DNA of 64,000 bases from contig NZ_WUWM01000008.1 in assembly GCF_009846885.1 (NCBI RefSeq), positions 1 to 64,000 on the forward strand, read 5' to 3'. The stretch is from Paenibacillus puerhi. Lineage in GTDB: Bacteria > Bacillota > Bacilli > Paenibacillales > NBRC-103111. Made by a program: the position numbers and the translations under genes. Positions 1 through 64,000 of this stretch are shown one piece after another. Position 1 is the first letter of the stretch; each line of letters opens with the position of its first letter. Below the pieces are notes generated by a model. The model was not told the origin of the DNA and ran no database searches. It was given only the letters and a program-made list of their open reading frames with translations.

Positions 1-307
1 CGTTGGAATGTCGTAGCATAACTGATCACCGTCCATTAATTGTTATCTATATTATACCATATTAACGCGGTGTCGTCTTAAACTACGCGCAAATAAAAAG
101 AGCTGTCGAGACTTTCTCGACAGCCTGGCCGGACCCCAGGGTCCGGTTTTTTTTGTGAGGCCCCTAGTCTACCGTTTGCCGCTGACTGCCCTTGATATGC
201 TTGCCGCAAACTGATTTTAGGGCTGGCCGAATATTTACCTCCAAAAAGGTCAACAATGATTACCAGCACTTTAAATACTTAGCAATCCTTCAGGAGGGGT
301 AGAACAG
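1..307. other. Intergenic region upstream of dacF
   Basis: No convincing gene is seen. The stretch carries two consecutive hairpins (102-124 and 129-146), the second followed by eight T residues, which end transcription arriving from left of the window. The dacF ribosome site AGGAGGGG lies at 291-298. I could not assign a convincing forespore promoter for dacF by eye. Confidence 0.6.
102..154 (+). terminator. Rho-independent terminator with tandem hairpins
   Basis: The first stem pairs GCTGTCGAG (102-110) with its complement at 116-124. The second pairs CCGGACC (129-135) with GGTCCGG (140-146) and is followed by T147-T154. It reads on the plus strand and would end a gene lying left of the window. 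Confidence 0.8.
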
Positions 308-1489
308 GTGAATACCAGACCATGGATCAAAATGTGGATCAGCGCCCTGCTGCTGCTGACACTGGCGATGCCTACGGCGCTAGCCGAGGAGAAGCCGGCT
401 GAGAATAAGGTGGACTTGGCGCCGGGCGCCGTATCCGCCGTCGTGATGGATGTGGATACCGGTACGCTCATCGTCGATAAGAACAAGGATGCCAAGCTTC
501 CGCCGGCAAGCATTACGAAGGTCATGACCATGCTGTTGATCATGGAGGCTATCGATCAGGGCAAGCTGAAGATGGACGAGATGGTACGGACAAGCGAATA
601 CGCAGCATCGATGGGGGGATCGCAGATCTTCCTGGAGCCGGGCGAAGAAATGACGGTTAGAGATATGCTGAAGGGAATAGCCATGGCGTCGGGCAATGAC
701 GCTTCCGTTGCTATGGCGGAGAAGATCAGCGGCTCTGAGCAGGCTTTCGTCGCGTTGATGAATGAGCGGGCCAAGGGGCTCGGCATGCACAATACGAACT
801 TCGTCAATCCGAACGGACTGCCGGCTGAAAATCATTACTCCTCCGCTTACGATATCGCTTTGATGAGCCAGGAGCTGCTGAAACACGAAGAAATTACTCA
901 ATTCACCGGACAGTATCAGGATTATTTGCGCAAGGACACGCAAAAGCCCTTCTGGCTTGTCAATACGAATAAGCTGGTCCGCTTCTATTCGGGAGTGGAT
1001 GGACTCAAAACCGGCTATACCAGCGAGGCGAAGTTTTGTCTGACGGCAACGGCCAAGCGTGATAATCTGCGCGTCATCTCGGTCGTGATGGGCGAGCCGG
1101 ATACCAAAACAAGAAATGCCGAGGTCACTAAGCTGTTCGATTATGCGTTCTCCCAATATACGAACCTGCCCATCTACAAGACGGGCGATCCGATCGGCGA
1201 GCTGAAGGTCGGCAAGGGAGAGACGCCGGTTATTCCGCTGACAGCCAAGCACTCGTACTCGCTGCTGCTGAAAAAGGGCGATGCCGTGGAAGGCATCCGT
1301 CACGAGGTCCAGCTTGATCCGAAGCTCAAGGCACCTGTAGCTATAGGGCAGCCGATCGGTAAAATCGTCGTGTACAAGGGCGACCAGGTGATCAAGGAGT
1401 TTGCACTGGAATCCCCGGTGAACGTAACGAAGGCAGGCTGGTGGACGCTCACCAAGCGAACGGCCAAACGACTGTTTTTCTTTGATTGA
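308..1489 (+). CDS. dacF: D-alanyl-D-alanine carboxypeptidase DacF
   Basis: Penicillin-binding protein of the S11/PBP5 family that removes the terminal D-Ala of peptidoglycan stem peptides; in Bacillus DacF acts on spore cortex cross-linking. The 393-residue product has an N-terminal signal peptide ending at Ala-Leu-Ala before Glu-Glu. The three active-site motifs are visible: SxxK as ASITK (about residue 68), SGN (about 130) and KTG as KTGYT (about 237). A C-terminal beta-rich PBP5 domain follows. GTG at 308 is preceded by AGGAGGGG with 9 nt spacing. It lies directly upstream of spoIIAA, as in B. subtilis, but a strong terminator separates the two here. Confidence 0.93.
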   Translation: MNTRPWIKMWISALLLLTLAMPTALAEEKPAENKVDLAPGAVSAVVMDVDTGTLIVDKNKDAKLPPASITKVMTMLLIMEAIDQGKLKMDEMVRTSEYAASMGGSQIFLEPGEEMTVRDMLKGIAMASGNDASVAMAEKISGSEQAFVALMNERAKGLGMHNTNFVNPNGLPAENHYSSAYDIALMSQELLKHEEITQFTGQYQDYLRKDTQKPFWLVNTNKLVRFYSGVDGLKTGYTSEAKFCLTATAKRDNLRVISVVMGEPDTKTRNAEVTKLFDYAFSQYTNLPIYKTGDPIGELKVGKGETPVIPLTAKHSYSLLLKKGDAVEGIRHEVQLDPKLKAPVAIGQPIGKIVVYKGDQVIKEFALESPVNVTKAGWWTLTKRTAKRLFFFD

Positions 1490-1498
1490 CATCCCAGA

Positions 1499-1539
1499 AT
1501 CCCCGCAGCAGAAGTAACGGCCACGCGGGGATTTTTTTG
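1499..1539 (+). terminator. Rho-independent terminator after dacF
   Basis: AATCCCCGC (1499-1507) pairs with GCGGGGAT (1525-1532) followed by a T run. It separates dacF from the spoIIA operon. Confidence 0.85.
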
Positions 1540-1577
1540 TATACGTACCTCTTTAAAAGGACCCCTGCTGCATTTTC

Positions 1578-1622
1578 TGTCGCTTTCCTTCTAGTTCTGA
1601 CGCATTTCTTCTAGTTTTGTCG
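1578..1622 (+). promoter_or_regulatory. Three 20-bp-phased TGNCG motifs, candidate Spo0A boxes
   Basis: TGTCG (1578), TGACG (1598) and TGTCG (1618) recur at exactly 20-bp intervals. The last two sit within a tandem 20-bp repeat containing CTTCTAGTT (1581-1620). Each matches five of seven positions of the Spo0A box TGNCGAA. They lie just upstream of a sigma-H-like promoter. In B. subtilis, spoIIA is activated by phosphorylated Spo0A with sigma-H; applying that here is inference. Confidence 0.45.
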
Positions 1623-1627
1623 GGGGG

Positions 1628-1657
1628 GAAGGAAAAGCTTTCCTGCATGTAGAAACA
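1628..1657 (+). promoter_or_regulatory. Candidate sigma-H promoter for spoIIA operon
   Basis: GAAGGAAAA (1628-1636) fits the sigma-H -35 consensus RNAGGAWWW. After 12 nt GTAGAAACA (1649-1657) partly fits the -10 RNNGAATWW. The spoIIAA start is 31 nt downstream of the -10. The -10 is imperfect, so this is a candidate only. Confidence 0.45.
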
Positions 1658-1687
1658 GTGATTCATGAACGGGAGGGAGTGAACAGC

Positions 1688-2041
1688 GTGAGCTTACAAA
1701 TCGAGTTGGAGCATTACCGCAATGCGCTTATCGTCAGGCTTCAGGGCGAGCTGGACCATCATACGGCGGAAGCCGTGAAGACCCGCATGGAGGAAGCGGT
1801 TCTGCGAGGGCACAGCACCCATATTATTCTCAGCCTGAAGCAGCTCAGCTTCATGGATAGCTCGGGCCTCGGCGTGATTCTCGGCCGGTATAAGCAGATT
1901 ACAAGCCGCGGAGGCAAGATGGTGGTATGCGATGTAAATCCGTCCGTATACCGGCTGTTCGAGATGTCAGGTCTGTTCAAAATTTTATCGATTCAAGACA
2001 ACGAGAGACAAGCGATTCAAAGTCTGGAGGTCGTATCATGA
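1688..2041 (+). CDS. spoIIAA: Anti-sigma-F factor antagonist SpoIIAA
   Basis: STAS-domain protein of 117 residues, the same length as B. subtilis SpoIIAA. Unphosphorylated SpoIIAA binds SpoIIAB and frees sigma-F in the forespore. The phosphorylatable serine lies in the conserved MDSSGLG motif (about residues 56-62). GTG at 1688 is chosen because GGGAGG at 1671-1676 gives 11-nt spacing and the family-standard length; an in-frame GTG at 1658 lacks a ribosome site. The last four bases overlap spoIIAB (ATGA), indicating translational coupling. Confidence 0.95.
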
Positions 2042-2484
2042 GTGTACGCAATTTTATGAAACTCCAATTCGCCAGCCGCTCTGAGAACGAATCGTTTGCG
2101 CGCGTCACGGTCGCCGCATTCGTCTCCCAGCTGGACCCGACGCTTGACGAGCTGACCGATATCAAGACGGTGGTCTCCGAGGCGGTAACCAACTCGATCA
2201 TTCACGGCTATGATAACAATCCGGAGGGAACCGTTACGATCTCGGCCGAGATCGATGGCGATACGGTTTTAATTTCGGTGGAGGATCAGGGGGGCGGTAT
2301 CGAGGACCTCGATCTGGCCAAACAGCCGTTATATACGTCCAAGCCGGAGCTGGAGCGCTCGGGCATGGGATTCACGATCATGGAAAACTTTATGGATGAA
2401 GTGGAAGTAACCAGTGAGCTTGGCGCCGGAACGTCGATCCGAATGAAGAAGCGAATCGAGTCAAAAAAAGCTTTATTTAATTAG
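2038..2484 (+). CDS. spoIIAB: Anti-sigma-F factor and SpoIIAA kinase SpoIIAB
   Basis: GHKL-fold serine kinase of 148 residues that holds sigma-F inactive and phosphorylates SpoIIAA. The ATP-binding N box is visible as [11 protein letters not shown] (about residue 46), the G1 box as EDQGGGI (about residue 82) and the G2 region as SGMGFTIM. It begins at the ATG of the ATGA overlap with spoIIAA and is followed 11 nt later by sigF, giving the standard partner-switching operon. Confidence 0.95.
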
Positions 2485-2495
2485 GGGTTGAACCT

Positions 2496-3251
2496 ATGGA
2501 TGTGGACTTGAAGCAAGCCTCGCACAGCTATCTGGACGATACCGAAGTCAAACGGCTGATCGCGCTCAGCCAATCCGGCGATGCGCTCGCGCGTGAAACG
2601 CTTGTCAATTGCAACATCCGGCTCGTATGGTCCGTGGTGCAGCGCTTCCTGAACCGCGGCTACGAGGCGGAGGACCTGTTCCAGATCGGCTGCATCGGTT
2701 TATTGAAATCCGTTGACAAATTCGATCTGTCGTACGAAGTCAAGTTCTCCACCTATGCGGTGCCCATGATTATCGGGGAGATACAGCGCTTCCTCCGGGA
2801 CGACGGGACGCTCAAGGTCAGCCGGTCGCTCAAGGAGCTCGCCAACAAGATCCGCAAGGCCAAGGACGAGCTGGCCAAGCGCAACGGCCGTCTGCCAACG
2901 GTCAAGGAAGTGGCTGAGGAGCTCGGCATCACACCCGAGGACGTGGTTTTCGCTCAAGAGGCCAATAAGCCGCTTTCCTCGATTCATGAAACGGTTTTTG
3001 AAAACGATGGCGACCCGATTACGCTGATGGATCAAATTGCGGATGAGGGGCAAGAGAAGTGGTTCGACAAGCTCGCGTTAAATGAAGCGATCGGCTCGCT
3101 GAGCGAACGCGAGCGTCTGATCGTATACTTGCGATACTTCCGCGATCAGACGCAGTCCGAGGTTGCCAGCCGGCTCGGCATCTCCCAGGTGCAGGTGTCG
3201 CGGCTGGAGAAGAAGATCCTGCTTTCCATTAAAAATCAGATCGCTCAGTAG
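2496..3251 (+). CDS. sigF: RNA polymerase sigma factor sigma-F
   Basis: Forespore-specific sigma factor of 251 residues. Region 2 contains the typical core-binding and -10 recognition stretch (GYEAEDLFQIGCIGLLK, about residues 55-71). Region 3 and the region 4 helix-turn-helix (SEVASRLGISQVQVSRLEKK) follow. It is third in the spoIIA operon, 11 nt after spoIIAB, and is followed directly by a strong bidirectional hairpin. Confidence 0.95.
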   Translation: MDVDLKQASHSYLDDTEVKRLIALSQSGDALARETLVNCNIRLVWSVVQRFLNRGYEAEDLFQIGCIGLLKSVDKFDLSYEVKFSTYAVPMIIGEIQRFLRDDGTLKVSRSLKELANKIRKAKDELAKRNGRLPTVKEVAEELGITPEDVVFAQEANKPLSSIHETVFENDGDPITLMDQIADEGQEKWFDKLALNEAIGSLSERERLIVYLRYFRDQTQSEVASRLGISQVQVSRLEKKILLSIKNQIAQ

Positions 3252-3252
3252 C

Positions 3253-3292
3253 AGCCCAAAACCCGTCCGGAAGCCCGGACGGGTTTTGGGCT
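3253..3292. terminator. Bidirectional terminator between sigF and a DUF378 gene
   Basis: A perfect 18-bp stem (3253-3270 with 3275-3292, loop AAGC) has AAAA/TTTT tracts inside both arms. It can end sigF transcription and also the convergent minus-strand gene. Confidence 0.85.
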
Positions 3293-3320
3293 TGTCGTTG
3301 TCGTCATCATAGCCCCGCTT

Positions 3321-3533
3321 CTACCGAGCCCTGGAAGCATTGTCCCGGAACAGCAAGCCGATGCAGTACAGACCGGCTAAGCCTACCAGTGTGTATACGA
3401 TACGGCTGAGTCCGGAGGATGCCCGGTGGACGTCTCCACCGAGAAGCGCCGTTACCAAATCCCACTGAAACAAACCTACCAATAGCCAGTTGAGCGCTCC
3501 GATAATGACGAGGGTCAATGCGGTTTTGGTCAT
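3321..3533 (-). CDS. DUF378 family small membrane protein (YuzA-like)
   Basis: A 70-residue protein with two hydrophobic segments (about 4-30 and 44-63) and the family signature GALNWLLVGLF near the N terminus, as in DUF378/YuzA proteins of Bacillales. The function is unknown. It is convergent with sigF and shares its terminator. AAGGAAGG lies just upstream on the minus strand. Confidence 0.8.
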   Translation of the reverse strand: MTKTALTLVIIGALNWLLVGLFQWDLVTALLGGDVHRASSGLSRIVYTLVGLAGLYCIGLLFRDNASRAR

Positions 3534-3741
3534 ATTGTTTGCACCTTCCTTGTTTAGATAAGTGTGGGTCTAGCTGATTCTGGTATTAGGCTTCCTAGTC
3601 CGCCGCATGGCTATTCATAGGAAGGTGCCCACAAGTTTTTCCATATGGGGTGACGATTACAAGTGTGCGTTCCCATTCATACTACCCTTATCTGACAGGA
3701 AGGGCTCAGGAAGGAAGGACAGAGAGGAGGTCGCTTGTACG

Positions 3742-4410
3742 ATGGAACCGCAAATTTCTTCAACGCCGCGCGTTTATATCCGCTTGCGCCGAACACTGCG
3801 CATCAGTCCCCGGGAGTCCGTAAGGCTGGGGAGGGTCGCTCAGCTGCTTGCGCCGCCCGAGCATGAACGCGAGCTGCTGGAGCTGGAGCTGTACCGTCCC
3901 AAGGAATACGACGGCAATCTCGTGCTTGTGGATATGCTGCTTATCATTCGTAAAGTACAGGAAAGATTCCCGGAAATGCAGCTTGAGCTATTCGGCGAGC
4001 CGCATACGCTGGTCGAGATACAAAGTGAACCCAAGCGCCCCAATAAAGTGCTGATCGTGCTGGTGTGGCTTCTTTTGTTCGTGGGCTCGGGACTGGCGAT
4101 CATGAATTTTCATGCCGATGTCAGCATGGCCGAGGTACATCGCCATATTTACAAGCTGCTGACGGGTCAAGAGAAGACGCATCCGTTGCTGCTGCAAATA
4201 CCTTATTCGCTAGGAATCGGATTGGGGATGATTGTATTTTTTAATCATTTGTTCCAGAAGAAATTCAATGAAGAGCCAAGCCCGCTCGAGGTGGAGATGT
4301 TTATGTACCAAGAAAATGTGAATCAGTTCGTTATCTCGGACGAATATGCCAAGCTTCACCGAAAAGAACATCATCAGGACGGGAATGAACGCCCGGTGAA
4401 GTCACGATGA
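3742..4410 (+). CDS. spoVAA: Stage V sporulation protein AA
   Basis: Component of the SpoVA complex in the spore inner membrane, which handles Ca-dipicolinic acid. The 222-residue product has a soluble N-terminal half and two membrane segments (about residues 97-116 and 153-173), then a charged tail. ATG at 3742 follows AGAGGAGG (3723-3730) with 11-nt spacing; upstream in-frame sequence has no ribosome site. It overlaps spoVAB by four bases. B. subtilis SpoVAA is slightly shorter. Confidence 0.88.
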   Translation: MEPQISSTPRVYIRLRRTLRISPRESVRLGRVAQLLAPPEHERELLELELYRPKEYDGNLVLVDMLLIIRKVQERFPEMQLELFGEPHTLVEIQSEPKRPNKVLIVLVWLLLFVGSGLAIMNFHADVSMAEVHRHIYKLLTGQEKTHPLLLQIPYSLGIGLGMIVFFNHLFQKKFNEEPSPLEVEMFMYQENVNQFVISDEYAKLHRKEHHQDGNERPVKSR

Positions 4411-4832
4411 TCGAGTGGGCCGCGTCTTTGGCGCTTATCTTTATCGGATTAGCCGGCGGCATAGCCGTGGGGAGCGGGATGGTCGCTTTTCTGGTCGTGC
4501 TGGACATCATTCCGCGATTGGCGCAGATCTCTCGGTCCTATGGGCATATACGGCTTTATGAAGCCGCCGTGATCGTGGGAGCTCTCTTTTTTACGGTGAC
4601 CGATTTTTTCGAATGGACCTATCGACTCTTTCCGATGTCTGCGGCCGTATACGGCCTGCTGGCCGGCTGCTTCGTCGGAATGCTGGCGGCCGCCTTGACA
4701 GAGGTCATCAATGTGCTGCCGATTATTGCGAAACGGATCGGGATGGAATCTTATATGATATGGCTCTTGATGGCCATGATCTTCGGCAAAGTATTCGGCT
4801 CCTTCATCGACTGGCTGGGCATTCTCGGGTAG
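4407..4832 (+). CDS. spoVAB: Stage V sporulation protein AB
   Basis: A 141-residue integral membrane protein with about four hydrophobic helices, matching SpoVAB in length and in glycine-rich helices such as GLAGGIAVGSGMVAF. It acts with SpoVAA in the spore inner membrane. It starts at the ATGA overlap with spoVAA. In B. subtilis the next gene is spoVAC; here the next gene is spoVAF, 70 bp downstream. Confidence 0.88.
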   Translation: MIEWAASLALIFIGLAGGIAVGSGMVAFLVVLDIIPRLAQISRSYGHIRLYEAAVIVGALFFTVTDFFEWTYRLFPMSAAVYGLLAGCFVGMLAAALTEVINVLPIIAKRIGMESYMIWLLMAMIFGKVFGSFIDWLGILG

Positions 4833-4902
4833 AGGCTCTGCCGAAGCTTCGCAAGGGGCGCCGGATAACAGAAAGTCATCAGGATTAGGAGGGACGATTA
4901 CG

Positions 4903-6900
4903 ATGCAAAAGGAATTCAAGCGCGCCAAACGGATGAATCCCCAGCGGAACGGACTTAACACGGGCAACGGGATGACGGAAGAGCCGGAGCTATCCGGGGA
5001 AAGACAGGAGGAGCAGGAGGAAGGGTTTGCTCTCCGGCAGGATGAGAATTCATATCTTGAAAGAGAGTCAGAGACCGACCCGAAGCTGGAAATTGATGAA
5101 CATGGCGATATTATCGGTCAAGCGCGCGAAAGAGCAGAGGTCGGACCGGAGGGCGAGCCGGGGCGGGACCCGGAGAAAACGGGCGCCGAATCCTCTAGCG
5201 GAAACGACCCGAAAACCGGCATGAAGGCGGAAGCCCATCTGTCGGAGGAGGAGCGCAGGCTTAAGGAAGATCAGGCGATCCCGGCAACGTTTGCCCGCTT
5301 GAAACGGCAGCTTGAGGAAAGGGTCGGCCTGAACAAAAGCTTCGACGTTGTTTTTCGCGAGATGGTGTTCGGAGGGCAGAACACGGGCATTTTTTATTAC
5401 AACGGATTTGCGAAGGATACCGTATTGACCGATATCCTAATGCGGCTGTCATACGCAGACGAAGAGCATAGAGCGGCGAACGGGGATGTCAGCCTTCCCG
5501 GTCACAAGGAGGGGGAAGAGCGCTCCGGCAGCGGGCTCCCGACAGGAGCGGGGCAGCATGTGCAGGGCGGCGTCAGGAATGAGCATTCTAATACCCGGCG
5601 TCGTCTCGATGAGGGGGCAGGCGGCGACTCGGACAAGCTGAATATTATCGAGCTGTTTGACCATGCGCTCATTCCCCATATCCAAGTCAAGAAAACGAGC
5701 ACGCTCAAAGAAGCCATCGATTATGTCGCGATGGGCGGTACGGCCTTTTTCTTCGAGGGAGAGAAGGAGGCGGTGCTGGTCGATGCCAAAGCCTTCCCGG
5801 TGCGTTCGACGGAAGAGCCGGATCTTGAGCGGGTCGTACGCGGCTCGCGCGACGGCTTCGTCGAAACGCTGCTCACGAACGTCACGCTGGTCCGCCGGCG
5901 GCTTCGCGACCCGCGATTGAAGCTGGAGATCACACAGGTCGGCAAACGGACGCAGACCGATGTCTGTATCGGTTATATCCAGGATATCTGCGATATGGAA
6001 CTGATCGAAGCTGTGCGCGACAAGATTAAGCAGGTAGACGTAGACGGACTTCCGCTGGCCGAGAAGCAGCTGGAGGAGGCGATAATCGGCAAAGGCTGGA
6101 ACCCCTACCCGACGGTTCGTTACTCCGAGCGGCCCGACGTCGTTACGGCTCATTTGCTCGAGGGTCACATGATCATTTTCGTAGACACCTCACCATCGGT
6201 CATGATCATGCCAACTACTTTTTTCCATCATGTGCAGCATGCCGAGGAATACCGCCAGACCCCGTTAGTCGGCTCCTACCTGCGCTGGGTACGGTTCATA
6301 GGCATTGCGGCCTCGCTATTTCTGCTGCCGCTCTGGTTTCTGATCGTCTCCTCTCCGGATCTCAAGCCGGGCGGTCTGGAATTTCTCGGGCCGCAGAAAG
6401 CAGGAAAGATTCCGCTAATATTGCAATTCCTGATCGCGGAGCTCGGGATCGATCTGATGAGGATGGCAGCCATCCATACCCCGACCCCGCTGGCTACAGC
6501 GATGGGCTTGATAGCGGCCATTCTCATCGGCGACGTTGCCGTGAAAACAGGCTTGTTCGTCAACGAGGTCATTCTGTACTTGGCGGCTGCCGCTATCGGG
6601 ACCTTTGCAACGCCGAGCTATGAATTAAGTTTGGCGAATCGGCTGGCCAGGCTTGTCCTGCTGATAGCCGCCGCCATCTTCAAGGTCCCGGGTCTGGTCA
6701 TTGCTTCCACAGGCCTGGTGCTAATGCTGGCGCTTCAGCGCTCTTACAATACGCCTTATTTGTGGCCGTTCATTCCATTTAATGCCAAGGCGATGCTGGA
6801 TATTCTGGTGCGTCGGCCCTTCTTAACCATGAAATCGCGGATGAGCCTGAACAAAACCGCCGATTCCACGCGTCAGCCCTCTCCCGAACCGGGGCCATGA
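4903..6900 (+). CDS. spoVAF: Stage V sporulation protein AF, enlarged (GerA family)
   Basis: GerA-A-type protein of the spore inner membrane. The conserved body starts near residue 125 (IPATFARLKRQLEE) and ends in several membrane helices (about 455-640). At 665 residues it is well over the roughly 490 of B. subtilis SpoVAF. The excess is a hydrophilic, Glu/Gly/Arg-rich N-terminal extension (about 1-124) and a low-complexity insertion after YADEEH (about 187-243). ATG at 4903 follows GGAGGG with 9-nt spacing. It sits directly after spoVAA-spoVAB and before lysA, as in B. subtilis apart from the missing AC-AD-AE genes. Confidence 0.88.
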   Translation: MQKEFKRAKRMNPQRNGLNTGNGMTEEPELSGERQEEQEEGFALRQDENSYLERESETDPKLEIDEHGDIIGQARERAEVGPEGEPGRDPEKTGAESSSGNDPKTGMKAEAHLSEEERRLKEDQAIPATFARLKRQLEERVGLNKSFDVVFREMVFGGQNTGIFYYNGFAKDTVLTDILMRLSYADEEHRAANGDVSLPGHKEGEERSGSGLPTGAGQHVQGGVRNEHSNTRRRLDEGAGGDSDKLNIIELFDHALIPHIQVKKTSTLKEAIDYVAMGGTAFFFEGEKEAVLVDAKAFPVRSTEEPDLERVVRGSRDGFVETLLTNVTLVRRRLRDPRLKLEITQVGKRTQTDVCIGYIQDICDMELIEAVRDKIKQVDVDGLPLAEKQLEEAIIGKGWNPYPTVRYSERPDVVTAHLLEGHMIIFVDTSPSVMIMPTTFFHHVQHAEEYRQTPLVGSYLRWVRFIGIAASLFLLPLWFLIVSSPDLKPGGLEFLGPQKAGKIPLILQFLIAELGIDLMRMAAIHTPTPLATAMGLIAAILIGDVAVKTGLFVNEVILYLAAAAIGTFATPSYELSLANRLARLVLLIAAAIFKVPGLVIASTGLVLMLALQRSYNTPYLWPFIPFNAKAMLDILVRRPFLTMKSRMSLNKTADSTRQPSPEPGP

Positions 6901-6919
6901 TCGGGAAATCATTGCGATA

Positions 6920-6952
6920 AGCCTGTCTTCCCAGCGAAGGCGGGCCGTTTTG
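6920..6952 (+). terminator. Possible terminator after spoVAF
   Basis: GCCTG-TTC can pair with GAA-CGGGC, followed by CGTTTTG. The T run is short, so this is tentative. Confidence 0.35.
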
Positions 6953-6956
6953 CATG

Positions 6957-6984
6957 TTGTGTAACAGGCGCGGATTATGATACT
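6957..6984 (+). promoter_or_regulatory. Candidate sigma-A promoter for lysA
   Basis: TTGTGT (6957-6962) and GATACT (6979-6984) are 16 nt apart, in the gap between spoVAF and lysA. Confidence 0.4.
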
Positions 6985-7057
6985 TTAGAAGTAACGGGCT
7001 GCAAAAAGTATGACCAATGGAGAATAAGTCCTATAGGGGAAGAGGGAGTTATATACG

Positions 7058-8389
7058 ATGTATTTACACGGCACCAGTACGATCAACAGCAAAGGGCATC
7101 TAGAGATTGGCGGCTGCGATACAGTCGAGCTTGCGGAGCAGTACGGTACACCTTTATATGTGATGGATGAGGCCTTGATCCGCCAGCGCTGCAAGGAATT
7201 TGTCGACGCCTTCCGAAAGTCCGGACTTCCGTTCCAAGTGGCTTATGCCAGTAAGGCGTTCTGCGTTATGGCCATGTGCCGCATTGCCGAGGAGGAAGGC
7301 ATGTCCCTGGACGTCGTCTCGGACGGCGAATTATATACGGCTCTGCAAGCCGGGTTTCCCCCGGAGCGCATACACTTTCATGGGAACAACAAAACGCCGC
7401 AGGAGTTGGAAATGGCGCTTGACGCAGGCATCGGCTGTTTTGTCGTCGATAACTTCATTGAGCTTCACATGTTGAATGCGATCGCGGGCGAGAAGCGGAA
7501 GAAAACGAAGGTGCTGCTCCGAATTACGCCAGGTGTGGATGCTCATACGCATGAGTACATCTCCACCGGCCAGACGGATTCAAAGTTCGGCTTCGATCTG
7601 GCGAACGGTTCGGCGAAGCAGGCGGTGTCGGAAGCGTCCGAGCTGCCGCATCTTGAGCTGCTCGGAACGCATTCGCATATCGGCTCGCAAATCTTCGAAG
7701 TCGGCGGCTTCCAGCTCGCCGTTGAGAAGGTCATCGGCTTTGCCGTCAGCGTTCGTGCAGAGCTAGGTGTTACCTTCTCGGTGCTGAACCTGGGCGGCGG
7801 CTTCGGTATCCGCTATACCGAAAGCGATACTCCACTGCCTGTCGCCGAGTATGTGGCCGCGATAACGTCCACCGTACGCGAGCAGTTCGCCAAGCATGGC
7901 TACCCGCTTCCGGAGATCTGGACGGAGCCGGGCCGCAGCATTGTCGGCGATGCGGGCACAACGCTCTATACGATCGGGACCTACAAGGATATCCCGGGCG
8001 TTCGCAAGTATGTGGCGGTTGACGGAGGCATGACGGACAATCCGCGTCCCGCGCTGTATCAGGCGCAGTACGAGGCGATGCTGGCCAATCGCGCGGCCGA
8101 GCCTGAGGAAGAGGTTGTTTCGATCGCAGGCAAATGCTGCGAAAGCGGCGATATGCTGATCTGGGATACGAAGCTGCCCAAAGCGAGCACAGGAGACGTG
8201 CTGGCAGTGGCCTGCACGGGGGCATACAATTACTCGATGGCCAGCAATTACAACCGACTTCGTCGTCCGGCTGTTGTTTTCGTCAAGGACGGGGCAGCGG
8301 ATGTCGTGGTGGAACGCGAAACGCTTGGCGATCTCGTGCACAAGGATGTCGTGCCGGAGCGGATGAAGCCGGTATCGAAAGCTAGATAG
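7058..8389 (+). CDS. lysA: Diaminopimelate decarboxylase
   Basis: PLP-dependent fold-type III enzyme converting meso-diaminopimelate to lysine, the last step of lysine synthesis. The 443-residue product shows the PLP lysine in YASKAF (about residue 63), the HSHIGSQ and NLGGGFGI phosphate-binding stretches, EPGRS (about 290), and the active-site CESGD motif (about 362-366). GAGGGAG lies 9 nt before ATG 7058. Its place between spoVAF and ppiB is the same as in B. subtilis. Confidence 0.95.
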   Translation: MYLHGTSTINSKGHLEIGGCDTVELAEQYGTPLYVMDEALIRQRCKEFVDAFRKSGLPFQVAYASKAFCVMAMCRIAEEEGMSLDVVSDGELYTALQAGFPPERIHFHGNNKTPQELEMALDAGIGCFVVDNFIELHMLNAIAGEKRKKTKVLLRITPGVDAHTHEYISTGQTDSKFGFDLANGSAKQAVSEASELPHLELLGTHSHIGSQIFEVGGFQLAVEKVIGFAVSVRAELGVTFSVLNLGGGFGIRYTESDTPLPVAEYVAAITSTVREQFAKHGYPLPEIWTEPGRSIVGDAGTTLYTIGTYKDIPGVRKYVAVDGGMTDNPRPALYQAQYEAMLANRAAEPEEEVVSIAGKCCESGDMLIWDTKLPKASTGDVLAVACTGAYNYSMASNYNRLRRPAVVFVKDGAADVVVERETLGDLVHKDVVPERMKPVSKAR

Positions 8390-8521
8390 AAGGTTGATAA
8401 GAAGGCGAGCGCCGGTGACTCAAGGGCTGCAGCTCTTATTGGAGCGCCGGCTGGCCTTTCGTAGCTGGCCCGGACAGCAGTTCTGACGGCGTTCCTAAGC
8501 ATAGGAAAGCGTCGATGTGAT

Positions 8522-8550
8522 TTGCTTGTAAATGCCAGTTATGCTAAACT
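8522..8550 (+). promoter_or_regulatory. Candidate sigma-A promoter for ppiB
   Basis: TTGCTT (8522-8527) and TAAACT (8545-8550) are 17 nt apart. TGC directly before the -10 gives an extended -10 element. Confidence 0.5.
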
Positions 8551-8585
8551 CCATTTATAAATTCATAACCCAAAGGAGAATGATT

Positions 8586-9023
8586 GTGGCTAAAAAAGGT
8601 TCGATCGAGCTTGAAAACGGTGGAGTCATCCAACTTGATTTCTTTCCGGAAGAGGCGCCTAACACGGTAGCAAATTTTGAGAAGCTTACAAATGAAGGGT
8701 TTTATAACGGACTTTCTTTCCATCGCGTTATCCCAGGCTTCGTAGCTCAAGGCGGATGTCCGAGAGGAAATGGTACGGGCGGCCCTGGTTACACGATAGA
8801 TTGCGAGACAAGCACCAACACCAGCAAGCATGAGCGCGGTACTCTAGCTATGGCGCATGCAGGCAAGAATACGGGCGGAAGCCAATTCTATATTTGTTAT
8901 GCTCCCCAGCCTCACCTGGACAAGCAGCATACCGTATTTGGCAAAGTGACGAGCGGCATGGAGCTGCTCGATAATGTCAAGCAAGGCGACAAAATGAAAG
9001 AAGTCAAGGTTTGGGAAGAGTAG
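8586..9023 (+). CDS. ppiB: Peptidyl-prolyl cis-trans isomerase (cyclophilin)
   Basis: Cytoplasmic cyclophilin of 145 residues. Catalytic-site motifs include [13 protein letters not shown] (about 44-56), MAHAG, the SQFYI stretch and [14 protein letters not shown] 8586 is preferred over ATG 8580 because AAAGGAG (8572-8578) ends only 1 nt before the ATG but 7 nt before the GTG, and the length then matches B. subtilis PpiB (143). It is the last gene before the accessory island. Confidence 0.93.
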
Positions 9024-9039
9024 AAGAGGACGTATAGTC

Positions 9040-9079
9040 AAAGCAGTGTTCACGATTTCTTAGGTGGACACTGCTTTTT
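9040..9079 (+). terminator. Rho-independent terminator after ppiB
   Basis: AAAGCAGTGT (9040-9049) pairs with ACACTGCTTT (9068-9077), and the stem runs into a short T tract. Confidence 0.85.
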
Positions 9080-9416
9080 GTTAGTAGAGGTTACTGATTA
9101 TATTTATAGTAGACAATTTCAGTCCCCATTCCGGCTCGGAAAAATGCCAAAGTGCAGTTTTTTCACATAAATTTCCTTCCGGTGTGAAAATGCCTGAAAT
9201 CATGCAAGAATTTCATGGATATTTCTCAGAAGAACGGGTTAAGCGGGAAAAATAGATGCACGTTGGCATGAATTTCACTTGGTGGTCAATTATAGGAAAA
9301 AAAAGATGTACGACTGCAGGTCTTTGCGCACATGATAGATTTTTCCGATGAAGATCTAGCCGAATGTTAGGTTACCATCTTATGTTCAACCTATAAAGTT
9401 CCGAAATTTCTTTTTT
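9080..9416. other. AT-rich intergenic stretch without a recognisable gene
   Basis: About 340 bases with no plausible reading frame. It has A/T runs such as TTTTTTCAC and AAAAAAAA. It marks the left part of the accessory island between ppiB and the rib operon. I see no clear inverted repeat or promoter. Confidence 0.5.
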
Positions 9417-9815
9417 TCATGGCTGGATGGGCTTCAACTCAATAGTTTCGGTTTGCCCATCTACTTTAATCGTTAATATAATGCTTTGGTCTCTTGGCGG
9501 CACAGCAAAACTCCCTTGTGTTTCGGTCTTCTTAATTGCATGGTTATTGCTGTCAAGCTTCATATCCTCCCCTGACATACTTCCGCCGATGCGTTTTAAC
9601 TCATACCCAATGTACCCATCAATTCTTTCTTTTTTCTTATAGGTAACCCTTAATAACTCTCTAGTTATTCCTCCACTTGCATTCGTATAACTTAATTGCG
9701 CTTCCCAATTCACACTATCTCCTTTGAATATTCTTTGTTCTTTAGAGGAATAAAAAGACAGTACTACGACGATAAGAATCATGAGAATCAGGACCGAAAA
9801 AAATGTTTTTTTCAC
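9417..9815 (-). CDS. Small membrane-anchored protein, function unknown
   Basis: I do not recognise this gene. The 132-residue product has an N-terminal hydrophobic segment after MKKTFF (about residues 6-22) with no lipobox, so it is probably an uncleaved anchor or signal peptide. An outside soluble domain rich in beta-prone and polar residues follows (NWEAQLSY, GYELKRIGG, TIKVDGQTETI). AAGGAAGGGG lies upstream of the ATG on the minus strand. Base composition is more AT-rich than the flanking core genes, consistent with island DNA. It is a single gene with its own transcription direction. Confidence 0.55.
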   Translation of the reverse strand: MKKTFFSVLILMILIVVVLSFYSSKEQRIFKGDSVNWEAQLSYTNASGGITRELLRVTYKKKERIDGYIGYELKRIGGSMSGEDMKLDSNNHAIKKTETQGSFAVPPRDQSIILTIKVDGQTETIELKPIQP

Positions 9816-10049
9816 ATTATACCCCTTCCTTCTCAGAAAATAGTAAAAATATATTATACCATATAAATAAATATGAATTCCAAGTAATATTAGAATCAGA
9901 CCTATAGCACTTTGAGGTCAATCATGGATACTAGGTCTTGGTCGTGCCATATTAGTTTGTAAAATAAAATGTGTAAATTCTCAAAGCTTTAAAATGAAAA
10001 TAACAAAGAGTTTTGAGCACGCAAATGGGAATATTGCGAAGGGAACAAC

Positions 10050-10890
10050 TTTTAGCATCTTCAGAATCTATATGGCATTGAAGTCTCTCCGACGATGATT
10101 TCAAACGTCACGGATCAGATTATCTCGCAGAATCGTCCGCTGCAAGGTGTTTATATGGTCGTGTTCCTGGATGCCATTCACTTCAGCAGGACGGCGTTAT
10201 CGTAAACATTGATCTGGATGGCAATAAGTATGTATTAGGCATATAGGGCGCCGAGAACGAGATTACCAAGTTCTGGCTCAATGTGCTAAACGACCTCAAA
10301 AACCGCGGAGTGTAGGACATCCTCAGAACCTAAGTCGATAATCTGACCGACTTCTCTTTGGAGATCAAGCCTACTACCCGAAGACTGAAATCCAAACATG
10401 AAACATTCACCAAATTCGCAATTCGACGCTTTACGTCTTTTACAAGGATTTGAAGAAGTAACTGCCGATCGGAAGATGGTCTTCAAAGCGGCCTGCGAGG
10501 AAATCGCGCTAGTGGAGTTCGATCGCTTCGTGGAAAAGTAGGGAGCCAATTACCCGCTCATTATCAGCTCCTGTCGAAGAAACTTGGACGAGCTCGCTAC
10601 GTTTTATAAATACTCGCCTGAGCTGCGTAAGCTCATATTTACCACCAACATAATTGAAAGCTATCTTTGTCAGCTTCACAAAGTGACAAAATGAAAGAGC
10701 CATTCTTCTTAAGCTATGAAGCACTGCTGAAAATGCTTCGCGTCCAAAGCTGGAGACAAATCCTTCTCCAGCTTTCTCTGTTTTTTCCGGAACGGATCGG
10801 TCAGCATCTACCATAGGCTCAATTTCATCGAGAGATTCTCTATATACGAGTTTACACAAAATAATGACAGACCCAAGAGTTGTGTAGTAA
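10050..10890 (+). pseudogene. Degraded IS256-family (Mutator-like) transposase
   Basis: Translation in shifting frames gives clear IS256 transposase blocks in order. These are LYGIEVSPTMIS and VFLDAIHF (the DD-domain start, about 10060-10190), FWLNVLNDLKNRGV (about 10270-10310), PELRKLIFTTNIIES (about 10615-10660), LSYEALLKML (about 10710-10740) and an SWRQILLQLSLFF end (about 10750-10785). Several stop codons and frameshifts interrupt it, so it cannot encode an active enzyme. I could not define terminal inverted repeats. Confidence 0.75.
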
Positions 10891-10989
10891 ATAAACTACC
10901 AGTGAATTACTTCAATTATATAGAGCGTGTAGAATGTAAATAAAAAAGGCTGCCCAATTCAGCAGCCCGTGCTACAAATCATCAATTTG

Positions 10990-11727
10990 TTACTTACCAA
11001 TATTGTGAGTATGGTTTAGTTTCCATGATCCGGTACCTCGGAATATTTCAACATCCATCGATACACCTACTAATGTCCAAACCTCACCTGTACGAACAGG
11101 TTTCCAACTCGTTCCCACCCCATAATTAAAGGAATTATTAGTTAATTGATGATTTTGAAATTCTATTTTCTGCACAACTTGGGTTTGATTTTCGTCAGTA
11201 CCAGTTTGACCAATTCTAACAGAACGATTATCCAGGGTGACTTGAGAATCTTTTGTCCAACCTCCGGAAGCATTTATTATTGTTATATATTCTTTATTAT
11301 TTTTCGTTTTTGTTTCCCACTCAAGCGTAGTATAAGCTTTTGTGGAATACGCCCCGTCCCATGTTTCTTTGTTTCCTGAAGATGTTGCTAAGGGCCCTAT
11401 AAACGAAGTAGTGACATATCGACGAGTTTCAGAATTATCTTGTCTATTCTGCTTCACTTGAAATAGTTGGGTTGTACTTGCCACCTCAGCCTCAATTTGT
11501 TCACCACTTGTTGTATCTGTATAGGTTGCTCCACCCTTAACATTAGGGGAGCTATAATCCGTTTTTCCTTGAAGGGCACTACTATATAACTGCTCCAAGT
11601 CAGTTATTAGCGGTTTAGAGAAAATAATTACATCGTCTGATATTGGAAATGTTTGTGCATGAGACGTAATAGGGAGACTAGATAACATTAACGATGTTGC
11701 TAGGGTGAAACGAATTAATTTTTTCAA
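10990..11727 (-). CDS. Secreted protein of unknown function
   Basis: I do not recognise the family. From TTG 11727 the product is 245 residues with a classic signal peptide (KKLIRFTLATSLMLSSLP, then Ser-His-Ala before Gln-Thr). The mature part is polar, Thr/Asn/Gln-rich and beta-prone, without cysteines or a cell-wall anchor motif. The TTG start is chosen because AAAGGAGC precedes it with 7-nt spacing; the upstream ATG at 11778 has no ribosome site and would bury the signal peptide. It is AT-rich relative to neighbours and lies between two dead transposases, which suggests acquired DNA. Confidence 0.6.
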   Translation of the reverse strand: MKKLIRFTLATSLMLSSLPITSHAQTFPISDDVIIFSKPLITDLEQLYSSALQGKTDYSSPNVKGGATYTDTTSGEQIEAEVASTTQLFQVKQNRQDNSETRRYVTTSFIGPLATSSGNKETWDGAYSTKAYTTLEWETKTKNNKEYITIINASGGWTKDSQVTLDNRSVRIGQTGTDENQTQVVQKIEFQNHQLTNNSFNYGVGTSWKPVRTGEVWTLVGVSMDVEIFRGTGSWKLNHTHNIGK

Positions 11728-12394
11728 AATAATGCTCCTTTCGAATGCAAGATTTATATTACAACCATATATTATCATTTAATTCCATATACTAGAATGG
11801 TATAATTGACCCTAGTTAGATTATCGAATAAAAGGATATATTGCAATAATTGCTTTAATTAGGATTAATAATATAAATAAATGTTGATTTTTGGGATATT
11901 TATATTGGTTGGGTCCTGATTATGTAGTTATAGTAATTTACACCTTTGTAGATATAAGAAAAATAAATAGGACATCATGCTTTTTCTAGATAATATTTTG
12001 GCTGATACAACAAATTTTTGAAAAAAGTGTTATGTCCCTGTTATTTGGAAGCCATTCATTCTTTTTAGCGTCATGTATATTCTTACACTTCAGCTTGGTT
12101 TCAGCGAGGTAGTATCTACAATCAGATACACAAGTCTCTTAGAACGAGCAACCGCTCTCTTCCTAACTCGGTGGCAAAAAATAAGACTCTTCTTAAACGA
12201 ATGGATACAGTTTCTAGTGGATGTAAACTTGCCTGATGGGAAGGCACTCGGATCTATACCAGCGAAAGCTATAAGCTTTTTAAGTAAACATCAAATAGCC
12301 CATACCATGGTCACAGGAGGTGGGCATAGCCATACTTTTATCAAACATACGCTAGGTCAGCGAATCTTTGATGATCTTGACAACAGATCGTCAA
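11728..12394. other. AT-rich island DNA without a supported gene
   Basis: About 670 bases between the secreted-protein gene and the IS66 remnant. The first 300 are strongly AT-rich and would hold the promoter of the minus-strand gene. A frame open from 12073 to 12423 has no ribosome site and no family I recognise. It may be decayed coding sequence. Confidence 0.45.
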
Positions 12395-13545
12395 GCGCAT
12401 GCAGGAGATGGTCGAACCGGTAATTCAATTATTTGAGAGGGATTCAAACCGTTTTCCCTCGCCGTCCCGATTACTCTGTAGATCATCGCGCTCACCTTCA
12501 CGCCGTTAGGCATGTTGGCAAACAACCAATTCTTCCGTCCGATCACATGTTCAACTGCAAATAGCTAGTTGCAGAGCTGCTAGTCCTTTGATGCGCAGCG
12601 GTTTTCGTTTGGTTATATGTGGCAGGGAGCGCTTTTAGCACCTCATAATTTTTCCTGTGTACATGCGCCCAACAGCCCACTAACGTAACGCCCTTCACCT
12701 TATGTTAATCGCCATAGAAATACACTAGCAGATAGCTGCTGAAGCTCGACAGGAAATTTCGCGGATGCTCGCCGCCTCGTGTCGGACGGTATCGTACAGC
12801 ACGATCGGCGGACCCATGCGTCCAGTGCGGCATACCCATCGATACGACTTAGATATCGTCGCTTTGCTTGGCGCGCGATGCAACTAAAGTGTCGTCTCGT
12901 CGACATGCAAAATATCCTGCTGGAGCAGATGCTCCTCCATCCGCTGAACTAGCAGAGATAGCCATTGGTCTGCGCAATAAGCATCCAGCCCGCAGCATCT
13001 GTGGCGAGAGCGTAAAACCAAAGGGGCAAATTTTTGTTCCTATCGGTATAACGGCTGGTTGTCTAAATACTTTTAGCTCATGATGTACGTTATGCTCGAC
13101 GGTGAGGCCAAGTTCCTGGAAAACCGGTTTAAGAATCGGCGCAATTACGATGGGCATGTGAATTTCCTCCCCTTCGCAGTGGAGGTAAGATTAGACCAGA
13201 CGAATATGACGGGTCACCTTCACTAAGGCGGAATGATTGTAATTTCGTTACACATTTCGGTGCTCATTTCATGCCGCGCCGCCCCAGCAAAAGCTAATTT
13301 GCTCGATTTCCAGGAGTTCATGATAAATGGTATTCAGTGGAAACTTGTCCACCTTGGCTTCGCGACTGCTTGGTTTCTCCGGTTGTAAGTCACTGTCTCA
13401 AGGGGTGGTTGTTTGCCAACGGCAGGTGCGAGCGATTCGATCGGGCAAGACGATGCTCCTCATAGCATTTGAGCTAGGTGGTTAGCTCGGCATTTTGCCG
13501 CTTCACTTTTGCAAGTGGGTTGCATATTCAAATGTTGTAGGGGTG
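12395..13545 (-). pseudogene. Degraded IS66-family transposase
   Basis: Read on the minus strand in several frames, the region shows IS66 transposase blocks in the correct order. These are KRQNAELTT and YEEHRLA (about 13510-13450), HEMSTE (about 13275), KVTRHIRLV (about 13225-13195), EEIHMPIVIAPI (about 13165), LLQQDILHVDETTL (about 12935-12890), TGRMGPPIVLYD (about 12825-12790), VTLVGCWAH (about 12690-12665) and IGRKNWLFANMPNGVKVSA (about 12545-12490). Many stops and frameshifts make it non-functional. Accessory IS66 genes were not identified. Confidence 0.75.
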
Positions 13546-13749
13546 GGTTGATCCGAATTAACTTCTATATTAACAAATTCGCGAGCGGTGAACGTTCTTC
13601 CTGACTCACAGATGGCAAGCGTGGCCGCCACCTTCTGGTGGCCTGAACCTGCGTAATGAACAAAACGTCCAGCAACCGACACAATTCACGGGACGTAATG
13701 GAAGCGCGGTGATGTTAGAGGTCGACCACTTTAATGTTCAAATCCTGGG
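13546..13749. other. Unassigned DNA between IS66 remnant and rib promoter
   Basis: No intact gene is seen. Composition resembles the IS66 remnant, so it may be its upstream part, but I could not match it to an IS66 accessory protein. Confidence 0.4.
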
Positions 13750-13778
13750 TAGACAAATCAGTCAACTAGAGGTATACT
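13750..13778 (+). promoter_or_regulatory. Sigma-A promoter of the riboflavin operon
   Basis: TAGACA (13750-13755) and TATACT (13773-13778) are 17 nt apart, about 25 nt before the FMN aptamer. This is a strong match placed where expected. Confidence 0.75.
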
Positions 13779-13800
13779 GACTTTTAAATTGCATAGCTTA

Positions 13801-13961
13801 CCTTTCGGGGCAGGGTGAAATTCCCTACCGGCGGTGTTGTACGGCGGCTTCGGCTGCCGTCTCAGTCCGTGAACCGCGCTTCAGGCGCTTGCGAAGCAAG
13901 CCCGTTGCCGGTCGACTCGGTGCAAGTCCGAGACCGACAGTATAGTCTGGATGGGAGAAAG
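13801..13961 (+). promoter_or_regulatory. FMN riboswitch (RFN element)
   Basis: Canonical RFN blocks are visible in order: GGGGCAGGGTGAAATTCCC (13807-13825), ACCGGCGGT (13827-13835), AGTCCGTGA (13864-13872), GACTCGGTGCAAGTCCGAG (13914-13932), ACCGACAGTATAGTCTGGAT (13933-13952) and a trailing GGGAGAAA. Two variable helices (about 13840-13860 and 13873-13910) fill the usual positions. It should repress ribDEBAH when FMN is high. A terminator 280 nt further down is the likely output. Confidence 0.95.
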
Positions 13962-14304
13962 GGGAAGCGGAATCGTGACGATACGAGGGCTTAGTCGATG
14001 CATGCTTTTCATCATGCTCGGCATGCCTGTATGCTGTTCCGTTTTGGGCAAGCTTCCAGGTGCCGAACCTGCATCCGTTGGTGCGGGTGGCTTGGTGCCG
14101 GGCGTCTTGCGTCATACGTACGCTTATTTAAGTGTGCGCCGCAGGGTACTGCTTTCGGCAGCGCCGCGGACGTTTATTCAGCCTGCGCTCGTTTGTTATG
14201 GTTTCCCAGCAGTCCGGACATGTTACGGATGCGTCTTTCTCAAGCCCTTTTTGCCCCAAGCGAAAAGCGGCTTTTTCTGTTTGGAAACAAAAGGAGGGGC
14301 AAGC
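13962..14304 (+). other. Long rib leader between aptamer and ribD
   Basis: About 340 nt of untranslated leader. It contains AGGGCTT (13986-13992), which is complementary to the terminator's left arm at 14242-14248 and could act as antiterminator. By chance or not, the ribD frame stays open through the whole leader back to 13951. No ribosome site supports starting there. Confidence 0.5.
14242..14280 (+). terminator. Riboswitch-controlled terminator before ribD
   Basis: AAGCCCTTTT (14242-14251) pairs with AAAAGCGGCTT (14263-14273) with one bulged base, followed by TTTCTGTTT. It ends 9 nt before the ribD ribosome site AAGGAGGGG, fitting transcription attenuation by the FMN riboswitch. Confidence 0.75.
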
Positions 14305-15426
14305 ATGAGCGAAGTGCTGAACGATGAATTCTATATGCGTCTTGCCCTCCAATTGGCTTCGGCCGCCTCGGGTCAAACGGGGATCAATCCGGTAGTCGGC
14401 TGCGTACTGGTCAAGGACGGCCGCATCCTGGGGATGGGGGCGCATCTGAAGCGGGGCGAGGCTCACGCGGAAGTGCATGCGCTGAACATGGCGGGGGCGG
14501 AGGCGCAAGGGGCGACAGCGTACGTCACCCTGGAGCCCTGCAGCCACCACGGGCGGACGCCGCCGTGCAGCGAGCGGCTGATCCGCGAGGGAGTCAAGCG
14601 GGTCGTGGTCGCCGCCACCGACCCGAACCCGCTTGTCGCGGGGAGCGGCCTGGCGAAGCTGGCCGCGCACGGCGTTGAGGTCGAGGCGGGCGTGCTCGCG
14701 GCCGAGGCCGAGGCGCTGAATGAAGCGTTCAACAAGTATATCGTTACGCGAAGGCCGTTCGTGACCGTCAAGAGCGCGAGCACGCTGGACGGCAAGATCG
14801 CCGCCCGCGGCGGGGACAGCAAGTGGATCACGGGCGAAGCTTCGCGCGCCCATGTTCATTTGCTGCGTCACCGCCATCAGGCGATCATGGTCGGCATCGG
14901 CACGGTGCTCGCCGATGATCCGGCGCTGACGACCCGGCTTCCTGTGCCGGGTCTGAACCCGCTGCGCGTCGTCGTCGACTCGACGCTGAGGCTCCCGCAC
15001 GACGCGCAGCTCGTGCGGGACGGGGCGGCGCCCACGGTCGTACTGACGACCGCCGAAGCGCCGCCCGAACGCCGCCGCGCGCTGGAGGCGCTGGGCGTCG
15101 AAGTGATCGACTGCGGCCCGGGGCCCGCTGTCGACCTCCGCGCCGCCATGGCGCGGCTCGGCGAGCGCGAGATCGGCTCGCTGCTCGTCGAGGGCGGCGG
15201 CAAGCTGAGCGGAGCCTTGCTGGGCGCAGGCCTCGTCGATAAGCTGGCGCTGTTCCTGGCGCCGAAGATCATCGGCGGCGGAGCGGCCGCGCCGGGCAGC
15301 TTCGACTTCCCCGGCAGCGCGTCGATGAGCCGGGCGATCACGATCGAACGCATGCAGATCGAGCGCTTCGGCGAGGATGTCTGCCTGACGGGATATCCCA
15401 GGTATGGAAGCGAGAGTGAGGGATAG
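14305..15426 (+). CDS. ribD: Riboflavin biosynthesis deaminase/reductase RibD
   Basis: Bifunctional enzyme of 373 residues that deaminates the GTP-derived pyrimidine and then reduces its ribosyl side chain. The N-terminal deaminase zinc site is HAEVHAL (about residue 53) with PCSHHGRTPPCSE (about 80-92). The C-terminal reductase domain carries VKSASTLDGKIA and the GGGKLSGALL stretch. ATG 14305 follows AAGGAGGGG with 7-nt spacing. The gene is clearly GC-richer than the window average. The next gene, ribE, starts 4 bp after its stop. Confidence 0.95.
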   Translation: MSEVLNDEFYMRLALQLASAASGQTGINPVVGCVLVKDGRILGMGAHLKRGEAHAEVHALNMAGAEAQGATAYVTLEPCSHHGRTPPCSERLIREGVKRVVVAATDPNPLVAGSGLAKLAAHGVEVEAGVLAAEAEALNEAFNKYIVTRRPFVTVKSASTLDGKIAARGGDSKWITGEASRAHVHLLRHRHQAIMVGIGTVLADDPALTTRLPVPGLNPLRVVVDSTLRLPHDAQLVRDGAAPTVVLTTAEAPPERRRALEALGVEVIDCGPGPAVDLRAAMARLGEREIGSLLVEGGGKLSGALLGAGLVDKLALFLAPKIIGGGAAAPGSFDFPGSASMSRAITIERMQIERFGEDVCLTGYPRYGSESEG

Positions 15427-15429
15427 AGC

Positions 15430-16110
15430 ATGTTTACGGGAATTATTGAAGAGATCGGCACGATGAAGCGCATCGATCGCCAGGGGCAAGCTATGGTGCT
15501 GACCATCGGAGCGAGGCGCGTGCTGGAGGATGTCAAGCTGGGCGACAGCATCGCCGTGAATGGCGTCTGCCTTACGGTCATCGCCTTCGATAGCGCGGGC
15601 TTCTCCGTCGATGTGATGCCGGAGACGTTCCGCCGCACGACGCTGGAGAGGCTGTCGATAGGCTCGCAGGTCAACCTGGAGCGGGCGATGGCGGCGAACG
15701 GCCGGTTCGGCGGTCATATCGTTCAGGGGCATGTCGACGCGACCGGCCGCATAGCCAGCCGCAGGCCGGAGGAGAACGCGGTCGTGTTCCGCATCGAGCC
15801 GGGCGATCCGGGGCTGCTGAAGTACGTGATTCCCCACGGCTCGATCACGATAGACGGCATCAGCCTGACGGTGGTCGAGAGCGGAGAGACGCATTTTACC
15901 GTATCGATCATTCCCCATACGCTGGCCGAGACGGTGCTTCAGCACAAGAAGGCCGGGGATGAAGTGAATCTTGAGGCCGATGTGCTAGGCAAATATATCG
16001 AGCGGCTGCTCGGGTTCGGCGGCGGTCCCGGAGGCGCGGGAGCCGCAGGCCGGGGCGGTTCGACAGGCAAGCTGACAGCGTCCATGCTTGCCGAGCATGG
16101 ATTCTTGTAA
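15430..16110 (+). CDS. ribE: Riboflavin synthase alpha subunit
   Basis: Makes riboflavin from two 6,7-dimethyl-8-ribityllumazines. The 226-residue product has the two duplicated lumazine-binding barrels. The first begins MFTGIIEEIG with VNGVCLTV; the second begins with GHIVQGHVD and has IDGISLTVV. A Gly/Ala-rich tail (about 197-215) is longer than usual. It sits between ribD and ribBA, 3 bp after the ribD stop. Confidence 0.94.
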   Translation: MFTGIIEEIGTMKRIDRQGQAMVLTIGARRVLEDVKLGDSIAVNGVCLTVIAFDSAGFSVDVMPETFRRTTLERLSIGSQVNLERAMAANGRFGGHIVQGHVDATGRIASRRPEENAVVFRIEPGDPGLLKYVIPHGSITIDGISLTVVESGETHFTVSIIPHTLAETVLQHKKAGDEVNLEADVLGKYIERLLGFGGGPGGAGAAGRGGSTGKLTASMLAEHGFL

Positions 16111-16155
16111 GGGATAGGTAACGAAAGAGAGATTGGTAAGGGAGGCGTGAAGAGC

Positions 16156-17370
16156 ATGGCAGCACCCATTCATTTTCATTCGATTGAGGAAGCGATTTAT
16201 GATTTGATGCGCGGCAAAGTCATTATCGTCGTAGACGATGAGGACCGGGAAAATGAAGGAGACTTTATCGCCCTGGCGGAGAAAGCGACGCCGGAGGTCA
16301 TCAACTTTATGATCAAGGAAGGCCGGGGGCTCGTCTGCGCGCCCATCACCGAGGACCGGGCTAAAGAACTGGACCTGCCGCCGATGGTTGCACGCAATAC
16401 GGACTACCATGGAACCGCCTTTACCGTATCCGTCGACCATATCGAGACGACAACGGGCATATCCGCATCGGAGCGGTCGATGACGGTCAAGTCGTTGATG
16501 GATGCGAAGACGAAGCCGGAGCATTTTCGCCGTCCGGGACATATTTTTCCGCTTATCGCGAAAAACGGAGGCGTACTGCGCCGAAGCGGTCATACGGAAG
16601 CGGCTGTCGACCTGGCCCGGATGTGCGGCTCCTACCCGGCTGCCGTCATCTGCGAGGTCATCAAGGAGGACGGCGAGATGGCTCGCGTGCCGGACCTGAT
16701 GGAGATTGCGCTTAAGCACGATCTCAAGATCATTACGATCAAGGAACTGATCAAGTACCGCAACTTTAAGGATAAGCTCGTGCAGCGCGAGGTGGAAGTG
16801 CGCATGCCGACCGACTTCGGAGCCTTTGCCGCGATTGCCTACACCAATGAGGTGGACAACAAGGAGCATGTGGCGCTGGTCAAGGGCGAGATCGACCCGG
16901 CGAAGCCGACGCTCGTCCGCGTTCACTCCGAATGCCTGACCGGCGACGTCTTTCATTCCCATCGCTGCGACTGCGGGCCTCAGCTCGCCGCGGCGCTCAA
17001 GCAGATCGACGAGGCGGGCTCGGGCGTCCTCTTGTATATGAGGCAAGAGGGCCGCGGGATCGGGCTGATCAACAAGCTGAAGGCCTATAAGCTGCAGGAG
17101 CAGGGACTCGATACGGTCGATGCGAACCTGAAGCTCGGCTTTGGCGCCGACCTGCGCGACTATGGCATCGGGGCTCAGATTCTGAAGGATCTCGGTATCC
17201 GCCAGATCCGGCTGCTGACGAACAACCCGCGCAAAATCCGCGGCCTGGAAGGGTATGGGCTGGAAATCGTCGAGCGCGTACCGATCCAAATGGAAGAAAA
17301 CGAAGACAACACGAAATATTTGCACACCAAGCAGGAGAAGCTGGGCCATTTGCTCGATTTTTCGATCTAA
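16156..17370 (+). CDS. ribBA: 3,4-DHBP synthase / GTP cyclohydrolase II
   Basis: Fusion enzyme of 404 residues. The N-terminal DHBP synthase domain shows [11 protein letters not shown] (about 27-37). The C-terminal GTP cyclohydrolase II domain shows the zinc cysteines in [18 protein letters not shown] (about 258-275) and RQEGRGIGL. Together they supply both riboflavin precursors. ATG 16156 is preferred over GTG 16147 because GGAGG at 16141-16145 is 1 nt from the latter. Confidence 0.95.
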
Positions 17371-17422
17371 ACCTAACCCGGTGCACAAAAAAATATTGAA
17401 TTTGGAAGGAAGTTATGAGATT

Positions 17423-17899
17423 ATGGCGAAAGTATACGAAGGTCATTTGGTGTCGAAAGGCTTGAAATACGGGATCGTTGCAGGAAGATTCAATGAATTC
17501 ATTACCGGAAAGCTCGTTAGCGGCGCATTGGATGCGCTCAAGCGCCATGGCGTGGAAGACAATGAAATCGAGCTTGCCTGGGTGCCGGGTGCCTTTGAAA
17601 TTCCTTTGATTGCGCAGAAAATGGCGGAAAGCGGCCGCTACGATGCGGTCATTACGCTCGGCGCGGTCATCCGGGGTTCGACGCCGCATTTCGATTACGT
17701 ATGCAACGAGGCGGCGAAGGGCGTTGCAGCCATCGGGCTGAAGACGGGCGTTCCCACCATATTCGGCGTGCTGACGACCGATTCGATCGAACAGGCCGTC
17801 GAAAGAGCCGGAACCAAGGCCGGCAACAAAGGCTGGGAAGCGGCCGCCACAGCTATCGAAATGGCTAATTTGACCCGACAACTCGAACAGCAGGCTTAA
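17423..17899 (+). CDS. ribH: 6,7-dimethyl-8-ribityllumazine synthase
   Basis: Beta subunit of riboflavin synthase, condensing the pyrimidine with DHBP; the family forms icosahedral capsids. The 158-residue product shows the substrate loops VPGAFEIP (about 53-60) and [14 protein letters not shown] (about 79-92, including the catalytic His) and the phosphate-binding [20 protein letters not shown] precedes ATG 17423 with 12-nt spacing. It is the last gene of the rib operon; ribT does not follow, unlike in B. subtilis. Confidence 0.95.
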
Positions 17900-17958
17900 T
17901 AGTGATAGGATGACCCGGTCCAGATTATAGCCGTGCTAACAAGGGGGAGCAGACACAG

Positions 17959-18744
17959 GTGAAAGTGACGGTTAAGCTGGAAACATTCGAAGGCCCCCTT
18001 GATTTGCTGCTTCATCTGATCGACCGGGCGGAAGTCGATATTTACGATATACCGATCAAGGATATTACGGACCAGTATCTGGAGTACCTCGACGCGATGC
18101 AGGAGCTGGAGCTGGAGGTCACAAGCGAATTTCTCGTGATGGCCGCGACGCTGCTGTCGATCAAGAGCAAGATGCTGCTGCCGAAGCCTCCGGTGCTGGA
18201 GCTGGACTTCGACGATTATATGATGGACGAGGATTATGATCCGCGTGCCGAGCTGGTCGCCAAGCTGATCGAGTACCGCAAGTACAAGGCGATTGCCGAT
18301 CACCTTCGGGACAAGGAATCGGAGCGGAGTCTGATCTATACCCGCGAGCCGGAGGACTTGACTCCGTATGTGCCCGTGGTGCAAGAGAATCCGGTCAAGG
18401 GGCTGGACGTGAGCGATCTGGTGAATGCGTTCCGCAAAGCCATGAGGCGCTTGCAAAGCCGTCAAGCGGTGGCCCGTATCCGGAAGGACGAAATCAGCGT
18501 CAAAGACCGGATGTTCCAGCTCGTAGAAAGCTTGGAGCGAAGCGGAGGAAAGCTCTTGTTCTCCAGGCTCATCGACAAGGAGCACGCGCGCGACTCGATT
18601 GTCGTCACGTTTCTGGCTTTGCTGGAGCTGATGAAGGTGAAAAGAATCGTTTGCTTTCAGCATCAATTGTTCGACGATATTGTGATTCAGGCACGGGAGG
18701 ATGGAAGGGCAGATGGATTTTGGGCAGATGAAATCAGTTATTGA
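17959..18744 (+). CDS. scpA: Segregation and condensation protein A
   Basis: Kleisin subunit that bridges the SMC heads in bacterial condensin. The 261-residue product has the N-terminal kleisin motif FEGPLDLLLHLI (about 10-21), a central acidic DFDDYMMDED stretch and a C-terminal winged helix. GTG 17959 follows AAGGGGGAG. It overlaps scpB. Confidence 0.93.
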   Translation: MKVTVKLETFEGPLDLLLHLIDRAEVDIYDIPIKDITDQYLEYLDAMQELELEVTSEFLVMAATLLSIKSKMLLPKPPVLELDFDDYMMDEDYDPRAELVAKLIEYRKYKAIADHLRDKESERSLIYTREPEDLTPYVPVVQENPVKGLDVSDLVNAFRKAMRRLQSRQAVARIRKDEISVKDRMFQLVESLERSGGKLLFSRLIDKEHARDSIVVTFLALLELMKVKRIVCFQHQLFDDIVIQAREDGRADGFWADEISY

Positions 18745-19327
18745 GGGCCTACTGTTCGTGGCGGGAGACGAAGGACTGGACGCCAAGCAGCTCGCGGAGG
18801 TGCTGGAGCAGGATGTGGCTTTCGTAACCGAATTGGTGCTCGATCTGCAAGCCGACATGAAGCGGGAAGGACGGGGGCTGCAGATTGCGCAGCTGGCCGG
18901 TACGTTTCAGCTCACGACGGTCCCCGAGCATGCTCCCTATTTCGAGCGGCTTGCCTTCTCGCCTTCCCGTTCCTCGCTATCGCAAGCCGCGCTGGAGACG
19001 CTGGCTATCGTAGCCTACCGGCAGCCGATCACGCGGGTCGAGATTGAGGAGATTCGCGGGGTTAAGGCGGATCGAGCCCTCCAGACGCTGGTGGCCAAGG
19101 ATCTGATCCAGGAGGTTGACCGCGCGGATGCGCCCGGTCGCCCTATCTTGTATGGAACGACCAAGCCGTTCCTGGATTATTTCGGTTTAGCGGGGCTTTC
19201 GGACCTGCCGGAGACGGCCTTGTTCGAGAACGACGATAATCTGGAAGAAGAGACCCGGCTGCTGTTCGAGAAGCTGGAGGGCAAGCAGATGACGTTCGAC
19301 GAAATGTCGGAGGACGACCAGCTGTAA
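18713..19327 (+). CDS. scpB: Segregation and condensation protein B
   Basis: Winged-helix partner of ScpA in the SMC condensin complex, 204 residues. Conserved blocks include IEGLLFVAGDEGLD at the N terminus and ALETLAIVAYRQPITRVEIE with IRGVKADRAL in the second winged helix. Two ATGs compete (18701 and 18713); GGGAGG at 18695-18700 abuts the first, so 18713 is chosen. It overlaps scpA by 32 nt. Confidence 0.92.
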   Translation: MDFGQMKSVIEGLLFVAGDEGLDAKQLAEVLEQDVAFVTELVLDLQADMKREGRGLQIAQLAGTFQLTTVPEHAPYFERLAFSPSRSSLSQAALETLAIVAYRQPITRVEIEEIRGVKADRALQTLVAKDLIQEVDRADAPGRPILYGTTKPFLDYFGLAGLSDLPETALFENDDNLEEETRLLFEKLEGKQMTFDEMSEDDQL

Positions 19328-19375
19328 GTCCATTCGCTTCAAAGTCTGCATGTTTTGGCTGAAAAGGGCAATACT

Positions 19376-19425
19376 AACTCCCGAGGAAACGAAGCGGCAA
19401 GCTTCCGGCCCACCCGGGAGTTTTT
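19376..19425 (+). terminator. Rho-independent terminator after scpB
   Basis: AACTCCCG (19376-19383) pairs with CGGGAGTT (19415-19422) and runs into a T tract. The loop contains a second small hairpin, GAAGC...GCTTC (19391-19405). Confidence 0.75.
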
Positions 19426-19468
19426 GGCTTGTCCGGAAAGGTTGCCGGCGTGCGGGGGGAGAATGGGC

Positions 19469-20158
19469 ATGATAGGGTTAGGACTGATTGCGGCATTTTT
19501 ATTCGTCATGGGCATACTGTTATCGCGACCGGTAAAAGTCCGGCTCACGTTTTCGCACCGGGAAGAGAATGACGAGATTAACGTCGATATTCAGGCGCTG
19601 CTAGGTCTTGTCCACTTCCGATATGAAGTGCCGGTGCTTCGCTTCAAAGGATGGGATACGGGCGTGGAGGTCCGCACAGAGCGGGTGAACGCTCAGGCCG
19701 GCGACCTGCTAAGCGGCCACCAGCAGAATATCAATGGGGAGACGATCAAGAACGCCTACGATCAGTTTCGCGAGCTTGTGCAGCATTGCATCGAGCTCAA
19801 TGAATGGATGAAGCGGCTTCTGCGTCGAGTGCACTGCAGCGAGTTGAACTGGAAAACCTCAGTAGGGCTGGGCGATGCGCCCTCAACCGCCATCCTTGTC
19901 GGTTCTCTCTGGGCAGTCAAGTCATCTATGCTGGGTTACTTGCTGAGAATGATCCAACTGGAAGCTCAGCCCCAGCTGATAGTGACGCCGTCCTTCCACC
20001 AGAAGGTTTTTACGACCGAGGGGAGCGGGCTGTTCTCTATCCGCATCTGGTATCTGCTGAGCGGCGGCGTGCAGCTTCTTCGGCGGATCCGCAAGTCGGA
20101 GGGAGGACTGGAAACCTGGAAGCGACTCCTGACTAGGCAAGCGCCCCAGCCACATTGA
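19469..20158 (+). CDS. ytfI: DUF2953 protein (YtfI-like), sporulation-associated
   Basis: A 229-residue protein with one N-terminal membrane helix (about 2-19), then a beta strand region (VKVRLTFSHRE) and a long alpha-helical domain typical of DUF2953/YtfI. The function is unknown. It pairs with ytfJ in B. subtilis and does so here, 81 bp upstream of ytfJ. ATG 19469 is preferred over 19463 for ribosome-site spacing (GGGGGGAG at 19454-19461). Confidence 0.78.
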   Translation: MIGLGLIAAFLFVMGILLSRPVKVRLTFSHREENDEINVDIQALLGLVHFRYEVPVLRFKGWDTGVEVRTERVNAQAGDLLSGHQQNINGETIKNAYDQFRELVQHCIELNEWMKRLLRRVHCSELNWKTSVGLGDAPSTAILVGSLWAVKSSMLGYLLRMIQLEAQPQLIVTPSFHQKVFTTEGSGLFSIRIWYLLSGGVQLLRRIRKSEGGLETWKRLLTRQAPQPH

Positions 20159-20239
20159 AGCGACTCTACATACTCTGGGCGGGAGTAGGATAAGCTAACA
20201 CTGTTTCTTACTCCGATTACAGACAGGGAGGTTTCCAAG

Positions 20240-20728
20240 ATGACCGAGCATCCGATTCAAGGTTTAATGAAAACAGCGATGGAAAATATCAAGCAGATGG
20301 CTGACGTCAATACGATCGTAGGCGATCCTGTAGAAACGCCGGACGGCAGCGTGATCATGCCGATCAGCAAGGTCGGTTTTGGCTTTGCGGCAGGAGGCAG
20401 CGAGTTTTCGGGTGAAGATCCGCAAGCGGGGGCAACCCGCACGGACGGACACAATGCTTCCGTATCGCTTCCCTTCGGGGGCGGTAGCGGGGGCGGGGTG
20501 TCGATTACTCCTATCGCCTTCCTCGTCGTTGGCCAGCAGGGCGTCAAGATTGTGCCGCTCGACAATCAGACTCACCTGATGGAGCGTCTGATCGACTCTG
20601 CTCCGCAAGTTGTCGACCGGATTCAGTCGATGATGATGAAGAGCAGCAGCAGCAAATCAGCGACGGGCAATGAGTCGGCTGGCGCGACGCAAGTCACGAA
20701 TATCGAGAATCAGAACTTTATCGTATAG
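20240..20728 (+). CDS. ytfJ: Spore protein YtfJ (GerW family)
   Basis: A 162-residue GerW-family protein found in spores and linked to germination in Bacillus. The family pattern is visible: MTEHPIQGLMKTAMENIKQM, then TPDGSVIMPISKVGFGFAAGG, the Gly-rich GGGSGGGVSITP and FLVVGQQGVKIVPL. GGGAGG precedes ATG 20240. A strong terminator follows. Confidence 0.9.
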   Translation: MTEHPIQGLMKTAMENIKQMADVNTIVGDPVETPDGSVIMPISKVGFGFAAGGSEFSGEDPQAGATRTDGHNASVSLPFGGGSGGGVSITPIAFLVVGQQGVKIVPLDNQTHLMERLIDSAPQVVDRIQSMMMKSSSSKSATGNESAGATQVTNIENQNFIV

Positions 20729-20742
20729 GACAAGGACGATCT

Positions 20743-20770
20743 GAAGCTGCCTCCGGGCAGCTTTTTTTCT
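20743..20770 (+). terminator. Rho-independent terminator after ytfJ
   Basis: AAGCTGCC (20744-20751) pairs with GGGCAGCTT and is followed by TTTTTTCTTTC. Confidence 0.85.
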
Positions 20771-20902
20771 TTCTACATTTTATGTTAATTTTGACACAAA
20801 TTCAGAGATGCATATTGCTCTTCAAAGGACCTTAGACTATAGTAATTTTAGATCAGAACGGATTGGATACTAGGTGGAAAGACACAAGGAGATGGATGGA
20901 GT

Positions 20903-21991
20903 TTGCGGCTGCTGTCGACTAGCTCATGTCAGGCTGGGATGAGGCTTGGCAAAAGTATATTCAGCGAGGATGGGATTGTGCTCCTGAACGTCGGGGTGGA
21001 ATTAACGGATGCGCTGATCCGAAGATTGCTGCATTTTGGCATTGATTATGTATATATTGCCGACCCGGCTACAGACGATGTCCAGGTCGAGGATTTGATC
21101 TCGGAAGAAACGAGGGCGCATGCGATTCAGGAGGTTCGGACCCATTTCCGGGCTTTCATCGAGAACAACAGCGCATCCAAGATATCCAAGGGGCATGTGC
21201 TGGGTCGGGCCTTCAGCAATGTCATGAAAATGATTATTGACGATTTGCAGGACAATAAGCCCGGAACGCTTATCATGCTGATGAACATGAACGTTATGAA
21301 CAACTATTTATATCAACACTCGTTGAATGTATGCATTTATGTAACGATGCTGGGCATGGTAAACGGTTACAGCCGCGATCAGCTGACCACGATCGGTCTA
21401 GGGGCTTTGCTCCATGATATCGGGCTGACCAAGGTGCCTGGTTCGCTGTTGAACAAGCCCGGAGCGCTATCCGAGGCGGAATACGCCGAGATCAAGAAGC
21501 ATCCGGAGCTCGGTTTCCAGATCCTCAAGGAAGAGCCGAACATCCCGCTCCTTTCCGCCCACTGCGCGTTCCAGCATCACGAGCGGGAGGATGGGGGCGG
21601 CTATCCTCGCGGCATACTCGGCGCGGATATTCATGAATATGCGAAGTGGATAGCGGTTGCCGACAGCTACGACGCGATGACGACACACCGCGCTCATCGG
21701 CCGGCGATGCTTCCCCATCAGGCCATGGAGGTATTATTCGCCGGCGTCGGCACGCTCTTCGATCAGAAGAAAGTAGCGCTCTTCCGGGATAATGTAGCGA
21801 TATACCCGATCGGCGTGACGGTCTTGCTCAGCAGCAAGGTGAAGGGCGTTGTGGTCGCCATTAACCCGGCTGTTCCTCAGAGGCCTACCGTTCGGGTCTT
21901 GGAGGATGCAGACGGCAAGCGGTTAGCCCAGCCCTATGAAGTAGATCTGAGCGAGAAGCTGACCTTGTTTATCGAATCGGTGGATATCTAG
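20903..21991 (+). CDS. HD-GYP domain phosphodiesterase
   Basis: Probable cyclic-di-GMP phosphodiesterase of 362 residues with no visible transmembrane segment. The HD motif is HDIG in LLHDIGLTKVPGSLLNKPG (about 172-190). The metal-site HHEREDGGGYP (about 225-235) and the GYP triad are intact. The N-terminal domain (1-130) is of unknown fold. TTG 20903 follows AAGGAG (20886-20891) with 11-nt spacing. It is monocistronic, ending in a strong hairpin. A PilZ protein (43383) in the same window could be part of the same signalling network; that link is inference. Confidence 0.85.
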   Translation: MRLLSTSSCQAGMRLGKSIFSEDGIVLLNVGVELTDALIRRLLHFGIDYVYIADPATDDVQVEDLISEETRAHAIQEVRTHFRAFIENNSASKISKGHVLGRAFSNVMKMIIDDLQDNKPGTLIMLMNMNVMNNYLYQHSLNVCIYVTMLGMVNGYSRDQLTTIGLGALLHDIGLTKVPGSLLNKPGALSEAEYAEIKKHPELGFQILKEEPNIPLLSAHCAFQHHEREDGGGYPRGILGADIHEYAKWIAVADSYDAMTTHRAHRPAMLPHQAMEVLFAGVGTLFDQKKVALFRDNVAIYPIGVTVLLSSKVKGVVVAINPAVPQRPTVRVLEDADGKRLAQPYEVDLSEKLTLFIESVDI

Positions 21992-22013
21992 CGTATACGT
22001 TTCAACCAAGCTT

Positions 22014-22057
22014 GGCCGGCGGAGGTGCGCACATGCGTACTCCGCCGGCCCTTTTTT
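22014..22057 (+). terminator. Rho-independent terminator after HD-GYP gene
   Basis: GGCCGGCGGA (22014-22023) pairs with TCCGCCGGCC (22041-22050), followed by CTTTTTT. Confidence 0.85.
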
Positions 22058-22270
22058 ATGAGCTTCCGATCCGAAACCAGGCGCTTACTCAGCGGAGACG
22101 GGAACCTCTTTCAGATCCGTTCCGCACCCCTTTCGTTCATAACGGTTGTCCAGCGCGCATATACATGAACAAGTATCCGATCTTGTCCGGCGATGGCCTA
22201 TCCGCTGGCTTGCCATCGTACGAAGACGGAGATCCGGTTATGTCAGCCTTTAGCGCGTGGGAGGAACAAG

Positions 22271-23449
22271 ATGAGAAGAGTATGGGGATTACTGCTGGCT
22301 GTTGTCCTTGCCATCGTCTGGCCGGCCGACCTGCCTGCTCAGGCGGCGCCTCCAGGTATAAGGACGGGGGCCGAAGCGGCGGCGCTGATTGATGTGACGT
22401 CCGGCCGGCTGCTGGTTACCGTCAGAGGGGACAAACCGATGCGTATCGCCAGTTTGACCAAAATCATGACGGCGATCGTAGCTATCGAGCACGGCAAACT
22501 GTCGGATATGGCTAAGGTGAGCAAAAATGCCTTTGGCAAAGAAGGCTCTTCCATTTACTTGAAGCTGAACGAAGAGATGAATCTGAAGGACTTGCTGTAC
22601 GGGCTGATGCTGAGGTCGGGCAATGATGCGGCGGTCACGATCGCTGAGCATGTAGGCGGCAGCGTAGAGGGCTTCGCTTACCTGATGAATGAGAAGGCCA
22701 GGATGATCGGCATGACGAATTCCAGCTTCAAAAATCCGTCGGGCCTGGACGAGGAAGGCCATTTCTCGACCGCCAACGATATGGCCAAGCTGACGGCTTA
22801 TGCGCTCCGCAATCCGGTGTTCCAAGAAATTGTAAGGACCAAGGTCAAGAAGGTGCCCAATCCGAACGAGTCTTGGAATTACACCTGGCTCAATAAAAAT
22901 AAAATGCTGACGCTCTATGAAGGAGCCGACGGGGTGAAAACTGGTTATACAAAGCTGGCCAAGCGCTGCCTCGTATCCTCGGCGACTAGAGGAGGCCAAC
23001 AGGTTGCGGTGGTGACGCTGAATGACCCGAATGATTGGCTCGATCATTCCCGGCTGCTTGATTACGGGTTTCAATATTACCCGCTTCAAACCCTTGTCCG
23101 GCGGGGAGAAGTGATAGACGGCACGGCCTTCGCGGCAGAAGTGGACCTGCGCTATCCTGCATCTGAGGACGAAGTCGGCAAGTTCACCAAGGAGCGTGTG
23201 TTGAACGATCCAGCCTCGACGGAATTCCGATTGGGAACTGCAGGCAGACTCGACTTCAAGCTTGGCGGCAAGCTCATCGGCACCGTCCCGCTTGTGCCTG
23301 CGGACAGCCCGAGGCTTTCCGTTGCGGGCTCCAGAAATCCTGCCCTCGCCTCGGCTCTGACGTCCAACTGGAGCCTGTCGGACAAGTGGCTGTACATCCT
23401 GCGGGCATTTACACGCGTCATGTTCACGGGACAAGCGGAAGCGGAATAA
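22271..23449 (+). CDS. dacB: D-alanyl-D-alanine carboxypeptidase DacB
   Basis: Mother-cell PBP5*-type carboxypeptidase that sets cortex cross-linking. The 392-residue product has a signal peptide (MRRVWGLLLAVVLAIV, cleaved after Ala-Gln-Ala), SxxK as ASLTK, SGN in RSGNDAA, KTGYT and the C-terminal beta domain. ATG 22271 follows GGGAGG with 6-nt spacing. Its place before spmA-spmB matches B. subtilis dacB-spmAB and separates it from dacF at 308. Confidence 0.93.
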   Translation: MRRVWGLLLAVVLAIVWPADLPAQAAPPGIRTGAEAAALIDVTSGRLLVTVRGDKPMRIASLTKIMTAIVAIEHGKLSDMAKVSKNAFGKEGSSIYLKLNEEMNLKDLLYGLMLRSGNDAAVTIAEHVGGSVEGFAYLMNEKARMIGMTNSSFKNPSGLDEEGHFSTANDMAKLTAYALRNPVFQEIVRTKVKKVPNPNESWNYTWLNKNKMLTLYEGADGVKTGYTKLAKRCLVSSATRGGQQVAVVTLNDPNDWLDHSRLLDYGFQYYPLQTLVRRGEVIDGTAFAAEVDLRYPASEDEVGKFTKERVLNDPASTEFRLGTAGRLDFKLGGKLIGTVPLVPADSPRLSVAGSRNPALASALTSNWSLSDKWLYILRAFTRVMFTGQAEAE

Positions 23450-23469
23450 CGGAGGGAAGGTGTACCCGT

Positions 23470-24069
23470 ATGGTGAATTTGATTTGGCTGTTTTTTATCG
23501 TGGCCGGATTTATCGTGGCTGCCTTTCAGGGCAAAATCGATCTCGTCACCGAGGCGGTATTCGATGGCGCCAAAAGCGGTGTCACCGTTTGCTTCGGTCT
23601 CATCAGCATCATGGTATTCTGGCTTGGGATGATGCGGATCGCCGAGGATGCCGGCATGCTGAAGAAGCTCGCCCGGCTGCTCAGTCCCGCAGTCAGGTTC
23701 CTGTTCCCGAGCGTTCCCAAGGATCATCCGGCGCTTGGCTACATTATGTCCAATATGAGTGCCAATATTTTCGGTCTGGGCAACGCCGCCACTCCGATGG
23801 GGATCAAGGCGATGCAGGAGCTGCAGAAGCTGAACCCGCACAAAGAAGCGGCGAGTCCGGCGATGGCTACACTGCTTGCGCTGAATACGGCCAGTATAAC
23901 GCTTATTCCCACGACGCTGATCGCAATCCGGATGAGCTATAATTCCGCCAATCCCGCTGAAATTGTCGGCACGACACTGATCGCTACCATCATCTCCACC
24001 ACGGCGGCGATTATGGTGGATCGATGGTACCGCAAGCGTTATACCACGATCGGTCCCGGGAAAGGGTGA
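23470..24069 (+). CDS. spmA: Spore maturation protein A
   Basis: A 199-residue membrane protein of the nucleoside-recognition (Gate) fold required for spore core dehydration. Conserved blocks include GLISIMVFWLGMMRIAEDAG, the LGYIMSNMSANIFGLGNAAT core and NTASITLIPTT. The length is close to the 196 of B. subtilis SpmA. It starts 20 bp after dacB. Confidence 0.93.
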   Translation: MVNLIWLFFIVAGFIVAAFQGKIDLVTEAVFDGAKSGVTVCFGLISIMVFWLGMMRIAEDAGMLKKLARLLSPAVRFLFPSVPKDHPALGYIMSNMSANIFGLGNAATPMGIKAMQELQKLNPHKEAASPAMATLLALNTASITLIPTTLIAIRMSYNSANPAEIVGTTLIATIISTTAAIMVDRWYRKRYTTIGPGKG

Positions 24070-24076
24070 TGGATAA

Positions 24077-24613
24077 GTGTTCGAATTTATCAATCTCATA
24101 TCCGCCTGGGCCATACCGGTCATCATCGTGTTCATCCCGCTATATGCGGCCTACCACAAAATCCCCGTCTATGAATCGTTCGTAGACGGGGCGAAGGATG
24201 GCTTCGACACAGCCATCCGCATCATTCCCCACCTGGTAGGCATGATGGTGGCTATCAGCGTGTTTCGCGCCTCGGGGGCGATGGATCTGTTTATCGGCTG
24301 GCTGAAGCCGATCTGCGAGCAGCTTGGAGTGCCGAGCGAGATCATCCCGCTTGCTTTCCTCCGTCCGATCACCGGGGCGGGCTCGCTTGCCTTTACGACG
24401 GATCTGATCTCGCAGTTCGGACCTGACTCGATGGTGGGCCGGATCGCTTCTACTATTCAGGGCAGCACGGACACGACGCTCTATGTGGTGACGGTCTACT
24501 TCGGCGCCATCGGTATCCGCAAGGCCGGATATGCGCTGAAGGTCGGGCTTATTTCCGACGCCGTCGGCTTCATCGCTTCCATCGTCATCTGTTATTTGGC
24601 CTTTGCCGGCTGA
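24077..24613 (+). CDS. spmB: Spore maturation protein B
   Basis: A 178-residue membrane partner of SpmA, identical in length to the B. subtilis protein. Gate-domain motifs include VDGAKDGFDTAIRIIPHLVG and RPITGAGSLA. The GTG start lies 7 bp after the spmA stop, so the two genes are coupled. Confidence 0.93.
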   Translation: MFEFINLISAWAIPVIIVFIPLYAAYHKIPVYESFVDGAKDGFDTAIRIIPHLVGMMVAISVFRASGAMDLFIGWLKPICEQLGVPSEIIPLAFLRPITGAGSLAFTTDLISQFGPDSMVGRIASTIQGSTDTTLYVVTVYFGAIGIRKAGYALKVGLISDAVGFIASIVICYLAFAG

Positions 24614-24706
24614 ACCGGCGAAGCGTCACTTCCCCAGCCTCCTCACCGCGCGAGCCGGCCTTACATACACTAAAAGCAGCGACTCCCAAAAAAGAGGTGA
24701 GAGGTC

Positions 24707-25048
24707 CTGCGCTACAGCGGTATCCTGATGCATCACTCCGCCTGTCCGACTATTAATGGAAAGGGATATGATCTCTTCATTACCAAGAGCGGCGTTATTA
24801 TCCCTTCTTCCGTCCCCACGGACACGTCTTTTGTCCATATATGCCTAGAGGGCGATTACTCGCTTCCGAGTCCGTTGTTCGATGCCGGGCAGGAGGAGCA
24901 GTGGTTTGTCCTTGCCAAGCTCATCCTTCGGCTATCGGAGCTGTATGGATTCTCCTCCGATGCGGTATATCCACATTCCGATTCATGTCCCGGTACAGGT
25001 TTTCCGTGGGCACGGCTTGTGATTTCACCCAAGGATAGGTATCATTAG
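24707..25048 (+). CDS. Short amidase-like protein, apparently starting at CTG
   Basis: Resembles the N-acetylmuramoyl-L-alanine amidase (Amidase_2/PGRP) fold: HHSACP near the N terminus, NGKGYDLFI, HICLEGDY and a C-terminal PHSDSCPG with candidate zinc ligands. At 113 residues it is shorter than most family members, and no signal peptide is seen. The frame is closed upstream by TGA at 24698. CTG 24707 lies 9 nt after AGAGG (part of AGAGGTGA, 24693-24700), whereas the ATG at 24728 has no ribosome site and begins directly at the first conserved His pair. It is located between spmB and rluB. The family call is moderate; the start is inference. Confidence 0.6.
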   Translation: MRYSGILMHHSACPTINGKGYDLFITKSGVIIPSSVPTDTSFVHICLEGDYSLPSPLFDAGQEEQWFVLAKLILRLSELYGFSSDAVYPHSDSCPGTGFPWARLVISPKDRYH

Positions 25049-25067
25049 CTTGAGGTGAAAAGAGACG

Positions 25068-25838
25068 ATGGAACGATTACAGAAAGTGCTGGCCGAGGCC
25101 GGCGTTGCATCACGAAGAAAATGCGAGGAGCTCATTACTGCAGGCCGCGTGCAGGTGAACGATGAAGTCGTAACCACCCTGGGCGTCAAGGTGGATGCGA
25201 GTGCGGATGCTATCCGGGTGGACGGCAAGCCTATCCGCAAGCAGGCCAAGGTATATGTGATATTCAATAAACCGAAAGGCGTCATTACCAGTGCGGAAGA
25301 TCCTGAGGGAAGGAAGACCGTGACCGACTTTTTCCGTCATATGAAGGAGCGCATCTATCCGGTCGGACGGCTGGATTACGACACGGAGGGTCTTCTTCTG
25401 ATGACCAACGACGGAGAGTTTGCTCACTTGCTGACGCATCCCAAGCATCATGTGCCCCGCACGTACTTGGCGACGGTGAAAGGGGTGCCGCACGGCAATT
25501 TGCTGGACAAGCTCAGAGAAGGCATCCAATTGGAGGACGGCATGACGTCCCCAGCGGAGGTCGAGTACCACAACGTGTTTCCGGAGAAGAAGGAAGCGGT
25601 TATCAAAATTACGATCTATGAAGGACGCAATCGTCAGGTGCGCCGCATGTTCGAAGCGATTCAGCATCCCGTCATCAAGCTGAAGCGGGTACAGTTCGGA
25701 CCGCTGCTGCTATCCGGCTTGCCGCGTGGCAAGTTCCGGCTGATGTCGCCGCAGGAAGTGAAGGATCTGCGCGATGCCGCGCTCGAAATGGATGGCGGCC
25801 GGTCACATAAAATTCAAAAAGGCGAAACCGAACTGTGA
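25068..25838 (+). CDS. rluB: 23S rRNA pseudouridine synthase RluB
   Basis: RsuA/RluB-type synthase of 256 residues modifying 23S rRNA. The N-terminal S4 RNA-binding domain (MERLQKVLAEAGVASRRKCEELI) is followed by the catalytic domain with the GRLDYDTEGLLLMTNDG motif (about 98-114), which holds the catalytic Asp, and GRNRQVRRMFEA. It lies upstream of resA, as in B. subtilis. Confidence 0.94.
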   Translation: MERLQKVLAEAGVASRRKCEELITAGRVQVNDEVVTTLGVKVDASADAIRVDGKPIRKQAKVYVIFNKPKGVITSAEDPEGRKTVTDFFRHMKERIYPVGRLDYDTEGLLLMTNDGEFAHLLTHPKHHVPRTYLATVKGVPHGNLLDKLREGIQLEDGMTSPAEVEYHNVFPEKKEAVIKITIYEGRNRQVRRMFEAIQHPVIKLKRVQFGPLLLSGLPRGKFRLMSPQEVKDLRDAALEMDGGRSHKIQKGETEL

Positions 25839-25980
25839 CATTTTTCGCTATAATAAAGTCAATAGCCATTTGTTGAGGAAGTGCGCCGACTTGCAGCCTT
25901 CGTCGGTCCATGCCGAGGACGTCCTGCGACCGGCGCTTCTTCATAATGGTGAAAATATTGACGTTTGAAGGTGTGGGATG

Positions 25981-26505
25981 ATGGGCAAACATAAAAAGTG
26001 GGTACAAATCTCCATTTTCTCCGTTATTCTCCTGCTTGGCGGCTGGACTCTGATGAACAACCTGTTCTTATCGGAGAAGAAGCCTACGGTCGGAGCGTCC
26101 GCTCCTGATTTCAGACTGGCGAGTCTGGACGGCCAAACACGACAGCTGTCCGATATGGCGGGAAAGGTGGTCGTTGTTAACTTCTGGGGCACCTTCTGCG
26201 AGCCCTGTCGCAACGAGATGCCCGCGCTCGATCAGCAGAAGGACAAGTGGGCCGGGAAGAACGTGGAGATTTGGGGATTGAATCTGGACGAGCCGAGAGT
26301 CGCCGTCGAGAATTTTGTCAAGCAGTACAACGTAACCTTTCCTATTCTACTTGATAAGAATGAAGAAATACGCAAGCGCTACGGCGTCTCGCAATACCCG
26401 ACGACGTTCTTTATCAAGCCGGACGGCAAAATCGGCGAGATTCGCATCGGCGAGATGGATGCCGCTTACATCGACCGGACGATCGCTTCTATGCTAGCTC
26501 AATAA
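25981..26505 (+). CDS. resA: Thiol-disulfide oxidoreductase ResA
   Basis: Membrane-anchored thioredoxin-like protein (174 residues) that reduces the apocytochrome c haem-binding cysteines on the outer face of the membrane. It has one N-terminal helix (about 9-28), the active site WGTFCEPCRNEMP (CEPC, as in ResA) and the cis-Pro YPTTFFI. AAGGTG at 25968-25973 is 7 nt from ATG 25981 and 4 nt from ATG 25978. It is the first gene of resABCDE, with a 97-nt gap before resB. Confidence 0.93.
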   Translation: MGKHKKWVQISIFSVILLLGGWTLMNNLFLSEKKPTVGASAPDFRLASLDGQTRQLSDMAGKVVVVNFWGTFCEPCRNEMPALDQQKDKWAGKNVEIWGLNLDEPRVAVENFVKQYNVTFPILLDKNEEIRKRYGVSQYPTTFFIKPDGKIGEIRIGEMDAAYIDRTIASMLAQ

Positions 26506-26517
26506 CCATTACGAATA

Positions 26518-26592
26518 CGAAGGCGGGACCGTACTGGGTTTCCAGGTTCGGTTAGGTTCGAAAAGGCATAAATCCGAACTGTCCAGCCTTCG
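26518..26592 (+). promoter_or_regulatory. Possible stem-loop ahead of resB ribosome site
   Basis: CGAAGGC-G-GGAC (26518-26529) is complementary to GTCC-A-GCCTTCG (26581-26592), with one mismatch. It encloses a small CTGG/CCAG hairpin (26535-26546). The closing arm ends immediately before the resB ribosome site GAGGAGG. The structure could set resA/resB stoichiometry or translation; no function is shown. Confidence 0.4.
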
Positions 26593-26602
26593 AGGAGGAC
26601 CC

Positions 26603-28276
26603 ATGATTCACAATACGAAATGCGAATGCGGCCACCAGAACCCCGTAGGCACCTTGCTGTGCGAGTCTTGCGGCAAGCCGCTTGTGGATGACGGGGGAGC
26701 CGAGCCGCTTGAGATGAAATACGACGGGATGGCCAGACGTTCGCAAAAAGCCAATCCCGGCTTGATCGACCGCGTATGGAACTTCTTTTCCTCAGTCAAG
26801 GTGGCCATCTATCTGATTGTGATCACTCTGATCGGGTCGGCGCTTGGCACGATCTATCCCCAGGAAAACACTTTCCTGAATTTTGATCCTTCCGTATACT
26901 ATAAAGAAACATACGGAACTTCCGGCCACATCTATTATTTGCTGGGACTGTCCCATACGTTCGAGTCCTGGTGGTTTATCCTGCTGCTGTTTATGATCGG
27001 AACTTCGCTTGTCGTCTGCAGTCTGGACCGCGTGCTTCCGTTGTACCGTGCGCTTAGCAAGCAGCAGATCCGCAAGCATCTGCGCTTTATTACCCGGCAA
27101 AAGGTCACGCACAGCGGTCCGGTGCCCGGAGGGCCGTCGGAGGAGGCGGCGCAGGAGTGGACCAAGCAGACAGCCAAAGCGCTGACCAAGGCGGGCTACC
27201 GGGTCCATACGGAGGGCAGCGCGCTTCTAGCCGAGAAATACCGGTTCAGCCGGTGGGGGCCCTATATCAATCATATCGGACTCATCATCTTTCTCGGGGC
27301 CGTCTTGATGCGGGGGATTCCGGGCTGGCATATGGATCAGCATCTCGCGTTCCCCGAAGGCAAGCTGGTGAAAATTCCGGAAACTTCGTATTACTTGAAA
27401 AACGAGAAGTTTACGCTGGAATTTTATACGCAGGAGGAGATGTCGGACGACTTCCGCTCCAAAGGCATCGATGTCCCCAAAGTATACGAGACGCAAGCCT
27501 CCTTGTTTATGTGCAAGGCCGATTGCGACGATCCTGCAAAGGAGCCTGTGCTGGAAGAGGTGCACCGGCAGGATATCGTGGTGAACAAGCCTCTCTCTTA
27601 CAAAGGTCTGCTCGCTTACCAGTTCGACTACAAGCCTGCTCCGACCCTTATCGCCGTCAAGCCGACGTTGAAGAATAAGGAGACGGGCGAGGAGTTCGGC
27701 GAGTTCGACCTGTCTATGGACAACCCTAAGGAGCAGTACACGGTGGGCCCTTATCAGCTTAAGCTGAACGCCTACTTTCCGGAATTTGCCGTCGATCCGA
27801 AGGGCCTGCCTATGACCAAGTCGAGAGACCCCGTCATGCCGGCTTTTGTGTTTACGATTACAGGTCCGGGACTTGCCGCGCAAGGCGAACCGTATATGTA
27901 TTTTCCGCGTCAGATCGATAAGGTTAATTTCCGCCAGGACGAAATCAACGGGGCGCTCGGACAGAAGCTGGAGCTCTCGGTCGGTTCCATGGAAAATGTC
28001 CAGTTCTCCGAGTACATCAGCTACTTGAATATCCGGATTGACCGGGCGATGCCGTACATCTGGGTCGGGGCGGCGATCTCCATGATCGGCCTCATCATGG
28101 GCTTTTACTGGAATCACCGTCGTGTCTGGCTGCGTATAGACGACGGCGACCTGGCGCTTGGCGCGCATACAAACAAAAATTGGTACGGGCTTCGCAAGGA
28201 AATCTCGCAGGTTCTCGCTAAGACGGGGATCGAGATTGATCCGAAAGCGCTCGAAAGAAGGGTGGAACAGACGTGA
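26603..28276 (+). CDS. resB: Cytochrome c biogenesis protein ResB
   Basis: System II cytochrome c maturation protein acting with ResC in haem export and ligation. The 557-residue product has membrane helices near residues 70-90, 120-140, 215-235 and 485-505, with a large external domain (about 240-480). Unusually, the N terminus is a zinc-ribbon-like cytoplasmic segment with four cysteines (CECGHQNP then CESCGKP, residues 7-28). The ATG follows GAGGAGG. It overlaps resC by four bases (GTGA). Confidence 0.93.
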   Translation: MIHNTKCECGHQNPVGTLLCESCGKPLVDDGGAEPLEMKYDGMARRSQKANPGLIDRVWNFFSSVKVAIYLIVITLIGSALGTIYPQENTFLNFDPSVYYKETYGTSGHIYYLLGLSHTFESWWFILLLFMIGTSLVVCSLDRVLPLYRALSKQQIRKHLRFITRQKVTHSGPVPGGPSEEAAQEWTKQTAKALTKAGYRVHTEGSALLAEKYRFSRWGPYINHIGLIIFLGAVLMRGIPGWHMDQHLAFPEGKLVKIPETSYYLKNEKFTLEFYTQEEMSDDFRSKGIDVPKVYETQASLFMCKADCDDPAKEPVLEEVHRQDIVVNKPLSYKGLLAYQFDYKPAPTLIAVKPTLKNKETGEEFGEFDLSMDNPKEQYTVGPYQLKLNAYFPEFAVDPKGLPMTKSRDPVMPAFVFTITGPGLAAQGEPYMYFPRQIDKVNFRQDEINGALGQKLELSVGSMENVQFSEYISYLNIRIDRAMPYIWVGAAISMIGLIMGFYWNHRRVWLRIDDGDLALGAHTNKNWYGLRKEISQVLAKTGIEIDPKALERRVEQT

Positions 28277-29520
28277 GCAGCACGTTACTGCTGATTGCCT
28301 TTATTATTTACTCCCTAGCCTTGCTCGGCTTCGTTATCGGGATTACAGGCCAGAAATCGAAACAGGTGACCGATCCGGCAGGGTATGGCCGCAAATGGGG
28401 CCGAATCGGAATCGGTCTGACGATTATCGGTTTTGTGTCCCAAGCGGGCTTTTTTTTCACAAGATGGGCAGAAGCGGGTCATATCCCTACAAGCAATATG
28501 TACGAGTTTATGACGTTTCTCAGCATGATGATTGTGCTGGCTTTTATCGTCGTTTACTTCATTTATAAGTCTTCGGTGCTTGGCGTGTTTGCGATGCCTG
28601 TTGCCATCATCGTCATTGCGTATGCTTCCGTATTTCCGCGCGAGATCCAGCCGTTGATCCCGGCTTTGCAAAGCTATTGGCTCAAAATCCACGTGACGAC
28701 CGCCGCTCTCGGCGAAGCTTTCTTCGCGGTCGGATTTGCAGCCGGACTGATGTATCTGGTGCAGAATGTGGACTTTAAGGACCGCAGCAAGGCCGCGCGC
28801 CGCGAGCAGCGGGGCGTGGAGTTCACGCTGTTTACACTCGTGATTGTCGTCGCTTTCGTAGCCGCGATCTTTACGTTTAACGGGATGGGCTACAAGGCCG
28901 TGTTCTCAAGCAATGTCGTCGTCAAAGATGTGAATGATGTGGAGCAGCTGGTGCCGCAGGAGACGACCTACGTCCTGCCGCCGATATTCGGTCCCCACGA
29001 AGGCCAAATTGTGGAGATGACTCCTTTCTTCGGGATGACCGAGCCGCTGATGGAGGCTCCATCCTGGATGAAGGGTGCCAATGCCGGGCGCAAGCTGAAC
29101 ACGGTAGTCTGGTCTCTGCTCGGAGGGCTTGTGCTGTACGCGCTGCTGAGGTTGTTTATCCGCAAGCCGCTGGGGGCTGCGCTTCATCCGCTGATGAAGG
29201 GAGTCGATCCGGAAGATATCGACGAGATCGGGTATCGCTCGATCGCGATCGGCTATCCGATCTTTACGCTCGGCGCGCTTATCTTCGCTATGATCTGGGC
29301 GCATGAGGCCTGGGGCCGTTTCTGGGGCTGGGATCCGAAGGAAGTATGGGCGCTGATCGTTTGGTTGTTCTACGCGGCCTATTTGCATTTCAGGCTTTCC
29401 CGCGGATGGCAGGGCAAGCGTTCGGCCTGGTTGTCCGTAATCGGATTCCTTGTGGTCATGTTCACCCTGATCGGCGTTAACCTGATCATTGCAGGCTTGC
29501 ATTCGTATTCCGGAACGTAA
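28273..29520 (+). CDS. resC: Cytochrome c biogenesis protein ResC (CcsA)
   Basis: CcsA-type haem-handling membrane protein of 415 residues with about eight helices. The haem-binding tryptophan-rich motif is WGRFWGWDPKEVWALIVW (about 350-367), and flanking conserved histidines are present (for example in IHVTTAALGEA). GTG 28273 overlaps resB. It forms the haem channel and ligase with ResB. Confidence 0.94.
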   Translation: MSSTLLLIAFIIYSLALLGFVIGITGQKSKQVTDPAGYGRKWGRIGIGLTIIGFVSQAGFFFTRWAEAGHIPTSNMYEFMTFLSMMIVLAFIVVYFIYKSSVLGVFAMPVAIIVIAYASVFPREIQPLIPALQSYWLKIHVTTAALGEAFFAVGFAAGLMYLVQNVDFKDRSKAARREQRGVEFTLFTLVIVVAFVAAIFTFNGMGYKAVFSSNVVVKDVNDVEQLVPQETTYVLPPIFGPHEGQIVEMTPFFGMTEPLMEAPSWMKGANAGRKLNTVVWSLLGGLVLYALLRLFIRKPLGAALHPLMKGVDPEDIDEIGYRSIAIGYPIFTLGALIFAMIWAHEAWGRFWGWDPKEVWALIVWLFYAAYLHFRLSRGWQGKRSAWLSVIGFLVVMFTLIGVNLIIAGLHSYSGT

Positions 29521-29558
29521 ATAACGGTTCATTTCTGATGGGAAAGAGGGGTAGGGCC

Positions 29559-30275
29559 ATGACGGATATGAAAATGAATATTTTGGTTGTCGACGACGAG
29601 GAGCGTATTCGCCGACTGCTGCGGATGTACCTGGAGAAGGAAAATTATCGAATCGAAGAGGCCGAGGATGGGGAGACGGCGCTCAACAAGGCGCTGGAGG
29701 TCGACTACGATCTGATCTTACTCGACGTGATGCTTCCCGGCATCGACGGCAATGAGGTGTGCGCCAGGCTGCGCCAAGTAAAATCCACCCCGGTGATAAT
29801 GCTGACGGCCAAGGGCGAGGAGACGAACCGGGTGCAGGGCTTCGAGTCGGGTGCGGATGATTATGTCGTCAAGCCGTTCAGCCCGCGCGAGGTCATATAT
29901 AGGGTGAAGGCGATTCTGCGGCGTTCGTCCGTAACGGCTTATTTATCCAAGGAAGTCAATTCCAGCAACAATATTGTATTCCCGAATCTCGTGATCGAGC
30001 ATGACGCTCACCGGGTTAGCGCAGGCGGACAGGAAGTTGCGCTTACCCCTAAGGAATACGAGCTGCTGCATTATCTCGCCGTATCGCCGGACAAGGTGTT
30101 CTCACGGGAGGAGCTTCTGAAGGACGTATGGAATTATGAGTTCTTCGGAGACCTGCGGACCGTCGATACCCATGTGAAGCGGCTGCGTGAGAAGCTCAAC
30201 AAGGTATCGCCGGAAGCGGCTGCCATGATCACGACGGTATGGGGCGTCGGTTACAAGCTCGAGGTGCCGAAGTAA
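29559..30275 (+). CDS. resD: Two-component response regulator ResD
   Basis: OmpR/PhoB-type regulator of 238 residues controlling aerobic and anaerobic respiration genes. The receiver domain has the acidic pair DDEE (about 11-14), the phospho-acceptor in LLDVMLPG and the lysine in VKPFSP. The C-terminal winged helix ends in DTHVKRLREKL and VWGVGYKLE. ATG 29559 follows AGAGGGG with 7-nt spacing; ATG 29538 has none. It is one base from resE. Confidence 0.94.
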   Translation: MTDMKMNILVVDDEERIRRLLRMYLEKENYRIEEAEDGETALNKALEVDYDLILLDVMLPGIDGNEVCARLRQVKSTPVIMLTAKGEETNRVQGFESGADDYVVKPFSPREVIYRVKAILRRSSVTAYLSKEVNSSNNIVFPNLVIEHDAHRVSAGGQEVALTPKEYELLHYLAVSPDKVFSREELLKDVWNYEFFGDLRTVDTHVKRLREKLNKVSPEAAAMITTVWGVGYKLEVPK

Positions 30276-30276
30276 C

Positions 30277-32133
30277 GTGTTTATTTTCAAAAGCATTGTC
30301 GGCAAGCTGTGGATTACCATCATCGGTCTGGTCGTTGTCGTCTTGTTAACCGTCGGCGCGTTTCTCTTTAAGTTTATCGAGACGTCCTTTCCCAAATCGA
30401 AGGATCAGGTCGAAACGCTGAGCCGTCTGGCGACGAAAGTAGCCAGCGAGATCTCGTTGCATAAGGAAGAGCGCCGCTACCTGCAGGTCGTCAATGAACT
30501 GCTGAACGCCCAGGGAGCCAGCGTCATTGTCGTCGATAAGAACTATGAGCAGGAGAGTACGCCTGTAGGCCAATCCGAGGACCGACAAGCGAGCTATAAC
30601 GATTTCTTTACGAAAAATGAGCTGACCAAGGTGTTTGCGGGGCAGGTGATCGACAACCGGAATCCGATGATCGCGGCACGCTCCCCGTTAGGACGTACCT
30701 ATACGGCCGTTGCAGTCCCTTTCATGGACGAAAATCAGTCTGACGTGGCGGGAGCGCTGATCATGTACCAGCTCACGCAATCGTCGGAGGTTACCCAGAA
30801 CTATGTGAAGAAGCTGTTTGTCGTCGTAGGGGTCGCCGGATTCCTGATGACGACGTTCTTTGCCTTCTTCCTCCTGACCCAGATCACGCAGCCGCTGCTG
30901 AATCTGAAGAAGGCCGCGGATATGATCTCCGAAGGGGAGTACGGAACCCGTGTACCGATCCAATCCTCGGATGAGATCGGCCAGTTAGGCAAGACCTTTA
31001 ACCGGATGGGCGAGCAGCTCCAGGATACGATCCAGGCGCTTAGCCATGAGAAGGAGCATCTCTCCAGCGTACTGCGCAGTATGGCCGACGCCGTCGTTAC
31101 CTTCGATCCGGCTGGCCGCGTCATCCTGGATAACCCGGAGGGCGAACGGATTATCCGCGAATGGAATGAGCTGGAGTGGCTGGAGGAGAACAGCAAACGC
31201 ACTTCCTCTGCGGATAGCGGACGGGAGTGGGATTGGAGATTGATCCCCGAGCCGCTGCTGCCCCTGTTCGAAGAGGTGATCGATCATCCGCAGGAGATGA
31301 CGACCAAGCTGCATGTGAAAAGCGAGGTATGGTCGGTTGCCATGGCCCCTCTCTATGTGCAGGAGCATGTCCGAGGCGTGGTGGCCGTCCTTCGGAATGT
31401 GACGGAGGAGTTCCGGCTCGAGAAGCTGCGCAAGGACTTCGTAGCCAACGTATCTCACGAGCTGCGTACGCCCCTCTCGATGCTGCAAGGCTACAGCGAG
31501 GCGCTGCTTGACGATATTGCCGCGACGCCGGAAGAGCGGCAGGAGCTGGCGCAGGTCATCTATGACGAATCGCTGCGAATGGGCCGGCTCGTCCATGATC
31601 TGCTGGATCTGGCCCGGATGGAGACCGGTCATATGCAGCTCAATCTGAGAGAGCTCGATGTTCATTCGTTCATCAAGCGCATGCATCGCAAGTTTGCGGC
31701 CCTGTCGAAAGAGAAGAGCGTCCAGCTGACCTATTCGCTGCCGGATGAGCCGCTCGTGCTGGAGCAGGCCGATGAGGACAGGCTGGAGCAGGTGCTGACG
31801 AATCTGGTGGACAACGCCTTGCGCCATACTCCCGCCGATGCGGAGATCCGGGTTGCGGCATCCCGTTCCTCGCTGCGAGGGGAAGAGGCTGTACAGATCG
31901 AGGTGGCGGATCAAGGATATGGTATCGGGGCTGAGGACCTGCCTTATATTTTCGAACGCTTCTACAAGGCCGACAAGGCTCGTACGCGAGGCGCATCGGG
32001 CGGGACGGGTCTAGGTCTATCCATTGTCCGAAACATCGTAGAGGCCCATCAAGGGACGGTACAAGCGAAGAGCCAGCCAGGACAAGGTACGACATTCTCC
32101 ATCATCCTGCCGCGCCAATTCGGCAAAACCTAA
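30277..32133 (+). CDS. resE: Two-component sensor histidine kinase ResE
   Basis: Membrane sensor kinase of 618 residues partnering ResD. It has two membrane helices (about 10-30 and 170-192) around an extracytoplasmic domain, then HAMP, a PAS-like domain (about 255-370), the H box NVSHELRTPL (about residue 393), the N box NLVDNALRH, and the G box GGTGLGLSI. GTG 30277 starts 2 nt after the resD stop. A perfect hairpin overlaps its stop codon. Confidence 0.94.
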   Translation: MFIFKSIVGKLWITIIGLVVVVLLTVGAFLFKFIETSFPKSKDQVETLSRLATKVASEISLHKEERRYLQVVNELLNAQGASVIVVDKNYEQESTPVGQSEDRQASYNDFFTKNELTKVFAGQVIDNRNPMIAARSPLGRTYTAVAVPFMDENQSDVAGALIMYQLTQSSEVTQNYVKKLFVVVGVAGFLMTTFFAFFLLTQITQPLLNLKKAADMISEGEYGTRVPIQSSDEIGQLGKTFNRMGEQLQDTIQALSHEKEHLSSVLRSMADAVVTFDPAGRVILDNPEGERIIREWNELEWLEENSKRTSSADSGREWDWRLIPEPLLPLFEEVIDHPQEMTTKLHVKSEVWSVAMAPLYVQEHVRGVVAVLRNVTEEFRLEKLRKDFVANVSHELRTPLSMLQGYSEALLDDIAATPEERQELAQVIYDESLRMGRLVHDLLDLARMETGHMQLNLRELDVHSFIKRMHRKFAALSKEKSVQLTYSLPDEPLVLEQADEDRLEQVLTNLVDNALRHTPADAEIRVAASRSSLRGEEAVQIEVADQGYGIGAEDLPYIFERFYKADKARTRGASGGTGLGLSIVRNIVEAHQGTVQAKSQPGQGTTFSIILPRQFGKT

Positions 32134-32174
32134 CAAACCCCCTCCGGATTCTCATCCGGAGGGGGTTTGTTAGG
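32129..32174 (+). terminator. Hairpin terminator overlapping the resE stop
   Basis: A perfect 20-bp stem (32129-32148 with 32155-32174, 6-nt loop) contains the resE TAA in its left arm. The T-rich stretch lies inside the right arm rather than after it. Confidence 0.7.
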
Positions 32175-32230
32175 TTGAGGCGTTGTAGAAAAAAGACAGC
32201 AAATCTTGTTGTCCGTGGAACATGGAAGAC

Positions 32231-32266
32231 GGAAGCGGCACCCGCCTGATGGCAGGTGCCGCTTCC
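32231..32266. terminator. Hairpin between resE and serA
   Basis: GGAAGCGGCACC (32231-32242) pairs with GGTGCCGCTTCC (32255-32266). It lies 15 bp after the serA stop on the minus strand and probably ends serA transcription, although the T run there is weak. Confidence 0.6.
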
Positions 32267-32280
32267 TCATGGGCTGTATC

Positions 32281-33864
32281 CTATAGGGCCAGTTCGCGAA
32301 CTTGTGTCAGCTCAGGCAGTGCCGAAAGCTGCTCCAGTACGCTCTCCGTCGCGCGCTTGTCGATCGTAAGCACCATGATAGCCGAGCCGCCGATGACCTT
32401 GCGTCCTACTTGCATCGTGGCGATGTTCACATCGTTGCTGCCGAGCAGGGTGCCGACTTTGCCGATAATTCCCGGCTTATCGTTATGGGAGATGAGCAGC
32501 AAGGTCCCTTCCGGAGCGAAATCGACCGGATATTGATCGATTTGAACGATGCGCTCTCCATAGCCGGAGAGCAGGGTGCCGGCCAGCGTGCGTTGTTCGT
32601 TTTTCGTCTTCAGCGTAACGGACACCAGGTTGGTGAAGGTTTTGGCTGCGGACGATTTTTGGGTAACGATATTCAGATCGCGGGATTTGGCCAGATGCAT
32701 GGCATTAACCACGTTGACGCCCTCCAGCTGATGCTGCAGCACGCCCTTGACGATATAACGGGTCAACGGAGAAGTATCCACCTCGGTCAGATCGCCCGAA
32801 TAGTTGATGACAATTTCGCTGACGGCGCTGTCGATCGTCTGACCGAGCAGGTTGCCGAGTTTTTCGCCGAGATTGAAGTACGGCTGCAGCGCATGAAGCA
32901 CGTTGGCCGGAACCGGCGGCATATTGACCGCATTCTTGAACGGCTCGTCGCGAAGTATGTGCAGCACTTCCTCGGAGACGTCGATCGCTACGTTCTCTTG
33001 CGCCTCGACTGTCGATGCGCCCAGATGCGGGGTCACGATGATTCTTGGATGGTTCAGGAATGGATGGTCAGCCGCAGGGGGCTCCGATTCAAATACGTCG
33101 AATGCCGCTCCGGCCACGATGCCCGCATCGATAGCTTCTACCAAAGCCATCTCGTCGATGATCCCGCCGCGGGCACAGTTCACGATGCGTGCGCCTTTCT
33201 TCATCAGCTCGAACTGAGGGCGGCTGATCATATGACGGGTTTCATTGGTGAGCGGAGTATGCACCGTAATAAAATCGGCTTTGCTGCAAATGTCGTTGAC
33301 GGTCCCGAGCTTGACGCCCATCTGGTCCGCTCTTTCTTCCGTCAGGAACGGGTCGTAGCCCAGCACCTCCATGCCGAATGCCTTCGCGCGCTTGGCGACC
33401 TCGCTGCCGATACGTCCCATGCCAAGAACGCCCAGCACTTTGTTGCGAAGCTCTACGCCGACGAACGTCTTGCGGTCCCATTCGCCGCCTACCGTTTTCT
33501 TGTAAGCCTGCGGAATCATCCGGGCGGTAGACATCATCATGGCAAATGTCAGCTCGCAGGTCGCGATGGTGTTGCCGTCAGGGGCGTTGATCACGACGAT
33601 ACCGCGCTTGGTGGCGCCTTCCAGATCAATGTTGTCCACGCCTACGCCGGCGCGCCCTACAACCTTAAGACGGCTGCCTGCGGCCATAATACGCTCGGTC
33701 ACTTTCGTCGCGCTGCGCACAAGGATCGCGTCGTACTCTGTAATGATGGCGACCAGCTCGTCTTCGGACAAGCCTACTTTCTTGTCGACCTCGACATCCG
33801 GCGCATCATAGAGCAGTTGAATCCCCATGTCGCTGATTCCATCCATAACCAACACTTTAAACAT
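32281..33864 (-). CDS. serA: D-3-phosphoglycerate dehydrogenase
   Basis: First enzyme of serine synthesis, oxidising 3-phosphoglycerate with NAD. The 527-residue product is the long form. It has the NAD-binding GMGRIGSEVAKRA (about 146-158), catalytic Arg in NCARGG, the Glu region and His in VTPHLGAST, then an allosteric substrate-binding domain and a C-terminal ACT domain (about 455-527, HNDKPGIIGKVGTLLG). ATG 33864 follows GGAGGG with about 7-nt spacing. A T-box leader precedes it, so it is controlled by tRNA charging. Confidence 0.95.
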   Translation of the reverse strand: MFKVLVMDGISDMGIQLLYDAPDVEVDKKVGLSEDELVAIITEYDAILVRSATKVTERIMAAGSRLKVVGRAGVGVDNIDLEGATKRGIVVINAPDGNTIATCELTFAMMMSTARMIPQAYKKTVGGEWDRKTFVGVELRNKVLGVLGMGRIGSEVAKRAKAFGMEVLGYDPFLTEERADQMGVKLGTVNDICSKADFITVHTPLTNETRHMISRPQFELMKKGARIVNCARGGIIDEMALVEAIDAGIVAGAAFDVFESEPPAADHPFLNHPRIIVTPHLGASTVEAQENVAIDVSEEVLHILRDEPFKNAVNMPPVPANVLHALQPYFNLGEKLGNLLGQTIDSAVSEIVINYSGDLTEVDTSPLTRYIVKGVLQHQLEGVNVVNAMHLAKSRDLNIVTQKSSAAKTFTNLVSVTLKTKNEQRTLAGTLLSGYGERIVQIDQYPVDFAPEGTLLLISHNDKPGIIGKVGTLLGSNDVNIATMQVGRKVIGGSAIMVLTIDKRATESVLEQLSALPELTQVRELAL

Positions 33865-33900
33865 TGCGTTTCCCTCCGTTATCCTTTTTTCTAACAAACC

Positions 33901-34195
33901 AAAAACTCCTCATTCCCGATACGTCTAGCGTATACAAGGGACGAGGAGCTGATTCTCGTGGTACCACCCTAATTCGCCGCGGGCTCGCGCTCACGGCCTT
34001 CACTGGTCTGCCGTAAAACAGACCGAGAGGGGTAACGGCATCTAGCCGGCTGCATCTACTGAAGTTCGAGGCAGCAACTCTGGAGTGCTCCGCATAGCGT
34101 CTACGTCCGGTTTGCACCATCCACCGGCTCTCTGTACGTTCCGCAATTATGCTTGGTTCCGTCATCGTTTGTCTTGAATATGTCTCTTAAATTTC
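33901..34195 (-). promoter_or_regulatory. T-box leader of serA, serine-type specifier
   Basis: Minus-strand leader with the T-box AGGGTGGTACCACGAG (within 33953-33970), which pairs with the free CCA end of uncharged tRNA. Stem I features include AGAGAG and GGATGGTGCAAACC. The likely specifier is AGC (plus-strand 34087-34089), just before ACTCC; AGC is a serine codon, matching the pathway. The leader ends in a terminator stem CTCCTC/GAGGAG (33906-33948) with a run of five T residues (33901-33905). Confidence 0.9.
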
Positions 34196-34201
34196 CACTA
34201 G

Positions 34202-34229
34202 CTTATCATGGAAATTTTGAGGTTGTCAA
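34202..34229 (-). promoter_or_regulatory. Sigma-A promoter of the serA T-box transcript
   Basis: On the minus strand TTGACA (34229-34224) is followed after 16 nt by GATAAG (34207-34202), giving a start near 34195. Confidence 0.6.
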
Positions 34230-34451
34230 GCCTCTTTTCATAGTCCTGGATTCCTCACTGGCGCAGGGGGGAAATGAGGGCGCTTTCCTCTGGGAGGCGG
34301 GCTCTAGGGGAAGATGCTTCAAAGAAAAAACCTCCCCCTGTGTCAGCCGCTTGGACCCTTCGGCGCGCTCGGTAAGGCCGGGTAATTGCCAGGGGAGCGC
34401 GCCGGAGGTACAATGAACGATAGAACGGCAGGAATGAAGGAGGAAACCGGC

Positions 34452-34775
34452 ATGACATTTGAACGCATCGGGCCGGATGCTTACGCGAGGAAGCTGGAGA
34501 AGGGCGAGCTGGAAGGGACGCTGACTATAGACGTCAGACAGCCTGAGGAGTGGGAATTTTATCATTGGGATCATATGGAGCTTACCCCGATGATGACGAT
34601 CCCTCAGAAGCTGGAGGAGCTGCCAAGGGATCAGCCGATCTATGTCGTTTGCGCCCACGGGGTGCGCAGCGAGAACGTTTGCCGGTACTTGAGCGAGCAG
34701 GGCTTCGCGAATACGGTGAATGTAGAAGGCGGAATGGCCGCTCTGGCCGCACTGCGAGGGTTTCGGTACGACTGA
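34452..34775 (+). CDS. Single-domain rhodanese-like protein
   Basis: A 107-residue sulfurtransferase domain. It has DVRQPEEWEFYHWDHM at the start of the fold and the active-site loop CAHGVRS with the catalytic cysteine (about residue 69). Such proteins carry persulfide sulfur; the substrate here is unknown. ATG 34452 follows AAGGAGGA with 7-nt spacing. It is divergent from serA and ends in a terminator shared with the next minus-strand gene. Confidence 0.88.
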   Translation: MTFERIGPDAYARKLEKGELEGTLTIDVRQPEEWEFYHWDHMELTPMMTIPQKLEELPRDQPIYVVCAHGVRSENVCRYLSEQGFANTVNVEGGMAALAALRGFRYD

Positions 34776-34801
34776 GCCCGCGCCCGGTCGTCGTTAATAA
34801 T

Positions 34802-34842
34802 GAAAAGCCGTCATTCCTTGAGGGGAACGGCGGCTTTGTTTT
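34802..34842. terminator. Terminator between rhodanese gene and convergent gene
   Basis: AAAGCCG pairs with CGGCTTT (about 34804-34837), with inner pairing of TTCC to GGAA, followed by GTTTTTTAA on the plus strand. Confidence 0.7.
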
Positions 34843-35754
34843 TTAATTCGTGTAGAACGGCAGGAGGGGCAGCGTTTCGTTCGCGTACAGCTTGCTCCTG
34901 ACACGAAGGAAATCTCCCTCGCGGACGGCGTCGGTGGCGATCAGCATGTCGGTTACCGCGCCGATTTCGCCAAGATTCATTTTTTTAACTTGACCGCTGG
35001 TGATCATATCGTCGATTCGTCCGCTCAGATCCTGCGGTGTAAAGGCTTGATAACGGTGGCTTGCAAGCAGCATGTTGGCTATGTAGGCATTCTTCATGTT
35101 GAGCGATAGAGCGCTCCACTGCTCGATATTCAGCGGCTTGGTCACATCGACGGCTTTGAACTGCGGTTCGGATGTCTCAGCCCATTTGATGATCGACTGA
35201 TAATAACCGTTCTCCGCCTTCAGGGCGAAGCTCCTTGCTTCCGCCAGATAGGCGTCTGCCTGCAGCTGGGCTACAAGCTCAGTTCCTCTCATGGCATTGG
35301 CTTTGGAGGCAAAGCCGGGAAGGGCTTCGCTAAACAGCTTTAGGCTCCTCATATAATCCTTATGCGCATCCTGCAGAAGCGGGGAGGAAGCGGGAGTCGA
35401 TTTCTCACTCAGCTCGCTGTAGATCGTTTGCGCTTGCTTCGCCAGCTCCTTTAACAAGAGTGACGAATCCGGCGAGCGATTCGATTGAAGCTGGTCCATT
35501 TTGTCGAACCATGCTTTATGAAATTCCCTGTACGGTTGATAAATGGTATGATAGAAGGAGACGAGGTACTGCTGATGATACGCGGCGAAGCCGTCCCTTT
35601 CTTCTTTTTGCTTAACCAGCAGCTCTTCGTACTTCTCGGAGGCGCGCTGCCCGCCGAGCTGCAGACCGTAGAAGAAGGCTCCTACCGAGACGACAAGCAT
35701 AAAGATGAATGTGATGGCGAATACATAGTCAGTTCGGTTTAAACGTTTCTCCAT
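34843..35754 (-). CDS. Membrane-anchored helical protein, function unknown
   Basis: I do not recognise this gene. The 303-residue product has one N-terminal membrane helix (about 10-32, AITFIFMLVVSVGAFFYGLQ). A largely alpha-helical extracytoplasmic domain follows, beginning with a predicted coiled stretch (ASEKYEELLVKQKEERD). ATG 35754 on the minus strand follows GAGGTG with 8-nt spacing; the TTG six bases upstream is too close to it. It is convergent with the rhodanese gene and divergent from the CPBP protease. Confidence 0.65.
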   Translation of the reverse strand: MEKRLNRTDYVFAITFIFMLVVSVGAFFYGLQLGGQRASEKYEELLVKQKEERDGFAAYHQQYLVSFYHTIYQPYREFHKAWFDKMDQLQSNRSPDSSLLLKELAKQAQTIYSELSEKSTPASSPLLQDAHKDYMRSLKLFSEALPGFASKANAMRGTELVAQLQADAYLAEARSFALKAENGYYQSIIKWAETSEPQFKAVDVTKPLNIEQWSALSLNMKNAYIANMLLASHRYQAFTPQDLSGRIDDMITSGQVKKMNLGEIGAVTDMLIATDAVREGDFLRVRSKLYANETLPLLPFYTN

Positions 35755-35821
35755 AAGCAAAGCACCTCAACTCTATTCTATGCAGCTAGTATAGGCGAAT
35801 TTGTCGAAAAAGGGAATCTTC

Positions 35822-36415
35822 ATGAAAAAATTTAACTTCAAGCAATTCAAATTCCATCGCGTTCGCGCCGATGAATTGACGGACCGCTTGCTGGTCCTCA
35901 ATCTGTATGTGACCCAAGCCGTAGTGCTGCTTATAGCCGCTGTTATCCTATGGTTTCAAAAGCCGAACCTCCCGTCCTTATTTTCGCTGGAGCCGGCCTG
36001 GCCCATCGTCTTGTGGGGAGCCGTGTTTGCCGCCGTGGTTCTCGTCGTGGACTTGCTTATCTCGCAATGGGTCCCTCCTGAGGTCGCAGATGACGGCGGA
36101 ATCAACGAAATGCTGTTTGGAAGCCGTCCGCTTTGGCATATAGCCGTCATGTCGCTTGTGGTAGCCGTCTGCGAGGAACTGCTGTTTCGCGGCGCGATCC
36201 AGGCAAGCTGGGGGCCGTATTGGACGAGCATCTTGTTCGCGGCCATCCACTTCCGGTATCTGCAGCACTGGTTAATGACCGGGCTTGTGTTCGGCATCAG
36301 CTATGGGCTTGGCTGGATATATATCCAGACGGGCTCGCTCTGGACGCCGATCCTTGCTCACTTTCTCATCGATTTTGTGATGGGGTGCATCCTACGATAC
36401 AGGAGAGAGACTTAA
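35822..36415 (+). CDS. CPBP family intramembrane metalloprotease
   Basis: Abi/CAAX-protease-like membrane protein of 197 residues, in the position of ypbD in B. subtilis. The active-site motifs are CEELLFRG (about 119-126), FAAIHF (about 139-144) and HFLIDF (about 180-185), giving the EExxxR, FxxxH and HxxxD/N signature. The substrate is unknown. ATG 35822 has an AGGGA 7 nt upstream. The next small gene starts one base after the stop. Confidence 0.85.
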   Translation: MKKFNFKQFKFHRVRADELTDRLLVLNLYVTQAVVLLIAAVILWFQKPNLPSLFSLEPAWPIVLWGAVFAAVVLVVDLLISQWVPPEVADDGGINEMLFGSRPLWHIAVMSLVVAVCEELLFRGAIQASWGPYWTSILFAAIHFRYLQHWLMTGLVFGISYGLGWIYIQTGSLWTPILAHFLIDFVMGCILRYRRET

Positions 36416-36416
36416 G

Positions 36417-36635
36417 ATGAATGCCAAACGCTTGCAGGAAGAACCCACGATCGCGCGGCCTTCGGGCAGGGAGGAGGTCCCCCTGCCCGAGGATCATTAC
36501 CTGCCGCCGCGGAGATCGGTGCATCCAACCGAGAAAGAAAAATGGCTACGTATCTTTTATCGGTCGCTGCTCTGGATTTTTATACTGCTTGTTACGGGGC
36601 TTTTGCTGTGGGGGTGGAGGAGGCTGTATCCGTAA
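36417..36635 (+). CDS. Small single-pass membrane protein
   Basis: I do not recognise this gene. The 72-residue product has a hydrophilic Pro/Glu/Arg-rich N-terminal part (1-45) and one membrane helix (about 49-66, LLWIFILLVTGLLLWGW). It begins one base after the CPBP protease stop, so the pair is probably co-translated and may act together. Its last 44 bases overlap the 3' end of the convergent deacetylase gene. Confidence 0.6.
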   Translation: MNAKRLQEEPTIARPSGREEVPLPEDHYLPPRRSVHPTEKEKWLRIFYRSLLWIFILLVTGLLLWGWRRLYP

Positions 36636-37515
36636 GCTCGATCGCATCCGGATCTACGAAGCCGTAGCCCTTCTCCTCCAGCTGCGTTAGCAGCTTGTCT
36701 AGCGCTTCGACGGTCCAAGGCAGCTCATGCATAAGAATGTTGCTGCCGGCGTGCAGCTGTTCCATGACGTTCGCAGCGACCTGATCCGAGCTGTGATTTT
36801 TGGTCGACATCTCCCAATCCTTCGATCCGTTGGACCATGTCATATACAGCATATTCTCTTCTTTGGCTTTGGCCCGGACAAGATCGCTGCCGGAGCCATG
36901 GGGAGGACGGAAAAATGACGGAGCCTTGCCAATGAGCTCCTCGACCGCTTTCTGAACGTCGGCCAGCTGCTGGTCGACTTTTTCTTTGTTTTCCTTCTTC
37001 AGGTCGATATGGTCCCAAGAGTGGTTGCCGATCGTCTGTCCGCGGTCGTGCAGGAGCTTGACGATATCGGGCTTCTGCTTGATCCGGTAACCGTTCAGAA
37101 AAAAGATCGCCTTCGCCTTATGCTTATCCAGCGTATCCAGCATAGCTTTGTTCATTTCCATATCCTTAGGCCCGTCGTCAAAGGTAAGCAGGACGACCTT
37201 TTTCGGATGCTTGTCCGGGTCGATCGGTACGATATCGTACGTCTTGGGATTCATCCTGTACGTTTTGGCCGCTGGCTGAGGCTCCTGTGCCGGCGGCGCT
37301 TCAGCCTGAGGAGGCTTCGAAGCGGAAGGGACGGATGGAGAAGGCGCAGTCTGAACATCCGCCGGTTTCTCGCCCGTGCCGGATGGCGGTGAAGTCCGGG
37401 CCGGCGGGGGCTGAGGCTGAACCGCAGCAGGCTCTCCCGGAGAAGCCTGACAGGCTGTAACAGCCGCGGCCACCAGCAGGGCGGCCGGGAGTGTCATCCA
37501 TTTGTTCGTAATCAT
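36592..37515 (-). CDS. Polysaccharide deacetylase lipoprotein
   Basis: NodB-type carbohydrate esterase family 4 enzyme of 307 residues. The signal peptide ends in a lipobox (VTAC, Cys about 22). A Pro/Ser/Ala-rich linker (about 25-85) leads to the catalytic domain with LTFDDGP (metal-binding Asp pair), GNHSWDH (His pair) and FFRPPHGSGSD. It probably deacetylates peptidoglycan or another cell-surface glycan. The 3' end overlaps the preceding plus-strand gene by 44 bp. Confidence 0.9.
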   Translation of the reverse strand: MITNKWMTLPAALLVAAAVTACQASPGEPAAVQPQPPPARTSPPSGTGEKPADVQTAPSPSVPSASKPPQAEAPPAQEPQPAAKTYRMNPKTYDIVPIDPDKHPKKVVLLTFDDGPKDMEMNKAMLDTLDKHKAKAIFFLNGYRIKQKPDIVKLLHDRGQTIGNHSWDHIDLKKENKEKVDQQLADVQKAVEELIGKAPSFFRPPHGSGSDLVRAKAKEENMLYMTWSNGSKDWEMSTKNHSSDQVAANVMEQLHAGSNILMHELPWTVEALDKLLTQLEEKGYGFVDPDAIELTDTASSTPTAKAP

Positions 37516-37652
37516 CGCTTGTGTCAGCTCCTTTGCTGGGAAGTCGCCCGAATCGGACCGCCGAAAGCGGCCCTTCCTGATTTTATCATGTATGGCGGCT
37601 GGTTACCTAGCGGAAAATAGATTACGAATACCAAGAGGATGGAGGGATAGCT

Positions 37653-38015
37653 ATGAAGATGAGTACTTTCCTGTTAGGCGGGGTTGTCGGGGCGGCTGCG
37701 GCAATATACTTGACGAAACGGGCGAAACCGATGCTTTTCTCCGCGCTCTCGAGCAATGAGGCATCATCTGGATTGCTGCACAGCGGCCTGGGCCGTTCGG
37801 GCAAACATGCAGACACCCAGTCAGCTGGCGGACTGGCTGGAGCCAGCTCGAAAAAAGCTTCTTCCGACAGCCTGCAGCTTGGAATCGACGGATTGGGGAA
37901 GGTCGAGGAGATCATCCGGAAGGATCCGAAACTGAAGGAAGCGGTGGACGAGATTATTGCTGGCTCCGCAGAGACTGCAGGCAAAGAGCAGAATAAAGAG
38001 CAGCACGCGCACTGA
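37653..38015 (+). CDS. Small protein with one N-terminal membrane helix
   Basis: I do not recognise this gene. The 120-residue product has an N-terminal helix with Gly/Ala packing (FLLGGVVGAAAAIYLT, about 6-21) resembling YtxH-type proteins. A long low-complexity Ser/Gly/Lys-rich region and a short amphipathic helix follow (LGKVEEIIRKDPKLKEAVDEI). GGAGGG is 7 nt upstream of ATG 37653. A strong terminator follows. Confidence 0.6.
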   Translation: MKMSTFLLGGVVGAAAAIYLTKRAKPMLFSALSSNEASSGLLHSGLGRSGKHADTQSAGGLAGASSKKASSDSLQLGIDGLGKVEEIIRKDPKLKEAVDEIIAGSAETAGKEQNKEQHAH

Positions 38016-38038
38016 TGCGGGAATCGTCGGCGATCCAG

Positions 38039-38080
38039 ACGCAGAAGGCAACTCCTAGGGGGAGGCCTTCTGCGTTTTTT
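38039..38080 (+). terminator. Rho-independent terminator
   Basis: CGCAGAAGGC (38040-38049) pairs with GCCTTCTGCG (38065-38074), followed by TTTTTT. Confidence 0.9.
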
Positions 38081-38142
38081 CGTCCGTCCAAGGGGGAACT
38101 GGCGGATTTTTTGACTATAAGCCTTTTTTCGGCGGGGAAGCG

Positions 38143-38170
38143 TTCTTTTCTTGCAGGAATGTGATATAAT
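38143..38170 (+). promoter_or_regulatory. Candidate extended -10 promoter for the MecA-like gene
   Basis: TGATATAAT (38162-38170) gives an extended -10 box. A weak TTCTTT lies 16 nt upstream of it at 38143-38148. The 150-nt leader to the next gene shows no clear structure. Confidence 0.5.
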
Positions 38171-38321
38171 AGTCGTAACATGGAATACAAGCTGTTGCTC
38201 GGGGGCTCAGCCCTTGCTCTGCTTGCATAACGGTTAGCGCCGCTGCGGCTGCTCCCGCGGCACACCTTTGTAAACCAAACTTCATAAGCTGTTAATACAG
38301 TCGGCAAGGGAGGAATCCAGT

Positions 38322-38927
38322 ATGAAAATGGAGCGTTTAAGTCAGGACAAGATACGGATTTTCCTCACATTCGATGACTTAACAGAGCGCGGCATTCAAA
38401 AGGATGACATGTGGCGGGAAATTCCCAAAGTTCATGAGCTGTTTAGCGAGATGATGGATCAGGCTTACATGGAACTTGGATTTGATGCCAGCGGTCCGCT
38501 CGCTGTTGAAGTTCTTGCCATGCCGGCACAAGGGATGATGGTTATCGTCACCCGGGGTAAGATGAACTTCAATTCCGGTGAAGACACCTTGGAAGACGAA
38601 CTTGATGAAGAAGTGTACGAGCTGGAACTGACGCTCGAAGAAACGGATCAGGTCACTTATGCGTTCAACGACTTCGAGGATTTGCTTCGTCTTGCCAAAG
38701 TCATGGAGCCAATGCTTACGGACGGCGGAACGTTGTATGCATATAAGAACAAGTGGATCTTGCTGCTTGATGCCGAATCGATGGATGAGAAAAAACTGCA
38801 GGCGGTCGTGGCCGTATTGTCCGAATATGGAGAAGCGACTTCCGTAACTCATGCAGTACTTGAAGAATACGGCAAGACCGTTATTGCCGAGAACGCGGTC
38901 GGAACGCTTTGCGCCAAATTTCAGTAA
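38322..38927 (+). CDS. mecA: ClpC adaptor protein of the MecA/YpbH family
   Basis: Adaptor that delivers substrates to ClpCP. The 201-residue product has the N-terminal substrate-binding part (MKMERLSQDKIRIFLTFDDL...RGIQ), an acidic linker (EDTLEDELDEEVYELEL, about 88-104) and a C-terminal ClpC-binding domain (TYAFNDFEDLLRLAK). Gene order matches the ypbH region of B. subtilis, so this may be the YpbH (MecB) orthologue rather than MecA itself. GGAGG precedes ATG 38322. Confidence 0.88.
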   Translation: MKMERLSQDKIRIFLTFDDLTERGIQKDDMWREIPKVHELFSEMMDQAYMELGFDASGPLAVEVLAMPAQGMMVIVTRGKMNFNSGEDTLEDELDEEVYELELTLEETDQVTYAFNDFEDLLRLAKVMEPMLTDGGTLYAYKNKWILLLDAESMDEKKLQAVVAVLSEYGEATSVTHAVLEEYGKTVIAENAVGTLCAKFQ

Positions 38928-38973
38928 GTGCGTTAGCGGGTGAAGTCGTTTCCGTGCATACGATATACAGGGT

Positions 38974-39017
38974 AAAGCATTCGCAAAAACGATTCGTTTT
39001 TGAGGAATGCTTTTTTT
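38974..39017 (+). terminator. Terminator after the MecA-like gene
   Basis: AAAGCATTC-GCAAAAAC pairs with GTTTTTG-GGAATGCTTT across 38974-39013, followed by T residues. Its T run lies directly before the ribosome site of the next gene. Confidence 0.8.
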
Positions 39018-39035
39018 GCGGAGAGGAGCATGGAT

Positions 39036-40592
39036 ATGACGGGAATGAACAGAAGCGCGGCGAAACCTTCGTTTGACCTGGAAGAGCTGGTCGCGCATTA
39101 CCAGAAGCAGCTGACGGGAGAAGCGCTGCACTACTTGCAGCGCAGAGGGATCGAGCAAGAGACTGCGGAGCAGTATCGCATTGGATTTGAGGCGGGAAAG
39201 ATCGGTTTTTATGTGCAGACAGGCAAGATAGGGGGATACTTTCAAAATCGGGTCATCATCCCTATCGTGGATAAACAAGGTCTGCCGATCGATCTGATCG
39301 GGCGATCCATCGACAACAGGGATCCGAAGTATAAAGCGTTAGTCGGGGAAGAGGACTATTTGTTTAACGAGTCGGTCCTGGAGCAGACGGAGGATGTGGT
39401 GCTCTGCGGCGGTGTGTTCGATGTGCTGAGTCTGGCGCAAGCTCGCCTGCCTGCGGTATGCCCGCCGGTCTGGATGACGTTTAAGGAAACGCATGTAGAG
39501 AAGCTCAGACATAAGCGGGTGTTCGTATGCTTGGGCAATGACGAGCTGGGGCGCCGCGAAAGCTCGCGGGTCCAGGAGCTTCTCCAGGGAATCAGCAAGG
39601 AAACGTTTATCGTTAACCTGCCTGAATCCATCAAGGACGTGAACGATTTTTTCGTGCGCGTGCAGAATCCTTTGGACACCTTCATCCAACTGCTCAATGA
39701 AACGATGGAGGAATCGCTTCTGCTGCCGATTTCGCCCGATGTCAAGCATATTACCGCTTATACGGAAGAATATATGAAGCGGTATCGCGGTCAGTCCACA
39801 GGGATTCCGACCGGGTTCGATTCGCTGGACCATGCCTTGTTCGGGGGACTTCGTACCGGACTTTATTATATAACGGGCTGCGCCTCTTCGGGGAAGACGA
39901 TGCTTATGAAGCAGATGGCCGATGAGATCGCCTCCAGGCAAATTCCTGTCGTCTATGTCTCCTGGGACATGACGGCATTCGAGCTTTGGGCGCGCAGTAT
40001 CGCGCGTCTGATCGGTACGGAGCCGCAGCTCGTGCTGAGCGGCAAGGCTTCGCCCGAGGACGTGAGCCGGGCCAATAAGCAGTATGTGCACATCAGCAAA
40101 TGGATGTGGACCATCGAATGCACGCTGGAGACGGCGATGGACCGGGTGTTTGCAACGATCGAACGAATTGCGGGCATTGCGGGCCGAACGCCGGTCGTGT
40201 TCATCGACCATCTGAACCGCATCCCGACGACGGGCTTGCAGCGGCAGCCCCAGTCGGTGGCTGAGCATCAGACGATGCTTGCCTATGTATTAAAGCAATG
40301 GTCCCGGGAGAATGACGCTCCCGTCATTACCGCTATACCCATCGATCTTGGCGTCGAGAAACTGCCCGAAGGGGCGGAGGCTTCGGCTGATGTCGTTCTT
40401 TCGCTTACGCAAGGACGTACGGAGGGGACCGTGGAGGACGACAGCGAGAATCCCTGCTTGCTCCAATTGGTCAAGCACCGTAACGGCTCCCTAGCCTCCA
40501 TACCGCTGCGTTTCCTTCACTGCGAAGCCCGCTTCGAAGCGATGGAGGCTGAGTCTGCCGGTGAAGTTGGCGCAGAATCCGAGGGAGCTTGA
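39036..40592 (+). CDS. DnaG-core/DnaB-like helicase fusion, degraded Toprim
   Basis: A 518-residue two-domain protein. The N-terminal part (about 25-200) follows the DnaG catalytic core without its zinc finger: YLQRRGIEQETAEQYRIGF, then FQNRVIIPIVDKQG and PKYKAL. In the Toprim centre the usual EGxxD is CGGVFD and the usual DxD is GND, so two metal-binding acids are replaced. The C-terminal RecA domain (about 255-500) is DnaB-like: GIPTGFDSLDHALFGGL, Walker A GCASSGKT, Walker B VVFIDH. This order is that of T7 gp4/Twinkle primase-helicases. ATG 39036 follows GAGAGGAG with 7-nt spacing. It lies between the MecA-like gene and prsW with no phage genes around. Replication or repair role is unknown. 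Confidence 0.75.
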   Translation: MTGMNRSAAKPSFDLEELVAHYQKQLTGEALHYLQRRGIEQETAEQYRIGFEAGKIGFYVQTGKIGGYFQNRVIIPIVDKQGLPIDLIGRSIDNRDPKYKALVGEEDYLFNESVLEQTEDVVLCGGVFDVLSLAQARLPAVCPPVWMTFKETHVEKLRHKRVFVCLGNDELGRRESSRVQELLQGISKETFIVNLPESIKDVNDFFVRVQNPLDTFIQLLNETMEESLLLPISPDVKHITAYTEEYMKRYRGQSTGIPTGFDSLDHALFGGLRTGLYYITGCASSGKTMLMKQMADEIASRQIPVVYVSWDMTAFELWARSIARLIGTEPQLVLSGKASPEDVSRANKQYVHISKWMWTIECTLETAMDRVFATIERIAGIAGRTPVVFIDHLNRIPTTGLQRQPQSVAEHQTMLAYVLKQWSRENDAPVITAIPIDLGVEKLPEGAEASADVVLSLTQGRTEGTVEDDSENPCLLQLVKHRNGSLASIPLRFLHCEARFEAMEAESAGEVGAESEGA

Positions 40593-40681
40593 AGCTAGCG
40601 CAAATTGTCGAATTAAGGCATGGCACATCCGTTCGAATAGGTCTATAATGAAGATATGACATGGATTAGGAGGGAAAGCAC

Positions 40682-41374
40682 CTGAGCATACTCACACTAT
40701 TAATCACTGCCGTTGCGCCGGGTGCTGCCCTGCTGTCCTATTTTTATCTCAAGGACCGGTATGATCCGGAGCCCATCTCGCTGGTGCTGCGGCAGTTTTT
40801 TTTGGGATTGCTGATCGTTTTTCCAGTCATGGTCTTGCAGAATGCATTTGTTCAAGGCTTTGGCGACCATCCCCTTGTTTTTGCCTTTATCTCCTCTTCA
40901 TTGCCTGAAGAATTTATGAAATGGTTTATCGTCTACTTCGTGATCTACAAGCATACGACTTTCGACGAGCCCTATGACGGCATTGTATACGCGGTAGCGG
41001 CCTCGCTCGGCTTTGCCACGCTGGAGAATGTGCTTTATGCGCTGCTGAACTCCATGGATTTCACCACACTGCTTATGCGGGCTTTTCTTCCCGTGTCCGG
41101 TCACGCGATGTTCGGCGTTATGATGGGCTATCATTTCGGCCAGGCGAAGTTTGATCCGGCAGGATCCCACAAGCAGCTGGCCATGGCTTTTGTGCTGCCG
41201 TTTTTCTGGCACGGGGTGTTTGACTACACGCTATTTGTCGCCAAAGGCTACTGGCTTTGGATCATGGGTCCGCTAATGGCCTACCTCTGGCTCCGGAGTT
41301 TATGGAAGGTTAAGCGGGCCAACGCGAGATCCCCGCTCCGCATGGTCACTCGCGAGGATCGGGTTAAAATTTAA
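40682..41374 (+). CDS. prsW: Intramembrane protease PrsW, apparently starting at CTG
   Basis: Site-1 protease that, in B. subtilis, cleaves anti-sigma factor RsiW. The 230-residue multi-pass protein has the family motifs EEFMKW (about 77-82, double Glu), FATLENVLYA (about 113-122, conserved Glu) and HAMFGVMMGY (about 140-149), plus a later FWHGVFDY. The frame is closed upstream by TAG at 40667. The only start preceded by a ribosome site is CTG 40682 (AGGAGG at 40669-40674, 7-nt spacing). It restores the first membrane helix and the DRYDPEP motif, which the next GTG (40784) would lose. Confidence 0.88.
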   Translation: MSILTLLITAVAPGAALLSYFYLKDRYDPEPISLVLRQFFLGLLIVFPVMVLQNAFVQGFGDHPLVFAFISSSLPEEFMKWFIVYFVIYKHTTFDEPYDGIVYAVAASLGFATLENVLYALLNSMDFTTLLMRAFLPVSGHAMFGVMMGYHFGQAKFDPAGSHKQLAMAFVLPFFWHGVFDYTLFVAKGYWLWIMGPLMAYLWLRSLWKVKRANARSPLRMVTREDRVKI

Positions 41375-41430
41375 TAAGGCTGTCCATAATGGGGATATCC
41401 CATCCTGTTAGGAAACGAAAGGAGCCTTAT
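41374..41430 (+). promoter_or_regulatory. Inverted repeat enclosing a ribosome site and start codon
   Basis: ATAAGGCT (41374-41381) is complementary to AGCCTTAT (41423-41430), which covers part of the GGAG ribosome site and the first bases of the ATG of the next gene. The inner palindrome GGGATATCCC is at 41391-41400. The fold could hide the start. No function is shown. Confidence 0.35.
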
Positions 41431-41593
41431 GAACGTCGTCCAAACTCGTATTAAGGTGAAAATTCGATGCAAAAGCTGCGGTGAGAAGTTTACACTGAAG
41501 GGGCGTATGGACAAAGGAAAGATCGATACGGGCTTCAAGCGCTGCATTTGCGATAACGAGCAAGATTTTGACATTGAAACGAATGAACTCTAG
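41429..41593 (+). CDS. Small zinc-ribbon-like protein, 54 residues
   Basis: The short frame has AAAGGAG just upstream of ATG 41429. The product has a CKSCGEKF knuckle (about residues 14-21) and a second CIC pair (about 39-41), a pattern that could bind one zinc. The rest is charged. I do not recognise the family. It is followed by its own terminator and occupies the place where sleB stands in B. subtilis, between prsW and ypeB. Confidence 0.7.
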   Translation: MNVVQTRIKVKIRCKSCGEKFTLKGRMDKGKIDTGFKRCICDNEQDFDIETNEL

Positions 41594-41602
41594 TTTGCTC
41601 CG

Positions 41603-41631
41603 AAAGGCCGTCCCGCTGGGATGGCTTTTTT
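41603..41631 (+). terminator. Rho-independent terminator
   Basis: GGCCGTCCC pairs with GGGATGGCT around a GCT loop (41606-41626), followed by TTTTT. Confidence 0.8.
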
Positions 41632-41782
41632 GCCTAGAGAACCTCTCGGATGCCCGGAGCTTGTCCATGGCGGCAATGAAACGAACAATTTTCTTTCGCG
41701 GCATCGCATCTTGTGCATAAAGGAACTGCCTTCAAGCGCAAACTAAGCCCAACAATGGCTGAAGAAGGGAGCTTTATTGCAC

Positions 41783-43147
41783 ATGTACAAAAGACTGAGC
41801 GTTATTATGTTTCCGATTCTGCTGGTCGCTTTGATTGGAACCGGGTTATGGGGGTATATGGAGCATCAAGAGAAAAATTCGGTATTAATCAAGGCGGAAA
41901 ATCAGTATCAACGGGCTTTTCACGACTTATCGTTCCACGTCGGCAAGCTGCATAACGAGCTAGGCAACACGCTGGCGGTGAATGCAACCTCGCAGGATGC
42001 CTATAAAAAAGGGCTGATCAACGTATGGCGCATTACGAGTCAAGCTCAAAATGAAATTAGCCAGCTGCCGTTAACTCTCCTTCCCTTCAACAAGACGGAA
42101 GAGTTTCTGGCCAATATCTCGAACTTTGCTTATCGGGCTGCGGTAAGGGATCTAAGCAAGCAGCCTCTCTCGCAAGACGAGATGAAGACGCTCCGTACGC
42201 TTTATGAGCATTCCACTCAGATTAACAAGGACCTGAGGCAGGTACAATCGACGGTCATGGCGCAAAATCTTCGTTGGATGGATGTCGAGCTGGCGCTTGC
42301 CACGCAGAAGGAGCCTCAGGATAACGCCATTATCGACGGCTTCACCTCGATGGATAAGAAAGTCAGCGAATATCCCGAGATCGACTGGAGCCCTGCCGTC
42401 ATGAGCATGAATCAAAGCCTTAAGCGTAATATGACGATGCTCAGCGGCAACGAGGTAACGGCAGACGAGATCAAAATGAAGGCAGCGCAGTTCCTCGGCG
42501 CAATCGATCCGAGCGTCATCCAAGTCGTAGAGAACGGGACGGGTACACCGTATCAGTCCTATAGCGCTTTTGTTCCGAAGGAAGGAACGCAGGACGGCGC
42601 ACACCTCGACTATTCGAAAAAAGGCGGACAACTCCTGTGGTACAATGAAGCCCGGGATGTGAAGTCCAAGCAGCTCGATCTGCGGCAGGCGCGCGATATC
42701 GCCGCGCAATTTCTGGACGATCACGGTTATGACGGCATGACGGCCGTCAGCTATGACGAGTACAGCAATGTGGCCGATATTACTTTTGCCTCGCGAAACC
42801 AGGACGTGATCAATTACCTGGAGAAGGTCGCAGTTAAGGTTGCGCTGGATAACGGCGAGGTTACCGGACTGGAAGCGAGGGATTACGTATATGACAAGAA
42901 GGAGCGTCAACTGGCCGCGCCGAAGCTGACGGAGGAGGAAGCCAAGAAGACGCTGAGTCCGGAATTCAAAGCGGAAAGTGTACGAAAAGCTTTAATCCGC
43001 AACGATGTTGAGGAAGAGGTGCAATGCTATCAGGTTGTTGGACGAGTGAACGGCGGGCTTTACAGCATCTACGTGAATGCCGATAGCGGAGCCCATGAGA
43101 AGATCGACCGTATAAGCGAGGAAGAGGCGCAGGTTTCCCGAACCTGA
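41783..43147 (+). CDS. ypeB: Germination protein YpeB
   Basis: Spore protein needed, in Bacillus, for incorporation and stability of the cortex-lytic enzyme SleB. The 454-residue product has an N-terminal membrane anchor (about 7-24), a helical domain (about 35-210) and tandem PepSY-like domains in the C-terminal half (for example RQARDIAAQFLDDHGYDGM and VAVKVALDNGEVTGLEARDY). ATG 41783 is favoured over TTG 41777 by ribosome-site spacing. sleB, normally directly upstream, is absent here. Confidence 0.92.
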   Translation: MYKRLSVIMFPILLVALIGTGLWGYMEHQEKNSVLIKAENQYQRAFHDLSFHVGKLHNELGNTLAVNATSQDAYKKGLINVWRITSQAQNEISQLPLTLLPFNKTEEFLANISNFAYRAAVRDLSKQPLSQDEMKTLRTLYEHSTQINKDLRQVQSTVMAQNLRWMDVELALATQKEPQDNAIIDGFTSMDKKVSEYPEIDWSPAVMSMNQSLKRNMTMLSGNEVTADEIKMKAAQFLGAIDPSVIQVVENGTGTPYQSYSAFVPKEGTQDGAHLDYSKKGGQLLWYNEARDVKSKQLDLRQARDIAAQFLDDHGYDGMTAVSYDEYSNVADITFASRNQDVINYLEKVAVKVALDNGEVTGLEARDYVYDKKERQLAAPKLTEEEAKKTLSPEFKAESVRKALIRNDVEEEVQCYQVVGRVNGGLYSIYVNADSGAHEKIDRISEEEAQVSRT

Positions 43148-43178
43148 CGGCCAATAGCCAAGCCGCATAAAGCTATTC

Positions 43179-43214
43179 CCGAAGAATCCGCAGCAGACGC
43201 TGCGGATTCTTCGG
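43179..43214. terminator. Perfect 16-bp hairpin after ypeB, no T tract
   Basis: CCGAAGAATCCGCAGC (43179-43194) pairs perfectly with 43199-43214 across an AGAC loop. No T run follows on either side, so it may end transcription weakly or protect the ypeB 3' end. Confidence 0.6.
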
Positions 43215-43297
43215 CGTACGGGGGCTGCTGAGCCAAGGCTGGTCCCGCTTGCCTTCTGCAGGGGGCAGACGGATTTGGCGTCAAGGACAAATTTACC

Positions 43298-43325
43298 TTT
43301 CCATATCGGGGGGGCATGTTATAAT
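43298..43325 (+). promoter_or_regulatory. Candidate extended -10 promoter for ypfA
   Basis: TGTTATAAT (43317-43325) is an extended -10 box; TTTCCA (43298-43303) is 16 nt upstream of the -10 hexamer. Confidence 0.55.
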
Positions 43326-43382
43326 AGAAGGGTATGTATAGTTCTAAAGTCTGTTAACGATTCTGTCAGGGGGTTGCCGAGC

Positions 43383-44036
43383 TTGCTTCCAAAGGTCAAT
43401 ACTATTTTACATATACAGGTGAACTCCATCGACGAGGAGGAAGCCAGACAGGAGTACAAGTCGCGTATCGCCGACATTACGGATGACCATATCAGCATGG
43501 AGGTTCCGATCCATGAGACGTCAGGGCGTCTCAAGCGGCTGTATCCGGGGGATGAGTTATCCATCTACTTCCTTACGGACGGCGGGGTCAAAAATTATTT
43601 TAGCTCCTCCGTGTTCGGTTTTAATGATGATGTGATCCGCCTCGTTCAGATTAAGAAGCCGAATCCCGAATCGATCACCAAAGTCCAGCGCCGCAGCTTC
43701 CTCCGGGTGCCCGCCGAATTAGAGCTAGCTGTCCGCCTCAGCGATAATTATCAATTTGTCGCGATGACCGATGACGTGGGAGGCGGGGGGATATCGTTTC
43801 TCTGCGAAGGCTCCATACCGGTCGGAGAGGGACAAGCGGTTGGCTGCTGGCTGCTGCTGCCGTTCAAGAGCGGAGTAATCGAGCATGTACCGTTCAAGAG
43901 CGAAATCGTACGTGTCAAGAAGCTGGAGACCGGCCGTCAGCAGGTCATGCTCCGTTTCACGGAGATCGGCGAAGGAGACCGGCAGAAGGTGATCCGGTAT
44001 TGCTTCGAGAGACAATTCGACTTCCGTAAAAAATAA
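43383..44036 (+). CDS. ypfA: PilZ-domain cyclic-di-GMP receptor (YpfA/MotI)
   Basis: A 217-residue protein, the same length as B. subtilis MotI (YpfA), which slows the flagellar motor when bound to cyclic-di-GMP. The N-terminal YcgR-like domain precedes the PilZ domain with QRRSFLRVP (RxxxR, about 99-107). The second motif is DDVGGGGISF, where the usual D/NxSxxG has Gly in place of Ser. TTG 43383 follows AGGGGG with 9-nt spacing. Confidence 0.87.
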   Translation: MLPKVNTILHIQVNSIDEEEARQEYKSRIADITDDHISMEVPIHETSGRLKRLYPGDELSIYFLTDGGVKNYFSSSVFGFNDDVIRLVQIKKPNPESITKVQRRSFLRVPAELELAVRLSDNYQFVAMTDDVGGGGISFLCEGSIPVGEGQAVGCWLLLPFKSGVIEHVPFKSEIVRVKKLETGRQQVMLRFTEIGEGDRQKVIRYCFERQFDFRKK

Positions 44037-44109
44037 GTCCGGTGGAATAATTTCCCTCCCCTCTTGGGCACACTACGCGCAGCCTGAGAGCCGGAGGGGG
44101 AGCCATAGC

Positions 44110-44328
44110 ATGATACGAAAGAACCAGGAAGAGAACGATACCGGGTACGAGGAGCTCTTTATCCGATTTTCCCGCCAAGTCGAGAAAGCAGGGGCTGTTC
44201 TGCTCGTCGTCTTCCTCGCGGGGCTGATTATTTCCCAGGCGCTGCTGCGTATTCCGGAGGTCCGCGAGCGGCTAGTCAAAGTCGAAAGACTCGAAGGACA
44301 GCCTTATCGGCAGGGGGCAAAGCCCTAG
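44110..44328 (+). CDS. ypfB: DUF5359 small membrane protein YpfB
   Basis: A 72-residue protein with one membrane helix (about 29-45, AVLLVVFLAGLIISQAL) and charged ends. It sits between ypfA and cmk exactly like ypfB in B. subtilis. The function is unknown. GGAGGGGGAG precedes ATG 44110. Confidence 0.8.
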   Translation: MIRKNQEENDTGYEELFIRFSRQVEKAGAVLLVVFLAGLIISQALLRIPEVRERLVKVERLEGQPYRQGAKP

Positions 44329-44471
44329 AGCTGGTGAGGGCTGCACCGAAGGTTTGGACGCAGTCTTTTGCATTCTTTGAGATACCTATGGTATAATTTT
44401 CATCGTTCAAGGCCTCGGCCTGTTTTTTTCAGATTGCTCGTCCGTTTTCATTGAGGTAAGGAGGCCGCAAC

Positions 44472-45152
44472 TTGGAGAAGTTTAACATCGCAATCGACGG
44501 TCCGGCAGGCGCTGGCAAGAGTACGATCGCCCGATTGGTGGCGGGGGCTCTCGGGTTCGTGTACGTGGATACGGGAGCTATGTACAGGGCGATTACCTGG
44601 AGGATTCTAGAGGAAGGCCTTCAACCGGATCAAACGGAGGAAATGATCTCTCTGACACAGCAGACCGAAATCCGCCTTGCTCCTGGGCAGAACGGACAAG
44701 CCGTGTATGTCGACGGGCGAGAAGTAACGGGCATGATTCGCTCACCTGAAGTTACGGGTAATGTATCACGTATATCGGCGATCGCCGGCATCCGGGCGGT
44801 ACTGACCCGCAAGCAGAAGGAAATGGCGGCAAGCCTGGGCATCGTCATGGACGGTCGCGATATTGGGAGCCATGTCCTTCCGGATGCGGAAGTGAAGGTA
44901 TTCCTTACGGCGAGCGTCAGTATCCGGGCGGAGCGGCGCTTGAAAGAGATCCGCGATTCCCAGCCGGACGTTACGCTGGAGCAGTTGATGACTGACATTG
45001 CCGAGCGCGATCGCATGGACGAGCAGCGCGAAGCTTCCCCGCTTGTCAGAGCGCCCGACGCCGTCCTGATCGACACGAGCGACATGACGATCGACGATGT
45101 GGTTCGTCGCATTCTGGAGCTGGCGGGCAGCCGAGTCGGTGGAGGGAAATAA
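44472..45152 (+). CDS. cmk: Cytidylate kinase
   Basis: Phosphorylates CMP and dCMP with ATP. The 226-residue product shows the P-loop GPAGAGKST (about 9-17), the DTGAMYRAITW substrate site (about 34-44) and DGRDIGSHVLPDA (about 129-141). TTG 44472 follows AAGGAGG with 9-nt spacing. The gene is followed 3 bp later by plsC. Confidence 0.95.
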   Translation: MEKFNIAIDGPAGAGKSTIARLVAGALGFVYVDTGAMYRAITWRILEEGLQPDQTEEMISLTQQTEIRLAPGQNGQAVYVDGREVTGMIRSPEVTGNVSRISAIAGIRAVLTRKQKEMAASLGIVMDGRDIGSHVLPDAEVKVFLTASVSIRAERRLKEIRDSQPDVTLEQLMTDIAERDRMDEQREASPLVRAPDAVLIDTSDMTIDDVVRRILELAGSRVGGGK

Positions 45153-45155
45153 GTT

Positions 45156-45740
45156 ATGTTGTATCGCTTTTTTCGCGGCATGTTTCGGATGATGTTCGCC
45201 TTGATGTTCCGCGTTCGCGCGGAAGGGCAGGAGCATATTCCCGCCTCGGGTGGTGTGGTGCTCTGTGCCAACCATACGAGCAACTGGGATCCTCCCATGC
45301 TGGGAAGCCCACTGGAACGCAAGGTCCATTATATGGCCAAGGCTGAATTGTTCCAGCTGCCCGTTCTCAAGCAGGTACTGCCCCGGATCGGTGCATTTCC
45401 TGTCAAACGCGGCGGCGTCAGCAAGGAGTCCATCCGCTTATCGCTGCAGCTTCTGAAAAGCGGCGAGATCATCGGTGTTTTTCCCGAGGGTACCCGCAGC
45501 AATGCAGGCGGTATGGGCAAAAAAGGTGCGGCCAGTCTCGCGATCAAATCAGGAGCAACCGTCATACCTGCGGCAATTATCGGCAATTATTCCTTATTCC
45601 GTCCGATGAAAATCGTCTATGGTCCTCCGGTCGATTTGAGCGAGTTTGCGGATGCCGGCTCTGAAGGCCTCGAGCAGGCAACCGATAAGATTATGGGCAC
45701 GATTCGACAGATGCTTCGCGATCACGCATCGAACCTGTGA
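45156..45740 (+). CDS. plsC: 1-acyl-sn-glycerol-3-phosphate acyltransferase
   Basis: Adds the second acyl chain to lysophosphatidic acid at the membrane. The 194-residue product has the HX4D catalytic motif NHTSNWDPP (about 36-44), the glycerol-phosphate motif FPVKRGG and FPEGTRS (about 109-115). It is coupled to cmk, with GGAGGG just before ATG 45156. The phospholipid genes plsY and gpsA occur 5 kb downstream. Confidence 0.92.
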   Translation: MLYRFFRGMFRMMFALMFRVRAEGQEHIPASGGVVLCANHTSNWDPPMLGSPLERKVHYMAKAELFQLPVLKQVLPRIGAFPVKRGGVSKESIRLSLQLLKSGEIIGVFPEGTRSNAGGMGKKGAASLAIKSGATVIPAAIIGNYSLFRPMKIVYGPPVDLSEFADAGSEGLEQATDKIMGTIRQMLRDHASNL

Positions 45741-45832
45741 AATGGTGGCATACTGTAGAAAATGAGGAAACAAGCTTTTTTTATTAAATAAACCATTACC
45801 TGTCGTTTAGGTCGCTAAGGAGGAAATTAATC

Positions 45833-47065
45833 ATGTCTGAAGAAATCAAAGTAGACCAAGAGCTTCAAGAGGAACAAACTGCCGAGGTGTCCCAAGAGGA
45901 ATCGATGGCCAACGTTAACATCCTTAAAAAGGGTGATATCGTGAAGGGCAAGGTCATCAAGGTCGAAGCGGATCAAGCAGTCGTCGATGTAGGCTACAAA
46001 TATGACGGCGTCGTTCCGCTTCGCGAGCTGTCGTCCGTGTCGCTTGACAATGCGGGCGAGAGTGTCGAGATCGGTCAGGAGATCGAATTGAAGGTTCTGC
46101 AAATCAATGATCACAAGGAAACGCTTGTTTTGTCCAAGAAAGCGATCCAAGGTGAAAAGGCTTGGGAAAAGCTTGCCGCCGACATGGAGAACAAAACGAT
46201 TCTGGAGGCTAAAGTGGCCGAGGTCGTTAAGGGCGGACTTGTCGTCGATGTAGGCTTGCGCGGTTTTGTGCCGGCTTCGATGGTCGAGCGCAACTTCGTA
46301 GAAGATTTCAGCGATTACAAAGGCCGTACGCTTCGTCTTCGCGTCAAGGAAATGGATAAAGAGAAAAATAAAGTCATCCTTTCCCAAAAGGATGTTCTGG
46401 ACGAAGAGTTCGAAGCCAAGAAGCAGGAAGTTCTGGGCCAATTGAGCGTCGGTCAAGAATTGACCGGTACGGTTCAACGGTTGACGCAATTCGGCGCGTT
46501 CGTCGATATCGGCGGCGTAGACGGTCTTGTTCATATTTCCGAGATGGCTTGGCATCATGTTGAGACTCCTTCCGAAGTAGTCAAGGAAGGCGATCAAGTC
46601 AAGGTTCAAGTGTTGAAGGTTGATCCGGCTAACGAGCGTATCTCCCTCAGCATCAAGGCAACGCAACCAGGACCCTGGCAGCAAGTGGCCGAGAATATCA
46701 ATATCGGCGATATCGTAACCGGTACGGTAAAGCGTCTTGTTCAATTCGGAGCTTTCATCGAAGTGGCTCCTGGCGTAGAAGGTCTTGTGCATATTTCCCA
46801 AATCTCGCACCGTCACATCGGCACTCCGCATGAAGTGCTGAAGGAAGGTCAAGAGGTTCAAGTAAAGGTGCTGGATGTGAATCCAAGCGAAAAACGCGTC
46901 TCCTTGAGCATCAAGGAAACCGAAGAAGCTCCTGCCCGCGAGCCGAAGCAAGAGCGTGAGCGTGCGCCTAGACGGGAAAGAGAATCCGTATCCCATGAAG
47001 AGATGCAAGGCCTGAACCTGACGCTCGGAGAGCGCTTTGGCGACAAGCTGAGCAAGTTTAAATAA
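45833..47065 (+). CDS. ypfD: S1 RNA-binding domain protein, ribosomal S1 homologue YpfD
   Basis: A 410-residue RNA-binding protein with four S1 OB-fold repeats. Repeats begin near residues 23 (KGDIVKGKVIKV), 108, 195 (VGQELTGTVQRL) and 280 (IGDIVTGTVKRL). Repeats three and four have near-identical GLVHISxM/Q motifs. The charged tail is rich in Arg/Glu. Low-GC Gram-positive homologues are shorter than the six-repeat enterobacterial S1. The preceding acidic residues and AAGGAGG fit ATG 45833. Confidence 0.92.
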   Translation: MSEEIKVDQELQEEQTAEVSQEESMANVNILKKGDIVKGKVIKVEADQAVVDVGYKYDGVVPLRELSSVSLDNAGESVEIGQEIELKVLQINDHKETLVLSKKAIQGEKAWEKLAADMENKTILEAKVAEVVKGGLVVDVGLRGFVPASMVERNFVEDFSDYKGRTLRLRVKEMDKEKNKVILSQKDVLDEEFEAKKQEVLGQLSVGQELTGTVQRLTQFGAFVDIGGVDGLVHISEMAWHHVETPSEVVKEGDQVKVQVLKVDPANERISLSIKATQPGPWQQVAENINIGDIVTGTVKRLVQFGAFIEVAPGVEGLVHISQISHRHIGTPHEVLKEGQEVQVKVLDVNPSEKRVSLSIKETEEAPAREPKQERERAPRRERESVSHEEMQGLNLTLGERFGDKLSKFK

Positions 47066-47093
47066 GCATTGTCTATGAAATGAGGGAACCAGG

Positions 47094-48185
47094 GTGCGCA
47101 TTCCACGGAAGATGGAGCATGTCCATCATGCTCTACAGCTTGGTCAAAGCGGGCTTCACGGCTTGGACGATGTCAAGCTCATTCCCAATTGCCTCCCCGG
47201 CACTTCGACGGAACATATCGCAATATCTACCCAGATCGGCGAACTCTCCTTGAGTTCGCCGATTATTATTAATGCGATGACGGGCGGAGCAAGGGAGACG
47301 GAAGAAATTAACCGGGAGCTGGCCGTAGCGGCCCGGGAAACGGGACTCGCGATGGCCGTAGGCTCCCAAATGTCGGCTATTAAAAACCCCGAGGTAGCCT
47401 CAAGCTACCGGGTCGTTCGGGAAATAAACCCCGATGGCTTCATCTTCGGCAATCTGGGCAGCGAAGCTACTACGGAGCAGGCAGAGTGTGCGGTCGAGAT
47501 GATCGGGGCCGATGCTCTGCAAATTCATCTGAATGTGATGCAGGAGCTGATCATGCCGGAAGGAGACCGGGACTTTACTGGCATGCTAGGCCGCATACGG
47601 CGCATCGTAGAGACGGTCGGAGTGCCCGTCATTGTGAAGGAAGTCGGCTTCGGGATGGCACGTGAGAGCGCAGAAGCGCTGCGGGAAGCAGGCGTCCGGA
47701 TTATTGACGTCGGAGGCGCTGGCGGGACGAATTTTGCCGCTATCGAGAATGCACGCCGCGTAACGCCGCTCGATTGGCTGAATGACTGGGGGGCTAACAC
47801 CGCCATTTCTCTTCTTGAAGTGCTGCAGGCCGCGCAAGGGGCAGACGGCTTCGGTGCCGATAAAAAGGTTGCTGTCATCGCGACGGGAGGCATCGATCGA
47901 GCGCTGGATATTGCCAAATCGCTTGTATTAGGCGCTTCGGCTGTAGGCATGGCCGGTGCTATGCTGCGGGTTCAGCGGCAGGAAGGGACGCCCGCTCTGA
48001 TAGCCTATATTCGGGCCTTGCATCAAGATCTCCGCTTGGTCATGACAGCGCTTGGAGCTGAGGATCTCGAGTCCTTGCGCCGTGTCCCTGTTGTGATTCG
48101 CGGAGAAACCGCCGAATGGTGTATCGCTCGCGGAATTGACCTTCAGCGATTGGCGAACCGGGACGGCTACATCTATTCTTCATAA
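47094..48185 (+). CDS. fni: Type II isopentenyl-diphosphate isomerase
   Basis: FMN- and NADPH-dependent isomerase interconverting isopentenyl and dimethylallyl diphosphate, the feedstock for heptaprenyl chains made by HepS/HepT. The 363-residue TIM barrel shows NAMTGGA, MAVGSQM, the QIHLNVMQE motif and VGGAGGTNFA. GTG 47094 follows GAGGG. It lies between ypfD and yphA as in B. subtilis (ypgA). Confidence 0.94.
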   Translation: MRIPRKMEHVHHALQLGQSGLHGLDDVKLIPNCLPGTSTEHIAISTQIGELSLSSPIIINAMTGGARETEEINRELAVAARETGLAMAVGSQMSAIKNPEVASSYRVVREINPDGFIFGNLGSEATTEQAECAVEMIGADALQIHLNVMQELIMPEGDRDFTGMLGRIRRIVETVGVPVIVKEVGFGMARESAEALREAGVRIIDVGGAGGTNFAAIENARRVTPLDWLNDWGANTAISLLEVLQAAQGADGFGADKKVAVIATGGIDRALDIAKSLVLGASAVGMAGAMLRVQRQEGTPALIAYIRALHQDLRLVMTALGAEDLESLRRVPVVIRGETAEWCIARGIDLQRLANRDGYIYSS

Positions 48186-48249
48186 AAAGACAAACGGAAA
48201 GCCATACTAAGGAAAAAGAGAGGACAAGCTTTTTCCGAGGTGAACGCGA

Positions 48250-48879
48250 ATGATGAATGCAGGTTATATTTCCTTATTGCTAGCAGTCATTGCTCTGATT
48301 CTATTCGCCAGCGGCTGGAAGGACGTCCTGTTAAGAGGTATCACTCCTACGAGTCTACTTCTTTTTTTTGCATCCTGGGCCGTTCTGCTCCGTGTTGAAG
48401 TAGGTTGGGGCGGACTGCGTATCTCCGGCTCGGCCTTCGTTTTTTTGCTTTTGTTTGTCTATGTGCTGTCTAGGGCAAGAGGAGTACTGCTGAGGCTTCA
48501 TCTGGCGTCGGTTTCGCTGCTGCTGGGAGCTCTGTATTTTTTTATGACGGAAATGCTCCACCTGATGCCTTCGTTGATCGTCTGGAATGTCCCCCTCACG
48601 ATCTCGCTTCTGATCGGATTGCTGGGTGCGATGCTGCTCCGTTCACCGGCACTCCAACTGGCTGCAGTAGCGGGAGGCTTGCTGATCGGGGAAGGCCTTG
48701 CTCTGTACACGCATCGGAGTGAAGGGCCTGCCATGCTGGGAACGGCAGCCTTGGTCGACTTGTGGTGGCTTAGCGCCTTCATTGTCAGAGGGGGAGCGTT
48801 AATGCTGGAGACGGTAGTTGGCGGCCTTCGCCGGGCATTGCGCGTCCTTAACGAGACGCTGCGCAAGGAAAGCGATTGA
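48250..48879 (+). CDS. yphA: YphA-like integral membrane protein
   Basis: A 209-residue protein with about six hydrophobic helices, matching the length and position of B. subtilis YphA upstream of der. The function is unknown. GAGGTG precedes the start; ATG 48253 is an equally possible start. Confidence 0.75.
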   Translation: MMNAGYISLLLAVIALILFASGWKDVLLRGITPTSLLLFFASWAVLLRVEVGWGGLRISGSAFVFLLLFVYVLSRARGVLLRLHLASVSLLLGALYFFMTEMLHLMPSLIVWNVPLTISLLIGLLGAMLLRSPALQLAAVAGGLLIGEGLALYTHRSEGPAMLGTAALVDLWWLSAFIVRGGALMLETVVGGLRRALRVLNETLRKESD

Positions 48880-48890
48880 GTCGGCGTTGG

Positions 48891-48919
48891 TTTACTTGCG
48901 TGCATTCGTTTGATATAAT
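48891..48919 (+). promoter_or_regulatory. Sigma-A promoter of der
   Basis: TTTACT (48891-48896) and TATAAT (48914-48919) are 17 nt apart. TGA before the -10 gives an extended element. Confidence 0.7.
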
Positions 48920-48983
48920 ATGTTGTTGACATTGCACCAAGATTTGGATCGATTGATGCGTTTTCGCGAAGGGAATGAAGTTC

Positions 48984-50306
48984 ATGGCAAGGCCAATAGT
49001 GGCGATTGTCGGCCGACCGAACGTGGGGAAGTCGACGATATTCAACCGGATTATCGGCGACAAGCTGGCTATCGTAGAAGATAAACCGGGAGTTACCCGG
49101 GACCGTTTGTACGGCCGGGGGGAGTGGCTGGACCGCGAGTTCAGCATCATCGATACCGGGGGTATCGAGATTGAGGGCGAAGACCAGATCATGCGTTCCG
49201 TCCGCATGCAGGCTGAACTCGCTATCGAAGAAGCGGATGTTATCGTCTTTATGGTAGATGCGAAGGCGGGTGTCACTCCGTCGGACAGCGAAGTGGCGGA
49301 GATGCTCTTCCGGGCTAAAAAGCCTGTTATCATCGCTGCCAACAAAGTTGATAACTTGAGCAGGGTAGACGATATTTACGAGTTTTACAGCCTGGGCTTC
49401 GGCGAGGTTGTGGGGATTTCGGGCTCGCATGGCACCGGGATCGGCGATTTGCTGGAGGCGGTGACCGCTCACTTCCCGGAAACGACGGAAGATGAGTATG
49501 GGGAAGATGTCATTAAGGTCGCGCTGATCGGAAGGCCGAATGTCGGTAAGTCGTCCCTGGTCAATGCGCTGCTCGGCGAGGAGCGCGTCATCGTGAGCGA
49601 TGTGGCAGGCACAACCCGCGATGCGATCGATACGCCTTTCGAGAAGGACGGGCAGAAGTATGTCATTATCGATACGGCAGGCATGCGCAAGCGGGGCAAG
49701 GTATATGAGAACACCGAGAAGTACAGCGTGATGCGCGCGATGAAGGCTATCGAGCGGGCGGATGTCGTCCTGGTTGTCTTCAACGGCGAAGAGGGCATTA
49801 TCGAACAGGATAAGCATATTGCCGGATACGCCCATGAAGCGGGCAAGGCGGCTATTTTTGTCGTGAACAAATGGGATATCGTAGAAAAAGACGATAAGAC
49901 GATGCACCAGTTCACTCAAAAAATCCGCGATCATTTTCTGTTCATGACCTACGCGCCGGTCACATACCTATCGGCCAAAACCAAAGTCAAGCTGCACAAG
50001 CTGCTGCCGATGGTGAACCATGTAGCGGAGCAGCATGCACTGCGCGTACCGACTCATGTGCTTAACGAGATTATTTCCGATGCGGTCGCCATCAACCCGC
50101 CACCGACCGATAAAGGCAGACGTATGCGCATCAATTACGCGACTCAGGTATCGGTTAAGCCGCCCACGATAGTATTGTTCGTGAATGACCCGGAGCTGAT
50201 GCATTTCTCCTATGAGCGGTACTTGGAGAACAAGATCAGATCTGCGTTCAGCTTTGAAGGCACGCCGTTACGCATCTTTACCCGACGTAAATCAGAGGAC
50301 GATTGA
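48984..50306 (+). CDS. der: Ribosome biogenesis GTPase Der
   Basis: Double-GTPase of 440 residues needed for 50S assembly. Both G domains are intact: GRPNVGKST with DTGG and NKVD in the first, and GRPNVGKSS with DTAG and NKWD in the second. A C-terminal KH-like domain follows. ATG 48984 is chosen over 48975 because AAGGGA ends directly against the latter. Confidence 0.96.
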
Positions 50307-50320
50307 CAGGAGTGGCGCTT

Positions 50321-50920
50321 GTGTGGGCTTGGAGTTCACTAATTATCGGTTATTTGCTTGGTTCGATCAGTTTCAGTTTTTTGGCCGGGAAGCTCCTGAA
50401 GGGCATCGACATCCGGCAGCATGGCAGCGGGAACGCCGGCGCGACCAACACGCTGAGGGTGCTCGGCAAGGGTCCGGGAATCGCGGTGCTGCTGCTTGAT
50501 GTCCTGAAGGGCGTTGCGGCTGTCTGGCTCGGATATTTGCTTAGCGGAGGAGAGACGCTCTTTCTGGTATTATCCGGCATCAGCGTCATCGTCGGTCACA
50601 ACTGGCCGGTATTCTTCGGCTTTCGCGGCGGCAAGGGGATCGCGACAACGATCGGCGTCATGGTCTCCGTTGCGTTTCTTCCCGCGCTGCTGGCGGGGAT
50701 CGCCGCGATTCTTTCGATCGTATGGACACGTTATGTTTCCCTGGGTTCTCTTCTGTTTACCGCACTCTTGCCTTTATTTATTTGGCTGATGGGGCGCCCA
50801 GTGGAAATATTGTGGCTGAGCTTGCTTCTGTTCGCCTTCGCCTTGTTCCGCCACCGCAGCAACATCGTGAAGCTGTTTAAAGGACAGGAGAACAAGCTTG
50901 GCAGTAAACGGCAAGCCTGA
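50321..50920 (+). CDS. plsY: Acyl-phosphate glycerol-3-phosphate acyltransferase PlsY
   Basis: Membrane enzyme making lysophosphatidic acid from acyl-phosphate. The 199-residue product has five predicted helices and the family motifs GSISFSFLAGKL, GSGNAGATNTLRVLG (about 35-49) and GHNWPVFFGFRGGKGIATT. GTG 50321 follows AGGAG (50309-50313) by 7 nt and gives the usual length. Its 3' end overlaps the region leading to gpsA, the supplier of its glycerol-3-phosphate. Confidence 0.93.
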   Translation: MWAWSSLIIGYLLGSISFSFLAGKLLKGIDIRQHGSGNAGATNTLRVLGKGPGIAVLLLDVLKGVAAVWLGYLLSGGETLFLVLSGISVIVGHNWPVFFGFRGGKGIATTIGVMVSVAFLPALLAGIAAILSIVWTRYVSLGSLLFTALLPLFIWLMGRPVEILWLSLLLFAFALFRHRSNIVKLFKGQENKLGSKRQA

Positions 50921-50951
50921 ACTCAATATACCCGAAAGGGGGATCTCGCCT

Positions 50952-52001
50952 ATGGCACAAGCTTCGAAAACAGCCGTACTGGTAGCTGGAAGCTGGGGGA
51001 CGGCGATCGCCTCGGTATTGGCCGAGAATGGTCGGGAGGTCGCCCTGTGGACCAGAAACGCGGAGCAGGTACGTGAAATTAACGAGAGTCACCGAAACGG
51101 GCGTTTCTTGAACGATGCGGTGCTAGCCGATTCTATCCGGGCTACGTCGGATATGAAGGAAGCGGTAGAGGGCGCGGAAGCCGTCATCGTCGTTGCGCCT
51201 TCGGCGGCTATGCGGGCGATAGCGGGACAATTAAGACCGTATCTGGATAAAGAAACGCTTCTTATCCATGCGACCAAAGGCTTCGAATCAGGCACGCTCA
51301 AGCGGATGAGCGAGGTGTTAGCTGATGAGCTGCCGGAGCTTGACGCTAGCCGACTCGTCGTTCTGTCGGGCCCGAGTCACGCGGAGGAGGTAATCCGGCA
51401 GTGTCCGACTACGGTCGTCGTTGCCTCTCTGGATAAGGATGCGGCCGAGCAGGCCCAGGACCTGCTGATTAACAACAGCTTCCGCGTCTATACAAATCCC
51501 GATGTCATCGGTGTGGAAGTCGGCGGAGCCCTGAAGAATATCATCGCACTTGGCGCCGGTCTATCGGATGGACTCGGCTTCGGAGACAACGCGAAGGCGG
51601 CGCTTCTAACACGCGGCCTGGCCGAAATCGCTCGTCTCGGCACGGCCATGGGAGCGAACCCGCTGACCTTTGCCGGGCTGGCGGGCATCGGCGATCTGGT
51701 CGTTACTTGTACGAGCCAGCACAGCCGCAACTGGCGGGCCGGTTCCATGCTGGCGCAAGGGCTTGCCCTGGATGAGGTGCTGGCGCGGATGGGCATGGTC
51801 GTAGAGGGCGTGAAGACGACACAGGCGGCGCACAAGCTTGCCGAGCGGTACGGCATCGTCATGCCGATTACGGCGGAGCTGCATCAGGTGCTGTTCGACG
51901 GCAAGACCCCGCGCGAGGCTGTTGAGGACTTGATGGGCCGCGGACGCACGCATGAAATCGAGGAAATCGCCGATTCTTCACAAACAGGTTGGTTTCGTTA
52001 G
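50952..52001 (+). CDS. gpsA: Glycerol-3-phosphate dehydrogenase [NAD(P)+]
   Basis: Makes sn-glycerol-3-phosphate for lipid synthesis. The 349-residue product has the N-terminal Rossmann motif reading VAGSWGTA, in which the first Gly of GxGxxG is Val. Other blocks are present: HATKGFE, SGPSHAEEV, and the substrate-binding EVGGALKNIIALGAG with catalytic Lys. ATG 50952 follows AAAGGGGG with about 9-nt spacing. Confidence 0.94.
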   Translation: MAQASKTAVLVAGSWGTAIASVLAENGREVALWTRNAEQVREINESHRNGRFLNDAVLADSIRATSDMKEAVEGAEAVIVVAPSAAMRAIAGQLRPYLDKETLLIHATKGFESGTLKRMSEVLADELPELDASRLVVLSGPSHAEEVIRQCPTTVVVASLDKDAAEQAQDLLINNSFRVYTNPDVIGVEVGGALKNIIALGAGLSDGLGFGDNAKAALLTRGLAEIARLGTAMGANPLTFAGLAGIGDLVVTCTSQHSRNWRAGSMLAQGLALDEVLARMGMVVEGVKTTQAAHKLAERYGIVMPITAELHQVLFDGKTPREAVEDLMGRGRTHEIEEIADSSQTGWFR

Positions 52002-52042
52002 GGCGCTCGCCTATACGGCTAAACGCCAACATACATATAATA

Positions 52043-52097
52043 CCTCAGACTGCTTACTTAGTCGGACAGACGGCTGAGTGGCGTATCCAGTCTGAGG
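52043..52097 (+). promoter_or_regulatory. Inverted repeat overlapping the spoVIF ribosome site
   Basis: CCTCAGACTG (52043-52052) is perfectly complementary to CAGTCTGAGG (52088-52097), whose end is part of the ribosome site GAGGAGG. A TATAAT/CATATAAT box (52034-52041) lies directly before it. If transcription begins upstream of 52043, the fold would hide the ribosome site. Confidence 0.4.
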
Positions 52098-52107
52098 AGG
52101 TAGTGAC

Positions 52108-52386
52108 GTGTCCAACAAAAATATGTCCAAAGACGTATTGAGCGTCGTAAAAAAGAAAACCGGGAAAAGCGTTTCCGAGAAGGACATTCATAAGCTGGCT
52201 AGCGGCGTAAAGCCTTCCACGATGCAAAGCGACGCACAGCTTAGACAACTGATCAAGCAAGTGGCGGGGCTGGTCAATGCTCCCGTGTCGGAGCAGACGA
52301 TGAATGAGCTCATATCCGCGATTAAGAGCAGCAAGATGAACACGGCCAACATGGAGCAGCTGATGAAGATGATCATGAAAAAGTAA
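52108..52386 (+). CDS. spoVIF: Stage VI sporulation protein F
   Basis: A 92-residue sporulation protein related to SpoVIF (YjcC), needed for spore coat assembly in B. subtilis. It is helical and Lys/Ser/Met-rich, with KDVLSVVKKKTGKSVSEKDI and a repeated-looking second half. GTG 52108 follows GAGGAGG. The family call rests on length and pattern only. Confidence 0.78.
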   Translation: MSNKNMSKDVLSVVKKKTGKSVSEKDIHKLASGVKPSTMQSDAQLRQLIKQVAGLVNAPVSEQTMNELISAIKSSKMNTANMEQLMKMIMKK

Positions 52387-52396
52387 CACTTCGACG

Positions 52397-52432
52397 GCAC
52401 AAGCGTGCGGATGCGGCGCTTGTGCTTTTTTT
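52397..52432 (+). terminator. Rho-independent terminator after spoVIF
   Basis: GCACAAGCG (52397-52405) pairs with CGCTTGTGC (52417-52425), followed by TTTTTTT. Confidence 0.9.
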
Positions 52433-52490
52433 ATGTTATGATGGAATCTGAAGTTTTTGGATGAAGGTATAGTGGAGGTTGAGGGAAAGT

Positions 52491-52670
52491 ATGTCGTCTT
52501 TGGATAAGATGTGGGCATCCTTTGTGGCGATCGGGCTGATGATTGTGGCATCGCTGCTGATCACGTATGCGCGAACGCGTACGAAGGGAGTTACCCGGAT
52601 CATATTGTCGATTCTGGCGTTTATTTTATTTATTCCTATTCTCATTTATATGATGGCATCCATGCTGTAG
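52491..52670 (+). CDS. yphE: DUF2768 small membrane protein (YphE-like)
   Basis: A 59-residue protein with two membrane helices (about 8-24 and 37-56), matching DUF2768. Its position after gpsA and before spoIVA corresponds to yphE of B. subtilis. The function is unknown. GAGGG precedes ATG 52491. Confidence 0.8.
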   Translation: MSSLDKMWASFVAIGLMIVASLLITYARTRTKGVTRIILSILAFILFIPILIYMMASML

Positions 52671-52688
52671 GAAGGAAGGCGCGCATTT

Positions 52689-52982
52689 ATGATTACGTTA
52701 AAGGGACGCAGTATCCAGAAGACGGTAGAGCCAGAGATCGGCTTGACTATTCTGGATCTGGCCATCAAGCATAAAGTGGACTGGAGCTTCTCCTGCACGC
52801 GCGGTACATGCTCCCGCTGTCGCTGTATCGTCACTGAGGGAGGAGAGCATCTGAAGGGCCCGACAGTTGCGGAGCTTGATAATTTGGAGCCGGAAGAGTT
52901 TGAGCAGGGCCTCCGGCTTGGCTGTCAGGCCGAGCTTAGGTCGGCGGGCAGCGTTACAGCCACGCTCAAGCCTTTTTTCTAA
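52689..52982 (+). CDS. [2Fe-2S] ferredoxin, plant type
   Basis: A 97-residue electron carrier. The cluster ligands are visible in SCTRGTCSRCRC (about 35-46) with the fourth Cys in LGCQAEL (about 79). It starts 19 bp after yphE. A mobile-like element is inserted 10 bp after its stop. A second ferredoxin gene lies 1 kb downstream; the redox partner is unknown. Confidence 0.88.
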   Translation: MITLKGRSIQKTVEPEIGLTILDLAIKHKVDWSFSCTRGTCSRCRCIVTEGGEHLKGPTVAELDNLEPEEFEQGLRLGCQAELRSAGSVTATLKPFF

Positions 52983-52992
52983 AGGAAGTAAG

Positions 52993-53276
52993 GAGGCTGT
53001 CGATTCATTGTGGACGGCAGCGCAGTTAAGTAAAGGCTGATCGTAACGGACACCACAGTCGCTATTCCACAAAAATGAGACCTGTTCAAATTGAAACGGA
53101 CACAGACGACCTTACTTACGTCAAAACCGCATAGAATGGGCGGAAATGCACCAAATAGCGTCATCTGAGTCCGTTAGATTTTCAATATCGCGAAAATGAT
53201 GCAAATAGAGACTCTGAGGTCCGTTAGCGAAAGCAGAACGTTTCAACTCAGTTACTCACAATGAATCGACAGCCTC
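52993..53276. mobile_element. MITE-like palindromic element, 284 bp
   Basis: The element is bounded by perfect 20-bp inverted repeats (GAGGCTGTCGATTCATTGTG at 52993-53012 and its complement at 53257-53276). It is flanked by a 5-bp direct repeat GTAAG (52988-52992 and 53277-53281), consistent with a target-site duplication. Internally AACGGAC occurs at 53045 and 53095 and its complement GTCCGTT at 53169 and 53219. Both pairs are 50 bp apart and symmetric about 53135, so the whole element is an imperfect palindrome. It carries no transposase. Confidence 0.85.
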
Positions 53277-53316
53277 GTAAGGATTGCAAGCGAATTTTTA
53301 GAATGAGGATGAGACG

Positions 53317-53946
53317 GTGAACATAGACAAAAAGATATCGATGTCGAAGCGGGGCGAATCGGCCTTGCGCATCCTCGAAGAGACGCTCAGGCCGCTCGGG
53401 GCTGTTTGGGCTGTTGGCGGAAGTACAGGCCTGCTTCTGCAGGGCGTACAGCTGTCGGCCGAGCCCCGGGATCTCGACCTTTACGCAGATGAGGACGACG
53501 CGAGGAAGGTCCATGCCGCCTTGCGCGCATATGCCCTGGACGTGCAGGAAAGAAATGAAACATCCGTCTACCGTTCCCTGCTAAGTCATTATGAGATAGA
53601 CGGAGTGTGTGTGGAGCTGGTCGGCGCATTTGAGGTTCGTGCGCTCGGTAGCGAGTATCGGGTAGACACCCGATACCTGACGGAGTCGGCAGTCAGGGGG
53701 CCTGGGCCGGAAGGCGGCGGCAAGGTTAAGCTGATGCCGCTTGTCCATGAGCTGATATTCAACGTTCTGCGCAAACGACCGGATCGTTACGAGGCGGTGG
53801 CTGCCCTATGCCGGCAAACTGATCGTCAGTCCCATCGGACGCTGCTTGGTGAACTGGCTGCCCGCAACCGGCTATCCGAGCCTGTTCTTCACCGGCTGTA
53901 TGAGCTGCTGGACCGAGAGGAGGACGGAGATGGCAGCAGAGATTAG
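53317..53946 (+). CDS. Nucleotidyltransferase-fold protein, function unknown
   Basis: A 209-residue protein with a minimal nucleotidyltransferase signature: GGSTGLLLQG (about 34-43) followed by PRDLDLYADEDD (about 50-61), as in DUF1814/AbiEii-like and related small enzymes. Whether it is active is unknown. Its last 17 bases overlap the following ferredoxin gene, so the two are translationally linked. The region upstream was interrupted by the palindromic element. Confidence 0.65.
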   Translation: MNIDKKISMSKRGESALRILEETLRPLGAVWAVGGSTGLLLQGVQLSAEPRDLDLYADEDDARKVHAALRAYALDVQERNETSVYRSLLSHYEIDGVCVELVGAFEVRALGSEYRVDTRYLTESAVRGPGPEGGGKVKLMPLVHELIFNVLRKRPDRYEAVAALCRQTDRQSHRTLLGELAARNRLSEPVLHRLYELLDREEDGDGSRD

Positions 53947-54283
53947 ATTTATGCCGGGCGCCGTCACGGTACAAGCCAAGCCGGGCACGACCCTGCTTGA
54001 TGCGGCCAGAAGGGGAAAGGTACCGGTGCGCACCCGATGCGGCGGTAAAGCTGCCTGTTTGATGTGCAAGGTGCAAATTGCGTCCGATGCGCAGCAAGGA
54101 CTTGCGCCGATGAATACCAATGAACGGCTGAAGCTCGGATCGTTAGCCGAGGAGGGGTACCGGCTGGCTTGTCAGGCCAAGGTTAACGGGACGGCCGCCG
54201 TCTCGGTCACCGTGCCGGAGGACCCCCTTAAAAGCGCCGTGCGTCGGCAGCTCGAGCGCCAGCAGGAGGAGGAATGGCCATGA
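53930..54283 (+). CDS. Second [2Fe-2S] ferredoxin-like protein
   Basis: A 117-residue protein with ligand pattern TRCGGKAACLMCKV (about 36-49) and fourth Cys in RLACQAKV (about 79-86), then a charged C-terminal helix. ATG 53930 lies within the preceding gene behind GAGAGGAGGA. Its stop overlaps the yphF start. Having two different ferredoxins around one nucleotidyltransferase gene is notable. Confidence 0.85.
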   Translation: MAAEIRFMPGAVTVQAKPGTTLLDAARRGKVPVRTRCGGKAACLMCKVQIASDAQQGLAPMNTNERLKLGSLAEEGYRLACQAKVNGTAAVSVTVPEDPLKSAVRRQLERQQEEEWP

Positions 54284-55005
54284 TGAAAGGATGGAAGCGG
54301 CTGAGCGCTATGCTTGTGCTTCTGTGTTTACTCGCAGGCTGTATGTATCCGAACGAGCTCCGTAAGGAGAATCAGCTGGCCAGCGGCGAGTATGTGATGG
54401 TCGTGCAGAATGCCATAGACCAATATAAGTCGAAAACCGGCGTACTGCCGATTAAAAACAGCGAGGAATCGACCCCTCTGTACGAAAAATATCCGATTGA
54501 TTTCAAGAAGCTTCAAGGCAAATACTTGAGCGCGGTACCGGCCAATGCATTCGAGAGCGGCGGGACGGCTACCTATGTGCTCGTCGATGTGGAAACGAAG
54601 CCCACGGTCAAGATGCTGGACCTGACCTCGTTCCAGCAAACCCTTGATATCCAGCAGGCCGTCAATGCCTACATGTCGAAGCATTCTTCGCTGCCGATCG
54701 GCGAGCCTGTTGCCCAAGGCTTTCACACGATCGATTTTGTGAAGCTTAACCGCAAGCCGGCGGATGTACGCAGTGTGTACACGCCTCAGGTCAGACTGCC
54801 CTTCCTTCTGCACGACTCCGGCACAGTAACCATCGATTACTCGCCTGAGATCATGCGCTTGATCGACAGGAAGCAGCTTCAGTCGAAGCTGACGGCCGGA
54901 CAGGATTTGCGTGCATTGCTTGTGGAGGAATCGTATTTCGTGCCCGCCAGGTCGTTCGGTTACCGGTGGAACAACGGTCAGCCTGAGCCCATTACGGCGC
55001 CTTAA
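54280..55005 (+). CDS. yphF: DUF3939 lipoprotein (YphF-like)
   Basis: A 241-residue lipoprotein: signal peptide with lipobox LLAGC (Cys about 20), then two similar halves containing IDQYKSKTGVLPI and VNAYMSKHSSLPI, which look like an internal repeat. Its position before spoIVA matches B. subtilis yphF. ATG 54280 overlaps the ferredoxin stop and is 7 nt from AGGAGGAGG; ATG 54283 is also possible. Confidence 0.85.
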   Translation: MMKGWKRLSAMLVLLCLLAGCMYPNELRKENQLASGEYVMVVQNAIDQYKSKTGVLPIKNSEESTPLYEKYPIDFKKLQGKYLSAVPANAFESGGTATYVLVDVETKPTVKMLDLTSFQQTLDIQQAVNAYMSKHSSLPIGEPVAQGFHTIDFVKLNRKPADVRSVYTPQVRLPFLLHDSGTVTIDYSPEIMRLIDRKQLQSKLTAGQDLRALLVEESYFVPARSFGYRWNNGQPEPITAP

Positions 55006-55026
55006 AGCCCTATCAGAAGCCCTGCA

Positions 55027-55072
55027 AGCCCCTATCGCCTGATATTCAGGCGGCAGGGGCTGTTCTTATTTT
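55027..55072 (+). terminator. Terminator after yphF
   Basis: AGCCCCT (55027-55033) pairs with AGGGGCT (55055-55061), with inner CGCCTGA/TCAGGCG pairing, followed by GTTCTTATTTT. Confidence 0.75.
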
Positions 55073-55189
55073 CCAAAGCCCGAATAACGGCCTCTGGCGC
55101 GGCATATATTTGTCGAGGATGAACTGCCGTGCCTAAGCCCCGATACCGGGAATCTCAGCGGTCTGCCGTTTGCCGGAAGCATTCTCAGC

Positions 55190-55333
55190 ATGCTCGTATT
55201 TTTTGCAGGCGGAAAGCGGCTTTATAAGGAGTGGGGTCAAATATTTTATGCGCCGATCATCATATTTTTGTCCGCCATACATATATTTGTACTAGTCCGA
55301 GGCATGTACGAGTTTCGTTTTAACAACCTGTAG
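55190..55333 (+). CDS. Possible small membrane protein before spoIVA
   Basis: From ATG 55190 the frame gives 47 residues with a hydrophobic helix (YAPIIIFLSAIHIFVLV) and a C-terminal GMYEFRFNNL. The same frame is open back to 55088, so a longer form from a non-ATG start (for example CTG 55124) is possible. The stop TAG is the beginning of the spoIVA ribosome site TAGGAGGG, suggesting coupling. No strong ribosome site is seen for the gene itself. Confidence 0.45.
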   Translation: MLVFFAGGKRLYKEWGQIFYAPIIIFLSAIHIFVLVRGMYEFRFNNL

Positions 55334-55345
55334 GAGGGATTCTCA

Positions 55346-56824
55346 TTGGAAAAAGTGGATATCTTTAAGGACATTGCAGAGCGTACTGGCGGGGATATTT
55401 ACCTGGGGGTCGTTGGAGCGGTCCGTACGGGGAAATCAACGTTCATCAAGCGCTTTATGGAATCGATTGTTTTGCCGAATATCCAGAATGAAGCGGATCG
55501 CATCCGGGCTACCGACGAGCTGCCGCAGAGCGCGGCCGGGCGCACGATTATGACGACGGAGCCGAAATTCGTACCGAACAACGCCGTTCAGCTGCATGTG
55601 GCCGAAGGGCTTAACGTGAATGTGCGGCTGGTCGATTGCGTCGGCTATGTCGTAGAAGGCGCTAAAGGCTACGAGGATGAAAGCGGCCCGCGGATGATCA
55701 ACACGCCCTGGTTCGACGAAGCGATCCCGTTTCAGGAAGCCGCCGAAATCGGCACGCGCAAGGTCATCCAGGAGCATGCGACACTGGGTGTCGTGATTAC
55801 GACGGACGGTTCTATCGCGGAAATTCCGCGCGTTTCCTATATTGATGCCGAAGACCGTATTATTAACGAGCTCAAAGAGGTCGGCAAGCCTTTTATCGTC
55901 ATCGTCAATTCCACCAAGCCGCAAAGCGAGGCGGCTCAGGATCTTCGCAGGGAGCTGCAGGTGAAGCATGATGTGCCTGTCGTGACGGTAAGCGTCGCGA
56001 ATATGGGAGAGGATGATTTCACCTCTGTGCTGCGCGAGGTGCTCTATGAGTTCCCCGTGCATGAAGTCAACGTGAATTTGCCGAGCTGGGTGATGGTGCT
56101 TCAGGAAAATCACTGGCTTCGCTCCAACTTTGAAAATTCTGTGCGGGATACCGTGCAGGACATTCGCCGTCTTCGCGATGTGGACCGGGTCGTCAGCAGC
56201 TTCGAGGAGTATGAATTCATAGACAGGGCGGCACTCGCAGGGATGAACATGGGTCAGGGCGTGGCGGAGATCGACCTGTATGCGCCCGATGAGCTGTATG
56301 ACGGCATCCTGCAGGAAGTGGTCGGCGTTGAAATACGAGGCAAGGACCATTTGCTTCAGCTGATGCAGGAATTCACCCATGCCAAGCGCGAATACGATCA
56401 CTTTGCGGAAGCGCTCGAAATGGTCAAAACGACAGGCTACGGCATCGCCCCGCCGACGCTTGCCGAGATGGCGCTGGATGAGCCCGAGCTGATCCGTCAA
56501 GGCTCCCGCTTCGGCGTCCGGCTGAAGGCGACGGCTCCTTCTATCCATATGATCCGGGTCGATGTGGAGTCGGAATTTTCCCCGATTATCGGGACGGAAA
56601 AGCAGAGCGAGGAGCTTGTGCGATATCTGATGCAGGATTTCGAGGACAACCCGCTAAAAATTTGGGATTCCGATATCTTCGGCCGCTCGCTGCATTCCAT
56701 CGTTCGGGAAGGCATCCAGGGCAAGCTGGCGATGATGCCGGACAATGCCCGTTACAAGCTTCAGGAAACGCTTGGCCGAATCATCAACGAAGGGTCCGGG
56801 GGCTTAATTGCCATTATTTTGTAA
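55346..56824 (+). CDS. spoIVA: Stage IV sporulation protein A
   Basis: ATPase that polymerises on the forespore outer membrane and anchors the spore coat. The 492-residue product has the N-terminal TRAFAC-like P-loop GAVRTGKSTF (about 24-33), a DCVGY motif (about 98-102) and a C-terminal region ending in a hydrophobic GLIAIIL tail needed for SpoVM interaction. TTG 55346 follows TAGGAGGG with 12-nt spacing. Confidence 0.96.
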   Translation: MEKVDIFKDIAERTGGDIYLGVVGAVRTGKSTFIKRFMESIVLPNIQNEADRIRATDELPQSAAGRTIMTTEPKFVPNNAVQLHVAEGLNVNVRLVDCVGYVVEGAKGYEDESGPRMINTPWFDEAIPFQEAAEIGTRKVIQEHATLGVVITTDGSIAEIPRVSYIDAEDRIINELKEVGKPFIVIVNSTKPQSEAAQDLRRELQVKHDVPVVTVSVANMGEDDFTSVLREVLYEFPVHEVNVNLPSWVMVLQENHWLRSNFENSVRDTVQDIRRLRDVDRVVSSFEEYEFIDRAALAGMNMGQGVAEIDLYAPDELYDGILQEVVGVEIRGKDHLLQLMQEFTHAKREYDHFAEALEMVKTTGYGIAPPTLAEMALDEPELIRQGSRFGVRLKATAPSIHMIRVDVESEFSPIIGTEKQSEELVRYLMQDFEDNPLKIWDSDIFGRSLHSIVREGIQGKLAMMPDNARYKLQETLGRIINEGSGGLIAIIL

Positions 56825-56845
56825 GCAATCGGACAAAATACGACG

Positions 56846-56874
56846 AAAAATGTGCCCTTTTGGGCGCATTTTTT
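56846..56874 (+). terminator. Terminator after spoIVA
   Basis: AAATG-GCCC pairs with GGGC-CATTT around a TTTT loop, followed by TTTT. Confidence 0.8.
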
Positions 56875-56884
56875 GCATTTTTAC

Positions 56885-56913
56885 TTGAAAAGTCTGAACT
56901 CCTGTATTACTAT
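56885..56913 (+). promoter_or_regulatory. Candidate sigma-A promoter of hup
   Basis: TTGAAA (56885-56890) and TACTAT (56908-56913) are 17 nt apart. Confidence 0.55.
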
Positions 56914-57018
56914 AAGGTTGATTTGCTGAAGAAACTCACATGGGATGTATATTTTGCCTGTAAACAGTGAACAAAGGAAATAAAGACTTATCGTATGCTG
57001 TGGGGGGAGGTGAATGGC

Positions 57019-57291
57019 ATGAATAAATCCGATCTGATCAATAAAGTTGCTGAGACCAGCGAGCTTTCCAAGAAAGACGCAACCAAAGCCGTTGAAGCGG
57101 TTTTCGAAGCGATCTCCGAGGCTCTCCAAGGCGGCGACAAAGTGCAACTCGTTGGCTTCGGAAACTTCGAAGTTCGCGAACGTTCCGCCCGTAAAGGCCG
57201 TAACCCGCAAACCGGCGAGGAAATCGAAATCCCTTCGAGCAAAATCCCTGCTTTCAAGCCAGGTAAAGCGCTTCGCGACGGTATCCAATAA
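57019..57291 (+). CDS. hup: DNA-binding protein HU
   Basis: Histone-like DNA-bending dimer, 90 residues. Typical sequence [19 protein letters not shown], then [20 protein letters not shown] in the DNA-binding arm and FKPGKALRD at the end. ATG 57019 is 9 nt after GGGAGG. It follows spoIVA as in B. subtilis. Confidence 0.96.
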
Positions 57292-57351
57292 GATTAGCCG
57301 GCCTTGTCTTCTACATAAGACGACCCGTATTCGAACAGAAACTACGACAAC

Positions 57352-57384
57352 AAGCGTCTGAATCTTCGATTCAGGCGTTTTATT
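57352..57384 (+). terminator. Terminator after hup
   Basis: GCGTCTGAATC pairs with GATTCAGGCG(T) around a short TTC loop, followed by TTTTATT. Confidence 0.8.
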
Positions 57385-57407
57385 ATGAATCGTCGCGCAT
57401 AAGGGTA

Positions 57408-57436
57408 TTGCAGGCCACAGGGCCGCATGCTATAAT
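57408..57436 (+). promoter_or_regulatory. Promoter of tRNA-Pro
   Basis: TTGCAG (57408-57413) and TATAAT (57431-57436) are 17 nt apart, with TGC before the -10. Confidence 0.7.
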
Positions 57437-57455
57437 AACAAAACCGAATGGTCAT

Positions 57456-57529
57456 CGGGGTATGGCGCAGCCTGGTAGCGCGCACCCTTGGGGTGGGTGA
57501 GGTCGCACGTTCGAATCGTGTTACTCCGA
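57456..57529 (+). tRNA. tRNA-Pro, anticodon GGG
   Basis: A 74-nt cloverleaf can be drawn by hand: acceptor CGGGGTA/TACTCCG (one G-U pair), D-loop AGCCTGGTAGC, anticodon stem CACCC/GGGTG with loop TTGGGGT (anticodon GGG), and T-loop TTCGAAT. The discriminator base is A, and CCA is not encoded. It is isolated between hup and mtrB with its own promoter and terminator. Confidence 0.95.
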
Positions 57530-57542
57530 GTTAGCTTTTTTC

Positions 57543-57584
57543 AGAAAACCACTGGTTTGCGTTTAGTGCGCACTGGTGGTTTTT
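57543..57584 (+). terminator. Terminator after tRNA-Pro
   Basis: AAAACCAC pairs with GTGGTTTT with extra inner pairing, followed by TCTC. Confidence 0.7.
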
Positions 57585-57602
57585 CTCTATGGCCTCTAGA
57601 GG

Positions 57603-57631
57603 TTGACATCCCTTTCATTTTTCGTCATGAT
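57603..57631 (+). promoter_or_regulatory. Candidate sigma-A promoter of mtrB
   Basis: TTGACA (57603-57608) and CATGAT (57626-57631) are 17 nt apart. Confidence 0.5.
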
Positions 57632-57671
57632 TAAGATTAAATTCAATTGTTGGGCTGGAGGTCATACGGCT

Positions 57672-57893
57672 ATGGATACAAGCCAAAACGAATATTTCGT
57701 TATCAAGGCTATGGAGAATGGGGTTCAGGTCATCGGCTTGACGCGCGGGCAGGATACGCGTTTTCATCATACGGAGAAGTTGGATAAAGGCGAGATTATG
57801 ATCGCACAGTTTACCGACCATACCTCAGCGGTTAAAATTCGCGGCAAAGCGGTGGTCATGACGAAGTTCGGCACGGTAGAGACGCAGGAATAA
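57672..57893 (+). CDS. mtrB: Tryptophan RNA-binding attenuation protein (TRAP)
   Basis: An 11-mer ring protein in its family that binds tryptophan and G/UAG repeats to attenuate the trp operon. The 73-residue product keeps EKLDKGEI (with the RNA-contacting Lys), [14 protein letters not shown] (Lys and Arg RNA contacts) and [12 protein letters not shown] (Trp-binding loop). ATG 57672 follows GGAGG with 11-nt spacing. folE (mtrA), its usual upstream partner, is absent here; a tRNA lies between it and hup. Confidence 0.95.
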
Positions 57894-58056
57894 TTTTCTT
57901 TGGCAGAGGCAGGCATAGCCTGCTTTTTTTCGTTGTACAATGATAACAGACAGGCCAAGGGCTCATCAGCCCGGCCGCATGCAAAGAACGCCTGCGGCAT
58001 CAGCCGGTCGCACTTCCCTTGAGGTTGGCAAATGGGTCAAGGAGGAACGCGCCGTG

Positions 58057-58590
58057 ATGAATTGGATCCCCCGTTTGGTTGTCATGACCCTGCTCTCTGC
58101 CGGTTTAGCCATCAGCTTGTCCTATCTGCTTAAGCTCGATGAAGACGCTGCGGCCTTCCGCATGAATAAGCCGGTGCAAGTGACGGAAGCGAACATCGTC
58201 GACGTGGTGTCTCGCATGCCGCTGCATCTGCGCATACGCAGCGTGGAAGTGAGCCGCACCTATGTGGCGATCGACCTGATCGCCGTCACCACGACCGATG
58301 CCGGAGATACGATACGCGATGTCTACGAGATTCCCAGATCCTTATTCGCCGCCTCCACCAATATTAACCAGGTCTTCGTAAGGGTCCTGGATGCTTCCCG
58401 CGGCCAGGAAAGCGGAGCTCAGCTGCTGGTGGCTGCGGACGCCAGACGCGACAAAGCGGCGGAGGGCGAGGAGGGTCTTCGTCCTGTCGGGGTGGAGGAG
58501 ATCCAGGCCTATCTCGATTCGCATTACCGCATGACTTACACGCCCGTGTGGAAGGAGCGGCACCTCAAGTCCAAAAATGAAAAACTGTAA
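58057..58590 (+). CDS. Membrane-anchored protein of unknown function
   Basis: I do not recognise this gene. The 177-residue product has an N-terminal membrane helix (about 4-24) and an extracytoplasmic part with beta-prone segments (HLRIRSVEVSRTYVAIDLIAV) and a charged tail. GTG 58054 and ATG 58057 both lie near AAGGAGGA (58039-58046). It lies between mtrB and hepS. Confidence 0.65.
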   Translation: MNWIPRLVVMTLLSAGLAISLSYLLKLDEDAAAFRMNKPVQVTEANIVDVVSRMPLHLRIRSVEVSRTYVAIDLIAVTTTDAGDTIRDVYEIPRSLFAASTNINQVFVRVLDASRGQESGAQLLVAADARRDKAAEGEEGLRPVGVEEIQAYLDSHYRMTYTPVWKERHLKSKNEKL

Positions 58591-58630
58591 GAAATGACAG
58601 TCAGGGCAGAATGCGAAACGAAATTGTTTA

Positions 58631-58639
58631 TGCTATAAT
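58631..58639 (+). promoter_or_regulatory. Extended -10 promoter for hepS
   Basis: TGCTATAAT (58631-58639) is an extended -10 box about 50 nt before the hepS start. No good -35 is seen. Confidence 0.5.
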
Positions 58640-58687
58640 GATTTGGATTGAATGGCAGGATTTTTTGTAAGGTTCGGAGGCTTACAT

Positions 58688-59566
58688 ATGACTACTTACC
58701 GAATACCCGAATTGGCTCGGCCGTATATCGAATACGATATGATTCGGAAGCACACCGATTTGCCCGGATTCCCGGATTTTCGCGCCCGTTTGCTGCATGC
58801 TTTCCTGGGCAAGTACAGTACGCTTTCCGGACACCGTGAACTGTATACGCTGGTCACGAGCCTCGTTCAGCTCGGTCTCGATACGCATGACACGGTAAGC
58901 ATTACGAATGACGACAAGGAGATGAAGGCGGCGCGCGCAAGGCAGCTCAAGGTGCTTGCAGGCGATTACTTCAGCAGCCGTTTTTATTATCTGCTTTCCC
59001 AGGCGGGACATATCGAGCTGATCCGGGTTTTATCGGGCGCGATATGCGAAGCGAATCGATTGAAGATGAATTTGTACCTGCTGATGAAGCAGTTCAAATT
59101 AACCGCTGAGGAATATATAAAGCAATCGGTTGAGGTGAAAACCAGACTGTTCCTGTCGTTCGACGGAATTCTGGAAACACAGATAGGCCCGATCTGGGCA
59201 GAGCTGCTTGAGCTGTTTACGCGCTGCGAGGTGCTCCTGCAAGAGATTGTGCGCTCCGAATCTTCCCAGCACTATCGGGAGAGCTGGGGCTTTTGGCATG
59301 TGCTGCAGTGGGGGACGAAGGAAGAAAAGAAAATGCTTCAGCACGAAGAACCCGATCATGCGAAGCTCAGGTCGCTTTGGCTGAAATATAAAGTGACCTC
59401 GCAGCTTTATCAGATGCTCGAGGCTTGTACGAAGGAACTGCAGGATAGACTTCAAGCGTTTGAGCCGGACCAGTGGGGCAAGGAGCTTCTCTCCATAGGG
59501 GAGCCGTTCCGCAGCTACTTATCGGACAGGCGCGATACGTCAAGCAGAGCCATACTGGAAATATGA
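58688..59566 (+). CDS. hepS: Heptaprenyl diphosphate synthase subunit I
   Basis: Small regulatory subunit of heptaprenyl diphosphate synthase, which makes the menaquinone-7 side chain with HepT. The 292-residue helical product lacks DDxxD motifs, as expected. ATG 58688 follows CGGAGG with 7-nt spacing. It heads the hepS-menG-mqnP-ubiX-mqnA-hepT cluster. Confidence 0.9.
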   Translation: MTTYRIPELARPYIEYDMIRKHTDLPGFPDFRARLLHAFLGKYSTLSGHRELYTLVTSLVQLGLDTHDTVSITNDDKEMKAARARQLKVLAGDYFSSRFYYLLSQAGHIELIRVLSGAICEANRLKMNLYLLMKQFKLTAEEYIKQSVEVKTRLFLSFDGILETQIGPIWAELLELFTRCEVLLQEIVRSESSQHYRESWGFWHVLQWGTKEEKKMLQHEEPDHAKLRSLWLKYKVTSQLYQMLEACTKELQDRLQAFEPDQWGKELLSIGEPFRSYLSDRRDTSSRAILEI

Positions 59567-59576
59567 GGTGACATGG

Positions 59577-60314
59577 ATGGACACCAAGACCAAGGAACAA
59601 TTCGTTCATTCCGTATTCGAGAGCATCGCTCCCAAATATGACTTGATGAACGACATCATAAGCTTTCGCCGGCATAAAGCCTGGCGGGAGTTTACGATGC
59701 GCAAGATGAATGTTCAGCCAGGGGAGACGGCGATCGATCTTTGCTGCGGCACCTGCGACTGGACGATCAGTCTGGCGGAGGCCAGCCGCTCGGGGAAGAT
59801 GGTAGGTCTCGATTTCAGTCAAAATATGCTGGACATTGGGGCAGAGAAAATCGGCAGACTCGGGCTGGACAAGCAGATCAGCCTGGTGCGCGGCAATGCG
59901 ATGGACTTGCCGTATGAGGCTAATTCCTTCGACTATGCGACCATCGGCTTTGCCCTGCGCAACGTGCCCGATCTCGTGAAGGTAATCGAAGAGATGCAGC
60001 GGGTCGTTAAGCCCGGAGGCATGGTCGTATCGCTGGAGCTGTCGAAGCCGACCTGGCAGCCTTTCAAGTCGCTGTATTATTTTTACTTCCAGAAAGTACT
60101 TCCTTTGCTGGGCAAGCTTATCGCGAAGAAGTACGATCAGTATAAATGGCTTCCGGAATCGCTTGTCCATTTTCCAGACCACAAGCAGCTTGCGGACATT
60201 TTCCGTTCGACGGGCCTAACTGACGTACGCGTGTATCCGCTATTCAGCGGTATCGCCGCCCTTCATATAGGGTTCAAGCCGAAGGCTGCAGACGGGCATA
60301 CAGGAGAATGGTAA
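59577..60314 (+). CDS. menG: Demethylmenaquinone methyltransferase
   Basis: SAM-dependent UbiE/MenG family enzyme performing the last menaquinone step. The 245-residue product has the SAM-binding DLCCGTCDWT (about 53-62), PYEANSFDYATIGFALRNVPD and YDLMNDIISF near the N terminus. ATG 59577 lies 8 nt after GAGG that overlaps the hepS stop, indicating coupling. Confidence 0.94.
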   Translation: MDTKTKEQFVHSVFESIAPKYDLMNDIISFRRHKAWREFTMRKMNVQPGETAIDLCCGTCDWTISLAEASRSGKMVGLDFSQNMLDIGAEKIGRLGLDKQISLVRGNAMDLPYEANSFDYATIGFALRNVPDLVKVIEEMQRVVKPGGMVVSLELSKPTWQPFKSLYYFYFQKVLPLLGKLIAKKYDQYKWLPESLVHFPDHKQLADIFRSTGLTDVRVYPLFSGIAALHIGFKPKAADGHTGEW

Positions 60315-60333
60315 TCAAGGGAGAATGAGCATC

Positions 60334-61206
60334 ATGTGGAGAAAGACCAAGATTTTTTTGGAAATGATCAAAGTCGAGCATACGCTTTTTGCGCTTCCGT
60401 TTGCCTTCATGGGGGCGCTGCTCGGATCGGTCGTCACCTATCAGCAGCTGCCCTCTTGGGCGCAGATCGGCTGGATCCTTCTGGCTATGGTCGGGGCGCG
60501 GAGCGCGGCGATGGGGATAAACCGGGTAGCGGACAAAGTATTTGATGCCAAAAACCCGCGTACAGCCATGCGGGCTATTCCGGCAGGATTGATATCGTCG
60601 AAAGAAGCTATCATTTTCATTATTATTTCGTTCATCCTGCTGTTTGTGGCCGCGGCTAATTTGAACCCGCTTTGTATAAAGCTGCTGCCGATCGCCGTTT
60701 TCTTTCTAGTGTTCTATTCGTACACCAAACGCTTTACGTGGGCATGCCATATCTTCCTGGGCGTAGCGATCGCGCTTGCGCCGCTTGGAGGCTGGGTGGC
60801 AGTGACGGGGGAGATCACCTGGACGGCGATCGTGTTCTATATCGGCATCGTGTTCTGGCTTGCCGGCTTTGACGTGATCTATGCTTGTCAGGATACGGAA
60901 TTCGACCGCAAGGAGGGGCTGCACTCGATCCCCGTCAGATTCGGAATTCCGAAGGCATTGCGCCTGGCCCGTCTGTTTCATGTGATAACGGCTGCCGGTC
61001 TGCTGAGCCTGTACTTCTTGACCGAGCTGACCTGGATCTATTTGCTTGGGGTGCTGCTGTCGTTCGCATTGCTCTTCTACGAACACTTTATAGTCAAGCC
61101 ACATGATTTGAGCAGGGTAAATACGGCCTTCTTTACGATGAACAGCATGCTTAGCATCGCGATGTTCGTCTTCACGCTCATTGATTTGGTGGTGTTTTCG
61201 ACATGA
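60334..61206 (+). CDS. mqnP: UbiA-type prenyltransferase (MqnP)
   Basis: Membrane prenyltransferase of 290 residues that attaches the heptaprenyl chain to the aromatic ring. The two Asp-rich motifs are NRVADKVFDAKNPRT (about 63-77) and YACQDTEFDRKEG (about 185-197). About eight helices are predicted. The product resembles the 4-hydroxybenzoate/UbiA type rather than MenA. With UbiX and MqnA neighbours, it is read as MqnP of the futalosine pathway; the exact substrate is inference. Confidence 0.88.
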   Translation: MWRKTKIFLEMIKVEHTLFALPFAFMGALLGSVVTYQQLPSWAQIGWILLAMVGARSAAMGINRVADKVFDAKNPRTAMRAIPAGLISSKEAIIFIIISFILLFVAAANLNPLCIKLLPIAVFFLVFYSYTKRFTWACHIFLGVAIALAPLGGWVAVTGEITWTAIVFYIGIVFWLAGFDVIYACQDTEFDRKEGLHSIPVRFGIPKALRLARLFHVITAAGLLSLYFLTELTWIYLLGVLLSFALLFYEHFIVKPHDLSRVNTAFFTMNSMLSIAMFVFTLIDLVVFST

Positions 61207-61835
61207 AGAAGCCTTGGGTGATCGGAATATCGGGAGCCAGCGGAGCCGCATACGGGGTCCGCTTATGCCGATTTTTGCTATCGCGAGGTGAATGTGTCCA
61301 TCTGATCGTGACCGACGCCGGCTGGCGGGTGCTGAAGGAAGAGCTGGGCTGGGACGCGGCACGGCGTCAGGATACGATTGACCGTCAGTTCATGGGCTTG
61401 CCCGGAACGATCGAGTACGTGCCCGTACAGGATATCGGGGCGAAAACAGCCAGCGGCTCCTTTCTGACCAAGGGGATGGTCGTGGTTCCGTGCTCGATGG
61501 GGACGCTCGCCAGTCTGGCCAGCGGAGCTTCAGACAATCTGCTCGAACGGACCGCCGATGTTATGCTGAAGGAAGGGCGCAAGCTGATTCTGGTGCCTCG
61601 CGAGACGCCGCTGCATGCGATACATCTCGAGAATATGCTGAAGCTTGCTCGCATGGGCGTACGGATGATACCGGCTATGCCGGCCTTCTATCAGGGGCCT
61701 CAGACCGTGGACGACATGGTCGACTTTATCGTAGGCAAAGTACTCGACGCTATGGAGATCGAACATCACTTGTACAAAAGATGGGGTATGCCACATGACA
61801 CCGAACAACCAACCGATAAGGATCGGACGGATTGA
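61203..61835 (+). CDS. ubiX: UbiX-type flavin prenyltransferase
   Basis: Makes prenylated FMN for UbiD-type decarboxylases; in the futalosine pathway this role is MqnM. The 210-residue product has GISGASGAAYGVRL (about 7-20), CSMGTLASLASGASDNLLER (about 97-116) and LVPRETPLHAIHLENM. It overlaps mqnP by four bases and mqnA by 41. Confidence 0.9.
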   Translation: MKKPWVIGISGASGAAYGVRLCRFLLSRGECVHLIVTDAGWRVLKEELGWDAARRQDTIDRQFMGLPGTIEYVPVQDIGAKTASGSFLTKGMVVVPCSMGTLASLASGASDNLLERTADVMLKEGRKLILVPRETPLHAIHLENMLKLARMGVRMIPAMPAFYQGPQTVDDMVDFIVGKVLDAMEIEHHLYKRWGMPHDTEQPTDKDRTD

Positions 61836-62658
61836 CTTTACGAATGTCTGGCCGTTGTTTTACTATTTTCCATTCGCTGCGTTCGGCGACCGGCTGGAGG
61901 TTTTCCAGCAAGTGCCTACGCAGCTGAATAAAGCGATGGCGGAGGGGCGGATCGATATCGGCCCGATCTCGTCTTTCGCTTATGCCGAGCATGCCGATGA
62001 TTACTTGCTCTTCCCTCATATGTCGGTCAGCGCCTACCGGCACGTGCACTCGCTGCTGCTGTTCCATCGCAAGCCTCTCGCGGAGCTCGGAGGAGCGACC
62101 ATCGCACTGCCCACGACGTCGGCTACGACGGTCAATCTGCTGAAAATCATACTGGCCAAGTTTTACCGTGTCGACGTTCAGTATGTGTACCAGGAGCCGA
62201 ACCTGGAGACGATGATGAATAGCGCGGACGCCGGCTTGCTGATCGGGGATCATGCCATCAGGGCAAGCTGGGAGGATCGCGGTTATCTGGTTACGGATCT
62301 GGGCGAGGAATGGACACGTCTGACCGGCCAATGGATGTCATTCGCCGTATGCACGATCCGCAAGCAAGTTGCTCTGGAACAGCCGGAGCTGGTGAGGGCG
62401 ATCTATAACGCATTTCTGGAGAGCAAGCGCAAGTCGCTGGACGATCTGACCTTGCTGGTCGAGGATGCACAGAGAGCGATTGGAGGAACCAAGGAGTATT
62501 GGCAGCAGTATTTCTCCAATCTTTGTTATGAATTCGGTCCGAGACAGTGGGAAGGGCTTCAGCTATACTATCAATATGCGGTGGAGCTGGGCTTCCTGAA
62601 GCAAGAGGTTCAATTGCAAATATGGCAAGATAATTCGGTAGCACAGGTGACGGAATGA
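61795..62658 (+). CDS. mqnA: Chorismate dehydratase MqnA
   Basis: First step of futalosine menaquinone synthesis, dehydrating chorismate to 3-enolpyruvylbenzoate. The 287-residue product begins with the family-typical IGRIDFTNVWPLFYYF, has GRIDIGPISSFAYA (about 58-71), a SATTVNLLK motif and a DAGLLIGDHA stretch. It is a periplasmic-binding-protein-like fold without a signal peptide. It overlaps ubiX by 41 nt and hepT by four. Confidence 0.92.
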   Translation: MTPNNQPIRIGRIDFTNVWPLFYYFPFAAFGDRLEVFQQVPTQLNKAMAEGRIDIGPISSFAYAEHADDYLLFPHMSVSAYRHVHSLLLFHRKPLAELGGATIALPTTSATTVNLLKIILAKFYRVDVQYVYQEPNLETMMNSADAGLLIGDHAIRASWEDRGYLVTDLGEEWTRLTGQWMSFAVCTIRKQVALEQPELVRAIYNAFLESKRKSLDDLTLLVEDAQRAIGGTKEYWQQYFSNLCYEFGPRQWEGLQLYYQYAVELGFLKQEVQLQIWQDNSVAQVTE

Positions 62659-63629
62659 AATTATTGGATTTGTATGCCAAGTTAAAAAAAGATATCAGCA
62701 GCATCGAAAAGGAATTGGAGCGCAGCATCGATGTGGATCATCCGCTGCTGCGCGATGCTTCGCTTCATCTGCTGAAGGCGGGCGGGAAGCGGATACGTCC
62801 GGTCTTCGTGCTGCTGGGAGGCAAGTTCGGCAACTATAACCTGGAGCGGATCAAGCATGTAGCGGTTTCCCTGGAGCTGATCCATATGGCATCGCTTGTC
62901 CACGACGATGTGATAGACGATGCAAAAACCCGGCGGGGACAGCTGACCGTCCGTTCCAAGTGGGACAATCGGATAGCGATGTATACGGGGGATTATATTT
63001 TCGCCAAGGCGCTAAGCATCGTGACCCGGCTGGACAATCCCGCTATTCACCGGATCATGTCCAAAGCCCTGGTGGAAATGAGCATCGGAGAAATGGAGCA
63101 AATCCGGTTTTTCTATCATACGGAGCAGTCCGTCCGGAACTATCTGCTTCGCATCAAGCGCAAGACCGCGCTGCTTCTGGCGATCAGCTGCCAGCTGGGC
63201 GCGATGGCGTCCGACGCTCCAGAGAAGACGTCCAGGCTGCTTTACCGTTTCGGATATTTTGCAGGCATGGCGTTTCAAATCCGGGACGATCTGCTGGATC
63301 TATGCGGGACCGAGAAGGAATTGGGGAAGCCGCCGGGCAGCGATATCCGGCAGGGCAATATTACGATTCCGGTGATTTATGCCTTGGAGAATCCGCAGCT
63401 TCGGCCGTCGCTTTTGGAAGAGCTTGACCGGATCAAGGGCTGCGACGGACAGACAAATATCGACCGGTTCCTGGATATGATTCGCGGGAGCGAGGGAATT
63501 GCCCGGACGGAAGCGCTTGCCTCCTCATATATCGATAAAGCGATCGCCGTCTTGCAGGAATTACCCGACATTCAGGCGAAGAAAGACTTAACCGGCATCG
63601 CTCATTTCTTCGGCAACCGTTCCTATTGA
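62655..63629 (+). CDS. hepT: Heptaprenyl diphosphate synthase subunit II
   Basis: Catalytic trans-prenyl synthase of 324 residues, adding isopentenyl units up to C35. Asp-rich motifs are [13 protein letters not shown] (DDxxD, about 82-94) and [10 protein letters not shown] (second motif). KAGGKRIRP is the substrate-binding Lys-Arg stretch near residue 45. The ATG overlaps the mqnA stop. Confidence 0.95.
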
Positions 63630-63684
63630 TCAGGAGGGCGGCACGGAGACTGAGGGCGAGTCAGGAGAGAGGAGAGAAACGAGC

Positions 63685-64000
63685 ATGGAGAGAACCTTTT
63701 TAATGATCAAGCCTGACGGTATCGAACGGGGGCTGATCGGGGAGATTGTGAAGCGCTTCGAGCGCAAAGGGCTGCAGCTCACGGCAGCCAAGCTGCTGCA
63801 GGTAAGCCGCGAGCAAGCGGAAAAGCATTACGCGGAGCACGAGGGCAAGGATTTCTATGAGCCGCTCGTCGAGTTCGTCACTTCCGGGCCCGTATTCGCC
63901 ATGGTCTGGCAAGGGGACCGGGCTATCGGACTTTCCCGCAGTCTGATTGGCAAAACGGACGCTCTCGAGGCGGCCCCCGGGACGATCCGAGCTGATTTCG
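63685..64000 (+). CDS. ndk: Nucleoside diphosphate kinase (3' end outside window)
   Basis: Partial gene: 105 residues are visible, starting [16 protein letters not shown], with [14 protein letters not shown] and PGTIRADF. The catalytic His region lies beyond the window. ATG 63685 follows AGGAGAG. ndk after hepT matches B. subtilis order. Confidence 0.93.

Follow-up and report, generated by a model that had tools for sequence, protein, structure and literature searches.

A probable IS1182-type miniature element in Paenibacillus puerhi enclosing a four-site module dispersed in the Paenibacillales

REP sequences have been described mainly in bacteria other than the Paenibacillales, and a REPIN consists of two units. 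REP and BIME sequences are dispersed, mostly intergenic inverted units that serve as insertion sites for unrelated transposons, and the insertion sequences listed as targeting REPs, in the available part of one account, are IS1397, IS621, ISKpn1 and ISPpu9/10 (PMC1525189). REPINs are described, in the excerpted text of their report, as miniature mobile units of inverted repeats with many copies per genome (Bertels and Rainey 2011, PMC3116915). The other closely related group is the IS1182 family with its MITEs. In the accessible portion of a study of its member IS1272, new insertions lay within inverted repeats, and certain members of the IS1182 family are described as targeting palindromes (PMC5678879).

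Here we describe an element of 284 bp without a gene (52993-53276) in a 64,000-nucleotide stretch of the Paenibacillus puerhi draft genome, referred to below as the window. It is like the IS1182 family and its MITEs in that a DDE transposase of this family lies between like ends in Cohnella, and like IS1272 in its palindrome-like targets. It differs from IS1272 in that the new IS1272 insertions, as far as the excerpt describes them, replaced the target without a target-site duplication, whereas here the target is kept, with a 5-6-bp duplication in 15 of 26 copies; in addition, a captured four-site module is absent from that part of the IS1272 account (PMC5678879). The core of the element shares with REP/BIME sequences the dispersed, mostly intergenic inverted units and their use by unrelated transposons, as outlined in the part of the REP account cited above (PMC1525189), but it is a fixed 183-bp four-site array with mirrored units that do not covary, and no transposase-like family recurs beside it among the 15 largest clusters of neighbouring ORFs. 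In comparison to REPINs, which are likewise miniature units of inverted repeats with many copies per genome, the units here are surrounded by DDE-transposon ends and a target-site duplication, and there are four of them instead of two. Our main reading, to which we give a probability of roughly 0.85, is that the element is a non-autonomous IS1182-type MITE with a captured core. This core belongs to a repeat found across the order.

Parts of the element and its surroundings

The features of the locus are given below, with the strand where one was assigned.

52689-52982, + strand: upstream Fer2 ferredoxin gene, with 10 bp between its stop codon and the element start
52988-52992: left target-site duplication, GTAAG, read from the sequence
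52993-53012, + strand: left 20-bp terminal inverted repeat of the probable IS1182-type MITE, GAGGCTGTCGATTCATTGTG; like ends in L181 (Cohnella thermotolerans)
53013-53043: left arm, end to module, 31 bp, from the alignment of 23 own copies
53044-53226: 183-bp four-site module, elsewhere in the order mostly without these ends
53044-53066, + strand: unit u1, TAACGGACACCACAGTCGCTATT
53094-53116, + strand: unit u2, the first base being A in this copy and T in the copy consensus
53154-53176, - strand: unit u3, TAACGGACTCAGATGACGCTATT
53204-53226, - strand: unit u4, TAACGGACCTCAGAGTCTCTATT
53227-53256: right arm, module to end, 30 bp, from the alignment of own copies
53257-53276, - strand: right 20-bp terminal inverted repeat, the exact reverse complement of GAGGCTGTCGATTCATTGTG
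53277-53281: right target-site duplication, GTAAG, read from the sequence
53317-53946, + strand: downstream nucleotidyltransferase-like gene, a weak PF10706 match

The perfect 20-bp terminal repeats, the flanking GTAAG copies and the four AACGGAC motifs at 50-bp spacing that the initial annotation had pointed out are all present in the sequence; the motifs lie on the + strand at 53045 and 53095 and on the - strand at 53169-53175 and 53219-53225, with the symmetry centre at 53135. The same annotation had placed the element between two ferredoxin genes, which holds for the upstream Fer2 gene, whereas the immediate downstream gene is nucleotidyltransferase-like and the second Fer2 protein comes only after it. 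SpoVIF and DUF3939 genes (52108-52386 and 54274-55005) flank the ferredoxin genes. The 23-bp unit pattern, with at most one mismatch, was matched 3 times in the window, relative to 0.54 matches expected and 0 of 100 shuffles that reached 3, and all 3 matches fall inside the 284-bp element.

Between 52900 and 53400, there was no Rfam match up to an E value of 1. Elsewhere in the window, an FMN riboswitch (13797-13966, + strand) and a T-box leader (33934-34174, - strand) scored above the Rfam gathering score. DNA similar to the element was absent from both the plasmid and the phage record collections.

Copies, target sites and the source of transposase

A BLAST search of the 6.71-Mb draft genome with the 284-bp element gave 31 matches, some of them whole copies and others broken. 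Full-length copies made up 23 of the 31 (283-284 bp, 94-100% identity), with a mean pairwise identity of 97%, and the 20-bp end, allowing up to 3 mismatches, was found 53 times in the genome, compared to 0 times for the backwards-read control. Target-site duplications were scored on the 26 own copies having both ends, two of which are split by an IS3-type element. Exact duplications were present in 16 of these, with a length of 6 bp in 9 copies, 5 bp in 6 and 4 bp in 1. The 5-bp duplication originally noted is correct for this copy, and among the copies with an exact duplication the length is 5 or 6 bp in 15 of 16.

At this locus, 334 nt separate the ferredoxin stop codon from the next gene. 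In contrast, the site was empty in all 26 scorable relatives, with an estimated gap of 4-105 nt and the element's end absent; 29 relatives had been fetched, of which two without a ferredoxin in the fetched stretch and one with a distant ferredoxin out of place were dropped. One of the 26 gaps (L273) contains a single unit-like heptamer. No full-length match was reported from the other 98 genomes searched with the element, and P. agaridevorans has a 284-bp copy that is 95% identical. The many copies with differing flanks, the duplications and the empty sites are as expected of an IS1182-type MITE and bear out the mobility that had been proposed for the element, with the qualification that 10 of the 26 scored copies are without an exact duplication.

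Two interrupted copies, on C8 and C20, contain ORFs that were considered as candidates for the MITE's own transposase and rejected, as they belong to an IS3-type element (orfA and orfB) inserted in the units of two MITE copies (L061, G000:C8:125074-127892, and L062, G000:C20:74961-77614). L061 has the left 226 bp of the MITE on both flanks, in opposite orientations, an arrangement that suggests recombination between MITE copies.

The copies lie in targets that are similar to a loose palindrome, its two sides being CTAA and TTAG. Among the 52 outward flanks of the 26 own copies, T was present at position 12 in 88% and C at position 9 in 73%, and 27 copies of other genomes gave a weaker form of the same profile (78 and 63%, respectively). 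TTAG starts at outward position 11-12 in 31 cases within the 52 flanks and elsewhere in 1, and CCGTTA, CTCTTA or CGCTTA half-units start at outward position 8-9 in 24 cases and nowhere else. In 13 of the 26 own copies, a TAACGG/CCGTTA half is in register on at least one flank, which places the insertion at a unit centre, and 9 of these 13 have another unit within 240 bp; for 12 of the 26 copies, a related empty site was present among the fetched own-genome loci. The copy at 52993-53276 has a CTAA half only, its own target not being a unit. On the flank profile and the half-units in register, the MITE prefers the centres of loosely palindromic sites, which the units provide. Two further transposons occupy unit centres, namely the IS3-type element, present in two copies of the own genome, of which one is rearranged, and an insert of ~343 bp in two G053 copies, with the 8-bp duplications CATGGTTG and CACCAGCG.

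The named genomes were scanned for the MITE end, which yielded 40 stretches from Paenibacillus, Cohnella and an uncultured Paenibacillaceae bacterium. Both ends were inside the stretch in 26 of the 40, giving 27 elements: 25 with lengths of 100-346 bp and two longer ones of 839 and 2005 bp. The longest, L181:4125-6129 of Cohnella thermotolerans, has ends that match at 20/20 and 17/20 positions and is flanked by the duplication AGTTT (TAACGGCC[AGTTT]...[AGTTT]GTCCGTAA). It contains one open 571-aa DDE frame with DUF772 and DDE_Tnp_1_6 domains, for which the closest NCBIfam model was NF033551 (IS1182), with an E value of 5.5e-63 and 213 bits, below the equivalog cut-off of 270; on this match, the protein may at best be called a divergent IS1182 member. 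With L181:4125-6129 as the reference, the non-coding element has ends that match those of an autonomous IS. In the mechanism that we propose, an IS1182-family transposase would recognise the 20-bp ends in trans, move the DNA between them and insert it with a 5-6 bp target duplication.

The like ends in L181 could also be taken to mean that the element is a simple internally deleted IS1182 element, the interior of which consists of its own subterminal repeats. However, the part in common between L181 and the 284-bp element by BLAST is only 20-22 bp of an end, the other elements with these ends vary in length, with 25 copies between 100 and 346 bp among the named genomes, and the module occurs without these ends and under unrelated ends. 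We consider this explanation highly improbable. The view taken from the letters alone, that the element is compounded of motif units and is not simply a deleted insertion sequence, was right in direction, in that the core exists independently.

The L181 protein had 0 matches in the own draft genome, in a search run without a positive control, and the 5 IS1182-family matches in the 99 contigs of this genome are weak (best E value 7e-11). The initial suggestion of a transposase located elsewhere fits the IS1182-type element of Cohnella with its like ends, but the search of the own draft genome gave no close transposase; movement there may have ended, or the source may lie in an assembly gap.

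The four-site module inside and outside the MITE

The core of the element consists of units with the consensus TAACGRA-N9-CKYTATT at the offsets 0/+50/-132/-182. A three-unit pattern of this geometry was present in 165 of the 392 genomes of the order (own genome included) and in 33 of 49 genera, with up to 122 matches per strand in one genome, compared to one control match seen (G096). In a survey of the class, the three-site pattern was found in 21 of 38 genomes inside the order and in 2 of 360 outside it (G429 and G519). When 99 genomes (own included) were searched with the element, 20 others were found to hold only pieces, mostly of the interior, and many of these loci, when inspected by eye, showed the same arrangement of four units. 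In G029, G164 and G519, many of the listed units are near-perfect palindromes (TAACGGAAC...GTTCCGTTA), in contrast to the asymmetric form elsewhere.

In the fetched loci, which include related, non-independent copies and were mostly obtained by patterns that fix the spacing, units on the same strand have a spacing of 50 bp in 245 cases and of 51-52 bp in 39; the minor groups at 61-65 bp (46 cases) and 111-115 bp (61 cases) were put down to MITEs nested in units. With the same limits on the counts, the offset of the inner pair is 81-83 in 140 cases, 91-93 in 9, 84-90 in 1 and other values in 11, and therefore the 91-93 variant differs by 10 bp, or about one helical turn. The single-unit pattern, which does not impose spacing, listed the same 50-bp pitch. 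A pattern with a free centre (gap of 64-94), which leaves the inner centre unconstrained and so does not fix what it tests, had a control value of 0 in 30 genomes chosen for many units or modules. A module with a centre longer by ~10 bp occupies an orthologous place in four species (L067, L068, L069 and L072), between methyltransferase-like and glycosyltransferase-like genes, where the module aligns and part of the surrounding spacer does not.

A profile of 31 modules with <70% identity had T at +19 in 97%, A at +20 in 81% and C at +16 in 77%, as well as A/T runs at positions +29 to +32 and, ahead of u2, AATTC-like bases, all of which are positions that the search pattern does not impose. Purifying selection on the units gave no significant signal among the 23 own copies: the variable sites were 4 of 28 in the strong half-sites and 39 of 152 elsewhere, that is, in the arms, linkers and centre (p = 0.24), and the strong and weak halves taken together were not significant either (p = 0.19).

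Naked modules are the rule in other genomes. Among 93 distinct complete modules of other genomes that were not fetched by the end pattern, 89 have neither known end pair. Within 200 bp, both GAGGCTGTCG-type ends accompany 2 modules and a single one accompanies a further 3; for a second type of end, CAATGTTGTC, the pair is present in 2 modules and a single end in a further 5. In the own genome, none of the 17 distinct complete modules that were fetched is without a MITE end, and the resident repeat was seen only as interrupted or partial arrays beside MITE copies and as one three-unit match (C6:41392-41524). The second MITE type, with the ends CAATGTTGTCAGGTTAA and a duplication of about 10-11 bp, carries the four-site module in G053 (L151-L156). 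Modules of the same kind are thus found within two kinds of ends, the GAGGCTGTCG type and the CAATG type. Of the 6 G053 loci, 5 contain the CAATG-type pair, spanning 318 bp in two and ~350 bp more in three that have a further insert. L153 has an exact 11-bp duplication, and the duplications of the other loci measure 10-11 bp and are exact or have one mismatch. In L151, a module also lies between GAGGCTGTCGATTAACTGTG-type ends.

The simplest sequence of events is capture by MITEs, although its direction is one that we infer rather than one that is proven, and some naked modules could be decayed MITEs. In this scenario, the module would have existed first and been captured by the MITE afterwards, so that the element now contains copies of its own preferred type of target site.

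A different origin of the core, which we think unlikely while giving it real weight, is that the module was an end-to-end unit of another transposon, with u1 and u4 as its ends and u2 and u3 as subterminal transposase sites, and now lies inside the MITE. The asymmetric sites do point outward at both ends, 5 of 6 inter-copy alignments in G039 start and stop within ~5 bp of the module limits, and the information content drops to background a few bases outside u1; however, an unsystematic look at the fetched loci noticed no gene-bearing, module-bounded element, and no clear target-site duplication was seen by eye in the printed module flanks. The neighbouring genes also speak against it, as none of the 15 largest clusters among 367 neighbour ORFs from 99 loci is a transposase-like family recurring beside modules. 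The largest cluster is glycosyltransferase-like (6 ORFs in 5 loci, 3 of which are one orthologous place), one oxidoreductase-like cluster spans 3 genomes, and the others represent the same place in related species or loci fetched more than once, with the names assigned by eye.

On crude ORF calls, 61 of 69 modules overlap called ORFs by at most 60 nt, compared to 156 of 1160 control windows, and the neighbouring genes are convergent in 20 cases, tandem in 35 and divergent in 6. This mostly intergenic position, together with the use of modules as insertion targets, recalls REPs as presented in the cited part of the literature (PMC1525189) and could mean that the module is a REP/REPIN-like structured element, in which a hairpin, either a long one or one per unit, is functional and is mobilised or bound as such. 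A single strand of the element does fold better than 200 of 200 shuffles (z about -7), in agreement with the one long imperfect hairpin proposed at the outset, but any long inverted repeat would fold in this way, and the hairpin is best read as a by-product of the inverted sites, the middles of u1/u4 and u2/u3 being no more alike than those of other pairs.

It was found that the unit middles within one module have a similarity of 0.48-0.53 in all pairings. For the middle 9 bases, the difference between the u1/u4 and u2/u3 pairs and the unpaired combinations was -0.007 (p = 0.35, 58 modules), or +0.005 (p = 0.78, 61 modules) when the redundancy limit was relaxed. The reading as a functional long hairpin was therefore rejected: an earlier mirror-complementarity signal, with z values between 3 and 7 across the units and between 6 and 7 for their middles, for which the control partners came from other modules, mostly of other genomes, vanished against pairs within the same modules. 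The absence of excess likeness between mirrored middles speaks against pairing between units and would favour four separate recognition sites. At a width of 21 bp, a single unit forms a weak palindrome, the fraction of complementary mirrored bases being 0.46, relative to 0.18-0.34 at widths of 20, 22 and 23, a property that is partly imposed by the pattern that found the units and that either a dimer site or a small hairpin would explain. A REP/REPIN would be associated with a RAYT gene (a Y1 transposase), and the 15 largest neighbour clusters from the 99 loci include no transposase-like one. With the lack of an Rfam match and of a recurrent transposase-like neighbour in these clusters also counting against a REP/REPIN-like element, we regard it as improbable. 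The rigid geometry and the non-covarying middles fit four sites of a sequence-specific DNA-binding protein better than a long RNA or DNA hairpin.

Significance of the module

We put at even odds a broader proposal, that the 183-bp module constitutes a hitherto undescribed DNA system dispersed through the order. This system would comprise at most ~120 copies per genome, each with four asymmetric 23-bp sites at a 50-bp pitch, read by a putative DNA-binding protein with a preference that varies between genomes (GGAC, GGAA, GAAC or GAAT, with two of these in some genomes). At least three unrelated transposon types would land at the site centres, at least two MITE end types would have taken the module as cargo, and the element in the window would be one such capture. 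Among the titles listed from an open-access library, in which subscription journals are mostly absent, none was about such a repeat, which is weak evidence that it is undescribed.

As a MITE, the element is of an ordinary, known kind. The module raises the questions of what keeps four 23-bp sites at a 50-bp pitch across the genomes of one order and why unrelated transposons insert in the middle of the sites. If it is true that a chromosome-organising protein or a repeat-mobilising enzyme binds these sites, the module would be a counterpart of REP/BIME biology outside the usual REP bacteria.
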